Origin: Calditrichia bacterium
GTDB lineage: Bacteria; Calditrichota; Calditrichia; RBG-13-44-9; J075
Assembly (NCBI GenBank): GCA_028284905.1
Contig: JANQQU010000034.1
Coordinates: 1-64,000 of the forward strand
Direction of reading: 5' to 3'
DNA: 64,000 bases
Shown: positions 1 to 64,000 of the stretch, one piece after another
Layout of the letters: each line of letters opens with the position of its first letter
Numbering within the stretch: position 1 is the first letter of the stretch
The notes under the pieces: model-generated
The model's input: the letters and a program-made list of their open reading frames with translations, nothing else
The model's database searches: none
What the model was told of the DNA's origin: nothing
Translations under genes and position numbers: made by a program

Positions 1-151
1 ACGACGTCGTGACTTATAATCGGACATTAGACACCTCGATTTTTAGATAATGCTAATTTACAACTTAATTCGGTGTCTACAAAATCTGGGGAATTCCAAG
101 AAGAATTATGATTCTTCTCTACGAAAAAATAATCATACAAAAATTAATCCC

Positions 152-592
152 ATGAGTATTTGGTTTCAAAAATTATCATTAGCCGAATTAAACCGTCAAT
201 CTGAAAATACTATTCTGGAAGTGCTCGGCATCGAGATTACGGAAATTGGTGAGGATTATCTAAAGGCCACAATGCCGGTAGATCATCGTACGCATCAGCC
301 GGCCGGACTGCTCCATGGCGGTGCATCGGTAACATTGGCGGAATCACTGGGAAGTATTGGTGGCTATTTAACCCTCGATCCGCAACGGCAACGCTGCGTT
401 GGTGTAGATATCAACGCCAATCATATACGCGCAGCGCGCACCGGGTTCGTAGAAGGTACTGCCCATCCGATTCACATAGGCCGATCAACCCAGGTTTGGG
501 AAATCAAAATTAATAATCAATCAGGTCAGCTAATATGCATCAGCCGGATTACTTTAGCTATTCTCGACATCGCTTCCGAGCAACTTCTTTAA
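152..592 (+). CDS. menI: Hotdog-fold acyl-CoA thioesterase, MenI/YdiI-like
   Basis: A 146-residue PaaI/YdiI-type hotdog thioesterase. In E. coli the closest family member, MenI, hydrolyses 1,4-dihydroxy-2-naphthoyl-CoA in menaquinone synthesis. The sequence shows the family hallmark HQPAGLLHGGASVTLAES (residues 48-65), with Glu64 as the probable catalytic base, then a C-terminal HIGRSTQVWEI strand typical of YdiI. The frame is open from base 50, but the ATG at 152 gives the normal family length and the usual N-terminus, so I start there. No strong ribosome binding site is visible. Upstream, TAGACACC (28-35) and GGTGTCTA (72-79) can pair around a 36-base loop; the role is unknown. No other men genes are in the window, so the menaquinone assignment rests on family resemblance, and a broader acyl-CoA thioesterase role is possible. 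Confidence 0.85.
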   Translation: MSIWFQKLSLAELNRQSENTILEVLGIEITEIGEDYLKATMPVDHRTHQPAGLLHGGASVTLAESLGSIGGYLTLDPQRQRCVGVDINANHIRAARTGFVEGTAHPIHIGRSTQVWEIKINNQSGQLICISRITLAILDIASEQLL

Positions 593-770
593 CAGCCTCA
601 ATACACATTTTCAATTTATTATTAAAACAAGCCTTTAATAAATCGCGACTTCTCTAAAAGTGATACTTGCCATTTTGTGAGCTAATCGATCCCATCAGCC
701 GGGCTTTTTCATAAGTTTTCTGAAAGCTGTTAATCAATGGGTATTAAAAATCCAATGATGGGAATTCGCG

Positions 771-1265
771 ATGAAAAAATTTTGCTTTGGATTATGTTGT
801 ATTGTTTGGATACTGGCAGGTTGTGCCGGGGCCAGCATGGGATATTTCAAAACGCCGGATTTTAATCAGCAAGGGGATCCACCGGCATTTAAGCTGGAAC
901 AGGAAGGCATTAAAATAGCAATTTCCAACGCGCTTTTTCACAGCGAATTGGAAATCACAATGTTGGTTATTGCTGATGAAAATTATATTCTTATGAATCC
1001 GCGGTTAACGCTTACTTCTGCAGAGGATGCTTCGAAGGCATTCCCATTGATTTCCGAACCGGTGACCAATTTCAAGCAGGTGCAGCTCAATGCCCGGCAA
1101 CCAACGCGAATTGTTTTTACAATGACAGACAGCGACTTTGCCGCCTTGCAAAGCAGCGGCAGTAACTTCCACCTCAACCTGTTCAACTTCATTAATCCCA
1201 GCGATGGTACCATTGTTCGTTTTGAACCGGTTGCAATGGAATTTGTTGAATCCCTGACTTTCTAA
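771..1265 (+). CDS. Predicted lipoprotein of unknown function
   Basis: A 164-residue protein with a short charged N-terminus (MKKF), a hydrophobic stretch and the lipobox LAGC at Cys18, so it is predicted to be lipidated and held at the cell envelope. The mature part is about 145 residues with alternating hydrophobic and polar segments suggestive of a beta-sandwich. I recognise no family. It follows the thioesterase by 178 bases with no visible terminator, and its stop lies three bases from the stop of the convergent TonB receptor gene. No function should be inferred beyond envelope location. Confidence 0.7.
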   Translation: MKKFCFGLCCIVWILAGCAGASMGYFKTPDFNQQGDPPAFKLEQEGIKIAISNALFHSELEITMLVIADENYILMNPRLTLTSAEDASKAFPLISEPVTNFKQVQLNARQPTRIVFTMTDSDFAALQSSGSNFHLNLFNFINPSDGTIVRFEPVAMEFVESLTF

Positions 1266-1268
1266 GCA

Positions 1269-3488
1269 TTACAGTCTTGCTGACAATGAAACCTGGAAAA
1301 ACTGTTTCTTTAACAGATAGAACTGAAAGCCACTGTTGTCGAGCACATTGTAACCGGCCGCCTGTAGATTGAAACGAATACCGGACAACCGGAAGCGATA
1401 ACCGACAGAAAAATCCACATCGAAAAACGGATCGATATTTTCCTCAATGACACCTGTGCCGGCATCATCCTCCAGCAATGCCTTACTTTTACCTTCATAG
1501 AAAAGTGTGGAGGTGATATACCCGCCCCAACGTCCGGAGTAGATTCCCTGAATGCTATACATCGTTTCCGGCTTAAAGGGATAGAGCGACAGCTGCTCGA
1601 CATCCAGTATTGTCGCAGATCCCAGCAGGTCGAGATTGCTTAGCACGCTGTTAAATCTGACAGACGCTTCCACACCCTGGGTAACATTCCTCCCCACCTG
1701 TGCCTGGGTAAAAACCTGACTGGCAAAGTTCTGAATCGTTACCAGTTTGTTAAACACCGTACGGCGGAACAAAGCCAACTTTGCCTGCATGGCAACGGTA
1801 TTGCTTTCATCCCGATATTTACGATATTCCACCCCAATTTCACCGGCATTGCTTTCTTCCGGCTTCAGGCGGATCAGGGTGGTATCATCAGCGGAAATAT
1901 CCTGCAATGCGTCGTAGGCATTACTGAGCAAGGAATGAAACTTTACGTTTTTGCCATAATTCGCATACGGTGCCACTGACCATTCCGGCTCGCGAAATTC
2001 TACCTGAAAGCCGGCTGTGGGAGAGACATAATTGTCTCCGGTGGCGACAAAGTCCCCACGCATTCCCAGGTGAGTTTTCCATTCAATATTGCTGTTGGGA
2101 ATCTGATCACTAAATGCCGCGACCCCTGCGACACTCCAGCGATTCTCATACAGCAAAGCATTATAAACAGAACTTTCCACACCATTGATGTCGAATTTTA
2201 CATCACTTTCCAGCTCGTCATGAAAATACTCCGCTAACAGTTGTATTTCATTGTCTTTCTTCATTTCGAATTTTTTCAGGAAGCGTACTGCCAAATTATT
2301 TACATCATATAAATCGCGGAAAACATTACCAACGCCGACGCTGCTCACCCGATCCCGGCGCCGTTCATCCTTACCCTTCAAATAATTAACACGTAAATCG
2401 AAGTCATTCAACCCCAGTAGAGAACCGGTGTATGAGCCGGTGAAAAGCATATTATCCCGCTGGTTTTGAAAAGGATTATTGTCAATCGAGAGCTTTTCGT
2501 AATCGAGGAAATAACCGTAGAAACGCGCGCTCAGCTGGCCTTTTTTGGAATAGTAATCCAACGAGACATTATGGTTCTGCTTACTGGTTTCTACCGCATC
2601 GTTCTCGCTTTTTTCCTCAGCGCGTGCTTCTCCGGGGAAATATTCAATGCCCGGCTTCACACCATTAAACTGCCCGAAATAATTCAGGACGACATTATCT
2701 CTCAGCGGATAGTTGATTTCCCCGATATAATATTGCGTTTCAAAACTCCCCTGCTTGGTTTTTAAAAAGAGGGAGCGATCCAGGCTTTTCTTAGTCTTGA
2801 CGTTCACCACTCCCCCGAAGGCGCCGTGACCAAGCAAAGCAAGGTTCGCTCCACTCAAGACTTCAATTGTTTCGATATTCTCCGTGGGCACAATAGAAAG
2901 ATCCGCGGCATTATCCAGTCCCAAATTATTAATCAGAATACCATCGACATAAACATTTACTTCATCGGAATTGCTACCGCGAATCTGAATTTGGCGGCCA
3001 CTGATATCGTTTCCTTCGACCCGTACTGATGGCACAATTTTGAAGATATCACTGATTTCACTAATCCCCCGGGTTTCGATCTCCTCAAACGTCACGGTGC
3101 TGCGGGCGTGGGGAATTTCCTGCCGGACAATATCGATGCGCTCCCCCCGCACCACGATAGAATCCTGCTGAATCACCATTGGTGTCAGCTTAATGGTAGA
3201 GCGATCGCTAAACGAACTAACTGCCTGACGAAATGCCTGGTAGCCGACAAAACTGACCATCAGGGTATCGCCGGATAAATCTGTAGAAGCGTTCAATATA
3301 AAGAGGCCATCCCGGTCGGTTGTGGTACCAACTTTTAAGTTTTTTAAGTAAACATCTGCACCGACCAAAGGCTCGTCACTTTTTGCATCAACGACTTTTC
3401 CGGAGAGACGAATGTCCTGGCCAAAGGTAAGCGTACTCAACAGCATTAGCATACTGATGAGACGAACAGTATCAATCTTGAATCCCAT
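1269..3488 (-). CDS. TonB-dependent receptor with carboxypeptidase-regulatory-like N-domain
   Basis: A 739-residue outer-membrane receptor. After a signal peptide (cleavage near TFGQ, residue 24) comes a CarboxypepD_reg-like beta-sandwich (about 25-105: LSGKVVDAKSDEPLVGADVY), then a plug domain (about 120-235) with QIRGSNSDEVNVYVDGI and the plug end GAFGGVVNVKTKK. A beta-barrel follows and ends in an aromatic/hydrophobic strand (FFQVSLSARL). Such receptors import scarce ligands such as iron chelates, vitamins or glycans using TonB energy. At 739 residues it is shorter than typical SusC proteins, and no SusD partner is present. It is transcribed 21 bases after a small lipoprotein gene, likely as one unit. 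The substrate cannot be told from sequence. Confidence 0.9.
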   Translation of the reverse strand: MGFKIDTVRLISMLMLLSTLTFGQDIRLSGKVVDAKSDEPLVGADVYLKNLKVGTTTDRDGLFILNASTDLSGDTLMVSFVGYQAFRQAVSSFSDRSTIKLTPMVIQQDSIVVRGERIDIVRQEIPHARSTVTFEEIETRGISEISDIFKIVPSVRVEGNDISGRQIQIRGSNSDEVNVYVDGILINNLGLDNAADLSIVPTENIETIEVLSGANLALLGHGAFGGVVNVKTKKSLDRSLFLKTKQGSFETQYYIGEINYPLRDNVVLNYFGQFNGVKPGIEYFPGEARAEEKSENDAVETSKQNHNVSLDYYSKKGQLSARFYGYFLDYEKLSIDNNPFQNQRDNMLFTGSYTGSLLGLNDFDLRVNYLKGKDERRRDRVSSVGVGNVFRDLYDVNNLAVRFLKKFEMKKDNEIQLLAEYFHDELESDVKFDINGVESSVYNALLYENRWSVAGVAAFSDQIPNSNIEWKTHLGMRGDFVATGDNYVSPTAGFQVEFREPEWSVAPYANYGKNVKFHSLLSNAYDALQDISADDTTLIRLKPEESNAGEIGVEYRKYRDESNTVAMQAKLALFRRTVFNKLVTIQNFASQVFTQAQVGRNVTQGVEASVRFNSVLSNLDLLGSATILDVEQLSLYPFKPETMYSIQGIYSGRWGGYITSTLFYEGKSKALLEDDAGTGVIEENIDPFFDVDFSVGYRFRLSGIRFNLQAAGYNVLDNSGFQFYLLKKQFFQVSLSARL

Positions 3489-3509
3489 AATCCCTGCCTG
3501 ATTGCTATA

Positions 3510-4184
3510 TTAAAAGAAGAAATATTTAGTCACTTTAAAGCCGAATTTGTCTACAGCAATTATATTGTAGCGCGGCTTTAACAACCCAAACAAGCCAATC
3601 GAATCGGCGACTGCCGTACGATAAATTCCGGCATTCTCACTAACTTGCTGAGTAAGATCCATCGGGTAAAATTTTGCAAAAATCGAATCGGTGCTATCAT
3701 TAAAATAATAGGTTTCAGCGATAACGGAATCGATATCTCCTACCCCCTGGTAATCGAAGACTTCTACATTAACAACCGTATCGACAAACGTGGCGTTTTG
3801 GATAATCGGCGCACCGTACACCATTTTTGCATTAAAAGTGTTGTCCAGAGGATAAACCACGAACACCGTATCCAGGTCGAAAAAATTGTTGGCCCGCAGG
3901 CGTACATTTACCGGTCTGTCCAGGCCTTCATCGCTATCCATAAGGTAATTCAGACGATATTGGCCGGCAAAATTAGTCGCTGTCTGCTGCCCCTCAAAAT
4001 CCAGCACAACACCTGCCACCGGTCCATTCGTAAAATAATGGCTGATAGTACCGGTTATTTCAGTTTGTTGATTTACGCGATCTGCTTCGTATTTGTAGCT
4101 AACAAACCTCTCTGAGTCGCAGGCAACAATAAGCAACGTCATTAATACGCCAACGATCAAAGAAGAATATATTTTATTGTACAT
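3510..4184 (-). CDS. Predicted lipoprotein paired with the TonB receptor
   Basis: A 224-residue protein with lipobox LIVAC at Cys22. Residues 40-125 read like a carboxypeptidase-regulatory-like/Ig-type repeat (ITGTISHYFTNGPVAGVVL... ATNFAGQYRLNYL), followed by a second beta-rich stretch (VVNVEVFDYQGVGDIDSV). It is the first gene of a two-gene unit with the downstream TonB receptor, and GGGAG precedes the ATG at good spacing. Inference: a surface or periplasmic lipoprotein acting with the receptor, for example in ligand binding. I do not recognise a named family, and it is not SusD-like in length or sequence. Confidence 0.65.
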   Translation of the reverse strand: MYNKIYSSLIVGVLMTLLIVACDSERFVSYKYEADRVNQQTEITGTISHYFTNGPVAGVVLDFEGQQTATNFAGQYRLNYLMDSDEGLDRPVNVRLRANNFFDLDTVFVVYPLDNTFNAKMVYGAPIIQNATFVDTVVNVEVFDYQGVGDIDSVIAETYYFNDSTDSIFAKFYPMDLTQQVSENAGIYRTAVADSIGLFGLLKPRYNIIAVDKFGFKVTKYFFF

Positions 4185-4348
4185 GATTCGCTCCCGAAGG
4201 CCGGTTTAAATTTCTGTAAACCGCTGTTTAAAGATGCAGTCAATATACTTTTACCGCTAAAAAGGTGCAATACCCCGGATGGGGCATTTTAACGGATGAT
4301 TTACGCTTTGAATTAAAGAAAATATCGCCGGGTGCACTGTAAGCTGGC

Positions 4349-4981
4349 TTATTCGCTTGTCATTGGAACGAAGCGTACTGGAATGTGCTTTACTGCTTTT
4401 TTACCTTTTTCGATCAGCATCAGGTATTGATCATTATCACCGACTGGAATGATCAGGCGGCCATGGTCGCTTAATTGCGATACCAAAGCGGATGGAATCT
4501 CCTCCGGTGCTGCAGAAACAACAACGCAATCATACGGGGCAAATTCCGGCCAGCCGTTATGCCCATCGCCGACCCGGAAATTGATGTTGGAGTATTGTAA
4601 TCTTTCCAGGGACATTCGCGCTGCCCCGGCCAGTTGCGGGATGATTTCTACGGTATAAACAGAAGTAACCAGTTCTGCTAAAATTGCCGTTTGATATCCG
4701 GAGCCGGTGCCAATTTCGAGGATCTTCTCATTTCCGGAAAGCTGCAGGCAATCCAGCATATAAGCAACGATGAACGGCTGGGAAATTGTTTGGTGCATGG
4801 CAATTGGCAGCGGCTTATCTGCGTAGGCTTCTTTCATATAACGTGGGGGGACAAAATAATGACGGGGGACGGCCTCAAAAGCGGAGAGTAAACGGGTATC
4901 GGTTATGCCCCGCTTACGAATTTGAGAATCGACCATCTGTTTGCGCTGCTGAGATGTCTCGCTTCGATGGCTTTTTTTCAT
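4349..4981 (-). CDS. pcm: Protein-L-isoaspartate O-methyltransferase
   Basis: A 210-residue SAM-dependent methyltransferase of the PCMT family, which methylates isoaspartyl residues in damaged proteins and starts their repair. Visible motifs are the N-terminal RHYFVPP and HQTISQPFIVAYML and the SAM-binding LEIGTGSGYQTAIL, followed by VGDGHNGWPEFAPYD. Length and motif order are normal for the family. It lies six bases after the GAF histidine kinase gene on the same strand, so the two are probably co-transcribed; a functional link between repair and that kinase is not evident. Downstream, up to the divergent lipoprotein unit, I see only a short GC-rich CCCCGGATGGGG palindrome near 4273. Confidence 0.93.
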   Translation of the reverse strand: MKKSHRSETSQQRKQMVDSQIRKRGITDTRLLSAFEAVPRHYFVPPRYMKEAYADKPLPIAMHQTISQPFIVAYMLDCLQLSGNEKILEIGTGSGYQTAILAELVTSVYTVEIIPQLAGAARMSLERLQYSNINFRVGDGHNGWPEFAPYDCVVVSAAPEEIPSALVSQLSDHGRLIIPVGDNDQYLMLIEKGKKAVKHIPVRFVPMTSE

Positions 4982-4987
4982 AACGGC

Positions 4988-6751
4988 TCACTTGCTATAG
5001 ACCGGTAATTTTATCTGGAATGTAGCACCTTGACCTTCCAGGGAGTCAATCTCAATTTCACCGTGATGTTCTTCGATAATTTTCTTAACAATAGCGAGTC
5101 CCAAACCAGTACCGCTCTCTTTCCCGCTGGTTACGAAAGAATCGAAGAGGCGATCCTGAATTTCCCGGGGGATGCCCGGTCCATTATCGCTGAATCGGAA
5201 AATCACTGTTTTATTCTGTTCGGAAACGCTAAATTCAAAATCGCCACCTTTGCCCATTGCTTCCATGGCGTTTTTACTGATATTGTAAAACACCCGGGTC
5301 AATTTATCTTCATCGGCATAGATGACCTGGTTACTATCGATTTTGATATTTAGATTTGTTTCGCTTTTCTGGCACATTTGTTCCAGGCGCGGACGGAAGC
5401 GATTCACCACATTTTTAACGCCGGTTTTACGAGGCAGAATGCTGGTCTTCCCTTTTGCAAAATCCAGAACTTCGGTAATCATATTCATTGTCGCTTTAAT
5501 TTCATCACGGATAATACCGGCGTAATCGGCACGTTCATCATCGTTGGTAGTATTGTCTTCCATCAAGTCGACGAAGCCGTAAATGGTGTTTACCGGACCG
5601 CGGATATCATGCACGACGGTACTCATCAGCTGCCCGATAGCGGAAAGGCGCTCCCGCTTTAACAAGCTTTCACGAAGATGATGCAATTCGCGGGCACGGG
5701 AGATTTTTTGGGCAACCAGCTCCAGCATCATTTTTTCATCGCTAAACCCCTGCATACGCCCAAGATTAACATCAATGGCAACCAGCAATCCTTCGTTTTC
5801 ATCATCAATTTTAATGCGGGAGAAGAGGGTTGCGCCGCCTTCTATTTCCAGATCTTCCTGGATTCTAAAATATTCCCGGTAATCTTGCCAGCCGGTTTTC
5901 AGGGCTTCCAGGGACGGCGCCTGTATGAATTGCATCCACCCCAGGGAGACCGAGGCGGCTTTCTCGTAGTAAAGTGCCCCCTGATGATCCACACCAATAA
6001 AGATGTACTGCCCTTCATGGGGAAAATATCCGAGCACCCAACTGGCTTTCAGGTGAGAAATGGTCTGTTTCATTAAATCGTTGAGCATCACCGGAAAATC
6101 CTGAACGGTACTCAGCAATTGCTCAAAGTCGTAGAGCAAATCCATCTCACGATACTTTTTTTCCAAACGGTGATACAGGCGGGCATTCGCAATAGAGATA
6201 GCCACCTGCGAGGCGAGGGTTTCCAGCAAGGCTTCGTCTTCCTCGGTAAAGACACCATCCCGTTTGTTTAACACCTGGATAACACCAATCGTCTTTCGGC
6301 TATCCTGATTGGTCAGCGGTTCCCAAACCGGCATACAAAGAATTGAGCGGGTGCGATAGCCGGTGCGTTTGTCCGTGCTGGAATCAAATCGGTCATCATT
6401 GTAGGCATCGGGAATATTAATTGAATCTCCGGTTTCTGCGACGAACCCGGAAATCCCCTTCCCAATCGGCAGACGAATTTCCTTCACCTCTGCATCGAGG
6501 GCAATTTTTGACCAGATTTCCTGCTTTTCATAATCGACAATAAAAAGCGTGCTGCGTTCCGCATCCATCAGAACGGTTATTTCCTGAATAATCAACGTCA
6601 ACAGTTCATCCAGCTGTAGTGTAGAACTGAGGGCTTTGCCTATTCGCTGGATGGAATAAAGTTCTTTTTCTTTTTGATGGAGGGTTTTCTCGAGGGTTGC
6701 ACATTTGTTTTGCAGCGATTTCATATCCATTCTAAATAAACTCCCGGCCAT
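4988..6751 (-). CDS. GAF-domain sensor histidine kinase
   Basis: A 587-residue cytoplasmic sensor kinase. Residues 1-35 look coiled-coil, 35-195 are a GAF domain (LDELLTLIIQEITVLMDAER... GVIQVLNKRDG), and 200-355 are a second, more divergent GAF-like region. The HisKA helix carries phospho-acceptor His381 in VVHDIRGPVN, and the C-terminal ATPase has the N box (FYNISKNAMEAM), DNGPGIP and GTGLGLAIVKKI. There are no transmembrane segments. No response regulator gene is adjacent, so it is an orphan kinase; it is followed by pcm after six bases. The start is uncertain: the ATG at 6730 is preceded by GGGAG at ten bases, while the ATG at 6751 has no clear ribosome binding site. The ligand is unknown. 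Confidence 0.9.
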   Translation of the reverse strand: MAGSLFRMDMKSLQNKCATLEKTLHQKEKELYSIQRIGKALSSTLQLDELLTLIIQEITVLMDAERSTLFIVDYEKQEIWSKIALDAEVKEIRLPIGKGISGFVAETGDSINIPDAYNDDRFDSSTDKRTGYRTRSILCMPVWEPLTNQDSRKTIGVIQVLNKRDGVFTEEDEALLETLASQVAISIANARLYHRLEKKYREMDLLYDFEQLLSTVQDFPVMLNDLMKQTISHLKASWVLGYFPHEGQYIFIGVDHQGALYYEKAASVSLGWMQFIQAPSLEALKTGWQDYREYFRIQEDLEIEGGATLFSRIKIDDENEGLLVAIDVNLGRMQGFSDEKMMLELVAQKISRARELHHLRESLLKRERLSAIGQLMSTVVHDIRGPVNTIYGFVDLMEDNTTNDDERADYAGIIRDEIKATMNMITEVLDFAKGKTSILPRKTGVKNVVNRFRPRLEQMCQKSETNLNIKIDSNQVIYADEDKLTRVFYNISKNAMEAMGKGGDFEFSVSEQNKTVIFRFSDNGPGIPREIQDRLFDSFVTSGKESGTGLGLAIVKKIIEEHHGEIEIDSLEGQGATFQIKLPVYSK

Positions 6752-6940
6752 TCAACTCATACCGCAATAAACGCCTGAAATATTACCATCGTCAGTTTTG
6801 CGGGGAGACTTTAATTGTGCAACGAATGCCATTACATCAAATTTAAAAATTTCTGCAGCGCGTAATACTTAAAAGATATATTAGAATAAGGCAAATTCAT
6901 TGGGAAAAAATATTTGCCAGACAGGAGAGCGTCATAACAA

Positions 6941-6964
6941 CAAAGCTCCCCAGGGGGAGCTTTG
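6941..6964 (-). terminator. Hairpin downstream of the STAS gene
   Basis: CAAAGCTCCCC and GGGGAGCTTTG form a perfect 11-base stem around two bases, 26 bases past the stop of the STAS gene. Read on the minus strand it is followed by TTGTTGTTA, a weak U tract. It probably ends the slt-mltD-STAS transcript and separates it from the kinase/pcm unit. Confidence 0.65.
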
Positions 6965-6989
6965 CTTAGGAAAATACGAATGGTCTAAA

Positions 6990-7346
6990 TTAGCCGTGTT
7001 TTTCTTCTTCGATAAACTTTGCGACAGCCCTGTCAGCATTTTCGTAAGTTTCGAAAAGTTCGATTAACTTGGTAACCATTAAAATGCTTTTTACTTTATC
7101 CGCAACACTAGCCAGTTTCAATTTACCGCCAGCTGCCTGTAAAGAGCTCATACAAGCCATCAGAATACCGAGTCCGGAACTATTCATCCATTTTACGCCC
7201 TTGATATCGATAACGACATTGTGCAAACCTTCGGAAATCAGGCTTTTCACTTTATCATGTAAAACGGTAGACTCCGGCCCCCCCATCATATTTCCGGTTA
7301 CGCTCAGGACGGCGATATCCCCTTCCATCTTTTCTTTGACCTTCAT
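6990..7346 (-). CDS. STAS-domain anti-sigma factor antagonist
   Basis: A 118-residue single STAS domain of the SpoIIAA/RsbV type. The hallmark DIKGVKWMNSSGLGILMACM (residues 47-66) contains the serine pair that is phosphorylated in partner-switching systems. Such proteins bind an anti-sigma kinase when unphosphorylated and so release a sigma factor or another client. AGGAGA precedes the ATG. It is the last gene of an operon after two lytic transglycosylases (19-base gap), which suggests a role in an envelope-stress or growth switch, but no cognate RsbW-like kinase or PP2C phosphatase is in the window. Length and motif are normal. Confidence 0.9.
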   Translation of the reverse strand: MKVKEKMEGDIAVLSVTGNMMGGPESTVLHDKVKSLISEGLHNVVIDIKGVKWMNSSGLGILMACMSSLQAAGGKLKLASVADKVKSILMVTKLIELFETYENADRAVAKFIEEEKHG

Positions 7347-7365
7347 TAGGCTCTCCTTCTTTTGA

Positions 7366-10083
7366 CTAGTTATATATAACGGGCACTTTGATCACATCAC
7401 CTGGATACAGCCGTCCTAATTTATCTAAATCATTGAAATAAAGCAAAAGGTTTACAGGGAATTTGTATCTTTTATGAGCCAGATCCCAAAGGTTTTCGCC
7501 GGACTTGATCGTATAGTTTTCCAAACGCAGCATCGATTTCCCTTTTAGCATTCGCTGAATCGACTTAACATGAAATGCCAGTCGTTTTTCCAGGAAGTCC
7601 ATTGGAGCCACCCGGGAAAAATCCAGGCGCAGCGCTTCCCCGGTTTTAATGGGTTCCCCCCGGGAAATATTATTCAGGCGCCGCAGGCTTTGTGTATTCA
7701 GATTCAGCCAGTCGCTGAAGTGTCCCAGCGTTTCCTGCGGGTAAACAGTAATTGCATTATCGCTGATCATTAATCGTGATTTTAACAAGTTAAACAGTTC
7801 CTGAGCGGATAGTTCTCTGCTTTCATAAACCACTTTCCAGGCGGAGAGCATGGCGTAAAGATCCTCGCTTTGCGCTGCCGTATAATTATCGTATACCGCC
7901 TCATCTGCCTTAGCCGGCTTTTCGCTTTGAGCGATTGTTACGGAAACATCACCGTTTAATCCCGCCAGTCCCAGGCTATTTTCTGCAACAGTCGAAGCCA
8001 CGCCCGGCTTCCGTAAAGAGAGGCGTCCCTTTTCCATTTCAGAAGACGCCAGTGGATATTCACTAACTGCAGGCCGCTCATCTTCGGAAAGTTGAGCCAG
8101 ATTGGTATTTACGCTCAACGCAGCAGCAGTATTTGCCGGTCCGCGAGTAGCGCCCGTGAGTAAGGATGTATTTCCCGCAGGATTATTCTTTTCTAACGCC
8201 GCCGTTTCTGCACTGGCAATGGTTGCACTATTGTCGACATTTTCAACAACAGCTGGTGGCGACCAGGCAAGGGTATTTTCCACGGTTAATTCTCTGCTAC
8301 CGGAACGAAAGATAAATTTATCCGCAATACTTTCCACACCCGGTTTCGGTAGATCAATTCTATCGCGACTAACAACGCCTTCTATCCCGATCAGGCTATT
8401 AAACGGATCTGTATCCGGACGATTATTCTCCGTAAGGCTAAGAAATGGTGCGGCAGATTCGTTCGCTTCAATACCGGGCTTCAAATTGGAAAGTGCTACC
8501 CGGCCGGTATTGTCGGTCAGCGGCACTGTCTTTTCATTTGCAGGTTTCTGCAATGCTCCGGCAATTTCTTTTCCTTGTTCCGGCACCAGGGTGGCAATTA
8601 CAGCATCACTGGCGGCGGCCAAATCGTTCACTCCCGGTTTTAACTGCCGGATGTTCAGGGCGCCATTATTTGCGCTGGCTAGCAATTCTGCGGAACTCTC
8701 TACTGCTTTCTTTTCGATAGGCAGCTGATTTACAGGTGCTGCATCATTTAAGGCAAGCAATGCCGGCAATATTCGACTGCGGCCAGCAGCATCATTTGCA
8801 ACACCGGAGCGCGCACTGGCGAACATGTTTTTCAAATGCGCCCGGCGCTGGAAAAATTCACCCAGGTTTGTCACAACCAAAGACTTTTGCCCAACGGCTT
8901 TTTGCGCCAGCCGGACATCCTGCAGGGCATCACCGGAGGCACCAAGGGCGGCGATAATTGCCCGGGCATCGCTGTTTACCGGTAGTCGTAAACTGTATTT
9001 TGCCGGCACACTTCTTTGCCCACGCCATACTTGCTTCCGGAAACGCGGATTCAGTTTCTTCAGCGTATCGATATTAACCTTAAACTGTTTTGCAAAACGT
9101 CTCAGGTTGACCGATTTCGGTAAAGTAATTTCCTGAAAAGTGAGAATCTCATCCTGGGCAATATTCGGGAAATAATGATCGAGGCTATCCGAGATATCAA
9201 TTACCGCGAGAAATTCCGGATAGAAATTCTTTGAGGCAAAGCCAAAACTGCGGCGGAGGTATCTTTCCCGGATCGTCATGTAATTACTGTAGCGACGCTT
9301 CGCTTTACGCATACTGCCGAGTCCGTGATTATATGCGGTAATGGCCAGGGCCCAGTCTTTCAATTGACTGTAGTTATATTTAAGCAGCCGGGCTGCGGAA
9401 CGGGTAGAGATTAACGGATCAAAACGATCGTCGCTCACCCGGTTTACTTTCATATACTGGCGACCGGTACTGCGCATAAACTGCCACATTCCCGCTGCAC
9501 CGACATGAGACACAGCCTTGGGATTAAAAGAAGATTCCACATGAGGCAAATAAATCAGCTGCTTCGGTACGCCCAGTTCTTGAAATATCTTTTTGATATG
9601 CGGCAAGTACGAAAACGAGCGCTGCACACCAGCCATAAAATTTTCTTTGATCCCCTGCTGGGCACGCACTCTTTTCGCGGCTGTCAAAAATTTATCTTTT
9701 CCGGAAATCTCCTTAAACTGCTGATATACGCTTAACTCCCAGGGGGTTAAGTCTGCTTCCTTAAATTGTTTATTATGAAAGGTTTTCAGCAAATCAGCGA
9801 CTTCTTCCTTAATCGCTTTTAAGGACTTGGAGCGTTCCCGCCGGGTTACGCTGCTATCGAAAGTAACGGTTTTATAAATGATGCCGAGATTATGTGTATC
9901 ATGGATAAGGTATTCGTCCCGGGAAACTTTGGCAAAAATTTGTTTCCAGAAGACGATCTCTTTGGCGAGCGCTTCCCGATGGGGCAACTCCGTATTTTCA
10001 TAATACTGCCCAAACAGCGTCACTGACCATAAGGTGCTTACCAGTACAATCAGCCAGCAATAGATAGTGTTTCGCAATTGCAT
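7366..10083 (-). CDS. MltD-like lytic transglycosylase with LysM domains
   Basis: A 905-residue secreted murein hydrolase. A signal peptide (to about residue 25) and an alpha-helical N-region precede an SLT domain (about 165-275) with catalytic Glu183 in HVESSFNPKA, then GAAGMWQFM and AYNHGLGSM. LysM-like modules that bind peptidoglycan lie at about 321-368, 778-822 and 856-902; the last one (YTIKSGENLWDLA) is the clearest. Between them, residues 400-740 form a long Ala/Asn/Glu-rich linker that carries a KPG[VI] motif four times (482, 535, 580, 692). The enzyme would cleave the glycan strand to 1,6-anhydromuropeptides during wall growth. It sits between a second transglycosylase (20-base gap) and a STAS gene. 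MltD proteins are usually about half this length, so the linker is unusual. Confidence 0.88.
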   Translation of the reverse strand: MQLRNTIYCWLIVLVSTLWSVTLFGQYYENTELPHREALAKEIVFWKQIFAKVSRDEYLIHDTHNLGIIYKTVTFDSSVTRRERSKSLKAIKEEVADLLKTFHNKQFKEADLTPWELSVYQQFKEISGKDKFLTAAKRVRAQQGIKENFMAGVQRSFSYLPHIKKIFQELGVPKQLIYLPHVESSFNPKAVSHVGAAGMWQFMRSTGRQYMKVNRVSDDRFDPLISTRSAARLLKYNYSQLKDWALAITAYNHGLGSMRKAKRRYSNYMTIRERYLRRSFGFASKNFYPEFLAVIDISDSLDHYFPNIAQDEILTFQEITLPKSVNLRRFAKQFKVNIDTLKKLNPRFRKQVWRGQRSVPAKYSLRLPVNSDARAIIAALGASGDALQDVRLAQKAVGQKSLVVTNLGEFFQRRAHLKNMFASARSGVANDAAGRSRILPALLALNDAAPVNQLPIEKKAVESSAELLASANNGALNIRQLKPGVNDLAAASDAVIATLVPEQGKEIAGALQKPANEKTVPLTDNTGRVALSNLKPGIEANESAAPFLSLTENNRPDTDPFNSLIGIEGVVSRDRIDLPKPGVESIADKFIFRSGSRELTVENTLAWSPPAVVENVDNSATIASAETAALEKNNPAGNTSLLTGATRGPANTAAALSVNTNLAQLSEDERPAVSEYPLASSEMEKGRLSLRKPGVASTVAENSLGLAGLNGDVSVTIAQSEKPAKADEAVYDNYTAAQSEDLYAMLSAWKVVYESRELSAQELFNLLKSRLMISDNAITVYPQETLGHFSDWLNLNTQSLRRLNNISRGEPIKTGEALRLDFSRVAPMDFLEKRLAFHVKSIQRMLKGKSMLRLENYTIKSGENLWDLAHKRYKFPVNLLLYFNDLDKLGRLYPGDVIKVPVIYN

Positions 10084-10103
10084 GTCTCTGTCATTTACTC
10101 CGT

Positions 10104-12347
10104 TTACTCAAATTTTTCCGTCTGATTCAACCAGGGCTCCCGGGCTACTTTATCCGGAAAGGAGCTATGATTTTCCGGCATGGTATAAGGATGAATCAGT
10201 AGATGATAGGTCCAGTAATATTTCATAACGCCTCGAACATATTTTCGGGTTTGCTCAAATTCAATATCTTCCATAAAAAAATCATCGTCCTCGTTGGACA
10301 GGCGCTTTTTCCAGCGATCCACCCGATGCTCGCCGGCATTATAGGCCGCTAATGCATGATAGAGATTACCGTCATAGCGCTTCAGTAATTCCGAGAGGTA
10401 GAAGCTGCCCAGCTTAATATTGAAATCCGGCTCATACAATCGTTTGACATCTTCAAACGGTAATCCCAAACTACCGGACAGCCGGTCGGCGGTTGGGGGG
10501 ATTATTTGCATCAGTCCATAGGCATTGGCGTAGGACATAATTTGCGCTTCAAAAGCACTTTCTTTCTTCATCACCGCCCAGATGCTTGCCGGGGTAATAT
10601 TCCACTTGCGGGCATAATCGTTTACTTCCTGGTTGAAATGGAAAGGATAGAGATATTTAAAAAGGAACATCCATTCCTGCCAGTCGCTGGCAACAAAATT
10701 TTCCAGAAAGACCTTCCGGTAAAGGCGGTACGCCCGCCCGTAGTTTTGCATGCGTTCGTTTACTTCCCCAAGCGCAAAGGTCATCTCCCAGTCGGCTTTT
10801 TTCATATTTCCGGCTAAAGAACGCAATTCCCGCTGGGCATAATGATCGCCCAGGAGATCCTGCACTAACAATGGCCGCTGGAAATATTCCAGATAACGGG
10901 GCAGATAACTGGTTTGCTTATGATGCATCTCCCACAGCAGTGAGTCGACAAACTGCCGAATTTCCCCACCATTCCGGGTAAGCAGAAACGCTTTCAGGTT
11001 GTAATAACTGTCAAATGGTTCATCAGTAATATCATTCAGGTAACGCAGATAGTGATTCAAACTATCCTGGGCAAGATACGTTTTCGCTACCCAGAATGTA
11101 TATCGTGTTTGCCAGTCATCTTCCCGTTCGGTTGCCAGATGTTTCATCCAGGTATCGCGGGCAGCATCCCAGTCTTCAGTGCGATAGTAGGACAAACCGA
11201 TACGAAAACGCGCCTCTTTCACAAACTCGTAGCGGGGATAGAGACGGATCATTCGCTGATAATATTTCCGGGCCTGCTCAATATTGCCATTGTCTTCCGA
11301 GAGCCAGGCGATTACCCAAAGTACTTCCGCAGCGAGGCGGTCCGAGGGATAGCGCTGTTGAAAAACATCGTAAGCGGCAATCGCCTTATCCGTAAACCCG
11401 AGGCGCATATTACAACGGGCAATATGAATGTCGACTTCCCGGAGATATTTAATCTGCTGAAAGGTCTTTCGCTGGGCATTGCAAGCCTGGAAAGTTTTCC
11501 AGTATTGCTTTTGCAGGTACATCTTGCGGATCCTGAGCCAACGAATCTGTTCGCTTTCCCCGTCATATTTTCCCTGATGCACGAGGAGATCATCAATTTC
11601 CTGGTACTGGGCAGTTTTTCCGAGATAGCGAAACACTTCATCCAGACGCCGGGTGGTCAGGCGTTTGTCTTTATAGCGGGACATTACAAAGCGATATGCA
11701 TCTTTACTTTCGGAATGGAAAGGATATTTCTTCAGCAGCTTGAGACTGTGGCTAATTGCTGTTTTCGATGCATTGAGATTGCGGGCAATTTCAATTAAAC
11801 GGCTGTAGATATCCCCTTTATCAAACCCACGATAGCGCAGCAATTTGCGATAGTATGCATCTGCCTGGCCCCAGGATTTCCGGTTATAATACAACTCTGC
11901 CAGTAGAGAATCTGCGGTTATCCGTAATGCGCTGCGCGGATATTTTTCTTTTAATGCTTTTAATTGGGAAATGCTTTCGCTGCTGTCCCCCATTACCAGC
12001 TGACAGCGAATCCCGAGGAAAGCGCTGTAATCTTCCAGGCCTTCAATCGCCAATTCCGGAGACTGAAAAATAGCCATTGCTTCGGGATACTGACCGGTGC
12101 GGTAAAGGCAATATGCTTTTTTAAACTGTGCCTGGGGATTGCGGATCACGAAAACATCGCTATCTTGCTCGGCTTGCTGAAAGGCCGCCAGCGCCTCGGC
12201 ATATTCACCGGCTTCATAGTGTTGCACCGCTTTGAAGTAGGCGTTGCTATCCTCGGCCTGCAGCGGCAGGCATAAAGCCAAAAGCAGCGCCATTCCCATA
12301 AGAATGGGCAATCGGCGGAAAAGGTCTGGAATACTCCGGTGGCTCAT
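10104..12347 (-). CDS. Slt70-like soluble lytic transglycosylase with TPR superhelix
   Basis: A 747-residue periplasmic protein. The frame continues upstream to 12470, but the ATG at 12347 is preceded by GGAG at good spacing and starts a normal signal peptide (LPILMGMALLLALCLPLQA), so I choose it. The long middle part is a chain of TPR-like helical repeats (for example YEAGEYAEALAAFQQA and TDKAIAAYDVFQQRYPSD). The C-terminal SLT domain has catalytic Glu in KKESAFEAQIMS, then AYGLMQIIPPTA and HALAAYNAGEHRV. It resembles Slt70 in plan: a helical ring with a terminal lysozyme-like domain that cuts peptidoglycan. It is the first gene of a three-gene operon with the MltD-like enzyme and the STAS protein. 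Confidence 0.88.
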   Translation of the reverse strand: MSHRSIPDLFRRLPILMGMALLLALCLPLQAEDSNAYFKAVQHYEAGEYAEALAAFQQAEQDSDVFVIRNPQAQFKKAYCLYRTGQYPEAMAIFQSPELAIEGLEDYSAFLGIRCQLVMGDSSESISQLKALKEKYPRSALRITADSLLAELYYNRKSWGQADAYYRKLLRYRGFDKGDIYSRLIEIARNLNASKTAISHSLKLLKKYPFHSESKDAYRFVMSRYKDKRLTTRRLDEVFRYLGKTAQYQEIDDLLVHQGKYDGESEQIRWLRIRKMYLQKQYWKTFQACNAQRKTFQQIKYLREVDIHIARCNMRLGFTDKAIAAYDVFQQRYPSDRLAAEVLWVIAWLSEDNGNIEQARKYYQRMIRLYPRYEFVKEARFRIGLSYYRTEDWDAARDTWMKHLATEREDDWQTRYTFWVAKTYLAQDSLNHYLRYLNDITDEPFDSYYNLKAFLLTRNGGEIRQFVDSLLWEMHHKQTSYLPRYLEYFQRPLLVQDLLGDHYAQRELRSLAGNMKKADWEMTFALGEVNERMQNYGRAYRLYRKVFLENFVASDWQEWMFLFKYLYPFHFNQEVNDYARKWNITPASIWAVMKKESAFEAQIMSYANAYGLMQIIPPTADRLSGSLGLPFEDVKRLYEPDFNIKLGSFYLSELLKRYDGNLYHALAAYNAGEHRVDRWKKRLSNEDDDFFMEDIEFEQTRKYVRGVMKYYWTYHLLIHPYTMPENHSSFPDKVAREPWLNQTEKFE

Positions 12348-12994
12348 AGCAATCTCCTGCGTCCCTGCAAACAGTTGGTAGTGGCGGTAAAAAGATTCGT
12401 GAGAAAGATAGTAACTTCCCTTATTTATACAATTAAGTGATCTTACAATTTTTAAAGCGATAGAAATCAATTTCGGCTGTTTTAATAATTCAATCTATCT
12501 GGCAGTATGCCAATCGTTTAACGCAATAAGTGTTATTGCGTTCCTCGCAAGTGCATTCCGCTTTGAGAAGAATGCGTAATCTTTTTTATCAAATGGTGTG
12601 GAGAATATTTAACAACACCTGTTTTTCGATATAGCCGATCTATCGGTAGTCTTTCGGCAATAATGAAAATCAGGCCAAAAATAAAGAGTATGAAAACGAT
12701 AAATTTCTCGCGCTCGATGTAAAAAAATGTTGTGTATGGAGAAAATTGATTCGAGGAAAATAAAAGCTCTCCAGATAAAAGATAATTTTTTTTTCTCAAA
12801 AGTAAAGGAAAATATTCGAGTTGAGTGATTTTTTTCACGCAAGAATGTTGACAAAGAAGCTTTGCAAGAATACGAACATTACATCTATCAAAAACAGCGG
12901 GTTACCTTCGCATACAGAAATGTATGAATTATATCCTAATAAAAGGGGATTTTTTACCGGTTTCCGGCTAAAAACCAGGTAAGAAGGCAGGCAT
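12348..12994. other. Gene-free gap with two hairpins
   Basis: About 650 bases between the two minus-strand units. Frames on the minus strand (for example 12533-12838) are rich in Phe/Ile/Lys, have no ribosome binding site and look like AT-rich noise. Two structures stand out. ACGCAATAA-GTG-TTATTGCGT at 12521-12541 is a perfect nine-base inverted repeat about 175 bases before the slt start. CATACA-GAAA-TGTATG at 12911-12926 is a six-base stem with a GAAA loop. Neither is followed by a U tract. The promoter of the slt operon should lie in this gap, but I cannot place it. Confidence 0.5.
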
Positions 12995-13029
12995 AAAAAA
13001 GGGCTGTTCCCGGTAAACAGAAACAGCCC
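12995..13029 (-). terminator. Rho-independent terminator of the 1030-residue secreted protein gene
   Basis: On the minus strand GGGCTGTT pairs with AACAGCCC around about 13 bases and is followed directly by TTTTTT. It starts 26 bases past the stop codon. Confidence 0.8.
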
Positions 13030-13054
13030 TGAATTCATATATCGAAAAGATGAA

Positions 13055-16000
13055 TTACTTCAAGAATACCATCTTTTTCATATCAACAAATTGCTTGTTT
13101 GCAACAAGACGATAGAAATAGATACCGGAGCTAACTTCGCTGCCGTTATCATTCTTGCCGTCCCAGGTCAGTTGATAAGTGCCAGCGGCATAGGATTGAC
13201 TGGTCAGGGTGCGCACTCGTTCTCCCAAAGTATTGTAAATCACCAGACTGACTTCCGCTTGCTTCGGCAGCTGGAAGACAATGCTGGTTGTGGGGTTGAA
13301 AGGATTGGGATAATTCTGAGCCAACGCAAAATCATTGGGCTGGGTCGCCGGATCAAAAAGATCATCGATACCAACAGAAACGCTATCGAGATAAGCAACC
13401 ATATTCCCCAACAAGGCTGTCCGGTCTTCTTCATCATTAATTCCTTCCCAACCGAATCCCATAACCAGGGCCTTGCTGGCGCCGCTGTTATAGGCAGCAC
13501 CGGCAACATTCGTCGGAGATCCGCCATAATTCAGGAATGCCTTTGTCGTAAGGGTATCGGAGATAGACAAGACATCTTTTGAGGTCTGGTTATTCGCTGC
13601 GCCGCCAGAGGTGATTAGCACAAAACCATCCGCCAAACCACCAGACGTACCGGTAACCAGCGCCGGCAGAAAGTTAGTGACATAAGATAACCCGAGCTGA
13701 TTCATCAGGGCGCCACCGGAGTTCTCTTCGACAATATCCTGTCCCGATAATAACAGCTTTCCACCATTATTTAAGAAGGAAACCAGATCAGCTGCTTCAT
13801 CACTGCTCAGGGAGTTCCCGTCGCTGTCACCGGTATACCAGATGACTTTACGGGAAGGAATACCTTCCAGATCACTTACGGCTGGACTGCCGTCGGCCTG
13901 TACATCCCACCAGTGATAGGAGTATCCCTCATTTTCCAAAGCATCACGATAAAAAGTTTCATGGGTGCTGCCATCATCATCATCGACAAGCATCAGGGAA
14001 GCCGGCGATACTTCCAGGTTCGTATTCAGACCACCATCGGACAAGGTAATACCTTCAATGACTGTGTAGGCATAAGGGGCCTGCGGATAGATTTCTACCC
14101 GATAGCTGCCAACAATAGTACTGATGTTAAAATTACCATCCGGGTCGGTGCTAGTCGTCCGGTAAGGGCCACCGGTAGGATCGCCATCGGCATAAAATTC
14201 CAGATCTGCTGCAACCCCGCCGCCGCTGCTCGCATCAACGACTGTACCGCTGAAGCTAACAACTGCCTCCGGCTGCAGATTGATATTCAGATCATTGGTG
14301 TCATTTAAGGCCAGAGTTGGCGTAAAGGATTGTGGTTGGTAGCCAAATGCATCAACATTCATGGTTACCCCATCAATTGGAGAGGCTAACAAATAGCCGC
14401 CATCTTCGCCACTAGTAATGGTACGATTTAATTCCGGTATTTCAATGGTCGCCAACGGGATTGGATCTCCGTTACCGGCATCTTGCACGATACCGCCAGC
14501 GCCATAAAATTCATAGGTCATCACATCAATCCAGGTTTGCCAGGAATTGCCGGCACCGGCATACTCCACGATACTCCAAACCATATTGCCATATTTAGGA
14601 TCGCGGGCAATGCCCATATAATCTCCCCAACGGTTACGCCCGTTGCCAACCCGGTTGTAAAGCCCTTCGCCTTCTTTAGTTACGAAGACGTCTGAAACGC
14701 CAGCTGGGTCGCCGGTACGTCGTCCGGCAACAGCAACACCCGCAAAATCGTCATCTCCCGAGCGGGAAAATGCCATAAAAATATTACCATCTTCATCCGG
14801 TGTGATCGCCGGGAACAGGTAATAAAAATCATTCTCGCCAAACGATACATCAGCATCAAGCGTTTTTGTTTCTGCATCAATAATTAAATAACGGGCAAAG
14901 CCAGATTGTAATCCAAATCCTCCCGCAACTCCGGAAACAGCATAAATTTTTCCATCCTGATAAACCGGCATCCGATAACGACGGCCACCACTTTCAAGAC
15001 GAGGTGCCGTACCGCCTGACTGGTTTCCATTTGGTGGGCTGGCAACAGCTGTTGTAGGTATATTCACAGCAGAAACTATCGGGCTTGCGGCAAGCGGATC
15101 TTCAATCGTCCAAAGGGTAACAAAGTTTGCAGTATTATAGGGGGAATCAATTAACAGATAAGCCTTATTTCCGGGAGAGTCCAGGCTGGCGACTGCCATC
15201 AAGGGGCCAAACACTGTTACTGAAGGATTTCCAGGATCGCGGAAGTCCCAATAATCTTTATAAGTTACTGCTCCACCGGTATGTGCATACAATTCCGATT
15301 TGGGAATAATTCGCACTTTTACGTAAGCAAATTGACTGGAGAAGGAAAATTGATTCGCCGAAATATAGACGGCATTTTCGTCATACCCAACCTTTTGATA
15401 GTCTCCCCAATTACCGGCATTCGCAGTGCCATTCAAATGGGCGGGAAAAGAGAAATTCATCCATTCTCCCAGCGGGTTTGAAGTTTCGGAAACCGAAACC
15501 AGCCAATACCCTGTCGATGAATTGTCCTGCAAATCGAAGCAGATAATCCAGCGTTCATCGATGTGATCGTATACCACGATAGGATCGAAACTACCGCCAT
15601 AAGGGCGAACATTACCAAACCAGGCATCTGCAGAGATATTGAAGACTAATGTACCTTCTTTATCGTAGATACGGAAGGCGCTATTTACCGAGGCAATAAC
15701 ATGATCCGGACCAACTGCAATAACCGGATCCGGAGGAAAACCGCCATTATCAGAAAAAGCCTGAAAACTATTTAATACAAAAGGCGGTTCCAGCACACTA
15801 CCCTCAGGAGCATCACTTAAGTTAATTTCGTTGCTTTGTAATGGTCCAGTAGGCACAGAGTTGTCGAATTTATCATCAATATAGGGCGCATTTATGTTAC
15901 TTGCAAAAGGGTTAAAAGCTCGGACTCGTTGCCCCATTGGCAAGTTACTTTTAGGCATCTTATCCAGAGAACCGGTAGTAACCACCGCACCGCCGGATAT

Positions 16001-16147
16001 AGAACCGGAAGCCGGGCCGCTGTAAATCTGGGCTTGAATTTTTGTCGGCATCATACCGGAAACGATAAGACAGACGGCCAAGTATAACCAGCCGAATTTT
16101 CCGCTCCGACCAGCTTTACCTTGCCGATATCGTTGCATTTCTCGCAT
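13055..16147 (-). CDS. Large secreted protein with type IX sorting domain
   Basis: A 1030-residue exported protein. A signal peptide ends near residue 40 (TKIQAQ), and AGGAGG sits six bases before the ATG. Residues 100-540 form a large beta-rich region (FSDNGGFPPDPVIAVGPDHV... NRWGDYMGIARDP) seen in secreted proteins of this phylum. Two carboxypeptidase-regulatory-like domains follow (about 545-620 and 625-700). A flavodoxin- or GATase-like alpha/beta module comes next (about 718-910: LMLVDDDDGSTHETFY, NNGGKLLLSGQDIVEE). A C-terminal type IX sorting domain (about 945-1030) has LAQNYPNPFNPTTSI and ends in KKMVFLK. The sorting domain should direct it across the outer membrane. The substrate or function is unknown; the unusual alpha/beta module may bind or mimic a small ligand. 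Confidence 0.82.
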   Translation of the reverse strand: MREMQRYRQGKAGRSGKFGWLYLAVCLIVSGMMPTKIQAQIYSGPASGSISGGAVVTTGSLDKMPKSNLPMGQRVRAFNPFASNINAPYIDDKFDNSVPTGPLQSNEINLSDAPEGSVLEPPFVLNSFQAFSDNGGFPPDPVIAVGPDHVIASVNSAFRIYDKEGTLVFNISADAWFGNVRPYGGSFDPIVVYDHIDERWIICFDLQDNSSTGYWLVSVSETSNPLGEWMNFSFPAHLNGTANAGNWGDYQKVGYDENAVYISANQFSFSSQFAYVKVRIIPKSELYAHTGGAVTYKDYWDFRDPGNPSVTVFGPLMAVASLDSPGNKAYLLIDSPYNTANFVTLWTIEDPLAASPIVSAVNIPTTAVASPPNGNQSGGTAPRLESGGRRYRMPVYQDGKIYAVSGVAGGFGLQSGFARYLIIDAETKTLDADVSFGENDFYYLFPAITPDEDGNIFMAFSRSGDDDFAGVAVAGRRTGDPAGVSDVFVTKEGEGLYNRVGNGRNRWGDYMGIARDPKYGNMVWSIVEYAGAGNSWQTWIDVMTYEFYGAGGIVQDAGNGDPIPLATIEIPELNRTITSGEDGGYLLASPIDGVTMNVDAFGYQPQSFTPTLALNDTNDLNINLQPEAVVSFSGTVVDASSGGGVAADLEFYADGDPTGGPYRTTSTDPDGNFNISTIVGSYRVEIYPQAPYAYTVIEGITLSDGGLNTNLEVSPASLMLVDDDDGSTHETFYRDALENEGYSYHWWDVQADGSPAVSDLEGIPSRKVIWYTGDSDGNSLSSDEAADLVSFLNNGGKLLLSGQDIVEENSGGALMNQLGLSYVTNFLPALVTGTSGGLADGFVLITSGGAANNQTSKDVLSISDTLTTKAFLNYGGSPTNVAGAAYNSGASKALVMGFGWEGINDEEDRTALLGNMVAYLDSVSVGIDDLFDPATQPNDFALAQNYPNPFNPTTSIVFQLPKQAEVSLVIYNTLGERVRTLTSQSYAAGTYQLTWDGKNDNGSEVSSGIYFYRLVANKQFVDMKKMVFLK

Positions 16148-16375
16148 TATTTCCTCCTGGAAGCGTTAATAATAATTGTATGATTAATTCTAAACACTGT
16201 TCAGTAAACAATAAAACGTAGCCGCTGACGTTCGTCAGGCTTTTTCCGGAGTAACCGGATAATAATATTACAGGAATCCTCCACACTCCCCGATGGTGTT
16301 TCGTGAATTAAAATAAAGGGGGCAATTGTCTGGAAAGCAATACCGAAAAGAAATAAAACATGGCTGCCAGGCCCA

Positions 16376-17641
16376 TCAGGTCTTTAATTTTTTCTTTTTC
16401 GCAGCAGGGAACAACACATTATTCAATATTAAGCGATAGCCGGGAGAATTTTTATGCAGCTCCAGTTGGGTGGGCGGGTCGCCAACTGCATGGGTATAAT
16501 CTTCCGGATCATGGCCACCATAAAAAGTAAATGTGCCTTTACCGATACTCCCGTGGATATAGCGCACTTCATCGGAGCCTTCGACTTCTCCCATAACGAC
16601 CACATGCGGCTTGATCAATTTCCGGTTAAACATGGTGGTCTGTCCCATAAATCCTTTTACGACGTCGACATGATTCTGGGTGAGCATCGTCGGCACCGGA
16701 TCATATTTCGCGGAAAATTCAAACAGGTTGAAATAATCCACTTCCGGGTTGCGGATGCGCGGGGCAAAACTGGGCGGAATATCGATATCGGAAAATTCAT
16801 AGAGGTTCGGGTCTGGATACAATTTAAAGTTTTCAAAAGCGAGAGTTTTGCTGTAATCCAACAGTTGGAGGTAGTTGCTTTGCGGGGCATCGCCATCGAA
16901 CGGTGAGGCGACAATATCTACGCCTTCTGCGGCAAGAGCGATATCCATAGCATCCGTCGCTGAACACATCGCAAACATAAATCCACCATTCATAACATAG
17001 GTTTTGATGGTGCGGGCAACGGCTTTTTTCAACTCGGAAACATTCGGATAGCCGAGCCGGGTAGCCATTTCTTCATTGACGCGCACTTCTTCCCGATACC
17101 AGGCGGCATTACGAAAAGCGCTGTAGAACTTTCCATATTGTCCGGTAAAATCCTCATGGTGCAGGTGTAACCAATCATAGTCGCTCAGTTTATCATCGAG
17201 CACTTCTTCGTCATACACTTTTTCATAAGGTACTTCGGCATAGGTTAGCGCCATCGTCACGGCATCGTCCCAGGGCTGCTTGGTTAAGGGGGTATAGATG
17301 GCGACCTTCGGTGCTTTTTCCAGCAGCACCCGCTCCATGTTTTCTGATTCGATAGTGGCATAGATACTATTCGCTTCCGCTGCACCGATAATCTCGTATT
17401 TAACACCCCGGAAACGGCATTCCGCCTCCAACCCCGGAAACACCGGAATGAGAAACGAGCCGCTGCGATAGTTCAACAACCATTCGACATTTACGCCATG
17501 GGTTAAGCTCCAGAAAGCGACGCCGTAAGCCTTCAGGTGGTCTGTCTGCACAAAATCCATCGGAATCAAACAATTCTGGGCAAAGGAGCTGCCGGCCAAC
17601 ATCAGCCAACAGAGAAGTATCATTTGTCGTACTTTTCTCAT
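16376..17641 (-). CDS. Secreted protein, family often labelled asparagine synthetase B (doubtful)
   Basis: A 421-residue protein with a signal peptide (MILLCWLMLAGSSFAQ) followed by CLIPMDFVQTDHLKAYG. Relatives in Bacteroidota are, as I recall, annotated asparagine synthetase B, yet nothing here resembles the N-terminal glutaminase (a Cys2 start) or the ATP-pyrophosphatase SGGxDS loop of AsnB. The middle (about 110-260) reads like a class I glutamine amidotransferase- or ThuA-like alpha/beta fold, with GGFMFAMCSATDAMD resembling a nucleophile elbow; the end has IGKGTFTFYGGHDPEDYTH. Its ATG overlaps the stop of the upstream TPR gene (ATGA), so the two are translationally coupled and probably work together in the periplasm. 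The function is unproven. Confidence 0.6.
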   Translation of the reverse strand: MRKVRQMILLCWLMLAGSSFAQNCLIPMDFVQTDHLKAYGVAFWSLTHGVNVEWLLNYRSGSFLIPVFPGLEAECRFRGVKYEIIGAAEANSIYATIESENMERVLLEKAPKVAIYTPLTKQPWDDAVTMALTYAEVPYEKVYDEEVLDDKLSDYDWLHLHHEDFTGQYGKFYSAFRNAAWYREEVRVNEEMATRLGYPNVSELKKAVARTIKTYVMNGGFMFAMCSATDAMDIALAAEGVDIVASPFDGDAPQSNYLQLLDYSKTLAFENFKLYPDPNLYEFSDIDIPPSFAPRIRNPEVDYFNLFEFSAKYDPVPTMLTQNHVDVVKGFMGQTTMFNRKLIKPHVVVMGEVEGSDEVRYIHGSIGKGTFTFYGGHDPEDYTHAVGDPPTQLELHKNSPGYRLILNNVLFPAAKKKKLKT

Positions 17642-19485
17642 GGGGTAAAATCCGGATTTTTTCTGCGAATGTCTTTCAGTCGATCACGGGCGGGCAGCAC
17701 AAACTGGCTGTCGGAGAATTCGGCCAGAATGCGATCATATAGTTCATAAGCCTTCGCGTAATCGTTCAGTTTAAAATCAAAAATGCCTGCCATTATGTAA
17801 ATCGCCTCATCGGCATAAAATTTCAGCGATTCATCGGTCAGTACCTGGTTGCAATATTCCAGCGCAGTCGGATATTCGCCGATTTCCGATGCCAAACCGG
17901 CGGCATCAAACAAGATGCGTATCTTGAAATGGCCGGGCGGCTGCAAATCGAGCGCATTTTGCAGCTTACTGATTGCCTCCGACTTCTTTTCCTGCATCAG
18001 CAACCAATCGGCCTGCGCATAAAATTTTAATGCTTCCGGTGCGCTGCTTTCGTGCAATAAAATGCCCTGCAACGCCAGCACGTCGTTTGCCACTTTTCCG
18101 GCAATACCTTCTACTTTCAGAATAGTGCTGAGGTGCGCGCGGGTGTCCTCATAATTGCCCTGGTAATATGCAATTTTTGCCTGCAAGTAGGCGGCCTGCG
18201 GCTTTTCTTTCGGGGAAGTCACCCGATTCAGTATCTCATCTGCCTTTTCAAGATCCCCGCGAATAATGTAACTTTCACCGGCTTTGCGGTAGGCTTTTTC
18301 CCGGATATTCGACTGGGTATTGTATTTTCGGGCAACTTGTAAATATGTATCAATTGCCTTATCGATATCGAAGAAAAACTGCCGGTAAATATCTCCCTCC
18401 AGCAAACTTAGCTGAGCGACCTGGTTATGGCGAGGATATTCCTGTTGCACCTTCTTAATAATTTCCGCGGCCTGCCGCGCATATTCCTGATCATTATTTT
18501 TGCTGGCCAGGGCCATATTACAGCGGGCAGCACCGAGGTAAGCCGGCAACACATTATTCGCATCCGGGAATCGCTCAATGACGGTGTTATAGGCGGATAA
18601 AGCCAAATTATAAACGGAATCGGATAATACTGCCGAGCCATATTCCAGCAGATATTTACCCTGGGTTTCCTTGTTCTCCAAAGCTTTGTAGATCATCAGC
18701 GCATCTTCGTAACGCCGGTATTTCTGATAAAATTTGGCGGTAATGATGCGGGCTTCCGCCAGACCTTTCGACTTTTTAGTTTCTTCCGAAATGATTTTCA
18801 GAATCGGCTCGACCTGGGTTTCCTCATCAAGTTTAAAGGAGAGAATCTGGCGAATAACATTGCGATAATTTTCCGGCTCCCGTCGTACGTAATCAAAGTA
18901 ATATTTGAGGGCATCTTCGTATTTCAGGCGCTGGCGATAGAAATCCCCGAGGCTCTTCAGCAGATAAACTTTTTCCGGATGATGTTTAAACGCCATCATG
19001 TAAACTTCTGCGGCATCGTCATCGAGGCGATTCCGGGCCATGACGTTCGCCACCATGGTAAACACCCCGACATTATCGATATGCTTCTTTAACACCTCAT
19101 CCCAAATTTGCCGGGCGCTTTCTTTATCGTTTGCGCGGAAACGCATTTCGCCATAATCGATATCATAGCGGGGATTGCCGGGATTTTTTTCCCGCTGTTT
19201 CTGAATCAATTGCTCCGCGGAAGGCAACATGGAAAGTTGAAAATAGGAGTCCAGCAATGCGCTGTAGAATTGCATGTTGCCGGGATTACGATTGTATAAA
19301 GGCACGAGAATACGCAGGGCATTTTCGTGCTGATTACGGCTTTGATACTTTTGCGCCTGGCGCAACTGCCGTTGTGCTGCCGCTTTTCGTTGCGCTTCGG
19401 TGTTGTTCCGATTGTTTTGCGCATACATTGATGGCGCAATGATCAAGAAGATCAAAATCAAAATTTTCCAGGAAGTCTTTAGCAC
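17638..19485 (-). CDS. Secreted TPR-repeat protein
   Basis: A 615-residue protein with a signal peptide (ILILIFLIIAPSMYAQ) followed by tandem TPR-type helical pairs almost to the end (for example YQSRNQHENALRILVPLYNR, YMMAFKHHPEKVYLLKSL, YDRILAEFSDSQFV). Such superhelices are protein-binding scaffolds; in the periplasm they often serve envelope assembly or surface-polymer systems. The start appears to be a GTG at 19485, which gives the signal peptide; the ribosome binding site is weak. It overlaps the next gene by four bases (ATGA), a strong sign of a two-gene unit with the secreted alpha/beta protein. No partner or ligand can be read from the sequence. Confidence 0.85.
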   Translation of the reverse strand: MLKTSWKILILIFLIIAPSMYAQNNRNNTEAQRKAAAQRQLRQAQKYQSRNQHENALRILVPLYNRNPGNMQFYSALLDSYFQLSMLPSAEQLIQKQREKNPGNPRYDIDYGEMRFRANDKESARQIWDEVLKKHIDNVGVFTMVANVMARNRLDDDAAEVYMMAFKHHPEKVYLLKSLGDFYRQRLKYEDALKYYFDYVRREPENYRNVIRQILSFKLDEETQVEPILKIISEETKKSKGLAEARIITAKFYQKYRRYEDALMIYKALENKETQGKYLLEYGSAVLSDSVYNLALSAYNTVIERFPDANNVLPAYLGAARCNMALASKNNDQEYARQAAEIIKKVQQEYPRHNQVAQLSLLEGDIYRQFFFDIDKAIDTYLQVARKYNTQSNIREKAYRKAGESYIIRGDLEKADEILNRVTSPKEKPQAAYLQAKIAYYQGNYEDTRAHLSTILKVEGIAGKVANDVLALQGILLHESSAPEALKFYAQADWLLMQEKKSEAISKLQNALDLQPPGHFKIRILFDAAGLASEIGEYPTALEYCNQVLTDESLKFYADEAIYIMAGIFDFKLNDYAKAYELYDRILAEFSDSQFVLPARDRLKDIRRKNPDFTP

Positions 19486-19533
19486 GCTAATATTCTCTTT
19501 TTTTAGGAAACCTGATTAATGCCGCCTGAGCCT

Positions 19534-19584
19534 GAGAATGCCTTTGGCAATCTCTGGCTTTTTTGTGGAATGCCGTTGGCATTC
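19534..19584. repeat. Two tandem GAATGCC/GGCATTC palindromes
   Basis: GAATGCC-TTT-GGCAATC (19536-19552) and GAATGCC-GTT-GGCATTC (19568-19584) lie in the 106-base gap between hemW and the TPR gene. They share arms and spacing, so they look like two copies of one short iterated palindrome rather than a terminator, although the second could end the hemW transcript. Confidence 0.55.
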
Positions 19585-19591
19585 AGTGCTG

Positions 19592-20722
19592 TTAAAAATA
19601 GGCGGCGACGGCATCTGCTAGCAGCCATCCTCGGGAGGATAGCCGAATAAACTGGTCGTTCTCTTCAATTAACTGATCGTTACGCAGGCGGTCAAGTACA
19701 TCTGCATATACTACCCGAAAATCTTCTCCGAATTGCTCGCGAAATTCTCCCAGATTCAATCCTTCTTTCAAACGCAATCGGAGAAAGATATGTTCAAAAA
19801 CCAAATCTTTTTCTGAAAGTTTTTCTGAAAAGTCCCGGGGGAGCTCTCTTTTTCGCAACTCTTTTACGTACGCCATCAGGGAGCGTTTGTTACCGCTGCG
19901 TTCCCCATCCAGAAAAGAGTGGGCAGATGGACCAAAGCCCAGGTATGGCCGGTGTTGCCAGTAAATCAGATTATGCCGGCAAATATATCCCGGCCGGGCG
20001 AAATTGGAAATTTCATATTGCTCATAGCCGTGCGCACTCAACACCCGTGCCGCAATTTCATAATAACGCGCTTCCTCTTCTTCTTTCAGGGGATGCACTT
20101 CCCCCTTCTGCATACGCTTGTAGAGGATTGTGCCCGGCTCAAAAATAAGTGTATAGCAGGAAAGATGTTCGGTGCCGAGAGAGAGCGCCGTTTCCAGACT
20201 ATATTGAAAAGAATCTTCCGAAATGCCGGGAAAGGCGGTCATTAAATCGACATTAATGTTGCTAAATCCGGCCCGGCGGGCGTTCTCAAAATTTTCCAGC
20301 ACATCTTCTACCGAGTGGATGCGGCCAAGGAATTTTAGTTCTGCCGGGTTAAAGCTTTGCACGCCCATGCTGATGCGATTAAATCCCAGCGAGCGAAAAG
20401 CCACGAGCTTTTCCGCATCTAAAGTGCCGGGATTCGATTCCATACTGAATTCGCCGGCAGGACTAATATCGTAATGCTGATGCAGCGTTTTCCAGATTCG
20501 TCCCATTTGTTCTGGAGAGAGCAGCGACGGCGTGCCTCCGCCCATGAAAATCGTATCAAATTGACGGCCGTTTCCTTCCGGGGCACGGAGCTCAAGCTCA
20601 ATTAACAACGCCTGAACAAAATCCTCGATCTGGTCCAGTAAAGTTATTGAATAGAAGTCGCAGTATTCACATTTGGCGTGACAAAAAGGTACATGGATGT
20701 AAAGACCGTTACCGGCTGTCAT
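19592..20722 (-). CDS. hemW: HemW-type radical SAM protein
   Basis: A 376-residue radical SAM enzyme. The cluster-binding motif is CHAKCEYCDFYS (CxxxCxxC), followed by MGGGTPSLL, SMESNPGTLD and GVQSFN, and the C-terminal HemN/HemW helical domain has GFGPSAHSF and EHIFLRLRLKEGLNL. HemW proteins carry or insert haem rather than oxidise coproporphyrinogen, although many are annotated as HemN-like oxidases. The frame extends to 20752, but the ATG at 20722 overlaps the stop of the upstream signal peptidase gene as TGATG and gives the usual start, so I choose it. It is the last gene of lepA-lepB-lepB-hemW, an order seen in many bacteria. Confidence 0.9.
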   Translation of the reverse strand: MTAGNGLYIHVPFCHAKCEYCDFYSITLLDQIEDFVQALLIELELRAPEGNGRQFDTIFMGGGTPSLLSPEQMGRIWKTLHQHYDISPAGEFSMESNPGTLDAEKLVAFRSLGFNRISMGVQSFNPAELKFLGRIHSVEDVLENFENARRAGFSNINVDLMTAFPGISEDSFQYSLETALSLGTEHLSCYTLIFEPGTILYKRMQKGEVHPLKEEEEARYYEIAARVLSAHGYEQYEISNFARPGYICRHNLIYWQHRPYLGFGPSAHSFLDGERSGNKRSLMAYVKELRKRELPRDFSEKLSEKDLVFEHIFLRLRLKEGLNLGEFREQFGEDFRVVYADVLDRLRNDQLIEENDQFIRLSSRGWLLADAVAAYF

Positions 20723-21399
20723 CAGCGTACCACCATCCCCAATCGTTCCCAACGAACGTTGCTAAATAATCCGCTGCCCTGGGCAGTATCGGAGAGAGAA
20801 AGATAGATAATTAGCGGTTTCCCGACGATATTACTATGAGGCACCTGTCCCCACTCCCGGCTATCCGAACTACGATCACGATTATCGCCCATCATAAAAT
20901 AGTGATCCTTCTCCACCAGAATCGGGTTGCCCTGCTCCCGGCGAATATTATCATAAAACTTAATCATCGGTGGGCGAGGAAAAAGCTTATTATCAACCAG
21001 CACATCCCGTTCATCCAGCCGCACCATCTGTCCTCCGACGGCAATGCAGCGTTTTATGTAATCGAGGTTGGGTGCTCGTGGCGCTTTAAACACAACAATA
21101 TCATAGGGTTGGGGACGCGTAATTGCCGGCAGGCGAAATTGCAGAGACTTCGGCACATTGAAGCCGGTAGGAATAATCCAGTCCTTGTCCTGCGTAAACG
21201 GTATACCGATCCATTCCGGAGATTTTGCCCCGTAAACGAATTTGTTGACCAGCAGGAAGTCGCCGATCAGCAAGGTATCTTCCATGGAGCCGGTGGGAAT
21301 TTTATAGGCAGCAATAACGAACTGACGCAAGATTAAAGCGGCCAGCACCGCAATCAGCACAGCTTGTATGGTTTCTACACGTTTGGTTCTTGGATTCAA
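20722..21399 (-). CDS. lepB: Signal peptidase I, second copy
   Basis: A 225-residue membrane-anchored signal peptidase that removes signal peptides from exported proteins. One N-terminal transmembrane segment (about 11-31) precedes the catalytic Ser38 in IPTGSMEDTL. The general base Lys116 is in DYIKRCIAVGG, and box E is MGDNRDRSSDSREWG. All catalytic elements are intact. It follows a longer paralogue by 19 bases and is followed by hemW with a one-base overlap (TGATG). It lacks the long basic N-terminal tail of its neighbour, and the insert between boxes D and E is shorter. Confidence 0.94.
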   Translation of the reverse strand: MNPRTKRVETIQAVLIAVLAALILRQFVIAAYKIPTGSMEDTLLIGDFLLVNKFVYGAKSPEWIGIPFTQDKDWIIPTGFNVPKSLQFRLPAITRPQPYDIVVFKAPRAPNLDYIKRCIAVGGQMVRLDERDVLVDNKLFPRPPMIKFYDNIRREQGNPILVEKDHYFMMGDNRDRSSDSREWGQVPHSNIVGKPLIIYLSLSDTAQGSGLFSNVRWERLGMVVR

Positions 21400-21418
21400 A
21401 TGCGATTATCTCCAGGAG

Positions 21419-22297
21419 TTACTGGATTACTTTCCCGAGGCGATTCCAACGAACCGCTTCATAAAACTGATGTGCTTTCACATGCCAATTCACGGATAAC
21501 CAGATCATCAAGGGCTTACCGCCAACGTGATCCCGCCGGACGAATCCCCACTGACGGCTATCAGCGCTATTATCGCGGTTATCGCCCATCATAAAATAGC
21601 TGTTCTTCGGAACGTGAATTAGCGGGAAGTTATCATTCCCGCGAAATTCCATCCACTTTCGCGGGTAGCGCCGCCGATCGTAATATTCCGTAAAATGGCG
21701 AATTGTATAATGTTTGCCGTGCGGGGCATCAACGTCCGTATACTGCACTTTATAATCGACCTCATTCGGCATTTCGTAGGGATCGGTATCGACATGAGTC
21801 TGGGTTACTTTCCCTTCCGGTTGGCCATTGACAAAAAGCAGGTCATTTTTTACTTCAACCGTTTGGCCGCCCACAGCCACACACCGCTTTATATAATCGA
21901 CCTTGCGATCCAGCGGATAGTCGAAAACAATGATCTCCCGTTCCTTTGGTTCGGTAATGGCCGGCAATTGAAATCGCAGCCAGGAAGGCAAAGTATCTGT
22001 GCCGATATCTGTAAAAGGGATTCCCAGGAATAATGGTGAGCGGGCACCGTAGATAAATTTATTGACAAACATAAAGTCCCCGACCAGAATGGTATCTTTC
22101 ATAGAACCGGTGGGAACATTGTAGGAGGCGATGACAAACTGGCGAAGCACCAGGGCAGCAAAAAGGGCAATTAACAATGCCCGGATAGTATCAGAAGTTT
22201 TATGCTTTACCGCATTAGGTTTCGGCTTACTCCGGCTGGATGTCGGCCTTGGCTTTTTGGTATCGCGCTTACCGGATTTTGACGGTTTGGGCTTCAA
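21419..22297 (-). CDS. lepB: Signal peptidase I, first copy
   Basis: A 292-residue signal peptidase I. The first 38 residues are very basic and rich in Lys, Pro and Ser (a cytoplasmic tail), followed by a transmembrane helix (about 39-59), Ser65 in VPTGSMKDTI, Lys137 in DYIKRCVAVGG, and MGDNRDNSADSRQWG. An insert of about 60 residues between the Lys box and box E (HVDTDPYEMPNEVDYK... YYDRRRYPRKWMEF) is absent from the second copy. Both copies are catalytically complete. The pair probably arose by tandem duplication and then diverged, which may let the cell handle different export substrates. It lies between lepA and the second copy. Confidence 0.94.
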   Translation of the reverse strand: MKPKPSKSGKRDTKKPRPTSSRSKPKPNAVKHKTSDTIRALLIALFAALVLRQFVIASYNVPTGSMKDTILVGDFMFVNKFIYGARSPLFLGIPFTDIGTDTLPSWLRFQLPAITEPKEREIIVFDYPLDRKVDYIKRCVAVGGQTVEVKNDLLFVNGQPEGKVTQTHVDTDPYEMPNEVDYKVQYTDVDAPHGKHYTIRHFTEYYDRRRYPRKWMEFRGNDNFPLIHVPKNSYFMMGDNRDNSADSRQWGFVRRDHVGGKPLMIWLSVNWHVKAHQFYEAVRWNRLGKVIQ

Positions 22298-22363
22298 AGT
22301 GTATGTTCCTCCAATTTTACCTGCTCATTATTCGAAAAAGTGCCCGTAAAGTTCCCGGCGATA

Positions 22364-24157
22364 TTACTCATCGGTAGAAAGCACCGCCAGAAATGCTTCC
22401 TGGGGAATTTCTACCCGGCCGACCTGTTTCATCCGTTTTTTACCTTCTTTCTGCTTTTCCAGCAGCTTGCGCTTACGGGTGATATCCCCGCCATAACATT
22501 TCGCGAGTACATTTTTACGCATCGCTTTCACTGTTTCCCGGGCAATAATTTTGTTCCCGATACCGGCCTGAATGGCCACTTCGAACATTTGCCGGGGGAT
22601 AATTTTGCGTAGTTTCTGGCAGATCGTCCGCCCATTATCATAAGCGCGTTCGTTATGCACAATTACTGAGAGCGCATCGAGCACTTCTCCGTTAATGAAG
22701 ATATCCAGCTTCACTAGCTTGGATTCCCGGTACCCGGAAAATTCATAATCGAGGGAAGCGTAACCACGGGTGACTGACTTCAGCCGGTCGAAGAAATCAA
22801 AAACCACTTCGGCTAACGGCAGCTGATAGTGCAAATCCGCCCGGGTAGGATCAATATAGGATTGGTTGATCAATATGCCCCGTTTCTCGTTCACCAGTTT
22901 CATGATGTTGCCAATATAATCCGGCGGCGTAATAATGTGTGCATCAATGTACGGCTCTTCCATTTTCTGGATCGCGCCGGCCTGGGGCATTTTAGCCGGA
23001 TTATCAACGAACAATTCCTTGCCGGAGGTGTCGGTTATCCGGTAGACCACGTTCGGGGTCGTGACAATAATTGTCTGGTCAAATTCTCGTTCCAGACGCT
23101 CCTGAACAATTTCCATGTGAAGCAACCCTAAAAATCCGCAACGGAAACCGAAGCCTAGTGCGGAAGAAGTTTCCGGCTCATAGATCAGGGAAGAGTCGTT
23201 CAGCACCAGTTTTTCCAGGGCGACGCGTAAATTTTCATATTCCTGGGTTTCTACCGGATAGATACCGGCAAAAACCATTGGCTTTACTTCGTGATAACCG
23301 GGAAGCGGCTCCGTAGAAGCATTCCGGGTGTGAGTGACGGTGTCGCCCACTTTAATATCGCGAACATTCTTGGCGCCGCAAATCAGGTATCCGACCTCAC
23401 CGGTGGATAATTTGTGCGTCCGGACGCGCTTCAGCAGCAGGTTTCCGAGTTCTTCAACTTCAAACCGTTTATCCGTCGCCATAAAAGTGATATCATCTTT
23501 TTCTTTCAATTCCCCGTTAAAAACCTTTACCAGGGCAACCACGCCGCGATAACTGTCAAATTGGGAATCGAAGATCAGTGCCTGCAGCGGTGCATCCGGG
23601 TCGCCGGTTGGCGCCGGCACGCGTTCGATGATCGCCTGGATAATTTCCTCGATGCCCAAACCGCTCTTTGCGCTGGCCAGCAGGATCTCATCTTCATCGC
23701 AGCCAATCAGCTCGATGATCTGATGTTTCACCACATCAACCTGCGCGCTGGGCAAATCGACTTTGTTAATTACCGGAATAATCACCAGGTCATTCTCAAC
23801 GGCCTGATACAATGTACTGATGGTTTGCGCTTCCACGCCCTGGGCAGCATCTACCAGCAGCAAAGCACCTTCCGCTGCCGCGAGACTGCGGGACACTTCA
23901 TAGGAAAAATCCACGTGACCGGGCGTATCGACCAGGTTAAAAGTATATTGTTCATCATTCGCATCGGTATAATCCATACGAATCGCGTGGGATTTAATGG
24001 TAATTCCCCGTTCTCTTTCCAGGTCCATGCTATCCAATACCTGCGCCTGCATCTGCCGTTTTTGCAAAGTGCCGGTATATTCCAGCAGGCGATCCGCCAG
24101 GGTCGATTTTCCATGATCTATATGTGCAATAATACAGAAATTTCTTATATTCTTCAT
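22364..24157 (-). CDS. lepA: Elongation factor 4 (LepA)
   Basis: A 597-residue translational GTPase. G motifs are AHIDHGKST (P-loop), [12 protein letters not shown] and NKVDLPSA; the EF4-specific C-terminal domain ends in [26 protein letters not shown]. LepA acts on stalled or mispaused ribosomes and supports ribosome assembly. The frame reaches back to a GTG at 24163, but the ATG at 24157 gives the normal [19 protein letters not shown] start. It is the first gene of the lepA-lepB-lepB-hemW unit and is transcribed divergently from the phosphoesterase gene; the 281-base gap between them should hold both promoters. Confidence 0.96.
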
Positions 24158-24438
24158 AATCACCTAAATTAAAACATTGAACGTTCGTTCGTTGGAAATA
24201 AAGATCAACAAATTGAATATTTTTTTTGAAAAGGCAGCAATGGACGATTCTTTTGCTACACAGCTTCAAACCTCATAATTTAATCGTAAACTCATTGAAT
24301 GTCAATCATATTGAATATCCCGGGCAGTATGATTCTGGATTCCTGCTTGAAAATGGTCTTTGCAGGCCTTAAGTTTCCCTCAAATATATCATTGCAGCAA
24401 CTGAGTATGCTATTTTTCGGACTTATGGAGACTTCCCG

Positions 24439-24927
24439 ATGAAAGTTGCAATTATATCCGACATCCATGATCATATTGATTTACTGAACCGAGCGCTGCA
24501 GAAGATTCAAACGGCGGATGTGATGATCTGCTGTGGCGATCTTTGTTCGCCCTTCATCATGAAAACATTGGGGGAAAAATTCTCCCGGCCAATCCACCTG
24601 GTTTTCGGCAATAATGATGGTGATCTCTTCCGGCTGGGGAAAGTCGCCGGCAATTTCCCGCAGATCACCCTGCATGGCGAAGTAGCGGAACTGACACTCG
24701 ATGATGTCCGTTTTGCCATCACTCACTTCGACACAATCGGTCGAATGCTGGCCACTTCCGATGCATACGATGTTGTCTGTTTCGGCCATAATCATCAATA
24801 CGAAACCAGCCAGGTTGGCAACACAATGATCATCAATCCCGGAGAGGTGATGGGTGAACTAACCGGCACCGCTTCCTGTGTGCTCTTCGATACCGATGAT
24901 CGCCGCGTTGAAAAAATTCTGTTCTGA
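24439..24927 (+). CDS. YfcE-type metallophosphoesterase
   Basis: A 162-residue protein of the calcineurin-like phosphoesterase superfamily, YfcE/MJ0936 group. The metal-binding signature is complete: DIHDH at the N-terminus, GDLC, GNND, then His in THFD and GHNH. Small enzymes of this group hydrolyse phosphodiesters in vitro, and the natural substrate is usually unknown. GGAG precedes the ATG. It stands alone between the divergent lepA operon and ffh, 155 bases before the latter. Confidence 0.88.
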   Translation: MKVAIISDIHDHIDLLNRALQKIQTADVMICCGDLCSPFIMKTLGEKFSRPIHLVFGNNDGDLFRLGKVAGNFPQITLHGEVAELTLDDVRFAITHFDTIGRMLATSDAYDVVCFGHNHQYETSQVGNTMIINPGEVMGELTGTASCVLFDTDDRRVEKILF

Positions 24928-25036
24928 TACCGGTTAAAAACGCTTTGCAGGGCACAGCCGGCGCTTATTTCTGCTAAACAGACAGTATAAAAATTATGTT
25001 GCAAAAGGATATATCAGGTTTTATCTTTATCTGCTT

Positions 25037-25050
25037 TGCACAATTGTGCA
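25037..25050. promoter_or_regulatory. 14-base perfect palindrome upstream of ffh
   Basis: TGCACAATTGTGCA is a perfect palindrome 33 bases before the ffh start. It lacks a U tract, so it is more like a dimeric-protein binding site or part of the promoter region than a terminator. The regulator is unknown. Confidence 0.35.
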
Positions 25051-25082
25051 TATGTTAGACTATTTAAGTGCTGTGATTTGGT

Positions 25083-26417
25083 ATGTTAGAAGACATTTCG
25101 TCCAAACTAGAATCGATTCTAAAGCAGGTCCGCGGGCAAGGTAAGCTCACAGAGAAAAATATTTCTGATTCTCTGAAAGAGATCCGTCGGGCATTGCTGG
25201 AAGCTGATGTGAACTACAAAGTTGTAAAACAGTTCATTAAAGGCGTCCAGGAAAAAGCATTAGGCGAGGAAGTTCTCCGCAGCATTACGCCCGGTCAACA
25301 GATCGTGAAAATTGTGCACGACGAGCTGGTTCGTTTGATGGGCGAGTCTCACACCGATATCAAAACCGCTGGTATTCCCCCAACAATTATCATGATTTGC
25401 GGACTGCAAGGTTCCGGTAAAACCACATTTACCGGTAAATTCGGCAATTATCTCCGCAAAAAAGGCCGCCGGCCAATGCTGGTTGGGGCAGATGTTTATC
25501 GCCCGGCAGCAAAGCGCCAGTTGGAGATTCTTGGTGAGGGTATGAATATTCCGGTGTACACTACTCCTTCCAACGACGCGCTGCAAATTTGCCGCGAATC
25601 CATTAAAGCAGCTCGCGATAAAGCCTGCGATGTCCTTATTCTCGACACCGCCGGCCGCCTGCACGTGGACGAAGCGATGATGCAAGAGTTGGAAAACATC
25701 AAAAAAGAAATTAAGCCGCATGAAATTCTTTTTGTTGCGGACGGGATGACCGGTCAGGATGCCGTGAATGCCGCCAAACAGTTTTTGGACCGCCTGGATT
25801 ATGATGGGGTCATTCTTACCAAGATGGATGGCGACGCCCGCGGCGGTGCTGCGCTTTCCATTCGTTCGGTTACCGATCGCCCGATCAAGTTCATGAGCAC
25901 CGGCGAAAAAATGGACGCTATCGAAGCCTTCCACCCGGACCGCCTCGCTTCCCGAATCCTCGGTATGGGCGATGTAGTTACCCTGGTTGAAAAAGCCCAG
26001 GAAAATATGGACATGGAGAAGGCACAGAAGCTTGAAAAGAAAATCCGCAAAGAGCAGTTTACCCTGGAAGATTTCTACGAGCAACTGCAGCAGATCAAGA
26101 AGATGGGCCCGTTGGACAGTCTCCTGAAAATGATTCCCGGTGTTGGGAAACAGTTGAAGGGCATCCAGGTGGATGATAATGCTTTTGTGAAAGTAGAAGC
26201 GATCATCAACTCCATGACGATTAAGGAACGGCAGCGCCCGGAAATATTGAACGGCAGCCGGCGGAAACGTATTGCCGGGGGCAGCGGAACAGAAGTACGC
26301 GATGTTAATCAACTGATCCGCCAGTTCAATGAAATGAAAAAGATGATGAAGAAAATGAATAAAATGCGTGGGCGTATGGGCCCCGGAGGGGCAGGTCCGG
26401 CAGGATTTCCCTTTTAA
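25083..26417 (+). CDS. ffh: Signal recognition particle protein Ffh
   Basis: A 444-residue SRP54-type GTPase that binds hydrophobic signal sequences on nascent chains together with 4.5S RNA and delivers them to FtsY. The N-domain spans residues 1-90, and the G-domain has P-loop GLQGSGKTTFTGK, DTAGRLHVDEAMM and LTKMDGDARGG. The C-terminal Met-rich M-domain has MGPLDSLLKMIPG and ends in a run of KMMKKMNKMRGRM. Length and order are normal. It leads the conserved ffh-rpsP-khpA-rimM-trmD-rplS cluster. The ribosome binding site is weak. The 4.5S RNA gene was not found in this window. Confidence 0.97.
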   Translation: MLEDISSKLESILKQVRGQGKLTEKNISDSLKEIRRALLEADVNYKVVKQFIKGVQEKALGEEVLRSITPGQQIVKIVHDELVRLMGESHTDIKTAGIPPTIIMICGLQGSGKTTFTGKFGNYLRKKGRRPMLVGADVYRPAAKRQLEILGEGMNIPVYTTPSNDALQICRESIKAARDKACDVLILDTAGRLHVDEAMMQELENIKKEIKPHEILFVADGMTGQDAVNAAKQFLDRLDYDGVILTKMDGDARGGAALSIRSVTDRPIKFMSTGEKMDAIEAFHPDRLASRILGMGDVVTLVEKAQENMDMEKAQKLEKKIRKEQFTLEDFYEQLQQIKKMGPLDSLLKMIPGVGKQLKGIQVDDNAFVKVEAIINSMTIKERQRPEILNGSRRKRIAGGSGTEVRDVNQLIRQFNEMKKMMKKMNKMRGRMGPGGAGPAGFPF

Positions 26418-26474
26418 TTAAATTGCAAATAACATTTTGATACATAATAAATAAAATCCAAACGGAGGAAATTC

Positions 26475-27053
26475 GTGGCAGTAAAACTCAGACTACGCAG
26501 AATGGGCCGGAAAAAGAAGCCATTCTATCGTATCGTAGCAGCGGATTCGCGTTCACCGCGAGATGGTAGATTTATTGAAGAGATCGGATACTACAATCCT
26601 TTGACTGATCCGATGACAATCGAAGTTAAGCAGGATCGCGCTTTATACTGGCTGGGCCAGGGCGCTATTCCTTCTGATACGGTAAAAAATCTTTTCACCA
26701 GAAAAGGCTTGAACATGCGTTTCGACCTGATGCGTCGTGGCGTTGATGAAGCGAAGATTGAAGCAGAAATGCAGCAATGGGCAGCCAATCAGGCCGACAA
26801 GCAGCAGAAGCTGGAACTCCAGAAAGAAGCAGAACTGAAGAAAGCGGCAGCAGCCAAGAAGGCCGAAGAAGAAGCAGCCAATAAAGCGGAAGAGGAAGCA
26901 GCAAAAGCAGCAGAAGAAGAAGCTCGTAAAGCTGAAGAAGCAGCCGCAGCAGAAGCTGAAGCGAAAGCTGAAGCAGAAACTGCAGACGCTGAAGAAGCTG
27001 ATACCGCCGCGGAAGACAGTGGTGAAGAAGCGGAAGCATCTGCGAAAGAATAA
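26475..27053 (+). CDS. rpsP: Ribosomal protein bS16 with long acidic Ala/Glu tail
   Basis: A small-subunit ribosomal protein starting at a GTG with GGAGG upstream. The first 85-90 residues are a canonical bS16 ([38 protein letters not shown]). The total is 192 residues against about 80-90 in most bacteria: residues from about 98 on are an Ala/Glu/Lys repeat tract ([20 protein letters not shown]) that predicts a long charged helix, and the last 25 residues are acidic. Tails of this kind are known on bS16 from some Bacteroidota, so this is a lineage feature rather than a frameshift. It sits in the ffh-trmD cluster, 57 bases after ffh. Confidence 0.94.
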
Positions 27054-27133
27054 ACGGATCGATCGTTCATTCTGCTTTATCCGATTCTTGCTCTTAAATC
27101 ACATATAGTTCTACGCAAAAGGAGGTTTACGCG

Positions 27134-27364
27134 ATGAAAGAATTTGTGGAATTTATCGCTAAGCATTTGGTAGACAAGCCGGATGAAGTTCAGGTTGCAG
27201 AAGTAGAGGGACAACGCGTAACCGTTTACGAGTTGCGTGTCGGTGACGGAGATTTAGGTAAAGTTATCGGCAAACGCGGCCAAACAGCGAAAGCGATTCG
27301 AACGCTACTGAGCGCAGCGGCAGCCAAGATGGGTAAACGGGCTGTCCTGGAAATTCTTGAATAG
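27134..27364 (+). CDS. khpA: KH-domain RNA-binding protein KhpA
   Basis: A 76-residue single type II KH domain with the loop [16 protein letters not shown] (the GxxG is GKRG), found in most bacteria between rpsP and rimM. KhpA, often with KhpB/Jag, binds many RNAs and affects cell division and wall synthesis; earlier annotations call it YlqC. AAAGGAGG lies at ideal spacing before the ATG. Length is normal for the family. Confidence 0.93.
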
Positions 27365-27438
27365 TGTGAACCGAAGTAAAAATTTTTTGACAAGGGTGAA
27401 GGGATAACAACTTGTCGCCAACATCCTTGAGGCCATGA

Positions 27439-27951
27439 ATGTATATAATTGTTGGAAAGTTTGTGCAAACTCATGGGATTCAGGGATATTTGAAAGCAAT
27501 TCCCTACTCTGGGTTGCCGGATCGATTTGAATATCTGAGAACGCTCTACACTGCCGATAACGGCGAGATGCGCGGATGGATTATTGAAGATATTCGAATT
27601 ACCGATCGGGAATCCTTAATAAAATTACGGGGAATTTCGACCAGGGAAGAAGCCAAGTTGCTTGTGAAAAAAGAAATTTGGCTGCCTGAATCAGAAAAAA
27701 TCGAGCTGCCGGAAGGCAGTTATTTTATACACGACTTGATCGATTTAAAGGTCTTTGAAATAGATGGAAATTATCTCGGTGTGCTGAAGGATGTGCTCAG
27801 CAGTAACGGCAGCGATATTTACGTTGTCCGGAAAGATGATGGAGGGGAAATCCTGATACCGGCGGTTTCGGAATTCATTAAAGAAATCGACTTTGAGGAA
27901 AAAACGGTCCAGGTGCACCTCATCGAAGGGATGGCAGACGATGCTGATTGA
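27439..27951 (+). CDS. rimM: 16S rRNA processing protein RimM
   Basis: A 170-residue ribosome maturation factor that binds uS19 and helps assemble the 30S head. The N-terminal RimM barrel has VGKFVQTHGIQGYLKAIP, followed by a PRC-type barrel with YFIHDLIDLKVFEIDGNYLGVL and EILIPAVSEFIKEID. A GAGG at about nine bases supports the ATG at 27439; a nearby ATG at 27435 is in another frame. The last 11 bases overlap trmD, which indicates coupled translation. Confidence 0.93.
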   Translation: MYIIVGKFVQTHGIQGYLKAIPYSGLPDRFEYLRTLYTADNGEMRGWIIEDIRITDRESLIKLRGISTREEAKLLVKKEIWLPESEKIELPEGSYFIHDLIDLKVFEIDGNYLGVLKDVLSSNGSDIYVVRKDDGGEILIPAVSEFIKEIDFEEKTVQVHLIEGMADDAD

Positions 27952-28657
27952 TGTGCTCACTGCCTTTCCGGAAATTCTCCGCACGCCGCTGAACGAAAGC
28001 ATTCTCAAGCAAGCGCAAAAGCGGGTGGGGCTGGAAATTCGCCTCTGGGATGTGCGCGAATTCGCACCGGGAAAACATCGGGTACTGGATGATACGCCTT
28101 ATGGCGGTGGACCGGGCATGATCTTTAAGCCGGAACCGCTTTTCAATGCTTTCGAGCATATTTTTGAGATCGCCCCGAACAAAAAAAATATTCGGGTCGT
28201 TTTCCCAACACCGCAGGGCAAATTATTTACCCAGGAAACTGCCGAGGCGCTTGCACCGGAACCACATCTGGTCTTTTTGTGCGGGCACTACAAGGCGATC
28301 GACCAACGAGTGATTGATACCTGGGTAACCGATGAAATTTCCATTGGGGACTTTATCCTCTCCGGGGGAGAAATACCGGCCCTGTTAATGATCGACGGAA
28401 TTGTCCGCTTAATTCCCGGGGTTATTAACGACCTGAAATCTGCAAAAACAGATTCTTTTCAGGATGGCCTGCTGGATTGTCCCTACTACACCCGCCCGGA
28501 AGAATATCGGGACATGCCAGTGCCGAAAGTTTTGTTATCCGGCAATCATGCCAAAATTGATGAATGGCGACTGGCACAAAGATTGAAACGAACAAAAGAT
28601 AGAAGACCGGATTTATACCGGGAATACACGAAATCAAGTAGCAAAGATAAAAAATAG
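27941..28657 (+). CDS. trmD: tRNA (guanine-37-N1)-methyltransferase TrmD
   Basis: A 238-residue SPOUT-class methyltransferase that makes m1G37 in tRNAs and prevents +1 frameshifting. Diagnostic stretches are [36 protein letters not shown] and the knotted SAM site [14 protein letters not shown]. The frame opens at 27893, but the ATG at 27941, inside the rimM end, gives the canonical start. It is followed by rplS after 20 bases. Confidence 0.96.
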
Positions 28658-28677
28658 AGAAGTTAGGAGATCGAATT

Positions 28678-29025
28678 ATGGATATTTTAAACAGTGTGAC
28701 CGCAAACCAGCTGGTTTCAGATATCCCTCAGTTTAAGGCCGGGGACACTCTGGATGTTCACGTTCGGGTTATTGAAGGTGACAAAGAAAGAATCCAGGTT
28801 TTTACTGGTGTATGCATCCAGCGCCGCGGCAATGGCGTAAATGCTTCCTTTACTGTTCGGAAAATTTCCAACGGTATCGGCGTAGAAAGAGTATTCCCGC
28901 TGCATTCTCCCCGCCTGGCAAAAATTGAAGTAAAAAGAATTGGCCGGGTTCGTCGTGCGAAGTTGTATTACCTGCGCGAATTGCAGGGTAAAGCTGCGAG
29001 AATTAAAGAGAAGCGCACTCGCTAA
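28678..29025 (+). CDS. rplS: Ribosomal protein bL19
   Basis: A 115-residue large-subunit protein at the subunit interface. It shows [49 protein letters not shown] and [18 protein letters not shown], all typical of bL19. AGGAG precedes the ATG. It is the last gene of the ribosomal/SRP cluster and is followed by a strong terminator. Confidence 0.97.
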
Positions 29026-29045
29026 ATCGTTTTTTGATATAAAAA

Positions 29046-29073
29046 AGCAACACAATTCTGTGTTGCTTTTTTT
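29046..29073 (+). terminator. Rho-independent terminator after rplS
   Basis: AGCAACACA and TGTGTTGCT form a nine-base stem around ATTC, followed by seven T. It lies 20 bases past the rplS stop and ends the ffh-rplS transcript. Confidence 0.9.
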
Positions 29074-29191
29074 GTTTTTAAGCTGCCTGACATTATATTC
29101 AATCGTCCGGCAAGGCTTTATTCTTACCGGATAATAGATAACATCCGCAAACAACAGTTTTCTCAAAGATCATCCAAATCACATTACTTGC

Positions 29192-30466
29192 ATGGCTCAT
29201 CCACTTTTCTTTTTCTGTCCGAATTGCCGGAAAGCGGATACCCTCAACCGGCAAAGTTGCAAGAGTTGCAATGCTGAAATATCTGTGCAGGGCACTGAAT
29301 TGCTTTGTAATGGTAAGCCTTATTCAAGTGGTGATTATTATGATTTAATCCAGGCGCATTTAACTTTCTCCAGTGACAGCAAAGCAGCGGATGCACAGTT
29401 CAATTACGGAAAACTGCTGCACACAAGCCATGCCGGTAAACTGCGGCAAGGCAGCAGACAGGTCAGTGTAACTGGCTATCATCGCTTTTTCAAAGAACGT
29501 CTGCGAGAGTTTCAAGTGCTTGGAGAAGGTCAGTTGCTGGTATACGAAGATGGCCTTGTTTTTACTACAGAAAAGAACATCTTTCATTGGGCGGCTGCAG
29601 AGATTCTCTCCATCACCACCAACGGGCATCGCTTTGAGTTCAAAGTGAAACACCAACCGGTATACCAGATTCAGTTTCAGCAGGAAAGTCCTTTAAAGTA
29701 TGAAATCCTACTACGAAAATGGATTGACCAATACTATCAAAGGCACCAGTTGGGTACAATTACCGAATATCAGCCGCATATTAGAACAATGCTTACCAAA
29801 CCATCCCGGCAGTTGTGGCAAATCGCATTGCCAAAGTCCTCCGAGAAGCAGTATTTTGCAGAGAATATTATTATGGGAAGCGTCAGAAATATTCTAAGGC
29901 AACTCTGCCGCCTCTGGATTAGTGTGGACATTCGCGGCAAAAGCAATTGGCATAAAGATCAGTTAGGCATTGTTATCGTCAATCATCAGAGCGCTATGGA
30001 TCCATTTGTTGTCGCCGCCTTCCTAGACCGGCGGGTGGCTTTTATCACCAAGGATACTTCCTTTTCTGCCGGGATCGTTCGCAAATTCCTGTTATGGGCG
30101 ATGAGCATTCCAACAACCCGTTACCAGACAAATCCCAGCGTGGTCCGGAATATGAGAGCATTTTTAAAGAAGGGCATCAAAGTCGGCGTTTTTCCCGAAG
30201 GGGAACGCTGCTGGGATGGTCGTTTGCTGCCTTTCAAACTTAGTCTGGTAAAAGTAATGATGGCTTCCCGGCAGGCAATCTACCCGATCGTTCTCGATAA
30301 AGTTTATGATTTTTGGCCGCGCTGGGCGAACACGCCACGGTCTGCAAAAGTAACAATGGATATCGTTGCACCGTTCTGTCTGCTACCGGACCTGAGTGTG
30401 GACCAACAACGCGATTTTCTGGAAAACATTTTTAAAACAACCTTAAACGAACGCAACTCTTCTTAA
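29192..30466 (+). CDS. PlsC-type acyltransferase with zinc ribbon and PH/GRAM-like N-terminal region
   Basis: A 424-residue protein of three parts. Residues 9-26 are a CxxC-x10-CxxC zinc ribbon (CPNC, CKSC). Residues 95-185 resemble a PH/GRAM-type barrel (LLVYEDGLVFTTEKNIFHW). Residues 235-415 are a 1-acyl-glycerol-3-phosphate acyltransferase domain with the catalytic HX4D motif NHQSAMD (His265, Asp270) and FPEG (334-337). The acyltransferase would esterify a lysophospholipid or related acceptor at the inner membrane. No transmembrane helix is obvious, so the front part may serve membrane or partner binding. This fusion is not one I know as standard. It is the first gene of a likely four-gene unit with a lipoprotein, dapF and a sugar nucleotidyltransferase. 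The start has no clear ribosome binding site. Confidence 0.8.
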   Translation: MAHPLFFFCPNCRKADTLNRQSCKSCNAEISVQGTELLCNGKPYSSGDYYDLIQAHLTFSSDSKAADAQFNYGKLLHTSHAGKLRQGSRQVSVTGYHRFFKERLREFQVLGEGQLLVYEDGLVFTTEKNIFHWAAAEILSITTNGHRFEFKVKHQPVYQIQFQQESPLKYEILLRKWIDQYYQRHQLGTITEYQPHIRTMLTKPSRQLWQIALPKSSEKQYFAENIIMGSVRNILRQLCRLWISVDIRGKSNWHKDQLGIVIVNHQSAMDPFVVAAFLDRRVAFITKDTSFSAGIVRKFLLWAMSIPTTRYQTNPSVVRNMRAFLKKGIKVGVFPEGERCWDGRLLPFKLSLVKVMMASRQAIYPIVLDKVYDFWPRWANTPRSAKVTMDIVAPFCLLPDLSVDQQRDFLENIFKTTLNERNSS

Positions 30467-30484
30467 CCGGAGTATTGAACTATT

Positions 30485-32173
30485 TTGAAAAAGCATTCCC
30501 AAATAGCCATCATCCTCATTCTGGTTTTATTCAGCTTTCTCCTGCAACACTGTGCCAGTCAACAGGCCCCTTCCGGCGGTCCTCAGGATAAAACCGCCCC
30601 CAAAATTATTTCTACCTTTCCCCCACCAGACTCCACCAACATCGCCACACTGTCGGAAATTCTCATTGAATTCGATGAAGCCGTTGACCGTACTTCTATT
30701 CGCGATCAAATATGGATGTTACCGGAACCGGAAACCCCACTTGAATTCAAATGGAAAGGCAACAAAAAGCTGCGCATTTTACTGAAGGATTCGTTGGAGC
30801 AAAATCAAACCTATTTAATGACGCTTGGCACGGGTATTAAGGATTATCGGAAAAACAAGCTACCGGCCCCCTTCATTCTCCCTTTTGCCAGCGGATCGCG
30901 CATTGACAAAGGAGAAATTTCTGGCCGGGTAACCGCGGAAGATCTGGAAGATATCTTTATTTTTGCCTATGCAAAGGACGATAGTTTTTCTGCCCGGACA
31001 GTATTTGAGAAAAAACCGCGCTATTACACCCAAACCGATAAAGATGGGCGATTTAAAATTCAATATCTCCGTCCGGACGATTACCGGGTATATGCCATCC
31101 GGGATGTCAACCGCGATCGTCGCTACACTTTTGGTGTGGACTGGATTGGTATTCCTACCGACGATGTTTCCCTGGATTCGTTGAAAAGCGCTTTCCCGGA
31201 TCTTAACATCTCATTGATGCTGGAAGACACAACAGCGGCAAAAGTTTTGCGGGCGCGGCCGACCAACCAGCAAGTATTGGAAATCATTATTAGTGAACCA
31301 TTAAATGCCGAACAATATTTCAAGGTAAGTCTTCAGGATACGCTCAACCAAACGCCGCTGCAGGTTCTCGGTAGTGAACTAAGTTTGGAAGACCCGACTC
31401 GGCTCTTGGTCTATACAGCGCCTCAGGAAAAAATCCCATATGAAGGGCACCTGGAAACAGCGTCCGATCTCTCCGGCAATCGCTCGGAAAAGGAAAACCT
31501 CGTTTTTCGATTTTCCGGATCAGATAAGAAAGATACCACTGCTTTTCGCCTGCTAAACAGTCAACCGCATAAAGACCAAAATACCGTTGCCTATGATGCC
31601 CGGATTATCACGCAATTTTCCTTGCCGGTCGATAGCGCGGCCTTTAAAAATGCCGTTCGCTTACGCTGGCGGGATTCGCTTGATGTAGCGGGAAAATGGC
31701 AATTCCATTCACTCTCCCGGCCGGTTTTTATTCCGGACAGCGCTTTTTTGCGGGGAGAAAAGTATGGTTTTCACCTGGATTCTCTGCAATTGAAGAGCTT
31801 GTTCCAGCAAACATTAAGCGATTCCGTTTTCGACTATCCATTTAAAACCTGGGATTATGAAAATCTCGGCGAAATTGGTGGTACAATTACAGCGACTGAT
31901 TCACTTTGGGAGCAGGCCATTCTGACGGCAACAACAACCAAAGGTGAAAAGAAATACGAAATTATCACCCCAACCGGGCAGCCTTACGAGATTCCATTCT
32001 TACCGGAGGGCGGCTATTTTCTTAAGGCGATCATTGATCTGGATAAGAATGGTAAATATAGCCCGGGCAGTAGTTTCCCCTTTCAGTTCGCAGAACCTTA
32101 TCAGCAATACGGCGACACCGTCAATGTGCGGAAACGCTGGACAACCGACGGCATTAATTTCAAATTCAAATAG
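30485..32173 (+). CDS. Lipoprotein with N-terminal Ig-like (Big_5) domain
   Basis: A 562-residue predicted lipoprotein starting at TTG, with a hydrophobic leader and Cys23 in LLQHCASQQ, a somewhat loose lipobox. Residues 35-135 are a bacterial Ig-like Big_5 domain (GGPQDKTAPKIISTFPPPDS, IEFDEAVDR). A prealbumin-like segment follows (about 140-215: GEISGRVTAEDLEDIFIFAY, GRFKIQYLRPDDYRVYA). Further beta-rich repeats run to the end (FLPEGGYFLKAIIDLDKNGKY). Proteins of this plan are widespread in Bacteroidota and relatives; I know of no defined role, and an envelope structural function is the fair guess. It begins 18 bases after the acyltransferase and ends eight bases before dapF. Confidence 0.78.
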   Translation: MKKHSQIAIILILVLFSFLLQHCASQQAPSGGPQDKTAPKIISTFPPPDSTNIATLSEILIEFDEAVDRTSIRDQIWMLPEPETPLEFKWKGNKKLRILLKDSLEQNQTYLMTLGTGIKDYRKNKLPAPFILPFASGSRIDKGEISGRVTAEDLEDIFIFAYAKDDSFSARTVFEKKPRYYTQTDKDGRFKIQYLRPDDYRVYAIRDVNRDRRYTFGVDWIGIPTDDVSLDSLKSAFPDLNISLMLEDTTAAKVLRARPTNQQVLEIIISEPLNAEQYFKVSLQDTLNQTPLQVLGSELSLEDPTRLLVYTAPQEKIPYEGHLETASDLSGNRSEKENLVFRFSGSDKKDTTAFRLLNSQPHKDQNTVAYDARIITQFSLPVDSAAFKNAVRLRWRDSLDVAGKWQFHSLSRPVFIPDSAFLRGEKYGFHLDSLQLKSLFQQTLSDSVFDYPFKTWDYENLGEIGGTITATDSLWEQAILTATTTKGEKKYEIITPTGQPYEIPFLPEGGYFLKAIIDLDKNGKYSPGSSFPFQFAEPYQQYGDTVNVRKRWTTDGINFKFK

Positions 32174-32181
32174 TAAATAGC

Positions 32182-33012
32182 ATGATTGATTTCCAGGAAG
32201 AAACGTTTTACAAAATGCATGGCGCCGGCAATGATTTTGTTTTGCTGGATAACCGCAAATCTGTTTTCGATCCACAGGATGATGATGCTATCCGCCAGAT
32301 CTGCCATCGCCATACCGGGGTCGGTGCGGATGGATTTATGCTCATCAGCGAAAGTAACAGAGCGAATTTTACCTTGCAATACTTCAACGCAGATGGCTTT
32401 CCGGGAAAAATGTGTGGTAATGGTGCCCGCTGTGCCGTTTATTTTGCGCACTTTCTGGGAGTGGTGCCAAAAACTTGTTCATTTGAAATTGGTAAGGATA
32501 TCTACCAGGCCAAAATTATCAAAACGGGCTATGTCGAGTTACAAATGCAGCCGGTCCAGGTTACCCATTCTCCGGAGACACTGACGGGCATCCTTCGCGA
32601 AAACCATCACTCTGCGATATGCTTGGATTCCGGCGTGGCCCATTTGGTTATACTCATGAAAGATCATCCGCAAACGATAAATATCACGGAACAAGGGGAA
32701 CATTATCGTTATCATGAAATGTTTCAGCCTGTCGGGGTAAATGTCAATTTTATTTATCCGGAATCGCCCAATTTACTCAACGTCCGGGTATACGAAAAAG
32801 GCGTTGAGGCAGAGACACTGGCATGTGGTACCGGCGCAGTTGCCAGCGCGATTTTCGCTGCCCAGGCCCTGACCTGGCAGCCGCCGATTACGGTTCAATC
32901 ACCCGGCGGGCTCCTTGAAATAGATTTTGATGAGAATTTGCAACAAATATACCTGCGCGGTCCTGTAAGTATGGTTTTCAGCGGCAATTTTACCAGAACA
33001 TTTCGTAAGTAA
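32182..33012 (+). CDS. dapF: Diaminopimelate epimerase
   Basis: A 276-residue PLP-independent epimerase that converts LL- to meso-diaminopimelate for lysine and peptidoglycan synthesis. The two catalytic cysteines are visible: Cys78 in MCGNGARC and Cys215 in ETLACGTGAV; the N-terminus has FYKMHGAGNDFVLLDN. Length is normal. It sits in a tight unit: eight bases after the lipoprotein and 24 before the guanylyltransferase. Confidence 0.96.
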   Translation: MIDFQEETFYKMHGAGNDFVLLDNRKSVFDPQDDDAIRQICHRHTGVGADGFMLISESNRANFTLQYFNADGFPGKMCGNGARCAVYFAHFLGVVPKTCSFEIGKDIYQAKIIKTGYVELQMQPVQVTHSPETLTGILRENHHSAICLDSGVAHLVILMKDHPQTINITEQGEHYRYHEMFQPVGVNVNFIYPESPNLLNVRVYEKGVEAETLACGTGAVASAIFAAQALTWQPPITVQSPGGLLEIDFDENLQQIYLRGPVSMVFSGNFTRTFRK

Positions 33013-33036
33013 AATGGCTTAACCCGGGAGATCATC

Positions 33037-34116
33037 ATGAATGTATATCCAGTCCTGATGGCTGGTGGCGTCGGTACGCGATTTTGGCCACTTAGCCGCA
33101 AGAGCACCCCTAAACAGCTGCTCAACATTTCCGGACAAGGCACAATGATTCAGATGACCTACCGGCGCTTATTACCCAATTTCGATCCCCGCCATATATT
33201 TGTTGTCACCAACCAGGCATATGCAGATGCGATTCAGGCGCATTTACCGGAATTACCACCGGAAAATTTTATTTTGGAACCGCTGATTCGCAACACTGCC
33301 CCCTGTATTTCCCTCGCTGCGCTTCACATCGCCGCTCATGATCCGGAAGGAATAATGCTGGCGTTACCGGCGGATCATATTATTAGTGACCTCAAGGTTT
33401 TTTATGAAGTGATAGACCAGGCGATCACTTATGTTCATCATCATAACGGTCTGGTGACCCTGGGCATTCCTCCCACCGAACCGGCGACCGGATATGGATA
33501 TATTCAGGCTGGTAAAACAGTGCATCAAAGCAATCGGCATAGTGTCCATAAAGTGCGCACTTTTGCTGAAAAGCCCAACCTGGAAACAGCCGAACGATTT
33601 TTGGAAAGCGGCGATTTTTACTGGAATAGCGGCATTTTTATCTGGAAGGCAAATACGATTCTCCAGGAAATTCAGGATAAATTGCCCTACATGCATGATT
33701 CTTTCAGTGAGGTCCAAAAACACTTAAATACGCCGCATTATGATGAGCGACTGCGGGAGGCTTATCGACATATCCGGGGGATATCCATCGACTTCGGCGT
33801 GATGCAGTATGCCGACAATGTTTTTGTCATTCCCGCAGAAATGGGATGGCGGGATGTCGGTAGTTGGGATACCATTTATGATATCTCCCCGAAAGATAAG
33901 CATCAAAATGTTTTGGAAAGCCTTGAATGGGTCAGCATTCGCTCCAATAATAATCTGGTCTATTCCCCGGAGAAGCTGGTGGCAATGGTTGATGTCGATG
34001 ATCTCATTGTGGTCGACACCGGCGATGCCTTGTTGATTTGTAAAAAATCTTCCGCCCAGAATGTATCGGATATTGCTGATCATTTAAAGAAAAAGGGCAT
34101 CGAGAAGTGGATATAA
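33037..34116 (+). CDS. manC: Mannose-1-phosphate guanylyltransferase
   Basis: A 359-residue nucleotidyltransferase that makes GDP-mannose from mannose-1-phosphate and GTP for glycans and lipopolysaccharide. It shows the signature MAGGVGTRFWPLSRKSTPKQ, then ALPADHII, TGYGYIQ, FAEKPN and FYWNSGIFIWKA, and the C-terminal half of the enzyme with IDFGVM and GWRDVGSWDTIY. The phosphomannose isomerase domain of bifunctional enzymes is absent, so it is the monofunctional type. GGGAG precedes the ATG. It is the last gene of the unit; downstream, only a weak GGCAA/TTGCC hairpin with a T-rich tail (34154-34190) could terminate it. Confidence 0.93.
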   Translation: MNVYPVLMAGGVGTRFWPLSRKSTPKQLLNISGQGTMIQMTYRRLLPNFDPRHIFVVTNQAYADAIQAHLPELPPENFILEPLIRNTAPCISLAALHIAAHDPEGIMLALPADHIISDLKVFYEVIDQAITYVHHHNGLVTLGIPPTEPATGYGYIQAGKTVHQSNRHSVHKVRTFAEKPNLETAERFLESGDFYWNSGIFIWKANTILQEIQDKLPYMHDSFSEVQKHLNTPHYDERLREAYRHIRGISIDFGVMQYADNVFVIPAEMGWRDVGSWDTIYDISPKDKHQNVLESLEWVSIRSNNNLVYSPEKLVAMVDVDDLIVVDTGDALLICKKSSAQNVSDIADHLKKKGIEKWI

Positions 34117-34255
34117 TTATCTGGATTTTGTAAGCTGAACTATATCCTTGACCGGCAATTATTTGCCATATTTCTATTGTTTTTTTCAGAAATTCTTTAG
34201 TTATTAATAAGTCTGCAAGGATGTAGGTGTTTAACCAATAGTTAGTAAATTATCT

Positions 34256-34546
34256 ATGCGCCGTAAAAAGAAAAAAATTATACCGGATGGTTCTCCGGAA
34301 GAGATCAAGCTTTTCAACGAACTCTGTGCTGCATTTGAATCCAGTGGAATTCAAACCCGGGTTGAAAAAGGCAATTTTCGCGGTGGGCTATGTGTTGTTG
34401 AAGGTGATAAAGAGATGTTTTTTTTCAACAAGAAACACACTGTTTCCGGGAAGTTAGCCCTTATTCTTACAGAAGTAAAAAAGCACCAGAAGTTAGATGA
34501 AGCGTTGCCTGACAACCTGCAGGATCAATTGCGCAATCTTACCTGA
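34256..34546 (+). CDS. Small conserved-looking protein of unknown function
   Basis: A 96-residue soluble protein with a basic start (MRRKKKKII) and a compact alpha/beta-looking body (ELCAAFESSGIQTRVEKGNF, GGLCVVEGDKEMFFFNKKHT). No signal peptide or known motif is seen. The composition (few rare residues, regular hydrophobic spacing) and its place between two real genes argue for a true gene. No strong ribosome binding site is present. I do not recognise the family. Confidence 0.6.
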   Translation: MRRKKKKIIPDGSPEEIKLFNELCAAFESSGIQTRVEKGNFRGGLCVVEGDKEMFFFNKKHTVSGKLALILTEVKKHQKLDEALPDNLQDQLRNLT

Positions 34547-34672
34547 TGTAGAAATCAAGAGACACGCTAGTAAAAACCTTTAATTCATTTCATCACTTGT
34601 CGGCTCTGCCATATTACAAGGCAGGATCGATTTAATAATTCATTTATTTACCCAAAATATTTAGGAGACGCT

Positions 34673-36580
34673 ATGCAGGGTATTGTTAACGGAAAACACC
34701 GGAGGAGTGGTTTCATTTCGTATTTATTACTGATTGCATTCCTGATTGGTTCAGTAAGTTTATTTGCAGAGAATGAGAAGCCTAAGCCATTAGGTAAAAA
34801 AATTCTCACGGATGAATTGGAAGAAGCTTTCATGGAAAGACTTCGCCAAAATCCACCGCAGCATAATTATACCAACCCGCCCAGAACGGAAAGTTTGGAT
34901 CCTGGCGATACGCTTTTCTTTACTGAACGTGATTTCTCCATGAACACAATTATGGGCCGTAAAATTGCCGTTGATTCCGAAGGAAACATCAGCACGATTG
35001 CGCAGGTTTTATTAAGCCCAAATGATTACAATATGGAATATAACTTTTTCCTAAATGGTGTTGGAAATTTTGGTGCCATTCCGGTTGATGCCACTGCCGC
35101 ACGATTGCGTTCCGGCCGTGTTTTCTTAGGTCCGGATGAAATCGCCTGGATTTCTCTCCATGATCATATCAACAATACGACTCATATGTATCAGGATGCC
35201 GGCAAAGGTTTTTATTCATTTTCAGGCACTTCCATAGCCCCTGGTCGTTTTGCCAGTGCTGCGCATCAGGGAAATTTTACCAACTGGCTGGTAACAAATG
35301 ACGCAGATGCGAACTTCGTAATTGACAATTTTTATAGTTCTACAGATGGTGGTGCAACCTGGGACCTTGCGACAATATTTGATTTGCCGGAGCCTGACAG
35401 TGTCACTTTTCAATCAGTTCCCGGTGGCGTAGAACTTTTTCCGCACTTTAACCCGGCCAATCCAACGGAGGCAACAGTTGTAACAACTGCTGAAGAAGAT
35501 GGAAATGGTACCGGTGCTTTTGGTGCATTAACTGTTGCCAGAACTACCGATTTAGGGCAAACCTGGACTGTGGATGATCTTTATCGCAAAGGTAGAGTAG
35601 TTGATGGCACACTACATTATTACCTGGTTAACAATTTTAGCCAAACGGCTTCTGAATACAGTAGTAACGGTACGCTTCATCTCGCTTTTAATGGGTACGG
35701 AATACAATATGCAGATTCTACATTGCAAGTTGAAGAGAGCAATATCTTTCCAATCGTATACTGGAACAGCAATATGGGCAGTTTCAATGAAGTGCGTCAC
35801 TTGACTGGTCCGGAATTTATGGATGGAAGGCTTACGAATACTGTCGCAGCTGCACGTTCTGGAAATGAGATTGGCTGCTCAAAGCCAGGAGTTTCAGTTA
35901 GTCATCCGGATAACCCCAATCCCAACTTAGTTGCTGTAGTATGGGCACAACCTGAAATTGTAAATGACACATCTCTGGTCCTTGCTCCAAATCCCGATGG
36001 CAGTCCTTCCACATTTCATGGATCGGATATTTGGTGTGCTGTATCAAGCGACAACGGTACTACATGGTCCGCCCCCTTTTATGTAGCCGGTGCTCCGGAA
36101 GTTGTGGATATTTTCCCCTCAATAAACAAGCACATTATGTATAATGCCGATACCGGCCAGTATTATATTCATTTCATGTATATGCATGATAAAGTGCCGG
36201 GTAGTTCCGTATTTGATGGTACATCTGCAACTCCTCCAGCAGCTTGGGTATATAACAATTACGATATTACCGCCCATATTCCTGTTGGCATTGATGACAA
36301 TCAGAACGTCATTCCGGGAGAATTCGAGTTGGCGCAAAACTATCCCAACCCATTCAATCCACAGACCACCATTGCTTTTACGCTGCAGAGAACCCAGGAT
36401 ATCACTGTCGAAGTATTTAACATTACCGGTCAGAAAATTGCCACCTTGTTCAAAGGACGGAAAAGTGCCGGTGAGCATCAGGTTGTCTTCGACGGTCAGA
36501 ATATCGCTTCCGGTGTATATCTCTATCGCCTCAGCAATGGCGCGCAGAGCTTAACCCAGAAGATGGTATTGTTGAAGTAA
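34673..36580 (+). CDS. Secreted Asp-box (BNR) protein with type IX sorting domain, paralogue 1
   Basis: A 635-residue exported protein. A signal peptide (FISYLLLIAFLIGSVSLFA) is followed by a beta-propeller-like body with sialidase-type Asp boxes SSTDGGATW, TTDLGQTW and SSDNGTTW. The C-terminal domain (about 538-635) has ELAQNYPNPFNPQ and ends in QKMVLLK, a type IX sorting signal. Asp boxes mark propeller folds in sialidases and photosynthesis-type BNR proteins, but the sialidase catalytic residues are not evident. It is probably surface-exposed or shed; the substrate is unknown. AGGAG lies before the ATG. Its last 297 bases are nearly the same as those of the next gene, unlike the bodies. 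Confidence 0.82.
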   Translation: MQGIVNGKHRRSGFISYLLLIAFLIGSVSLFAENEKPKPLGKKILTDELEEAFMERLRQNPPQHNYTNPPRTESLDPGDTLFFTERDFSMNTIMGRKIAVDSEGNISTIAQVLLSPNDYNMEYNFFLNGVGNFGAIPVDATAARLRSGRVFLGPDEIAWISLHDHINNTTHMYQDAGKGFYSFSGTSIAPGRFASAAHQGNFTNWLVTNDADANFVIDNFYSSTDGGATWDLATIFDLPEPDSVTFQSVPGGVELFPHFNPANPTEATVVTTAEEDGNGTGAFGALTVARTTDLGQTWTVDDLYRKGRVVDGTLHYYLVNNFSQTASEYSSNGTLHLAFNGYGIQYADSTLQVEESNIFPIVYWNSNMGSFNEVRHLTGPEFMDGRLTNTVAAARSGNEIGCSKPGVSVSHPDNPNPNLVAVVWAQPEIVNDTSLVLAPNPDGSPSTFHGSDIWCAVSSDNGTTWSAPFYVAGAPEVVDIFPSINKHIMYNADTGQYYIHFMYMHDKVPGSSVFDGTSATPPAAWVYNNYDITAHIPVGIDDNQNVIPGEFELAQNYPNPFNPQTTIAFTLQRTQDITVEVFNITGQKIATLFKGRKSAGEHQVVFDGQNIASGVYLYRLSNGAQSLTQKMVLLK

Positions 36581-36615
36581 TTTTTTGAATTATCCTATCT
36601 CATTATGTGCATACA

Positions 36616-36646
36616 TTTAAGGTCGGTTACACTAACCGACCTTAAA
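36616..36646 (+). terminator. Hairpin after paralogue 1
   Basis: TTTAAGGTCGGTT and AACCGACCTTAAA form a 13-base stem around five bases, 35 bases past the stop. It is strong, though the U tract is short. Confidence 0.7.
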
Positions 36647-36821
36647 TCGTTTGCGACTAGCCAAATTCGATACAAATTTTATGATTTTCGCTGATGTGTA
36701 ATTTCTGATATCAGTATATCAAATCTGTAACGATATCTTTCATCAAAGAAGAGTCTGCAGATAACCAGAGTATTAAATAGTGAAAAATTATGATCCACTA
36801 ATTCAATACAAAGGAGCAGGT

Positions 36822-38741
36822 ATGGTGCAGAGACACACAATTCATTTATTAATCTTTTTGCTTATTGGAGGTTTATTCTCCACCATTTTTGCCAAAGGGA
36901 GAAAACATAAAGACATCTCCAAGGCACAACGTATTGGGCCGGAACAGGTCACGGAATTTGACCGGCATGTCGATCAATTAATATCGCAGGGGTTCGAATT
37001 CATTAAACCCACGCCAATGCCGCAAACACTAACTGACAATGTGGTCCGCGAAGTTCATGTGGATACTTTAGGTAAAACAACCTATGACTTTGCCTGGAAC
37101 AATGTCGCCGGCACGCAAATTCGGCACGCATTCGATTCATTTGATGGTGTTCATATGACCTACATGTGGCGAACCACGGATGCGAACTCTTCCCGTTATG
37201 CGACCTATAATTATTATGCCCGTCAGGTAGAAGTATTTTTTGCGATCGAGCCGGGGTATTACCCCACCACGCAGGCAGGTTCCGGCTGGCCGAGGGTTGC
37301 AAATGGCGCAGCCAGTGAAGGGCTTTATGTCTATCACTATAATAGCGGGACAACCGGTACGCGCTTTCGCCGTGACGATGTTGCCGGAAATGCCACTTTT
37401 ACAACTGAGGTTGTAGTAGATGCCGCCGGCTTATGGCCCGGCATAGACACGCACGGCACAACTGTAGTCGTTTCGACAACTGATGATGCAACTCGTACTA
37501 TGGGTCGGGCTTATGTTTCCTCCGACCATGGTGACACTTGGACTCTTATAGGATGGCCTTCCCTAATCCTTCCAAATATGACGGAGTGGTCAAACGCAGA
37601 AACTCAACCATTGATTGATCCGAGTGGGACATCTGTTAGTTTCGTTAATATGGAAGATGACATTACTGTTTCGGGTAGTTCCGCTGCTGAAAATGGTGGC
37701 ATAGTATTAAGTCAAAGCGAGGATTTAAGCGCAAATACCAATTGGAACTCGACTCTTATTTATGAATTCAAGGATCTGCTGCCGGATAACTCATTTTATG
37801 ATCCTTATGGACTTGGGGCTTCTGTTTTTTCACCTTTTCATGCAGAGATGGATGAAAATGGCGTTGTTCATACTGTATTCAACGCGCCAGGTATCCAATT
37901 AGATACCAACGGCGATACGCTCAGCGGATTTCATTCTGCGGTCTACTGGAATAGCACAGATCAACAATTAGTTGAGCTCAATGATCCGATTTTTCGCTCA
38001 TCTTCCGCACTAACAGACTCGATTGATCTATATTTCCCTGGCTCAGGATGGGGCATGGGTTATACGCACGTTGCCACAGGTCCTGGCGGCCATGTATTAG
38101 CGGCCTGGACACAGCCAGAATTAGTGGACTCGGTTACTTTGAATTATGTATTCGGCGAAGTTGGTGGCGTTGCCAGTGTTCAGCGTTATTCTACCGATAT
38201 TTATGCTGCACATTCCGACGATAGTGGCCAAACCTGGAGCCTGCCTTTTAAATTGATTGGCACTGAAGGCATCATCGAACAGTATCCGCAACTGGCAGAA
38301 CTGGAAGTGAGAGATGACAGTGTTCATGTTGGCATTCTTTATCAGTGGGATACAAACCCGGGACAAAGCATTACCCAGGGTGAATCTGATGTCAGTATTT
38401 GTCCGTGGATTTTTAAACAACTGGTTATCGATCCGCAATATCCTGTCGGCATAGATGATAATCGCAACGTTGTTCCGGGCGAATTTGAGTTGGCGCAGAA
38501 CTATCCCAATCCGTTTAACCCGCAGACCACCATTGCCTTTACGCTGCAGAAAACTCAGGATATCACTGTCGACGTATTTAACATTACCGGTCAGAAAATT
38601 GCCACCTTGTTTAAAGGACGGAAAAATGCCGGTGAGCACCAGATTACTTTCGACGGTAAAGATGTTGCTTCCGGCGTATATCTCTATCGCCTCAGCAATG
38701 GCGTACAGAGCTTAACCCAGAAGATGGTACTATTGAAGTAA
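36822..38741 (+). CDS. Secreted Asp-box (BNR) protein with type IX sorting domain, paralogue 2
   Basis: A 639-residue exported protein. The frame opens at a GTG at 36780, but the ATG at 36822 has AAGGAG upstream and starts a clean signal peptide (HLLIFLLIGGLFSTIFA), so I choose it. The body has Asp boxes SSDHGDTW and SDDSGQTW; the C-terminal domain (about 542-639) has ELAQNYPNPFNPQ and ends in QKMVLLK. The body is only distantly similar to paralogue 1, while the sorting domain is about 88 percent identical at the base level by hand count, which points to recent copying of the tail. Function unknown; likely a surface protein. Confidence 0.82.
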   Translation: MVQRHTIHLLIFLLIGGLFSTIFAKGRKHKDISKAQRIGPEQVTEFDRHVDQLISQGFEFIKPTPMPQTLTDNVVREVHVDTLGKTTYDFAWNNVAGTQIRHAFDSFDGVHMTYMWRTTDANSSRYATYNYYARQVEVFFAIEPGYYPTTQAGSGWPRVANGAASEGLYVYHYNSGTTGTRFRRDDVAGNATFTTEVVVDAAGLWPGIDTHGTTVVVSTTDDATRTMGRAYVSSDHGDTWTLIGWPSLILPNMTEWSNAETQPLIDPSGTSVSFVNMEDDITVSGSSAAENGGIVLSQSEDLSANTNWNSTLIYEFKDLLPDNSFYDPYGLGASVFSPFHAEMDENGVVHTVFNAPGIQLDTNGDTLSGFHSAVYWNSTDQQLVELNDPIFRSSSALTDSIDLYFPGSGWGMGYTHVATGPGGHVLAAWTQPELVDSVTLNYVFGEVGGVASVQRYSTDIYAAHSDDSGQTWSLPFKLIGTEGIIEQYPQLAELEVRDDSVHVGILYQWDTNPGQSITQGESDVSICPWIFKQLVIDPQYPVGIDDNRNVVPGEFELAQNYPNPFNPQTTIAFTLQKTQDITVDVFNITGQKIATLFKGRKNAGEHQITFDGKDVASGVYLYRLSNGVQSLTQKMVLLK

Positions 38742-38764
38742 GAAAATCTAAGTAGGATAGCACT

Positions 38765-38797
38765 AAAAAGGCCGGTGAAATTTTCCCGGCCTTTTTT
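38765..38797 (+). terminator. Bidirectional terminator between paralogue 2 and the methyltransferase
   Basis: AAAAAGGCCGG pairs with CCGGCCTTTTT, with A and T tracts on both sides, between the convergent genes ending at 38741 and 38807. It can serve both strands. Confidence 0.88.
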
Positions 38798-38806
38798 ATT
38801 AAGTCA

Positions 38807-40249
38807 TCATTTTTCCCAATCACCAATTAATTGAAACGGCCAATCCCCTTTGGGAAACTGGCTTTTCAGATTCCCCTTATCAGCCAGCCCGTATCCGATG
38901 ATCAGCCCACCATGTTTTACGATATATTGCCCTTTGTTCTCGGTGGGAATGTCCAATGCTTCCCGGTTAACGAATCTTTCCAAAACGCCAAGGTCATTAA
39001 TTTCAATGGTCATTCGTTTCGCGTGATGCCCTAATAGATGGCAACCTAATGTGGTGAATTTTGCGCCACGATCCATCACTTTTGCCATTGGCAGCCCAAT
39101 CTGCAACGGCGAGCCAAAAACAGGGAATTCCTGAATATCTTTCTCAATAAAAAAGATATGTTCTTTAAAGAGGATATAGCGGTAACGCTTAAAAACTGAA
39201 ATGGGGATCTCGAAGTGTTTTGACAGATAATCGATATACTTCTTAACCGGCGATGTTTTCCAGGTAACAAAAGGAATGCGCCGGGGTGGTTTGCGCTTGT
39301 CCATCCGCGGTGGGCGCATATGGTCAGTTTTCCGCAATTTGGCGACGTAAAACCCTTCGGTATGTTGATCAACCGGATACAATCGGATGGTCTTATCCAA
39401 ATCAGGATGAAAGGTTTCCCCTTCATATTCTTTTAGTCCGGATCGAACATTTAACCAATTTACCGACACAGACTCCAGTTCCAAAGGATATTCCGCTAAT
39501 GCCGCAGAAATGATCGCCTCGTTTTCTACCGGTGCAAGCGTGCAGGTAGAATAAATCATAGTCCCCCCTGGACGTAATGCTTTCACAGCGCTGCGCATCA
39601 TATTGGTTTGTATCTCTGCCAAACGGGTACAATGATTAGGGGTCCACCAGCCGAGGATTTCCGGATTTTTATGCAACGTACCGATGCCGGAACAGGCCGG
39701 ATCCAAAAGTATTCGGTCAAATACTTCAAAATAGGTGTTCCCGTATTGCTCCCCGTACCATTTATAAACCAGCACATTACTCAGGCCAATTCGCTCGACG
39801 TTTTTCCCCAGTGCCCGCAAGCGTTTGCTGACGATATCATTGGCAACTATCAGCCCGGCATTCTCCATTAACACCCCCATCAGGGTCGTCTTGGATCCGG
39901 GAGCGGCAGACATATCGAGGATCCAATCGCCCGGTTGCGGATCGAGCAAAATCGCCGGGAGCATAGAGGCAATGTCCTGCACATAAATATGCCCTAAAAA
40001 ATGAGAAAGGCTTTTCCCAATGGGATACGGCTGGTAATCGATTTGAAAAATATCACTACGCCCCGGCAATTGGTGAAACTGAAAACCCAGATCCCGGAAA
40101 AAACGCTGCTGAGCCAGCACATCCCCTTTTAAAGGATTAAAACGAATATGGTGGGGTAATTTCTTTCCAATCTGTTTATATATAGAGTGCTTCTCGTTTC
40201 CGAGTAGCGCTTCAAACAATTGATCGAGTTCCGGGGATACTTGTGCCAT
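38807..40249 (-). CDS. rRNA cytosine-C5 methyltransferase, RsmF/NOL1-NOP2-Sun type
   Basis: A 480-residue SAM-dependent m5C methyltransferase. The SAM site is ILDMSAAPGSKTTLM; the two cysteine motifs of the Nop2/Sun family are LDPACSGIGTLHKNPE and YSTCTLAPVENE, the second holding the catalytic Cys. The last 150 residues (from about KKYIDYLSKHFEIP) resemble the C-terminal PUA-like domain of RsmF. Such enzymes modify 16S rRNA near position 1407 or related sites; the exact target here is not certain. It is convergent with a surface-protein gene and alone on its strand, interrupting the row of four sorting-domain genes. Confidence 0.88.
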   Translation of the reverse strand: MAQVSPELDQLFEALLGNEKHSIYKQIGKKLPHHIRFNPLKGDVLAQQRFFRDLGFQFHQLPGRSDIFQIDYQPYPIGKSLSHFLGHIYVQDIASMLPAILLDPQPGDWILDMSAAPGSKTTLMGVLMENAGLIVANDIVSKRLRALGKNVERIGLSNVLVYKWYGEQYGNTYFEVFDRILLDPACSGIGTLHKNPEILGWWTPNHCTRLAEIQTNMMRSAVKALRPGGTMIYSTCTLAPVENEAIISAALAEYPLELESVSVNWLNVRSGLKEYEGETFHPDLDKTIRLYPVDQHTEGFYVAKLRKTDHMRPPRMDKRKPPRRIPFVTWKTSPVKKYIDYLSKHFEIPISVFKRYRYILFKEHIFFIEKDIQEFPVFGSPLQIGLPMAKVMDRGAKFTTLGCHLLGHHAKRMTIEINDLGVLERFVNREALDIPTENKGQYIVKHGGLIIGYGLADKGNLKSQFPKGDWPFQLIGDWEK

Positions 40250-40701
40250 ATTTACCTTTGTTCATCGAGTCCGATAAGGAATATAATCATTCGATTGAGG
40301 ATAGAAACAGAAAATTCAATTTATAACTTAAACCATTATATACCGGGCATGAGTAATTTTTCACTATTGCAACTTTATCACGCTTTTAGTATCTTTTCAT
40401 GGGATTATTTGTATTACCGGAATTCAATGCAAGCTACAACCGAGAGCCCCTTTATGCCTGCACGGCACCTATTAGCAAAGGACGTCAACCGACGTTCGAC
40501 TCTAAAAAAGTATAACATTGAACAGCTTGAAGAAAACACCAAAAATGTTGTTTTTGTAATTGATCGTAATTTTTTATTAAATATTTTTCCTAATAATTAA
40601 ACTCAGGGAGATTCTTCAAACGGCAGGGATCATGAGAAAAAAAGATTAATGAATCTAGATTCTCAAATTTTAATTTTTGTTTAATGTTTTCAGGAGGTGC
40701 T
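40250..40701. other. AT-rich leader region of paralogue 3
   Basis: A 452-base gap between the divergent methyltransferase and paralogue 3. Small frames (for example one over 40220-40600) overlap the methyltransferase start and look spurious. The last 85 bases (from about 40620) closely resemble those before paralogue 4, including GTTTAATGTTTTCAGGAGG and the start context, so the leader was duplicated with the gene. Promoters for both genes must lie here. Confidence 0.5.
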
Positions 40702-42543
40702 ATGTATAGTAAGTTCTTTACTGTTTTGTTATCTGTTTTCATTGTGAGCAGCATTTACGCCCAGACGACTATTGTCAAGGGGAAAGCGGACACTCGCCCA
40801 CAGAAAGTGGTCGAAGGAATAAATAATGACAATAATGCTGTTTCGCTAAACTCACTAAATACTCAGCGAATCACAGAGGGTGTCGGTACGCCAATTCTCG
40901 CTGCAAAAATGTGGAATGTTTATGGTATAATTGGTAGCTCGATCACCGCAATTGACTACGATCCTTACTCAGAAGCCTTGGCAATTGGTCATCGTGGCGA
41001 TCGTGCAAACAATCCTGGTTCCGGTTATATCTGGTATGTTGTATCCACAGATTATGGTCAGAATTTTTTTGATGTTGGCACTTTTACATTTGGCGGTAGA
41101 ATTTGGGGTCGTTATCCGAATCTACAGCTTAGTAATCCGACAATGTCAACTGACCCGTTTTCTACAGATATTCAACCGGTAATGGCTTGGTCCGGCCATG
41201 GTAATGGTGGTGCTGCATCTTTTCAGCAGGTGAATGCAGAGACAGACATTCAGCTATTTGGCGGCTTAGGTCAGTATGAAACGGTTGTTAGCGAAGATAC
41301 CAGTTTTATGCATCAGGGAGCCACAAATATCACAAACGGAGATGTCTTTTATGCATTAGAGGATTGGGATACTGGGGATGACCAAAATCCTCTTGGCATT
41401 ACACTTCTACACAGCACCGATGCTGGTGCAAGCTGGAATACAATAGAGGCTTTTGACATCAATGATATACATGGCCCTGTTGTAAACTTTGGCGTTTCCG
41501 GTGTAAATGGTGCGCTGATAGATGTTGGCCCAAATGGACTGGATATCCTTTTTGCCTGGGAAGGTATAGATGATCGTGGTGTTCCGCATTTTGGTTACAA
41601 ATGGTCCACTGATGGCGGTGCTAGCTTTACACCAACTGCTTATCTTGCTTCGGACGATTACAGTTATGGCTTGCCTGATAGTACGGATTTCCTGGGGTAC
41701 ACCCCAGATGCAATTGTTGCAGCCGATGGTCCGCACTTCATCGGTACTTACTCCATTAATGGAACACCGAACGACTGGGTTTATGATGTTCACCTGGACG
41801 ATGCAGGTAACTGGACTTCTACAAAGGTGGCTGATTTGCTTAACGTTCAATGGTCCTTCGGTATCGGGGCTCTAAATACCCAAAATGAAACGGAATTGGC
41901 GAAAACGCCGGATGGCGAATATATTTTTGCCAGTTGGATTGACATTCCTGATACTGCCTCCTCGGCACCGGATATTTTTATTAGTGGCCGAGACATTGAT
42001 GATAACGCCTGGACTACTCCCATCAATATTTCCGAAACTGTTGATATCAATGAAAAATTCAAAAGCATGGCAACTTATGCAAACATTGTCAGTGAAACTG
42101 ACACATCTATTACCGCTCAATTACACCTCTTCTATGGTATTATGGGCGTAGATGTTAATACTGGAACACCAGACTCTGATGATACTGCAGAATCAGAAAT
42201 TTGGTATATTCAGGATGTTACCATTACTGTTCCGAAAGTAGAGGGAGTCGGCATCGACGATGTTGCCAATACAGTACCTGGCGATTATGAGTTACATCAA
42301 AACTATCCGAACCCCTTCAACCCCTCTACAACTATTGCTTTTACATTGAAAAAAGCGGCACAAGTGAATGTTGAAGTATATTCGGTAACTGGCGAAAAAG
42401 TTGTTACGCTGGTAGATGGCCATAGAAGTGCTGGTACTCATGAATACACTTTCGATGCTTCGAAACTGGCTAGCGGTTTATATTTCTACAAATTAAATGC
42501 AGGTGACTTCAGCCAGACAAGAAAGATGATGTTGTTGAAATAA
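40702..42543 (+). CDS. Secreted Asp-box protein with type IX sorting domain, paralogue 3
   Basis: A 613-residue exported protein starting at the ATG at 40702, ten bases after a strong AGGAGG; an upstream in-frame ATG at 40684 is less likely. A signal peptide (FFTVLLSVFIVSSIYAQ) precedes a propeller-like body with SSDYG-type Asp-box motifs (STDYGQNFF, STDAGASW, STDGGASF), and the C-terminal sorting domain (about 516-613) has ELHQNYPNPFNPS and ends in RKMMLLK. It is close to paralogue 4 through the whole length, for instance GTPILAAKMWNVYG and LAIGHRGDRAN in both. A surface role is inferred; no enzyme motif is clear. Confidence 0.82.
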   Translation: MYSKFFTVLLSVFIVSSIYAQTTIVKGKADTRPQKVVEGINNDNNAVSLNSLNTQRITEGVGTPILAAKMWNVYGIIGSSITAIDYDPYSEALAIGHRGDRANNPGSGYIWYVVSTDYGQNFFDVGTFTFGGRIWGRYPNLQLSNPTMSTDPFSTDIQPVMAWSGHGNGGAASFQQVNAETDIQLFGGLGQYETVVSEDTSFMHQGATNITNGDVFYALEDWDTGDDQNPLGITLLHSTDAGASWNTIEAFDINDIHGPVVNFGVSGVNGALIDVGPNGLDILFAWEGIDDRGVPHFGYKWSTDGGASFTPTAYLASDDYSYGLPDSTDFLGYTPDAIVAADGPHFIGTYSINGTPNDWVYDVHLDDAGNWTSTKVADLLNVQWSFGIGALNTQNETELAKTPDGEYIFASWIDIPDTASSAPDIFISGRDIDDNAWTTPINISETVDINEKFKSMATYANIVSETDTSITAQLHLFYGIMGVDVNTGTPDSDDTAESEIWYIQDVTITVPKVEGVGIDDVANTVPGDYELHQNYPNPFNPSTTIAFTLKKAAQVNVEVYSVTGEKVVTLVDGHRSAGTHEYTFDASKLASGLYFYKLNAGDFSQTRKMMLLK

Positions 42544-42570
42544 TTCTGAAAACCATCTCATGCTTTTATT

Positions 42571-42599
42571 AGGCTGGTCCTTAATGACCAGCCTTTTTT
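42571..42599 (+). terminator. Rho-independent terminator after paralogue 3
   Basis: AGGCTGGTC and GACCAGCCT form a nine-base stem around CTTAAT-type loop bases, followed by TTTTT. It lies 28 bases past the stop. Confidence 0.9.
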
Positions 42600-43052
42600 C
42601 CGGAATGACACAACGCCCCAGTTCTTGATGTGTTTTTATTTGCGGATCGATTGGTAAAAACAGATATTTCCACAGCTTATTATTTTTCCCAATATCAGCA
42701 TAAAAGTTATAGAAATCTAATGGGAACCAATTGTATTAACATGGTGTTTACCACTCATAAGTTACCCGAAAAGAAATACTTTTCGAGTCCGTTGGAGATA
42801 AAGCCAATACCAGCTGCATATACTCCTGCTCTCCAACACCAAACAGATTTAATCAGCTTTACAACTAAAATATGAATAGTGTTCTAAAATCTGGTTTGCC
42901 ACTTTTGTAATAATTTGATTAAATCGCCATTAACTAAAAGGAGGTGGTTTCCAAAAAAGACACTATTACACTGCAGGGAAAGATGAGGAATGTAAGATTA
43001 ATTCATCTAATTTCTTTTAATTCATTTATTGTTTAATGTTTCAGGAGGTGCT
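42600..43052. other. Gap before paralogue 4 with conserved leader
   Basis: About 450 bases without a convincing gene; an 81-codon frame (42630-42875) has no ribosome binding site and odd composition. At 42937-42950 AAAAGGAGGTGGTT is a near-perfect Shine-Dalgarno sequence with a GTG just after it that opens a roughly 30-codon frame ending at the paralogue 4 leader; a leader peptide is possible but unproven. The last 80 bases match the paralogue 3 leader. Confidence 0.45.
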
Positions 43053-44918
43053 ATGTATAGGAAGTTTTTTACTGTTTTCCTCACCATTTTAATCACTGGT
43101 AGTATGTATGCCCAAACTACTACTGTTAAGGGTAAAGTTGATGCACGTATGTTGGAAATTGTCGAGCCAGAAGACATGCACAACGACAATGTTTCTCCCA
43201 ACCCGGTCGGCATGACCCTCAGCACAGAAGCTGTTGGAACCCCGATTCTTGCAGCAAAAATGTGGAATGTTTACGGCACGATCGGTACATCCACCAATGC
43301 AATCGATTACGATCCGATTTCCAATTCACTAGCGATTGTGCATCGCGGTGACCGTGCCAATAACACCGGCTCCGGATTCATTTGGTATGTCGTATCGACA
43401 GACCTTGGTGAAAATTTCTTTGACGTCGGAAATTTTAGCTTTGATGGATATACTTTTGGACGTTATCCCAATATGATGGTCTCCAATCCCACACTTACAA
43501 CTGATCCGTTCAGCACCGATTTAAAACCAATAATGGTCTGGTGTGGTCACGGTAATACCGGTAATGTCTGGGAAGCAGTTACCCATGCAACAGATCAACA
43601 ATTCTTTGGTGGCATTGGCCAGTATCAAACTGTTGTTTGTCAGGATACTTGTTTTGCAACCCAGGGTTCTGTTAACCAGACCAATGGAAACGTCGCTTTT
43701 CTTTTAGAAGACCGCTATACAACCGACGAGGGTGCAACCTTTAACACTAATAAGCTATCTTATGTTTCCAGTACTGATCAAGGTGCAACCTGGCAGATGA
43801 GCGATGCATTCTCGATCAATGAACTCTATCGTGATGGCATTCCCGAGAACGGTTTTGTAAATTCTCCTTTCATGGATATTTCTTATGATGGCAATCATGT
43901 TCTCATTGGTTGGCAAGGATCTGATGGCCCCGCCCAAACAACTCACATTGGTGTCAAGCGCTCCTCTGATGGCGGTGCAACCTGGAGTGATGTTGAACTG
44001 TTGGAGCCCTTCGACCCGGACCTGGGAGTCATTCCGTTCTTCTCGAATGGCGATAGCGCTAACATCACCACCTGGTGGGATACAGATGCAACCCATTCCA
44101 GTAAGGGTCACCACATTATTACCCACATCAATGATAATGGCGGCCCCGGCGGTTCGTTCATTACTGAATTTTTCTGGGATTATAATGAGAGTTCATGGGA
44201 GCCCAGAATTGTTGCTGATGTTATCATCCCTGAGTGGGCTATTGGTAACTTTAATGGCCGCGTGCGTAATGAGAGCGAAATTGCCAGATCCGATGATGGC
44301 CAATGGCTTTTTGCCAAGTGGCAGGATGCGCCGGATACAGTTAACCTGAACCCGGATTTATTCATTGCAGGACGTCATATTGACGGTGAATGGAGTGAGC
44401 CGATTAATGTAACAAACACGGTAGATATTTCCGAGAAATACTCCAACCTGGCAGCCCGGGTTAATGTGATTGAAGATACTTCATCATCTACCACTTTTCA
44501 ATTACATATGTTCTATACCATTCTGGCTACAGATCCTACAACAGGACAGCCGGATTCTGATGACACCGGTGAAGCAGAAATTTGGTACATGAAAGATGTA
44601 ACCATTACCCTTGATGTTCCGGTTGGCATCGAAGACAATACACTCAGTCTGCCGGAAGAATTTGAATTATCTCAGAATTATCCGAATCCGTTCAACCCTT
44701 CGACGACCATTTCTTTTACATTGGAAAAAGCTGCAAGCGTTACATTGGATATCTATTCAATTACCGGACAAAAAGTAGCGACCCTGGTAAATGGCAGCAG
44801 AAGCGCCGGTACGCATGATGTTGTTTTTGATGCGTCAAATCTTTCCTCTGGCCTCTATTTTTATACTTTAAGTTCTGGTGCAGTATCACATACCAAGAAA
44901 ATGGTCTTGCTGAAGTAA
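43053..44918 (+). CDS. Secreted Asp-box protein with type IX sorting domain, paralogue 4
   Basis: A 621-residue exported protein. The frame can start at a TTG at 43029, but the ATG at 43053 follows AGGAGG and begins the signal peptide (FFTVFLTILITGSMYAQ). The body has Asp-box motifs STDLGENFF, STDQGATW and SSDGGATW; the sorting domain (about 524-621) has ELSQNYPNPFNPS and ends in KKMVLLK. It is a full-length paralogue of the preceding gene, including the 5' leader, so a tandem duplication is clear. Two cysteines in VVCQDTCFATQG, absent from paralogue 3, could form a disulfide. The function is unknown. Confidence 0.82.
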   Translation: MYRKFFTVFLTILITGSMYAQTTTVKGKVDARMLEIVEPEDMHNDNVSPNPVGMTLSTEAVGTPILAAKMWNVYGTIGTSTNAIDYDPISNSLAIVHRGDRANNTGSGFIWYVVSTDLGENFFDVGNFSFDGYTFGRYPNMMVSNPTLTTDPFSTDLKPIMVWCGHGNTGNVWEAVTHATDQQFFGGIGQYQTVVCQDTCFATQGSVNQTNGNVAFLLEDRYTTDEGATFNTNKLSYVSSTDQGATWQMSDAFSINELYRDGIPENGFVNSPFMDISYDGNHVLIGWQGSDGPAQTTHIGVKRSSDGGATWSDVELLEPFDPDLGVIPFFSNGDSANITTWWDTDATHSSKGHHIITHINDNGGPGGSFITEFFWDYNESSWEPRIVADVIIPEWAIGNFNGRVRNESEIARSDDGQWLFAKWQDAPDTVNLNPDLFIAGRHIDGEWSEPINVTNTVDISEKYSNLAARVNVIEDTSSSTTFQLHMFYTILATDPTTGQPDSDDTGEAEIWYMKDVTITLDVPVGIEDNTLSLPEEFELSQNYPNPFNPSTTISFTLEKAASVTLDIYSITGQKVATLVNGSRSAGTHDVVFDASNLSSGLYFYTLSSGAVSHTKKMVLLK

Positions 44919-44946
44919 TTCATTTACTTTAGTGTTGAACTTTTTG

Positions 44947-44977
44947 AAGGCTGGTCGTTTCCGACCAGCCTTTTTTT
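44947..44977 (+). terminator. Rho-independent terminator after paralogue 4
   Basis: AAGGCTGGTCG and CGACCAGCC form a stem with a TTTC loop and a run of seven T, 28 bases past the stop. The stem core GGCTGGTC is shared with the terminator after paralogue 3, a further trace of the duplication. Confidence 0.9.
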
Positions 44978-45004
44978 ATGGATTGTTTCGTCACCATTTC
45001 CAAT

Positions 45005-45040
45005 AAAAAGGCCGATCGGATTTTTCCGATCGGCCTTTTT
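45005..45040 (-). terminator. Terminator of the hppD transcript
   Basis: AAAAAGGCCGATCGGA and TCCGATCGGCCTTTTT form a 16-base perfect stem with a four-T loop, 36 bases past the hppD stop. Flanking A and T tracts let it work in both directions. Confidence 0.88.
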
Positions 45041-45075
45041 AAATGCTTCGACATGTTCAATCAAATCTATAATCC

Positions 45076-46209
45076 TTACAACGTTCCCCGGCTTTCCTGC
45101 TCGCGTTCAATCGCTTCGAACAGTGCTTTGAAATTTCCTTTACCGAATGACCGTGCACCCTTCCGCTGGATGATCTCAAAGAACATCGTCGGGCGGGGAT
45201 TGACTGGTTTGGTGAAAATTTGCAGCAGATATCCTTCATCATCGCGGTCTACCAAAATTCCCAATTCACGCAGCGGTTCAAGATCTTCATCGATCTCTCC
45301 GACCCGATCGAGCAGCACATCGTAATACGTGCCGGGGACTCTCAGAAATTCTACGCCACGGTTGCGCATGGCGGTCACCGTTTCAATAATATTGTCTGTC
45401 GCCACCGCGATATGCTGTACACCTGCGCCTTCGTAAAATTCCAGATATTCGTCAATCTGCGACTTCTTCAAACCTTCCGCCGGCTCATTGATCGGGAACT
45501 TGATGCGGCCATTGCCATTTGCCATCACCTTGCTCATCAGGGCGGTATAATCGGTGGAAATGTCTTTATCATCGAAAGAAACAATCTGGGTAAAGCCCAT
45601 GACATTTTTATAGAAATCCACCCAATAGTTCATTTTCCCCAATTCTACATTGCCAACCATATGATCGACATACTGTAGCCCTATTGCGGCCGGCTGATAT
45701 TCCGGTTCCCATTTTGCATAACCAGGGAGAAACGTGCCATGATAATCCTTCCGCTCGACAAAAATATGAACGACTTCCCCATACGAATAAATACCAGAGC
45801 GAACCACTTTGCCGGTTTCGTCCTCTTCTACGGTTGGGGTCATAAAGGATGTCGCGCCACGTTTAATCGCTTCTTCGTAGGCATAAGTGGCATCATCGAC
45901 CCACAGTGCGGTTACCTTAACACCATCCCCGTGGCGGTCGAGATGCATGCCAATCTCGGAATTACTATTCAAGGGTGAGGTTAATACCAGGCGAATTTTA
46001 TCCTGAACCACAACGTATGATTCGCGGTCCCGCACACCGGTTTTTAATCCGGAGTAAGCCAGTGGCTGAAAACCAAAGGCAGTTTGATAATAGTGGGCAG
46101 CTTGCAAAGAGTTGCTCACATACAATTCCAAATAGTCAGTACCGTTAATCGGCATAAAATCCGCGGCACCTTCAAAAATTTTCGGCATAGAAGCAGTTGC
46201 ATTACTCAT
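45076..46209 (-). CDS. hppD: 4-Hydroxyphenylpyruvate dioxygenase
   Basis: A 377-residue iron enzyme that turns 4-hydroxyphenylpyruvate into homogentisate, the second step of tyrosine breakdown. Two vicinal-oxygen-chelate halves are present; the 2-His-1-Glu iron ligands are His183 (YVDHMVGNVE), His266 (GVQHIAVATDN) and Glu345 (MFFEIIQRKG), spaced as in characterised enzymes. GAGGTG precedes the ATG. It lies 123 bases after hmgA on the same strand, and the gap holds a hairpin element. Homogentisate is the substrate of the neighbouring gene product, so the two act in sequence. The later enzymes (maleylacetoacetate isomerase, fumarylacetoacetase) are not in the window. Confidence 0.97.
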   Translation of the reverse strand: MSNATASMPKIFEGAADFMPINGTDYLELYVSNSLQAAHYYQTAFGFQPLAYSGLKTGVRDRESYVVVQDKIRLVLTSPLNSNSEIGMHLDRHGDGVKVTALWVDDATYAYEEAIKRGATSFMTPTVEEDETGKVVRSGIYSYGEVVHIFVERKDYHGTFLPGYAKWEPEYQPAAIGLQYVDHMVGNVELGKMNYWVDFYKNVMGFTQIVSFDDKDISTDYTALMSKVMANGNGRIKFPINEPAEGLKKSQIDEYLEFYEGAGVQHIAVATDNIIETVTAMRNRGVEFLRVPGTYYDVLLDRVGEIDEDLEPLRELGILVDRDDEGYLLQIFTKPVNPRPTMFFEIIQRKGARSFGKGNFKALFEAIEREQESRGTL

Positions 46210-46285
46210 GTCAACACCTCGTTTTTTAGAATGTAAAGTTTGTATTAAAATGTTTTTTTTAGCTTAAGAATTTAAATCTGTTCAC

Positions 46286-46326
46286 TTTGCCCATTTGTAA
46301 ATTTGCAAATGGGCAAATGGGCAAAG
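46286..46326. repeat. Hairpin element between hmgA and hppD with two alternative pairings
   Basis: TTTGCCCATTTG (46287-46298) can pair with CAAATGGGCAAA at 46306-46317, or its CTTTGCCCATTT form with AAATGGGCAAAG at 46315-46326, because the right arm is a partial direct repeat. The element reaches to within a few bases of the hmgA stop. It may be an iterated palindrome or may modulate read-through into hppD. Confidence 0.55.
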
Positions 46327-46332
46327 CTCCCT

Positions 46333-47502
46333 TTAAACAAACTCCGGTGCCAGCCAGGAGCGATAATACTCACCATCATCAATATCCAGGGCATTTTTAG
46401 TAATCATCAATGGCTTGAAGGTATCGATCATCACTGCCAGTTCTCCGGTTTCTTTTTTACCGATGCTCCGCTCGTAGGCACCGGGGTGCGGACCGTGAGG
46501 AATGCCACCGGGATGCAGGGTGATATGACCTTGCTCAATATGATTACGGCTCATAAAATCCCCATCGACATAGTAAAGCATTTCATCGGAATCGATATTG
46601 GAATGATTATACGGTGCCGGAATTGCCTCCGGATGATAATCGTATAAGCGCGGACAGAAAGAGCAAACCACGAATGTCGATGTTTCAAAGGTCTGGTGTA
46701 CTGGCGGCGGCTGATGCACCCGCCCGGTGATCGGTTCGAAGTTGTGAATCGAAAAGCCATAGGGAAAGTTGTAACCATCCCAGCCGATCACATCAAACGG
46801 ATGGGTGGCATAAACCATCTCATGGAGATGTCCCTGCTTTTTGATTTTCATGAGAAATTCGCCGGTTTCATCGTAAGTCTCCAGCTCGGTGGGCATTTTA
46901 TAATCCCGCTCGCAGAAAGGAGAATGCTCCAGCAATTGCCCGAACCAGTTGCGGTAGCGTTTCGGAGTGTAAATCGGATGAAAAGATTCCGAGTACAATA
47001 TGCGGTTATCTTCAGTATCAAACTCGATCTGATAAATCATTCCCCGCGGAATAATCAGATAATCGCCGTATTCGAATGGCACATTCCCCAGCATGGTGCG
47101 CAAAGTGCCGCTGCCCCGGTGAATGAAAAGCATCTCATCGGCATCCGCATTTTTGTAGAAATAGTCGCGTACGGAATGACGTGGCGCTGCCAGCCCAATA
47201 TGAATATCATTATTCACCAGCAGGGGTACCCGGCTTTCCAGAAAGTCATCTGCCGGCCGCACATCGAACCCTTTTAGCAATCGCGCCTGCATATTTTTTT
47301 CGACAGCGATCGCCGGCGTAAGATCACGGGATTTTCCAATCGCCTGCACCTGGGTTGGGCGGTGCACATGATAGGACAATGAGGCCATCCCGTCGAAACC
47401 AATGGTACCAAATAATTGCTCGTTATACAATCCCCCGTCCGGTTTACGAAAAATAGTATGGCGCTTTGGAGGAATCTTGCCAAGCTTGTGATAAATAGGC
47501 AT
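46333..47502 (-). CDS. hmgA: Homogentisate 1,2-dioxygenase
   Basis: A 389-residue cupin-type iron dioxygenase that opens the ring of homogentisate to maleylacetoacetate. The C-terminal metal site is seen in YNHSNIDSDEMLYYVDGD and GIPHGPHPGAYE, and the family stretch NFEPITGRVHQPPPVHQTFE precedes it. The open frame runs back to 47658, but the ATG at 47502 has AGGAGA upstream and gives MPIYHKLGKIPPKRH, the usual start. It is somewhat shorter than the human enzyme (445 residues), as is normal for this bacterial subgroup. It is first in the unit, followed by hppD, and divergent from a MarR-type regulator. Confidence 0.95.
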   Translation of the reverse strand: MPIYHKLGKIPPKRHTIFRKPDGGLYNEQLFGTIGFDGMASLSYHVHRPTQVQAIGKSRDLTPAIAVEKNMQARLLKGFDVRPADDFLESRVPLLVNNDIHIGLAAPRHSVRDYFYKNADADEMLFIHRGSGTLRTMLGNVPFEYGDYLIIPRGMIYQIEFDTEDNRILYSESFHPIYTPKRYRNWFGQLLEHSPFCERDYKMPTELETYDETGEFLMKIKKQGHLHEMVYATHPFDVIGWDGYNFPYGFSIHNFEPITGRVHQPPPVHQTFETSTFVVCSFCPRLYDYHPEAIPAPYNHSNIDSDEMLYYVDGDFMSRNHIEQGHITLHPGGIPHGPHPGAYERSIGKKETGELAVMIDTFKPLMITKNALDIDDGEYYRSWLAPEFV

Positions 47503-47708
47503 ATCTATCTCCTGTTTTAAATGTTTTAATCTCTCCACCGCTCCCAGACAGTGGAGGCAAATGCGGCTTTTATGTGAAGCTATTCTGATATCAAAGTGAT
47601 GATTTTTCCATCGGAATTCAAATGCATTTAGAAAACATCCAATGGCACTACCGGGCATTACCGGTTTGACTTGCTATAAAATATTATGTATTATCCACAC
47701 AGAATAAA

Positions 47709-47746
47709 TAGTTGAAGCCTCAACAAAATAGTTGAAGATTCAACTA
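47709..47746. promoter_or_regulatory. Double palindrome, candidate MarR operator
   Basis: GTTGA-AGCC-TCAAC (47711-47724) and TAGTTGAA-GA-TTCAACTA (47729-47746) lie between hmgA and the divergent marR gene. Both contain GTTGA-N4-TCAAC, and their centres are 20 bases apart, about two helix turns, on one face of the DNA. MarR proteins such as MexR bind GTTGA half-sites, so this is a strong candidate site for the adjacent regulator, controlling both itself and tyrosine degradation. Confidence 0.7.
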
Positions 47747-47775
47747 TTGTCAATATTTTTTTACGAAGGATGGAG

Positions 47776-48222
47776 ATGGATTTAACACATGGTTACGCCT
47801 TCCTGATGGACCGGGCGCTCAAGCGGGTGCAGATCGCATACTTACGGACATTTAAAAAACATGATATCGATTTAACCATCGAACAGTGGGTCATTCTGCA
47901 TAGAATTTATATGCTGGGAGAGAATGCTTCTCAAGCGGAAATTACCAAAGCCAACTACCGGGATAAAGCGGCGACTTCAAAAGTAATTCTGGGGTTAAAG
48001 AACAAGGGACTGATCCTTAAGGAACGGTTTACCGACGACCAAAAACGATTTAAGCTGGTCATTACACCCAAAGGGCATCAGCTGATTAAGAAAACGTTGC
48101 CGCTGGTGGAGGATTTAAGAGAAATAGGTTTCGGCAATATTTCCCTGATGGATTTGGAGGTATTCACGAAAGTGGTTAACCAGATTTGGGAAAACTATAA
48201 AAACACTGCTTCCGAGCTTTAA
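47776..48222 (+). CDS. MarR-family transcriptional regulator, likely of hmgA/hppD
   Basis: A 148-residue winged-helix regulator. The DNA-binding core reads VILHRIYMLGENASQAEITK, RDKAATSKVILGLKNKGLIL and the wing FTDDQKRFKLVITPKG. An in-frame ATG at 47770 lies too near the GAAGG to be used well, so the ATG at 47776 is preferred. It is transcribed away from hmgA-hppD across a gap with a double palindrome. MarR proteins usually repress neighbouring genes and let go on binding an aromatic ligand, so homogentisate or 4-hydroxyphenylpyruvate is a fair inferred inducer. Confidence 0.9.
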   Translation: MDLTHGYAFLMDRALKRVQIAYLRTFKKHDIDLTIEQWVILHRIYMLGENASQAEITKANYRDKAATSKVILGLKNKGLILKERFTDDQKRFKLVITPKGHQLIKKTLPLVEDLREIGFGNISLMDLEVFTKVVNQIWENYKNTASEL

Positions 48223-48292
48223 TAATTTGTGATTGTTTGCAGCCCAGCCTATCCTATATAAACATCCGATTCATTTTTAAACGCTCAACCTT

Positions 48293-48647
48293 CTCCTCGT
48301 TACCAAACTCCCATTTGGTAACGTTATTATGCTCAAAACTTTGTTTTGAGTCTATCCAGCAGTAGAGATGACAACTCCTGTCACAGGAAACAGAGTTTCC
48401 TTAATTATTGCGTAACCATCTCGGCAGCCGGGATGGTTACGAGAAATTTAAAAGGGAAAATGGGGAACATGGAGTATTACTGATACTCTAAATTTCCAGC
48501 CTATCTCCTCGTTACCAAACTCCCGTTTGGTAACGGTATTATGTTCAAAACTCTGTTTTGAGTCTATCGAGCAGTGGAGATTGCGAATCTCTTCACGGGA
48601 AACAGAGTTTCCCTAATAATTGCGTTACCAAACTGGAGTTTGGTAAC
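48293..48647. repeat. Two 121-base direct copies of a multi-hairpin module
   Basis: Copies at 48293-48413 and 48505-48625 have equal length and share most bases. Each holds a chain of small palindromes in the same order: GTTACCAAACT/[AG]TTTGGTAAC, CAAAAC/GTTTTG, a variable one, then GGAAAC-AGA-GTTTCC. Each copy is followed by another stem: GTAACCATC/GATGGTTAC (48412-48440) or GTTACCAAACT-GG-AGTTTGGTAAC (48624-48647). The rest of the 470-base gap between marR and the GH3 gene holds nothing I recognise. There are no spacers of CRISPR type. Confidence 0.8.
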
Positions 48648-48692
48648 GAGGAGTAACGTGGGACATTACTGCTACTATAAAAATCCAGACTA

Positions 48693-51254
48693 TTATTGAT
48701 TCTGATAAGAAAAACTTGTGCGCAGGCGAATATCGCTGACCGAGGCGCCGAGCAGCACTTCAAACTCACCCGGTTCTGCCAGCCAGTCGTTGCTGTTAAC
48801 ATCCCAGAAAGAGAGATCACGCTTTGTCAAAGTCATTTCCACGCTTTTCCGCTCACCCGGCTGCAGAAAGACTTTCCCGAAGCCCTTCAGCTCTTTTGCC
48901 GGGCGTTCCACGCTGGCTGCCTTATCATGCAAGTAGAGCTGCACGATCTCCGCGCCGGCCACATCTCCGGTATTTTTGACAGTGCAGGAAACCAGCAGTT
49001 TATCATCACCGCTGATACTATTTGCTGATAGTTGAATATCATCATAAGCAAATGTTGTATAAGAGATACCATGCCCGAAAGGGAATGTCGGTTTGATGTT
49101 TTCTTTCTCAAACCAACGATAGCCAATAAAAACGCCTTCCGAATAGAGACATTCAACCGCATTATAATCGTTCAGGGCGATCGGTGCGGTATCCTTCAAG
49201 GATGCCGGCAAAGTGATCGGCATTTTTCCGCCGGGATTCACATCGCCAAACAGCACATCGGCAAAAGCGTGACCGGCTTCCATACCGCCGTACCATCCCC
49301 AAACAATCGTACTGGCATCACCTGCCCAGGGCATTTCTACAGCAGAACCGGCAACGAGGAAAACGACCGTATTTTTGTTTGCCGCCAATAATTTACTGAT
49401 CACGTCATCCTGATTATCGGGTAACTTCATATCGGAGCGATCAATCGCTTCCCGGTCATCTCCATGGCTCAGTCCACCGAAATAGAGCACTGCATCCGCT
49501 GCGCGCGCCGCGGCAAGATAATCAGCTTCCGGGGTAAACAGGTTCCCCGGGGCATCCCAACCCAGGGTGAAATATTTATTGCCTTCATATTGAATTTCAA
49601 ATTGATAATCCCGCCCACCTTCCAGCTCGATATCGGCAGTAGCGACTTCACCGTTAGCACTTTGAAAATTGAGCACTTCCTGACCGTCCACTGACACAGT
49701 AAAGCTGCCAATCACTCCGGCCTTAAGGGTGTGGACGCCACTTTCTTCCGGCTTCACCCGCCCGCGCATCGTGATATATTCGGTTTCTGAATCATCCGCG
49801 GAGCGATAGTCGGAATCCGGGATTGAAGAGGTTCGCAACTCGGCGGTACGAGTGTTATCGGTATAATGAATGATATCCCAGGCAGGTGTGCCGGTCCAGT
49901 GACGGCTGACGATGTAGTCGCCGGGAATCGCACTCAATTTGCTGCTCTGTGCGCGCATCACGGTAATATTAACATTATCCCCAAGCTTTTCCTGCAAACC
50001 TTGCAGCGGCGTCACTTCATATAAAGTTTTCACTTCCGAGGAGCCGCCGCCCAGGCCATGTTTCCGATCCGCATTAGGACCGATGACCAGCACATTCGAT
50101 AATTTTTCAGCATTTAACGGCAGCACTTTATCATCGTTTTTCAAGAGCACCACGCCTTCCGCGGCAATCTTCCGGGCGGCTTCTTGATGCTTTCTTGTAT
50201 TTCTCTGCCCGGACATCCGATACTTGTCCATCATCCCGATACTGAGCTGCACCCGAAGAATGCGCCGTATTTTGTCGTCCAGTGCGGACATCGGTACCTT
50301 GCCTTCTTTGATCATCTTTTTCAACGGTTCTGCCAGGAAGTAATCATCATAGCTATCGACCGTAGTGCCCATTTCAATATCCAGGCCGTTTACCGCGGCA
50401 TCATAGGTATTGATATCGCAATTCCAATCGGTCATTAAGACCCCTTTATAGCCCCATTCCCCTTTCAGGATGTCCATGACCAGATGTTTGCTCTGATTGG
50501 TATTCGTGCCATAATACTGATTGTAGGCACCCATAATCGCATAGACATTTGCTTCTTTGACCGCAGCTTCAAATGCGGGCAGATACACCTCACGCAGAGT
50601 GCGCTCATCCGGTTTGGCATTCACACCGATGCGATTGAGTTCCTGAGTATTTAGGGCATAATGCTTGATAGTGGCAGCAACATCGTTGGCCTGAATGGCT
50701 TTAATCTCCTCCACTCCCAGCCGGGCAGCGAGAAAGGGATCTTCACCCATATATTCAAAATTCCGGCCATACAGGGGCAGGCGGGCGAGATTGACGCCAG
50801 GGCCGAGAATAAAGTCCTTGTTACGATGACGCGCTTCGCTCCCCAATACATCACCGTGTAATTTGGCCATTGCCGGATCCCAGCTGGCTGCCACGGAAGT
50901 CAAATGGGGCAGATAGGTGGAGTAATCATCCGTCCAGCCGGCAGGCGCCCAGCTATGGCGGGAAATTTCGTAGCGTACGCCGTGCGGACCATCGGACATC
51001 CACATTTCGTGAATCCCCAGCCGTTCCACTGAAGCGACGGAAAACTTGCCGTTTGCATGGGTTAAGGAAATTTTCTCATCCAGGGTTAATAGCGGTAATA
51101 GACGTTCCACTTCCGCTTCCACATTAGCCAGGCGTTTCTCCAGGGATCTGCCTTCCATTTTATTTTCCTTTGGCGTTTCTGCTAGCATCTTCTGGTAGGA
51201 AAAGGCGCTTAAACATACTATCACTATGAGTAAGATTAATCGTTTCAACGTCAT
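48693..51254 (-). CDS. Glycoside hydrolase family 3 beta-glucosidase with PA14 domain
   Basis: An 853-residue exported glycosidase. After a signal peptide (LILLIVIVCLSAFSYQ) comes the GH3 barrel with MSDGPHGVRYEISRHSWAPA, IKHYALNTQE and the catalytic nucleophile Asp in GVLMTDWNCD. The alpha/beta sandwich (GVVLLKNDDKVLPLN, VIGPNADRKHGLGGGSSEV) is interrupted by a PA14 insert (about 455-595, RHWTGTPAWDIIHYTDN). A fibronectin III-like C-terminal domain follows (KNTGDVAGAEIVQLYLHD). The PA14 position is that of family members which trim beta-glucosides of varied size. The start is the ATG at 51254; an in-frame GTG precedes it. It would act in the periplasm on plant- or algal-type oligosaccharides. 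It is divergent from the CHAT gene and has no partner genes. Confidence 0.92.
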   Translation of the reverse strand: MTLKRLILLIVIVCLSAFSYQKMLAETPKENKMEGRSLEKRLANVEAEVERLLPLLTLDEKISLTHANGKFSVASVERLGIHEMWMSDGPHGVRYEISRHSWAPAGWTDDYSTYLPHLTSVAASWDPAMAKLHGDVLGSEARHRNKDFILGPGVNLARLPLYGRNFEYMGEDPFLAARLGVEEIKAIQANDVAATIKHYALNTQELNRIGVNAKPDERTLREVYLPAFEAAVKEANVYAIMGAYNQYYGTNTNQSKHLVMDILKGEWGYKGVLMTDWNCDINTYDAAVNGLDIEMGTTVDSYDDYFLAEPLKKMIKEGKVPMSALDDKIRRILRVQLSIGMMDKYRMSGQRNTRKHQEAARKIAAEGVVLLKNDDKVLPLNAEKLSNVLVIGPNADRKHGLGGGSSEVKTLYEVTPLQGLQEKLGDNVNITVMRAQSSKLSAIPGDYIVSRHWTGTPAWDIIHYTDNTRTAELRTSSIPDSDYRSADDSETEYITMRGRVKPEESGVHTLKAGVIGSFTVSVDGQEVLNFQSANGEVATADIELEGGRDYQFEIQYEGNKYFTLGWDAPGNLFTPEADYLAAARAADAVLYFGGLSHGDDREAIDRSDMKLPDNQDDVISKLLAANKNTVVFLVAGSAVEMPWAGDASTIVWGWYGGMEAGHAFADVLFGDVNPGGKMPITLPASLKDTAPIALNDYNAVECLYSEGVFIGYRWFEKENIKPTFPFGHGISYTTFAYDDIQLSANSISGDDKLLVSCTVKNTGDVAGAEIVQLYLHDKAASVERPAKELKGFGKVFLQPGERKSVEMTLTKRDLSFWDVNSNDWLAEPGEFEVLLGASVSDIRLRTSFSYQNQ

Positions 51255-51452
51255 CACTCGCTTTCTGTTATTAAGTTATTCGACCTTTTTTAAACAAGAC
51301 GATATAATAACGACCTGAAAGGAATCAGGCAAATAAAAGAAATGGGAATTAGTGCATCGAATCCGCTAATTTGCTTAACTTTAAAGTAATACCTATATTT
51401 TATCCTGTTTAGAAATCCGCTTTTCCCTCAGTTTACACAATTATTTTGTTTT

Positions 51453-51465
51453 GACTTATCAAGTC
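51453..51465. promoter_or_regulatory. Short palindrome before the CHAT gene
   Basis: GACTT-ATC-AAGTC lies 28 bases before the ATG of the large CHAT protein, and its left arm with the preceding TT reads TTGACT, like a -35 box. It could be an operator; support is limited to symmetry and place. Confidence 0.25.
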
Positions 51466-51492
51466 TAAAGCGCTGCCACAGGAATACATTTC

Positions 51493-54400
51493 ATGAAGAA
51501 CAACACTCATCCACTTCCGGTTATCTTTCTTGCTTTCGCCAACGATCATCAATCTTACTTGTATAAGCTTACCGAGGAGCAGGACGGTATCCGCAGTGCC
51601 CTCAAAGCGGCTGAGGACACCAATCTCTGTGAAGTTGTTTATGAAACAGATTGCGACATCGATAAAATTTTCCGGGTCTTCGATCAGTATCAGGACCGCA
51701 TTGCCGTATTCCATTATGGCGGCCACGCCGAGGATTACTCCCTGCTTCTGAAAGCGGCCAGTGGGAAACGGCAATATGCGCGCAGCGAAGGATTGGTCTC
51801 CTTTCTTGCAGAACAGAAGGGATTGCAACTGGTATTCATCAACGGTTGTTCTTCGCAAACCCAGGCGGAGATGCTCCGGGACAAAGGGATTCCCGCAGTG
51901 ATCGCCACTTCCCAACCGATCGATGATGCCGCTGCGACGATGATCTCCACCCAGTTTTATCGTGGACTGGCGGCGGGACGCACGATCGACCAGGCCTGGA
52001 AGATGGCTGCAGCCCGGGTGAAAACCGAGAAGGATGCTGCTGCCGGTTTTCGGGCCGGGGGCATCTTCAACAAAAAAAAGAGCGAAGCACATATCAGCTT
52101 CCCCTGGGCGCTGTATATTCGCCCCGGCGCGGAACCGGTTAAAGAGTGGAATTTGCCTCGCGCCTCTCGCAATCCCCTTTTTGGCCTGCCGCTGCCGAAC
52201 AGCTACTACCGCAACCTTCCCCCCGCGCCATTTCCGGGACTACACTATTTTCAACAACAGGACGCGGCGATCTTTTTCGGACGCGGCGCGCAGATTCGTG
52301 AATTGTTCAATCACATCAGCGGGCTGCATCCGGTAACGCTCTTTTACGGCAAATCCGGCGTGGGAAAATCTTCACTGCTTTATGCCGGACTGCTGCCGCG
52401 CATCGAAGATAAATATTCGGTGATCTATCTGCGACGGGATCAGGAGCTGGGACTTGCCGGCACTCTGCTGCGCGCGCTGAATGCACAAGAAGCGGTTCAA
52501 TCAGCCCCGCAGGAATTTGCACAGCAGCGGGATGAAACCCTGCAAGTCCTGAAGGATTTGAAAAAAAAGATTAAAGAAAAGCATGTCGCAGATGAGATCG
52601 AAAACCTCATCCATAGTCTTCCGAGAATTCCCCTGGAAGCCCCCGCCGCGCTTCCCGATGTTTTAAAACGGTGGCAGGCGATTGAAAATGAGGAGGGTAA
52701 ACCACTCATCGTCATCCTCGATCAGGTGGAAGAGAAATTCACTCGCCCAATGGCGCAGGAAGATGCCGCCGCAGACGAACTGATCACTTTCCTGAACACT
52801 ATTCGTCCCCTGTTCGCGAACAGCAGCGCCGGCATTCGCGGAAAGCTGATTCTCAGCTACCGGAAGGAATTTCACCCGGAAGTCCGCGATACCTTTCAGG
52901 CACTCTCGCTGCCCTACGCCGAGGTATTTTTAAAGCGCCTCGATCGGGAAGGCATTATGGAAGCGGTCGACGGCATTACCCGGGAAGGACATACTCAAAG
53001 CAAATATCGCCTCGCCATTGAATCCACCCCGGATAACAATCTACCGGCGATGATTGCCGATGACTTATTGGAGGACAGCGAATCTCCCATCGCTCCGGTA
53101 TTGCAAATTATCCTGAAAAAACTCTGGGATAGCGCCAAGGCGGCAAATGAGGACCAACCCCGCTTCAGCGTGGCGCAATACCAGCAGCATAAAAAAGCCG
53201 GCATCACCATGGGGGAATTTTTCGAACAGCAGATGAGCGCGCTCGCGCAAATTGTGCCGCAAGCGGTCAACTCCGGACTGGCGCTGGATCTGCTGAACGC
53301 GCATACCACAGACATGGGCACTGCCGGACGCTGCCTTCGGACGGAACTGGAATCACGCTATCCGGGCCGGCAGGAGATGGTCGATAAGCTGTTGCAAGCA
53401 TGTATGGATCTGTCATTGCTGCTGAGAATCCAGCCAGATGATACCATTCTCGCCCATGATACCCTGGCGCCCGTAGTCATCCGGGAATACAACGGCTCCG
53501 ATAAACCCGGTCAACGAGCGGCGCGCGTATTGAACGGTAAAATGGGAGATTTTCTGGCAACGGAAAATAGCGTTTGGCTGGATGAAGCCGATTTGGCCAT
53601 TGTGGAAGAGGGAACCGAAGGCATGCGCGGCCTGACACTAGAAGAAGCGGAATTGCTGGAAATCAGCCGGCAGAAAAAAGAGCGGCGGGAACAAATTCGC
53701 AAGGGCATCTGGGTGGGCGGGATTGCCATGCTGACGGTGAGTATAATCGCCGCTGTTATTGCCTGGTTTGCCATGGGAGAAGCACAGGAACAGGCCAGCA
53801 TTGCCGAAGCACAAGCCATCCGCGCCCAAAGTCAATTCCTCAGCATAAAAGCCCGGGAAGTAGCCAGCGAAGACAATACCGTGGCGCTCCGCCTGGTGTC
53901 CCACGCCTATCGACTGGTCGCTGATGATCCCCCCGCATCAGTATCACAAACCCTCTCAAAAATCTATGAGAATCGTGATCAGGCCGCTTTCTATAAACAG
54001 AAACTTCAGCATGACAGTTGGGTAAAATCCGCTCAATTCTCCCCGGATGGGAAGAGGATTCTTACCCGATCAAAAAGCGACTATGGTTATTTCGCCGAAG
54101 AGGCACGCATCTGGGATCGTTACAGCGGCGAACTGCGCCATACCATTGAAAATATTCTTAGTGCCGTTTACTCTCCGGACGGGCAATTTATACTTACTCA
54201 CGCCTCTTCGGAAGCAGGGGACAACAATATCAGTTTATGGGATGCAAACAGTGGGAAAGTCCGTTGGAGAGTTCCGCATAACAAAAGACCGCTGGGAACG
54301 CGGTTTTCCCCGGATGGCGAAAAAATTATGACATTTTACGATGGCGACTCCCTGCCGTATCTGCAAGTACGGTCGCTCAATGGAGATTCCCTGACCACTA

Positions 54401-56421
54401 TTGAGGGTGCCAGCCGGCCGATATTTTCTCCGGATAGTAAGATGCTGCTTACGAATATCTTACAAGTGCCGAACGAATCCGGAAACGATGTCCAATTATC
54501 GACCGTTAGCGGGAAGATTTTAGCGACGTTTAAACACCCGAACAGTTCCCACCTCCACCAGTTTTCCCCGGATGCGCAAACCATTCTCACCAGCTACAGT
54601 GAAAGCCAGGGCAATACGACCGAGACGCATTTACAATTATGGACATTGAATGGGGAAGTATTGGATACGCTGAAATATCCCTCATTTCTTAGAGGGGCGA
54701 CATTCTCAGCAGATGGAAAAACGATTTTTACATCCTGGAATGACAAAACCGTGCAACAATGGCTGCCGATGACCGATGAGAAGTTAAAAAAGGTTTTGAG
54801 TCATGATGAACAACTCTCTTCAATTACCTTATCCCCGGATGGCAAAAAGATACTCTGCTGGACAAGAAACGGCGTGGTGCTGCGGTCGAACATCCGGCTA
54901 ACGCTTGCCCAAACCCCACCACGATTATTGGCCCATGATGATCACGTCCGCGCCCTGAGTTTTTCCAAAGATGGGCGATTGGTGCTGACTTCGGCAGACG
55001 ACAATACCGCTCGGCTCTGGGACGCTGAAAAAGGAAATCTGCTCAATGTTTTTACCCACAATGATGATGACGATGGGGAAGTTTACACCGCAGTATTTTC
55101 CCCGGATGGGCAACATGTATTGACTGCCAGTGAAGATGGCAGCGCCAGAATATGGCCGATCTATGGTCTTTTCCAGAAATTACCATTATCGAGCGGGAAA
55201 TTTGCCGGTACAAAACTGCTTGAAGGTAAGGATATATGGCCGTCCAGTAGCTTCACCGCCGCGGCATTCTCCCCGGATGGACAACAATTTGTAACTGGCT
55301 CGGAATATGGATACTCCCGCTTATGGGATGCTCGCAGCGGACAGGAAACGAACCTGCTTACTTCGCCTTCCATTCACTCGCAGGGCAGGTTCAAAGATGA
55401 TAATCCCGTAGTGGCAGCCGATTTCTCTCCCAACGGCCAGCGCGTACTCACAGTTTCCCATAACGGCGTCGCCAAACTCTGGTCTCCAGAGGGGAATTTG
55501 CTGGATTCATTGTCTCATAAAACGAAAGTATATTTTGCGAAATTTTCTCCCGACGGTCAGCGCATTCTCACCACAACTTATAGCCATGCCCTGCTTTGGC
55601 ATAACGATGGCAAAACAGTTGATACACTAAAGCAGCGGCAAATAGGCAGTATAAATTTTTCGCCGGACAGCCGCCAGTTAATTACTACCTCCGCCCGCAC
55701 CGAAAATTCAATCGTTTGGGATGTGGCCAGCGGTGATACACTCTTTCCGGCAAACCTGATAGCGGGCGCTCGAGGTGCCGACATCTTTTCTCCCGATGGC
55801 CGGCAGCTGCTCACCGTATCCGAAGATGATTCATTGATTATCTGGAATACGGCCAACGGGGATATCATCGGCACCTTCACCCATGATGATGTTTTCGCTG
55901 CGCGTTTTTCCCCCGATGGGCAACAATTGATCATCGCCTGTGATAATGACACCAGCTTCTTATGGTCGCCGGCAAACGGTGTTCAACAAACTTTCGTTCA
56001 TGAAAGAGAGGTCAGGGCAGTCGCATTCTCTCCGGACGGGCAATTCATTCTCAGCGCTTCCGCCGATGAACAGGCCCATCTTTGGTCGCTGGACGGGCAA
56101 AAATTAACCGCCTTCCCGGAAGAAAAAATCGATGATGATCAGGAAGTTTGGACCCGCTTCTCACCGGATGGTAAATTCGTCCTGACGAAAAAAGGACTAT
56201 GGTCGCTCAGTGGAGAAATCGTTGCGGCATTTCCCCTAGATGAGGATCGGCCAATTTTTAGCGCCGATGGTACAAAGCTGATTAGCCTCTCCGGAACACC
56301 GAAAAATGGTGGCAAAGCAAGTCTTCATCTAACCCCGGCAGGTATCTATCAGTGGCTGCAAACTGCACCGGTTTATCGCTTGTCCGATGCGGAAAAAGAG
56401 GCGTATGGTATCGTTGAGTAG
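51493..56421 (+). CDS. CHAT protease / nSTAND NTPase / transmembrane / WD40 protein
   Basis: A 1642-residue signalling protein. Residues 1-200 are a CHAT (caspase-like) domain with the His78 (HYGGH) and Cys119 (INGCSS) dyad. Residues 255-670 are a novel STAND ATPase with Walker A GKSGVGKSS (286-294) and Walker B LIVILDQVEE (Asp410), ending in a helical region with LAHDTLAP. A single transmembrane helix (739-761) is followed by an EAQ-rich coiled stretch, then about 17-18 WD40 repeats (850-1620), each with FSPDG[KQ] followed by a beta pair. Known STAND proteins stay closed until the sensor repeats bind a trigger, then oligomerise and activate the effector; here a CHAT protease would be the effector and the WD40 propellers the sensor. 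With one transmembrane helix the two halves lie on opposite sides of the membrane if the helix is real. No partner gene is evident. Possible roles: stress or antiphage response. Confidence 0.88.
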   Translation: MKNNTHPLPVIFLAFANDHQSYLYKLTEEQDGIRSALKAAEDTNLCEVVYETDCDIDKIFRVFDQYQDRIAVFHYGGHAEDYSLLLKAASGKRQYARSEGLVSFLAEQKGLQLVFINGCSSQTQAEMLRDKGIPAVIATSQPIDDAAATMISTQFYRGLAAGRTIDQAWKMAAARVKTEKDAAAGFRAGGIFNKKKSEAHISFPWALYIRPGAEPVKEWNLPRASRNPLFGLPLPNSYYRNLPPAPFPGLHYFQQQDAAIFFGRGAQIRELFNHISGLHPVTLFYGKSGVGKSSLLYAGLLPRIEDKYSVIYLRRDQELGLAGTLLRALNAQEAVQSAPQEFAQQRDETLQVLKDLKKKIKEKHVADEIENLIHSLPRIPLEAPAALPDVLKRWQAIENEEGKPLIVILDQVEEKFTRPMAQEDAAADELITFLNTIRPLFANSSAGIRGKLILSYRKEFHPEVRDTFQALSLPYAEVFLKRLDREGIMEAVDGITREGHTQSKYRLAIESTPDNNLPAMIADDLLEDSESPIAPVLQIILKKLWDSAKAANEDQPRFSVAQYQQHKKAGITMGEFFEQQMSALAQIVPQAVNSGLALDLLNAHTTDMGTAGRCLRTELESRYPGRQEMVDKLLQACMDLSLLLRIQPDDTILAHDTLAPVVIREYNGSDKPGQRAARVLNGKMGDFLATENSVWLDEADLAIVEEGTEGMRGLTLEEAELLEISRQKKERREQIRKGIWVGGIAMLTVSIIAAVIAWFAMGEAQEQASIAEAQAIRAQSQFLSIKAREVASEDNTVALRLVSHAYRLVADDPPASVSQTLSKIYENRDQAAFYKQKLQHDSWVKSAQFSPDGKRILTRSKSDYGYFAEEARIWDRYSGELRHTIENILSAVYSPDGQFILTHASSEAGDNNISLWDANSGKVRWRVPHNKRPLGTRFSPDGEKIMTFYDGDSLPYLQVRSLNGDSLTTIEGASRPIFSPDSKMLLTNILQVPNESGNDVQLSTVSGKILATFKHPNSSHLHQFSPDAQTILTSYSESQGNTTETHLQLWTLNGEVLDTLKYPSFLRGATFSADGKTIFTSWNDKTVQQWLPMTDEKLKKVLSHDEQLSSITLSPDGKKILCWTRNGVVLRSNIRLTLAQTPPRLLAHDDHVRALSFSKDGRLVLTSADDNTARLWDAEKGNLLNVFTHNDDDDGEVYTAVFSPDGQHVLTASEDGSARIWPIYGLFQKLPLSSGKFAGTKLLEGKDIWPSSSFTAAAFSPDGQQFVTGSEYGYSRLWDARSGQETNLLTSPSIHSQGRFKDDNPVVAADFSPNGQRVLTVSHNGVAKLWSPEGNLLDSLSHKTKVYFAKFSPDGQRILTTTYSHALLWHNDGKTVDTLKQRQIGSINFSPDSRQLITTSARTENSIVWDVASGDTLFPANLIAGARGADIFSPDGRQLLTVSEDDSLIIWNTANGDIIGTFTHDDVFAARFSPDGQQLIIACDNDTSFLWSPANGVQQTFVHEREVRAVAFSPDGQFILSASADEQAHLWSLDGQKLTAFPEEKIDDDQEVWTRFSPDGKFVLTKKGLWSLSGEIVAAFPLDEDRPIFSADGTKLISLSGTPKNGGKASLHLTPAGIYQWLQTAPVYRLSDAEKEAYGIVE

Positions 56422-56434
56422 TTATTGGCGCTCC

Positions 56435-56535
56435 GCCCGGGATGAATCCCGGGCTAATTTTCATTTGTCCGATGAATCGGACAATACCCTTCGTCATTGA
56501 TGACGATTGATACATAGCCTGATGATTCATCATTG
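56435..56535. repeat. Array of four short palindromes before the dehydrogenase gene
   Basis: In order: GCCCGGGAT-GA-ATCCCGGGC (56435-56454), TTGTCCGAT-GA-ATCGGACAA (56465-56484), TCGTCAT-TG-ATGACGA (56491-56506), TGATGA-T-TCATCA (56520-56532). The first two share a GAT-GA-ATC centre while the outer stems differ. The first might also end the CHAT transcript, but no U tract follows. Confidence 0.75.
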
Positions 56536-56616
56536 GGCGAATGGTTTTTATGCCAGCACAAAACATATATAATCATAAAAACAGCGCAACCATATATTTC
56601 AAAAAGAGGAGAAAAC

Positions 56617-57537
56617 ATGCCAAAAACCGTTTTAATCACCGGCGCCAACGGGGGTTTGGGGAAAGAATGTGCCCGGCAACTTGCCTTGCAGGAAGGTGTG
56701 GAGAAGATTTATCTCGGTTGCCGAAATCCGAAAAAAGCCGCGGCGGCAAAGCAATCTTTGGAAGAAAGCACCGGCAAATCCATTTTCGAGATCCTGATTA
56801 TCGATGTTTCCAGCCCAACCTCTGTTCGTTCCGCAGTAGACTCTTTGAGCGAACCAATTGAAGCCCTGGTAATGAATGCCGGTGGTATCGGCGGGAAAAA
56901 TTTTCGGAAAATCACCGGGGATGGCGTCAGTCAGATTTTTGCCGTTAATGTGCTCGGCCATGCTGTTTTAGCGGAAGTGCTTTTGCAGGCGAAGAAGCTG
57001 ACGAATGTCGGCATTTATGCCGGTTCCGAAGCCGCCAGAGGCGTCGCTAAAATGGGCATTAAGCGGCCGAAATTGGAGACGGCTTCTGAAGTAGAATTTT
57101 CCGCGATCTGCGACGGCTCCTTTTTTGGCAATGCGGGCGATCCGATGCTTCCTTACAGTTACATTAAATATATGGCGGCCTTATGGATGTCCGCACTCGC
57201 CCGCAAGTACCCGGATGTTCGCCTCGTTACCGTCAGTCCCGGCTCTACCAGCGGCACCGACATCGGGGAAAACCTTGGCCCGGCAATGAAATTTATGTTC
57301 ACCATCGTTGGCCCCAAATTGCTGCCGATGTTTGGTTTAATGCACGATCTGGAGGCCGGTGCAAAGCGCTATGTGGATGTGCTTACCGATGCGTCCTACA
57401 AAAGCGGCGTGTTTTACGGGAGTAAAAAACCGCTACTCACCGGCCCACTGATTGATCAAAGCACAATCTTTGCAGATCTGAAGAATGAATCATTTCAGGA
57501 TAATGCCAGTGCGGTGATTGAACGGTTTATCAAATAA
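56617..57537 (+). CDS. Short-chain dehydrogenase/reductase
   Basis: A 306-residue Rossmann-fold oxidoreductase. The nucleotide site is TGANGGLGKE (residues 8-17), NAGGIG follows, and the catalytic tyrosine/lysine pair is in PYSYIKYMAALW (Y-x3-K). It resembles the protochlorophyllide-reductase/retinol-dehydrogenase-like branch of the family, which reduces carbonyls with NADPH. Open frame extends to 56533, but the ATG at 56617 follows AGAGGAG and starts the normal MPKTVLITGANG. Arrays of palindromes flank it on both sides, so it may be an isolated unit. The substrate is unknown. Confidence 0.88.
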   Translation: MPKTVLITGANGGLGKECARQLALQEGVEKIYLGCRNPKKAAAAKQSLEESTGKSIFEILIIDVSSPTSVRSAVDSLSEPIEALVMNAGGIGGKNFRKITGDGVSQIFAVNVLGHAVLAEVLLQAKKLTNVGIYAGSEAARGVAKMGIKRPKLETASEVEFSAICDGSFFGNAGDPMLPYSYIKYMAALWMSALARKYPDVRLVTVSPGSTSGTDIGENLGPAMKFMFTIVGPKLLPMFGLMHDLEAGAKRYVDVLTDASYKSGVFYGSKKPLLTGPLIDQSTIFADLKNESFQDNASAVIERFIK

Positions 57538-57573
57538 AGTACTGATGTTACGCACGGGCGATAAAAACCATCC

Positions 57574-57680
57574 GCCCCGGGATGAATCCCCGGGCTCATA
57601 ATCAGGCGTCATAAGTGACGCAAAGACTTGCCCGATTTATCGGGCTTACGATAATGAACCAGTGGATTCATCCCTGGCGG
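57574..57680. repeat. Array of four short palindromes after the dehydrogenase gene
   Basis: In order: GCCCCGGGAT-GA-ATCCCCGGGC (57574-57595, one mismatch), GCGTCA-TAAG-TGACGC (57606-57621), GCCCGAT-TT-ATCGGGC (57630-57645), and CCAGTGGAT-TC-ATCCCTGG (57659-57677). These echo the upstream array: stems agree in part, and several differing positions still pair. Confidence 0.72.
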
Positions 57681-57690
57681 GCGACGATAA

Positions 57691-58014
57691 CGGTAATAAA
57701 CTGCCTTTTTTCTCATTCTCGCGTAACATCAGTAAAGTATTTAAATAACAGCGATTTCAATCGCATTATTGTCAGCCAGTGGTATCTGCAACAAGTTAAT
57801 AATATAACCTACTCCTATATGAGTAATGCGTTTATATCCATTCATCCTGAGCCTGTCGAAGGGTCAAATGAGTTATTCAGCAAAAAGTGTTAAGGTTTTG
57901 ATTTATTGATACTATTTAGCAAGAAACCCGGCTATAGTGTTATCGTATTAAATTTGAGATGTCACTTTTGAAATGAACTTTTGAATATTTTATCACTAGA
58001 AACGAAAAGACAGA
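57691..58014. other. Gap before the PLP decarboxylase
   Basis: About 320 bases without a convincing gene; a 92-codon frame spans 57615-57893 but reads through the hairpin array and is probably chance. At 57841-57863 lies TTCATCCTGAGCCTGTCGAA(GGG), a repeat that I recall as common between genes in many unrelated bacteria. The decarboxylase promoter should lie in the AT-rich final 100 bases. Confidence 0.5.
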
Positions 58015-59460
58015 ATGAAGAGCTTAGATCTTTCCCCACAGGCATTGAAAAAATTATTAGATGATTCCACCGCCATCGTGCTCAATCACTTCGCTAATAT
58101 TCATGAGCAGAAGGGCTTTCACGATTTTCCCCAGCAGGAAGTGGAAAGCTGGTTTCAGGAAGCGTTGCCGCAAGACGGTATGCGTGCAGAAGCGCTGTTC
58201 GATTTATTCGTAGAAAAAGTGCTGAAGACCGCCACCGGCAATGTTGGCCCGCATATGTATGCCTACGTAATGGCGGGAGGTAATCAGATCGGAATTGTTG
58301 CCGATAAGCTGGCAGCAACCATAAATCAGAATGTTACCAAATGGCATCTCGGTCCGGCAATGACCGAAATTGATAAACGGGTGATCCAGTGGGCGGCAGA
58401 GATGGTCGGCTTTGGAGAGGATGTCGGAGGATACATTGGGAGTAGCGGCTCCACCGCCAATCTCGATGGGCTGACGGTGGCAAGAAATGTCTACTTCGAA
58501 AAACACGATATTCGTAACAAGGGACTCTTTGGCAGCAAACCGTTCATCGTTTACTGTTCCGAGGAAACCCACAGCAGCGTCGACAAAAGTGTGCAGCTGC
58601 TCGGCATTGGTCTCGACCATCTGCGCAAGATACCCACCAATGCAGATTTTACTATCGATCTGGATGCATTGGAAAAACAAATCATCGCCGACCGGGAAAA
58701 TGGATTGCAGCCATTTTGTCTCGTTGGCAACGCCGGCACTGTTAATACCGGCGCCATTGATGATTTGAACAGTTTGGCGGATATCGCGAAAAAGCATCAA
58801 CTTTGGTTTCATGTCGATGGGGCTTACGGCGGACTGGTATCCGCTCTTGATAGTAAACAGGCATTGTATCGCGGTCTCGATCGTGCAGATTCAGTTGCGT
58901 TGGATTTCCACAAATGGCTCTATCAACCGTTCGAGGTGGGCTGTTTGCTGGTGAAAAGCTGGGACGATTTGCGCACTTCCTACTTCAAGAAAGCCGCCTA
59001 TCTCGATACTTCCCTGGAGCAAGGCAATAATCGTCTGGACTTAAACGAACATCATTTTATGCTTTCCCGCAATGCCAAGGCGCTGAAGGTTTGGATGAGC
59101 ATCAAGTATTACGGTATCCGGCTTATCAAGGAGATGATCCAGAAAGATATCGACCTCACCGATTATCTTAACGAACGCATCAACGCCTCGTCGGATTTTC
59201 GCCTGATTGCCGATTCTCCCCTGGCGGTCAGCTGTTTTCAGTATGTTGGTGGACTTAGCAATTCCGAGGATATCATCGCCCTCAATCGCCAGTTGATTCC
59301 GGCGCTGGAAAAAGACGGCCGGGTGTTTATCACTGGCACCACTCTGAAAGGGGAGTTCGTGCTGCGCGCTTGTTTGATCAATCACCGCAAGACGGAAGAA
59401 ACCACTGATTATTTGCTGGATGTCATTCGCGATGTGGCGGAGCGGCAAATGAGCAAATGA
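58015..59460 (+). CDS. Group II PLP-dependent decarboxylase (aromatic amino acid or glutamate type)
   Basis: A 481-residue pyridoxal-phosphate enzyme of the group II decarboxylase family, which includes glutamate, tyrosine, tryptophan and DOPA decarboxylases. Features include YIGSSGSTANLDGL, the cofactor stacking region VYCSEETHSSVDKS, VGNAGTVNTGAIDDL, the PLP-binding WFHVDGAYGG and the Schiff-base lysine in ALDFHKWLYQPFEVG. Length is normal. The exact substrate cannot be told. The product would be an amine and CO2. It is separated from the dehydrogenase by 477 bases; neighbouring genes give no pathway clue, although tyrosine catabolism genes lie 11 kb away. Confidence 0.9.
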   Translation: MKSLDLSPQALKKLLDDSTAIVLNHFANIHEQKGFHDFPQQEVESWFQEALPQDGMRAEALFDLFVEKVLKTATGNVGPHMYAYVMAGGNQIGIVADKLAATINQNVTKWHLGPAMTEIDKRVIQWAAEMVGFGEDVGGYIGSSGSTANLDGLTVARNVYFEKHDIRNKGLFGSKPFIVYCSEETHSSVDKSVQLLGIGLDHLRKIPTNADFTIDLDALEKQIIADRENGLQPFCLVGNAGTVNTGAIDDLNSLADIAKKHQLWFHVDGAYGGLVSALDSKQALYRGLDRADSVALDFHKWLYQPFEVGCLLVKSWDDLRTSYFKKAAYLDTSLEQGNNRLDLNEHHFMLSRNAKALKVWMSIKYYGIRLIKEMIQKDIDLTDYLNERINASSDFRLIADSPLAVSCFQYVGGLSNSEDIIALNRQLIPALEKDGRVFITGTTLKGEFVLRACLINHRKTEETTDYLLDVIRDVAERQMSK

Positions 59461-59692
59461 GCAGAAAACGGATTAGTTGCTTGTCCGTTTTCTATTGAAT
59501 ATTTTACAAATTCGTCTGCCAGAAATTTTCATTTATCTACAGAACAACTCAAAAATTGATAGTTATTTGAAAATCCCATATCTTTTTAAGAGGTTTTCAT
59601 AAATCTTTAGCCATACAGGCATCATATTTTATACGTGTTAATTCCACTGAAGCAGCTCTAAAATCTTCATATTTCTTTGGAGAAGCAGTGTT

Positions 59693-62600
59693 ATGGGTAA
59701 TGCTTACAGACATCCGCATTTCTACTTCATTTTTTTGCTGCTAATATTCTTATCCAGCGGACTCGCTGCCCAGCAGCCGAAAATGCAAATTGATCCGATT
59801 GTTTCAAAAAACAAATTATCTCAAAGTACTATCTCTGTTATCCTGCAAGATGAACAAGGATATATGTGGTTTGTTACCGGAGAAGACTTATGCCGCTATG
59901 ATGGGTATAATTTCAAATTTTATCAACATGATTCGCTGGATCCACATTCCCTCCCCAATGATCATATTCGAGATATATACGTAGACAGTCAGGGTATACT
60001 TTGGGTCATTACTACCAGTAAAGGCCTTAGTCGTTTTAACCGGGCGCTGGACCGGTTCGAACACTACTTGCATTCTCCGGAAAATATCCATAGCCTGAGC
60101 AGTAACGAAATTGACTGGCATTTTGAGGACGGAACCAGCACTTTATGGTTTAATAGTCCGAAAAGTGGTATTAATCGCTATGATCGTGGAAATGACCGCT
60201 TTATTCGCTATCATCATTCGCCTGAAGATCCCGGGAGTTTAAGTAGTAATGATATACAGCTAATATTGGAGGATCGGAGCGGATCACTATGGTTTGCCAA
60301 TAAAGCTGATGGTATTAATAAATTTATTCCGGAAAAGAATCTATTTATTCGTTATCAGCACGATCCTAACGACATAGAAAGTCTCGGCAATAATAACATT
60401 ACCCATATGATTGAAGATGATGCCGGGAGAATCTGGATAGCTACCCGGAACGGTATCAGCATCCTGAACAAAGAGCGACAACGGTTCTGGCGACTTCAAA
60501 ATAATCCCAAGGATCCCAATACATTATGCTATAATGAAGTTAATTGCATTTTCCAGGACAGTTCCGGAGAATTCTGGATTGGCACTGAAGGTGGTTTAAA
60601 CAGACTTATTTTGCCGGTAATTACTAACTCTACATCTGCTTTTGAAGCACTCTTTGAACCGCAAAAATTAAAATTTCATCATTATCAATATCAACCCGGT
60701 CAATCGCATAGTTTTCGCAACAATTCAATCTTCCCAATTTTTGAGGACAAATTTGGAGCGGTCTGGGTTGGCACCGGCTGGCAAAATCTGTATAAATTTG
60801 ATCGTTCAAAAAATATGTTCACCAATATATTTCCCGAAATGCCGGGAGTGCTGAATCCAGGAAATATTGCCAGCCTGGTCAATCATAAAGATCCCCGAAG
60901 CAGAAACTGGTTAGAAAAAGCCTTGAATCTACATGAAATATCGACAGTTTATGAAGACCGCTCAGAAGTATTGTGGGTTGGTTCCATTGGCAATGGTTTA
61001 AACCAATACAAGCCGAGACAACAAAAATTTCCGGGTACTTTTGTTAATATTCCAGTCTGCCAAACAATTTGCGAAGACCGGGCTGGTAATCTTTGGATTG
61101 GCAGCCGGGAAGGGCTTTATAAATTTGAAAAAGGCTCGGGCAGGTTGACAGCTTTTCCAGCTGATATTTATGCATATGATTATCCCAGTGATATAAAAAG
61201 GAAGCAGGATATTTACATCACCTTCTTGTATGAGGATAGTGCCTCGCGCCTCTGGCTCGGCACCGAAACCAATCTTTACGTCATGGATAAATCCCTTGAT
61301 ACGCCGGTCAAAGTTCGCCAGCTATTCAATACACAACATACAAAGCTAATTTATGAAGATAGCAAAGGAACGATTTGGATCGGCACCAAAAAAGGTTTAA
61401 AAGAATACGATCCCATCTCTGGAATTTTTCTTCACCATGAATATACGCCGGAAGATCCAAATTCTATTTCTCACAGCGATATTAATGCGATATTTGAAGA
61501 TCAGCAGGGAAATATCTGGATTGGCACCGCCAGTGGATTAAGCTATATAAACAAAAATAACAGAAACGTTTCTCGATTCCTGACAGATCTTGAGTTTATT
61601 AATGAAATAAGAAACAATAATATTATTGCTATCAGTGGGGTGCTCTCTGATTCGCTGAATGTTGCCGCACAAGAAAAGAAACAACTTTGGCTGGCAACAC
61701 TGGATGGGTTAATCAAATTCGATCCGAACACGAATACGATAGTCAGTTATACAGAAGACGATGGACTTGCGAATAATAATATTGTTTCAATGTTACAAGA
61801 TCATAGAGGGAAGTTATGGTTAGGCACTGCAAATGGACTTTCCAGATTTAATCCGGCAAATAACACATTTAAAAATTTTAACCTTAAAGACGGTCTTTTT
61901 GACAACGAATTTTATTTCGCCGCCATTCATCAAAGTAGAAATGGTCAAATATATTTGGGAAGCAACAGTGGATTAACATTTTTTCATCCAGACAGCATTC
62001 GCTTTAATCCGCTCATTCCGGAGGTCATAGTAACTGCTTTCAAAATATTCGATGAGGAAGTTCTCCTGGACAGTGCAGTTTCTCAAAAAAAACATTTCAC
62101 TATTTCCCAAAACAACAAGGTTTTTTCTTTCGAATTTTCAGTAACAGATTTTGCAAACGTCCGCAGCAATGAATTTGCCTATATGTTGGAAGGTATTCAT
62201 GAAGACTGGATTTATAATGGCAACAAAAATACGGTTTCTTTCACCGGTTTAGCCCGCGGGCGATATTTACTTCGGGTAAAAGGTGCGAATAGCAATGGTA
62301 TCTGGAATGAAGTAGGCTCATCCCTCAGAATTACTATTGTGCCCCCGTGGTGGAAAACCGATTGGGCGTACGCTGCATATTTACTGATTGCCATTGGTTT
62401 AGTAGGAAGTATTTGGCATTTTCAGGTAAAACGGATTCGAATAGAGGAGCAATTAAGATTTGAACATATGGAAGCGGAAAAACTAAAGGAAGTTGCCCGC
62501 TTGAAGTCCCGCTTTTTTGCGAATATTTCCCACGAATTTCGCACCCCTTTAACCTTAATGATCGGCCCGGTCAAACAAATGCTCAATGGTGAATTTCAGG

Positions 62601-64000
62601 GAGATAGGCAGTCACAATACCAAATGATATTGCGTAATGGGCAGCGGTTACAACGCCTGATCAATCAATTGCTGGACCTTTCCCGCTTGGAAGATGGCAG
62701 AATGATATTAAACGTTTCCCGTGGAGACCTTGTTGAATTTTTGAAAAGGATTATAGCTGCTTTTGAGTCGCTCGCCGTGCGAAAAGAAATAGCACTAACT
62801 TTTAAAACTCCATCAGAATTGCTACATCTATACTTTGATCCCGATAAACTGGAGAAGGTGATTATCAATCTGCTATCGAATGCTTTTAAGTTTACGGGAG
62901 CAGGAGGGAGAATCGATATTCAGTTATCAGTTAACAATGAACAATTATCAATTAACAATGATCGAGCAAGAGATAAAAAACTGACAACTGATCACTGTTT
63001 ACTGATAACTGTCAAAGATACTGGTAGTGGCATTCCTTCAGAAAGTTTACCGCATATCTTCGACCGCTTTTATCAGGTAGATGATTCCCAGACGCGGGAG
63101 CAGGAGGGCAGCGGCATCGGGCTGGCATTGACAAAAGAGTTGGTAGAATTGCATTATGGTGAAATATCCGTTAACAGTGAAGTGAATAAAGGCAGCGAGT
63201 TTATTATCCGACTTCCTTTGGGAAAAGCGCACCTTAAATCGGAAGAAATCAATGAGGTGATTTCGGATTCACCCAGGGGGCAGGTTCGAAGTCGGGTTTC
63301 GGAAGATGAAGAGATGCTCGAACTCTTGCAAAAAACCAGTCACCATTCCAACCCAGTCACTTCATCTGTTCATTCAATAAAACCGCCATCCGAAATCCGA
63401 CCTGCCTCCAGGAGGAATCCGATCTGCCTCCAGAGGGAATCCGAAATCGTTTTAGTCGTTGAGGACAATCCGGACATGCGCCAATATATCCAGCAGTGTT
63501 TGCAGGAAGATTACCGGATCATCAAAGCGGTTAATGGCAAATCAGGATTCCAGAAGGCCTCGGCGATAACCCCGGATCTAATCATTAGTGATGTGATGAT
63601 GCCGGAAATGGACGGCCTGGCACTATGTGAGATGCTGAAAACCGACCAGCGCACCAGCCATATACCGGTAATTCTCTTAACCGCCCGGGCAGAGCGCGAT
63701 GATAAACTGGAAGGTCTTGCGACCGGCGCGAATGACTATCTCACCAAACCTTTCGATGCTCAGGAATTGCGATTGAAGATAAAGAATCTCTTAATTTCCC
63801 GAAAACAACTTTGGGAAAAATTTAAGAACGAAACGGCGCCGGAATTAGCGGATATGCAGTTAACTTCTCTAGACCGAAAATTTTTAGAGCGAGCGATTGC
63901 GATTATCGAAAAACATCTTGATGACGCAGAATTTGAAACAAAAACATTTGCAGAAGAAATCAGCCTCAGCCGAAGTCAATTAAACCGGAAGCTACGGGCA
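59693..64000 (+). CDS. Hybrid histidine kinase with Reg_prop sensor, REC and AraC-type output (3' end cut)
   Basis: A one-component-like hybrid sensor open to the window edge (1436 codons seen). After a signal peptide (FFLLLILFLSSGLAAQ-type, ending AAQ) comes a periplasmic double propeller of Reg_prop repeats (for example GLSRFN, IWIGT, GGLNR), then a Y_Y_Y domain (about 800-880) and a transmembrane helix (about 892-910). HisKA has His947 in ANISHEFRTPLTL; the ATPase follows with NLLSNAFKF, DTGSGIP and GSGIGLAL. A receiver domain (about 1255-1370) has phospho-acceptor Asp1300 in ISDVMMPEMDG, and an AraC-type helix-turn-helix starts near 1403. In Bacteroidota such proteins sense oligosaccharides and switch on nearby utilisation genes. 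Two repeat-derived insertions lie in the ATPase and the linker. GGAG is about ten bases before the ATG. Confidence 0.93.
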   Translation, partial: MGNAYRHPHFYFIFLLLIFLSSGLAAQQPKMQIDPIVSKNKLSQSTISVILQDEQGYMWFVTGEDLCRYDGYNFKFYQHDSLDPHSLPNDHIRDIYVDSQGILWVITTSKGLSRFNRALDRFEHYLHSPENIHSLSSNEIDWHFEDGTSTLWFNSPKSGINRYDRGNDRFIRYHHSPEDPGSLSSNDIQLILEDRSGSLWFANKADGINKFIPEKNLFIRYQHDPNDIESLGNNNITHMIEDDAGRIWIATRNGISILNKERQRFWRLQNNPKDPNTLCYNEVNCIFQDSSGEFWIGTEGGLNRLILPVITNSTSAFEALFEPQKLKFHHYQYQPGQSHSFRNNSIFPIFEDKFGAVWVGTGWQNLYKFDRSKNMFTNIFPEMPGVLNPGNIASLVNHKDPRSRNWLEKALNLHEISTVYEDRSEVLWVGSIGNGLNQYKPRQQKFPGTFVNIPVCQTICEDRAGNLWIGSREGLYKFEKGSGRLTAFPADIYAYDYPSDIKRKQDIYITFLYEDSASRLWLGTETNLYVMDKSLDTPVKVRQLFNTQHTKLIYEDSKGTIWIGTKKGLKEYDPISGIFLHHEYTPEDPNSISHSDINAIFEDQQGNIWIGTASGLSYINKNNRNVSRFLTDLEFINEIRNNNIIAISGVLSDSLNVAAQEKKQLWLATLDGLIKFDPNTNTIVSYTEDDGLANNNIVSMLQDHRGKLWLGTANGLSRFNPANNTFKNFNLKDGLFDNEFYFAAIHQSRNGQIYLGSNSGLTFFHPDSIRFNPLIPEVIVTAFKIFDEEVLLDSAVSQKKHFTISQNNKVFSFEFSVTDFANVRSNEFAYMLEGIHEDWIYNGNKNTVSFTGLARGRYLLRVKGANSNGIWNEVGSSLRITIVPPWWKTDWAYAAYLLIAIGLVGSIWHFQVKRIRIEEQLRFEHMEAEKLKEVARLKSRFFANISHEFRTPLTLMIGPVKQMLNGEFQGDRQSQYQMILRNGQRLQRLINQLLDLSRLEDGRMILNVSRGDLVEFLKRIIAAFESLAVRKEIALTFKTPSELLHLYFDPDKLEKVIINLLSNAFKFTGAGGRIDIQLSVNNEQLSINNDRARDKKLTTDHCLLITVKDTGSGIPSESLPHIFDRFYQVDDSQTREQEGSGIGLALTKELVELHYGEISVNSEVNKGSEFIIRLPLGKAHLKSEEINEVISDSPRGQVRSRVSEDEEMLELLQKTSHHSNPVTSSVHSIKPPSEIRPASRRNPICLQRESEIVLVVEDNPDMRQYIQQCLQEDYRIIKAVNGKSGFQKASAITPDLIISDVMMPEMDGLALCEMLKTDQRTSHIPVILLTARAERDDKLEGLATGANDYLTKPFDAQELRLKIKNLLISRKQLWEKFKNETAPELADMQLTSLDRKFLERAIAIIEKHLDDAEFETKTFAEEISLSRSQLNRKLRA
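62921..63011. repeat. 91-base palindromic element inside the kinase ATPase domain
   Basis: The element begins CAGTTATCAGT and ends ACTGATAACTG, an 11-base perfect inverted repeat. Inside, AACAATGAACAATTATCAAT shows near-repeats of TATCA[AG]TTAACAATGA. It is read in frame as residues about 1077-1107, between a beta strand and the DTGSGIP box. It resembles iterated palindromes usually found between genes. Confidence 0.75.
63261..63448. repeat. Inverted repeat units in the linker between ATPase and receiver domains
   Basis: TTTCGGATTC...GGGGGCAGGTTCG...GGGTTTCGG (63261-63302) is matched in inverse orientation by CCGAAATCCGACCTGCCTCC and a second unit, CCGATCTGCCTCCAGAGGGA (within 63389-63448). 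The right block holds two tandem units of about 25 bases. All stays in frame and codes for a Ser/Pro/Arg-rich linker. Confidence 0.65.

Follow-up and report, generated by a model that had tools for sequence, protein, structure and literature searches.

The gap between a MarR-family gene and the divergent hmgA-hppD genes of tyrosine degradation carries a twin palindrome that, judging from its sequence and surroundings, is a genuine twin operator of the MarR type through which marR and hmgA-hppD are most likely both repressed, an ordinary kind of bacterial switch. We consider it probable that the adjacent MarR protein is the repressor acting there; an aromatic intermediate would release it. Hereafter, the window designates the whole stretch of 64,000 nucleotides that was analysed.

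Genes and palindromes of the marR-hmgA gap

The relevant features of the window are the following:

45076..46209, minus strand: hppD, 4-hydroxyphenylpyruvate dioxygenase (NCBIfam equivalog)
46333..47502, minus strand: hmgA-like homogentisate 1,2-dioxygenase of the short type (Pfam HgmA_N; start from alignment)
47666..47694, plus strand: predicted marR promoter, TTGACT, 17-nt spacer, TATTAT (consensus match only)
47711..47724, no strand: predicted operator site 1, GTTGAAGCCTCAAC, 3' of the -10 predicted for marR, covering the likewise predicted transcription start of hmgA
47725..47753, minus strand: predicted hmgA-hppD promoter, TTGACA (47753-47748), 17-nt spacer, TATTTT (47730-47725) (consensus match only)
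47727..47748, no strand: predicted operator site 2, perfect 22-bp palindrome AATAGTTGAAGATTCAACTATT with core 47731-47744, filling the spacer of the predicted hmgA promoter
47770..48222, plus strand: MarR-family regulator of 148-150 aa (Pfam; start probably 47776)

The regulator contains a MarR winged-helix domain scoring above the curated cut-offs (PF01047, 32.4 bits against 24.6; PF12802, 28.9 against 27) and falls below those of the NCBIfam SlyA and HpaR equivalogs (42.5 of 120 and 29.1 of 121.2 bits, respectively). The spacing of the ribosome-binding site, assessed by eye, makes 47776 a more likely start than 47770, and the rightward marR stands alone. On the opposite strand, hppD passes its NCBIfam cut-off (446.6 bits for 277), while the product of hmgA exceeds the Pfam HgmA_N cut-off and remains below the NCBIfam one (60.3 bits vs 510.75), as a divergent protein of the short type. 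Alignment with relatives places the hmgA start at 47502 rather than at the start of the longer ORF at 47658; consequently, the palindromes lie upstream of both genes, at approximately 30-65 bp from marR and 210-240 bp from hmgA. The earlier note had located them in a promoter region shared by divergent genes: the gene layout is as it described, whereas the sites are close to marR and more than 200 bp away from the hmgA start. Downstream (3') of marR, the repeats CTCCTCGTTACCAAACTCCC and GGAAACAGAGTTTCC, recognised by eye at 48280-48340, 48500-48560 and 48620-48660, resemble a dispersed-repeat intergenic element.

The pair of GTTGA-N4-TCAAC palindromes that had been claimed is exact, at 47711-47724 and 47731-47744, with centres at 47717.5 and 47737.5, hence 20 bp or about 1.9 helical turns apart; two dimers could plausibly bind, and perhaps cooperate, on the same DNA face. 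These are the only two zero-mismatch sites of the 64-kb window. Site 2 extends to a full palindrome of 22 bp at 47727-47748, AATAGTTGAA-GA-TTCAACTATT, the flanks of site 1 are less symmetric, and the whole twin element can also be read as a direct repeat of 19 nt recurring at a step of 20 nt. Single sites show no enrichment: allowing up to 2 mismatches, the window contains 20 of them for 27.7 expected, and AGTTGANNNNTCAACT at 1 mismatch has 22 palindromic places genome-wide for 20 in the control. The tandem TTGA-N4-TCAA pair, on the other hand, occurs at a single place of the 8.55-Mb genome, for approximately 0.08 expected from base composition (0.0002 for the GTTGA form) and none for the reversed control pattern. 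The tandem pair is not a product of chance.

AGTTGANNNNTCAAC was found at five places of the genome, the twin being counted once. Three of these are inside ORFs; the remaining two fall in the marR/hmgA-hppD gap and, on contig C3, in the promoter of a paralogue of MarR. Sixteen of the 22 AGTTGANNNNTCAACT places were checked for position (15 loci and C66:64997), the remaining six including site 1: ten are within ORFs, three correspond to site 2 of the gap and two sites of contig C3, and three are imperfect places outside ORFs (L195, L196, L199). A wider regulon is not claimed. No exact site was found near the fumarylacetoacetase gene, located elsewhere in the genome, which counts against our reading of the element as a switch of the pathway.

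Predicted promoters and competing explanations

Two sigma-70-like sites were found in 47480-47800 vs 1.3 expected from shuffles, a count that is not significant alone, and both promoters are consensus matches for a host whose sigma factors may differ from the sigma-70 consensus used. The 17-nt spacer of the predicted minus-strand hmgA promoter is exactly filled by the second palindrome, and the predicted plus-strand marR promoter lies upstream of both palindromes with site 1 just downstream of it. Such a placement is as would be expected for a repressor site facing both ways. In several relatives, an operator-like site touches or just follows a -10-like box, or abuts a -35/-10-like pair.

We propose that one MarR dimer would bind each palindrome. 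In the leftward hmgA-hppD promoter, site 2 would separate the -35 from the -10, and MarR bound there would exclude RNA polymerase. Site 1 would cover the hmgA start point and positions +9 to +22, approximately, of the rightward marR promoter, so that the pair would also confer autorepression; repression in both directions would best explain the layout. An aromatic compound of the pathway would then bind MarR and cause its release, switching both units on; the likeliest candidates would be homogentisate, its quinone and 4-hydroxyphenylpyruvate, and we infer that the ligand would be one of the first two. Homogentisate itself is a hydroquinone; together with the mhqRED gene order around the MarR paralogue of contig C3 (see below), this makes a quinone or hydroquinone ligand a fair guess by analogy.

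The twin site could instead serve marR autorepression only, hmgA-hppD being expressed from a nearer promoter and otherwise controlled. The sites are nearer to marR than to hmgA, and among relatives it is chiefly the marR gene itself that has kept one in front of it; the leader predicted for hmgA, at about 216 nt, is a long one, which also counts against repression in both directions. Yet site 2 forms the spacer of the sole sigma-70-like promoter found on the minus strand of 47480-47800, and the neighbouring gene also bears a copy in two relatives; we hold autorepression alone to be rather improbable. Much less probable is an RNA hairpin, either attenuator or terminator, in the marR leader. The strand does fold at -16.7 kcal/mol (z -3.7), as any such inverted repeat must, but no terminator-like site was found in the 47480-47800 region, no Rfam family exceeded its threshold (one match had E 0.16 and 23.6 bits vs a gathering score of 111), and most relatives carry a single short palindrome, insufficient for a stable hairpin. 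We give the least credit to the view that the palindromes arose by chance or serve some unrelated regulator whose gene lies elsewhere: the genome has about as many single near-matches as the control, but its tandem pair is unique and the motif recurs at the same position before related marR genes.

Related regulators and history of the arrangement

The same gene order being absent elsewhere, footprinting was run on the relatives of the regulator instead. Run against 40 class genomes, a profile of eight relatives retrieved 13 close members scoring at least 90 bits, the next match scoring 63 bits. Each locus was scored by its best match to AGTTG-N6-CAACT (10 bases) within 90 bp before the start codon, with per-locus shuffles. 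By this consensus, itself derived from some of the 13 (L109 and L132 were not used), seven close relatives reach 9 or 10 matching bases (P at most 0.004 in the per-locus shuffles), three score 7 and three score 6; among 21 other MarR genes of the class, one scores 9 and the rest 6-7. Thirty further members were read beyond the class, from 385 genomes of many groups, four of them scoring 9-10. A palindromic site overlapping the regulator's own promoter region is kept in seven of the 13 close relatives. That six of 13 close and 26 of 30 outside relatives have no site of 9-10 of 10 counts against the operator that we favour.

Sites also accompany neighbouring genes. GTTGATGTATCAAC lies upstream of the MarR paralogue of contig C3, and a near copy of it, AGTTGATGTATCAATT, precedes the following gene; this locus (L048:1844-4445) encodes the MarR paralogue, a glyoxalase-fold protein and an Abhydrolase_2 protein, in an mhqRED-like order. 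The site of another paralogue of the same genome, on contig C39, is GTTGCATATGCAAC, before an HlyD-type gene, and in genome G003 the nearest MarR homologue is preceded by TTGATATATCAA and the neighbouring gene by TTGATATGTCAA. A second predicted twin operator, with a spacing of 15 bp, precedes a MarR gene of genome G038 (L154:4331-4361) followed by genes that are efflux-pump-like by eye only; consequently, twin operators are not peculiar to the window. The claim of a MarR operator in the gap finds good support in the motif preceding related marR genes and the neighbour of a paralogue, as well as in its overlap with predicted promoters.

The recognition helix of these proteins may offer a lead. 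In a hand-picked set of 14 loci, five of the seven proteins with alanine after D-K have sites with A at the fifth base of both half-sites, and none of the seven with threonine or proline do (Fisher P 0.021, ignoring relatedness). Some sites of the set are weak: L131 and L108 match at only 7 of 10 bases, the half-sites of L108 reading C/C, and L235 at 8 of 10. Dropped before the count were L110 (alanine, no clear site), L106, L111 and L135 (no site), the weaker L212, L224, L229 and L231, and other outside-class loci with no clear site. The MarR of the window, with alanine and GTTGA sites, follows the trend. Tentatively, and with more doubt than confidence, one may suppose that this MarR branch reads AGTTG-N6-CAACT by a simple code (alanine for GTTGA, threonine or proline for GTTGC or GTTGT), and that an hmgA-hppD operon of recent assembly captured one of its efflux- or quinone-type repressors in this lineage, each of the two facing promoters receiving a copy of the operator.

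No MarR gene was found near hmgA in the stretches read of the 12 other class genomes with hmgA, those of G004 and G018 ending at contig ends, nor in 31 genomes outside the class (all 31 matching at E 1e-60), where the neighbourhoods of G302 and G368 were short, the second hmgA copy of G285 was left out and the profile applied would miss very distant MarR proteins. The MarR-hmgA pairing is found only in the window genome among those compared, which counts against the proposed switch. Upstream of hmgA, the 31 non-class genomes have no site of at least 9 of 10 (best 8). None of 11 other class loci reaches 9 of 10 within 500 bp, in a scan that covered only 61 bp of G004, left out two G018 fragments and recovered the window twin as a control. 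The sole exact TTGA-N4-TCAA of these 11 stretches lies in G003, at the end of FAH.

The hmgA of the window is 89% identical to that of G003, 66% and 65% to those of genomes outside the class and approximately 50% to those of other class members. Being nearer to outside genomes than to the rest of the class, the hmgA genes of the window and G003 may have been acquired by horizontal transfer, as these identities suggest. G003 carries FAH-hmgA without MarR, and its hppD, 54% identical to that of the window, is on another contig; consequently, marR-hmgA-hppD seems to be a recent arrangement, particular to this lineage. Its regulator apparently derives from a branch whose members elsewhere lie beside efflux genes and quinone-response genes of the MhqR kind; recruitment to tyrosine degradation would have taken place in this lineage.

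The 120-bp FAH-hmgA gap of G003 contains a 13-mer, TAGTTGAAGATTC (L032:1443-1455), that equals half of site 2 and adjoins a shared AAACATTTAAAA leader; one of 300 Markov shuffles reached 13. It is possibly a decayed operator relic and is not used as evidence here.

Comparison with known regulators

The use of GTTGA half-sites by MexR, stated in the earlier note, is correct according to PMC9892617 and PMC10609311. In Pseudomonas aeruginosa, the MexR sites PI and PII each consist of an inverted GTTGA pair and overlap the mexR promoter and that of the efflux operon; a single dimer is suggested for each site (PMC9892617). The window too has two inverted-GTTGA sites between divergent genes, a likeness that leaves half-site spacing aside, whereas MexR controls efflux rather than catabolism. 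MexR structures are only some among many MarR matches to the subfamily profile.

MhqR of Staphylococcus aureus and Bacillus subtilis is described as a MarR repressor with an operator over its own start, inactivated by methylhydroquinone; the S. aureus mhqRED order is MarR-dioxygenase-carboxylesterase, and MhqR answers to hydroquinones (PMC6798810). The gene order of the C3 paralogue (MarR, glyoxalase-fold protein, Abhydrolase_2) is that of mhqRED. The MhqR operator of that account is of a 9-9 bp TATCTCGAA type, unlike that of the window, and the window MarR is found beside hmgA-hppD rather than mhqED. HmgR of Pseudomonas putida, reported as a homogentisate-pathway repressor with homogentisate as anti-repressor (PMC5343134), shares the pathway of the window MarR and differs in protein family (IclR vs MarR). 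A divergently encoded MarR repressor that early compounds of a pathway release is presented as a standard pattern (PMC5487221), and in Rhodococcus ruber an hmgR of the MarR type is annotated together with hmgA (PMC6498646).

A close parallel is HmgS, a MarR-family protein of Alteromonadales/Pseudoalteromonadales given as the predicted regulator of hmgAB (PMC5343134). TACTCTCA-N2-TGAGAGTA precedes hmgA in all four Pseudoalteromonas loci compared (L065, L066, L067, L069), and a divergent MarR gene is annotated in three of them, the fourth record being without annotation there; in these marR-hmgA gaps, the motif is a clear candidate HmgS operator. From genus and layout, we infer that the four are the published HmgS loci. 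They resemble the window by a marR divergent from hmgA and a palindrome in the gap (L065, L066, L067). They differ by a single TACTCTCA-N2-TGAGAGTA operator where the window has twin GTTGA sites, the two motifs not being the same, by maiA after hmgA where the window has hppD, and by an hmgA that matches the short one of the window weakly (27-28% over part of its length).

A literature search brought up no paper that we recognised as dealing with this operator, or with a MarR at hmgA in this lineage. The gap offers a local regulon that is concrete and open to testing, in a lineage that has been little studied, and points to a MarR branch that lends itself to comparing operators with recognition helices over many genomes. 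It would also represent another apparently independent takeover of the homogentisate pathway by a local regulator, besides the IclR, LysR, TyrR-type and HmgS cases listed in PMC5343134. MarR control of hmgA having already been predicted elsewhere, as HmgS in that account, the window would work likewise, with another operator.
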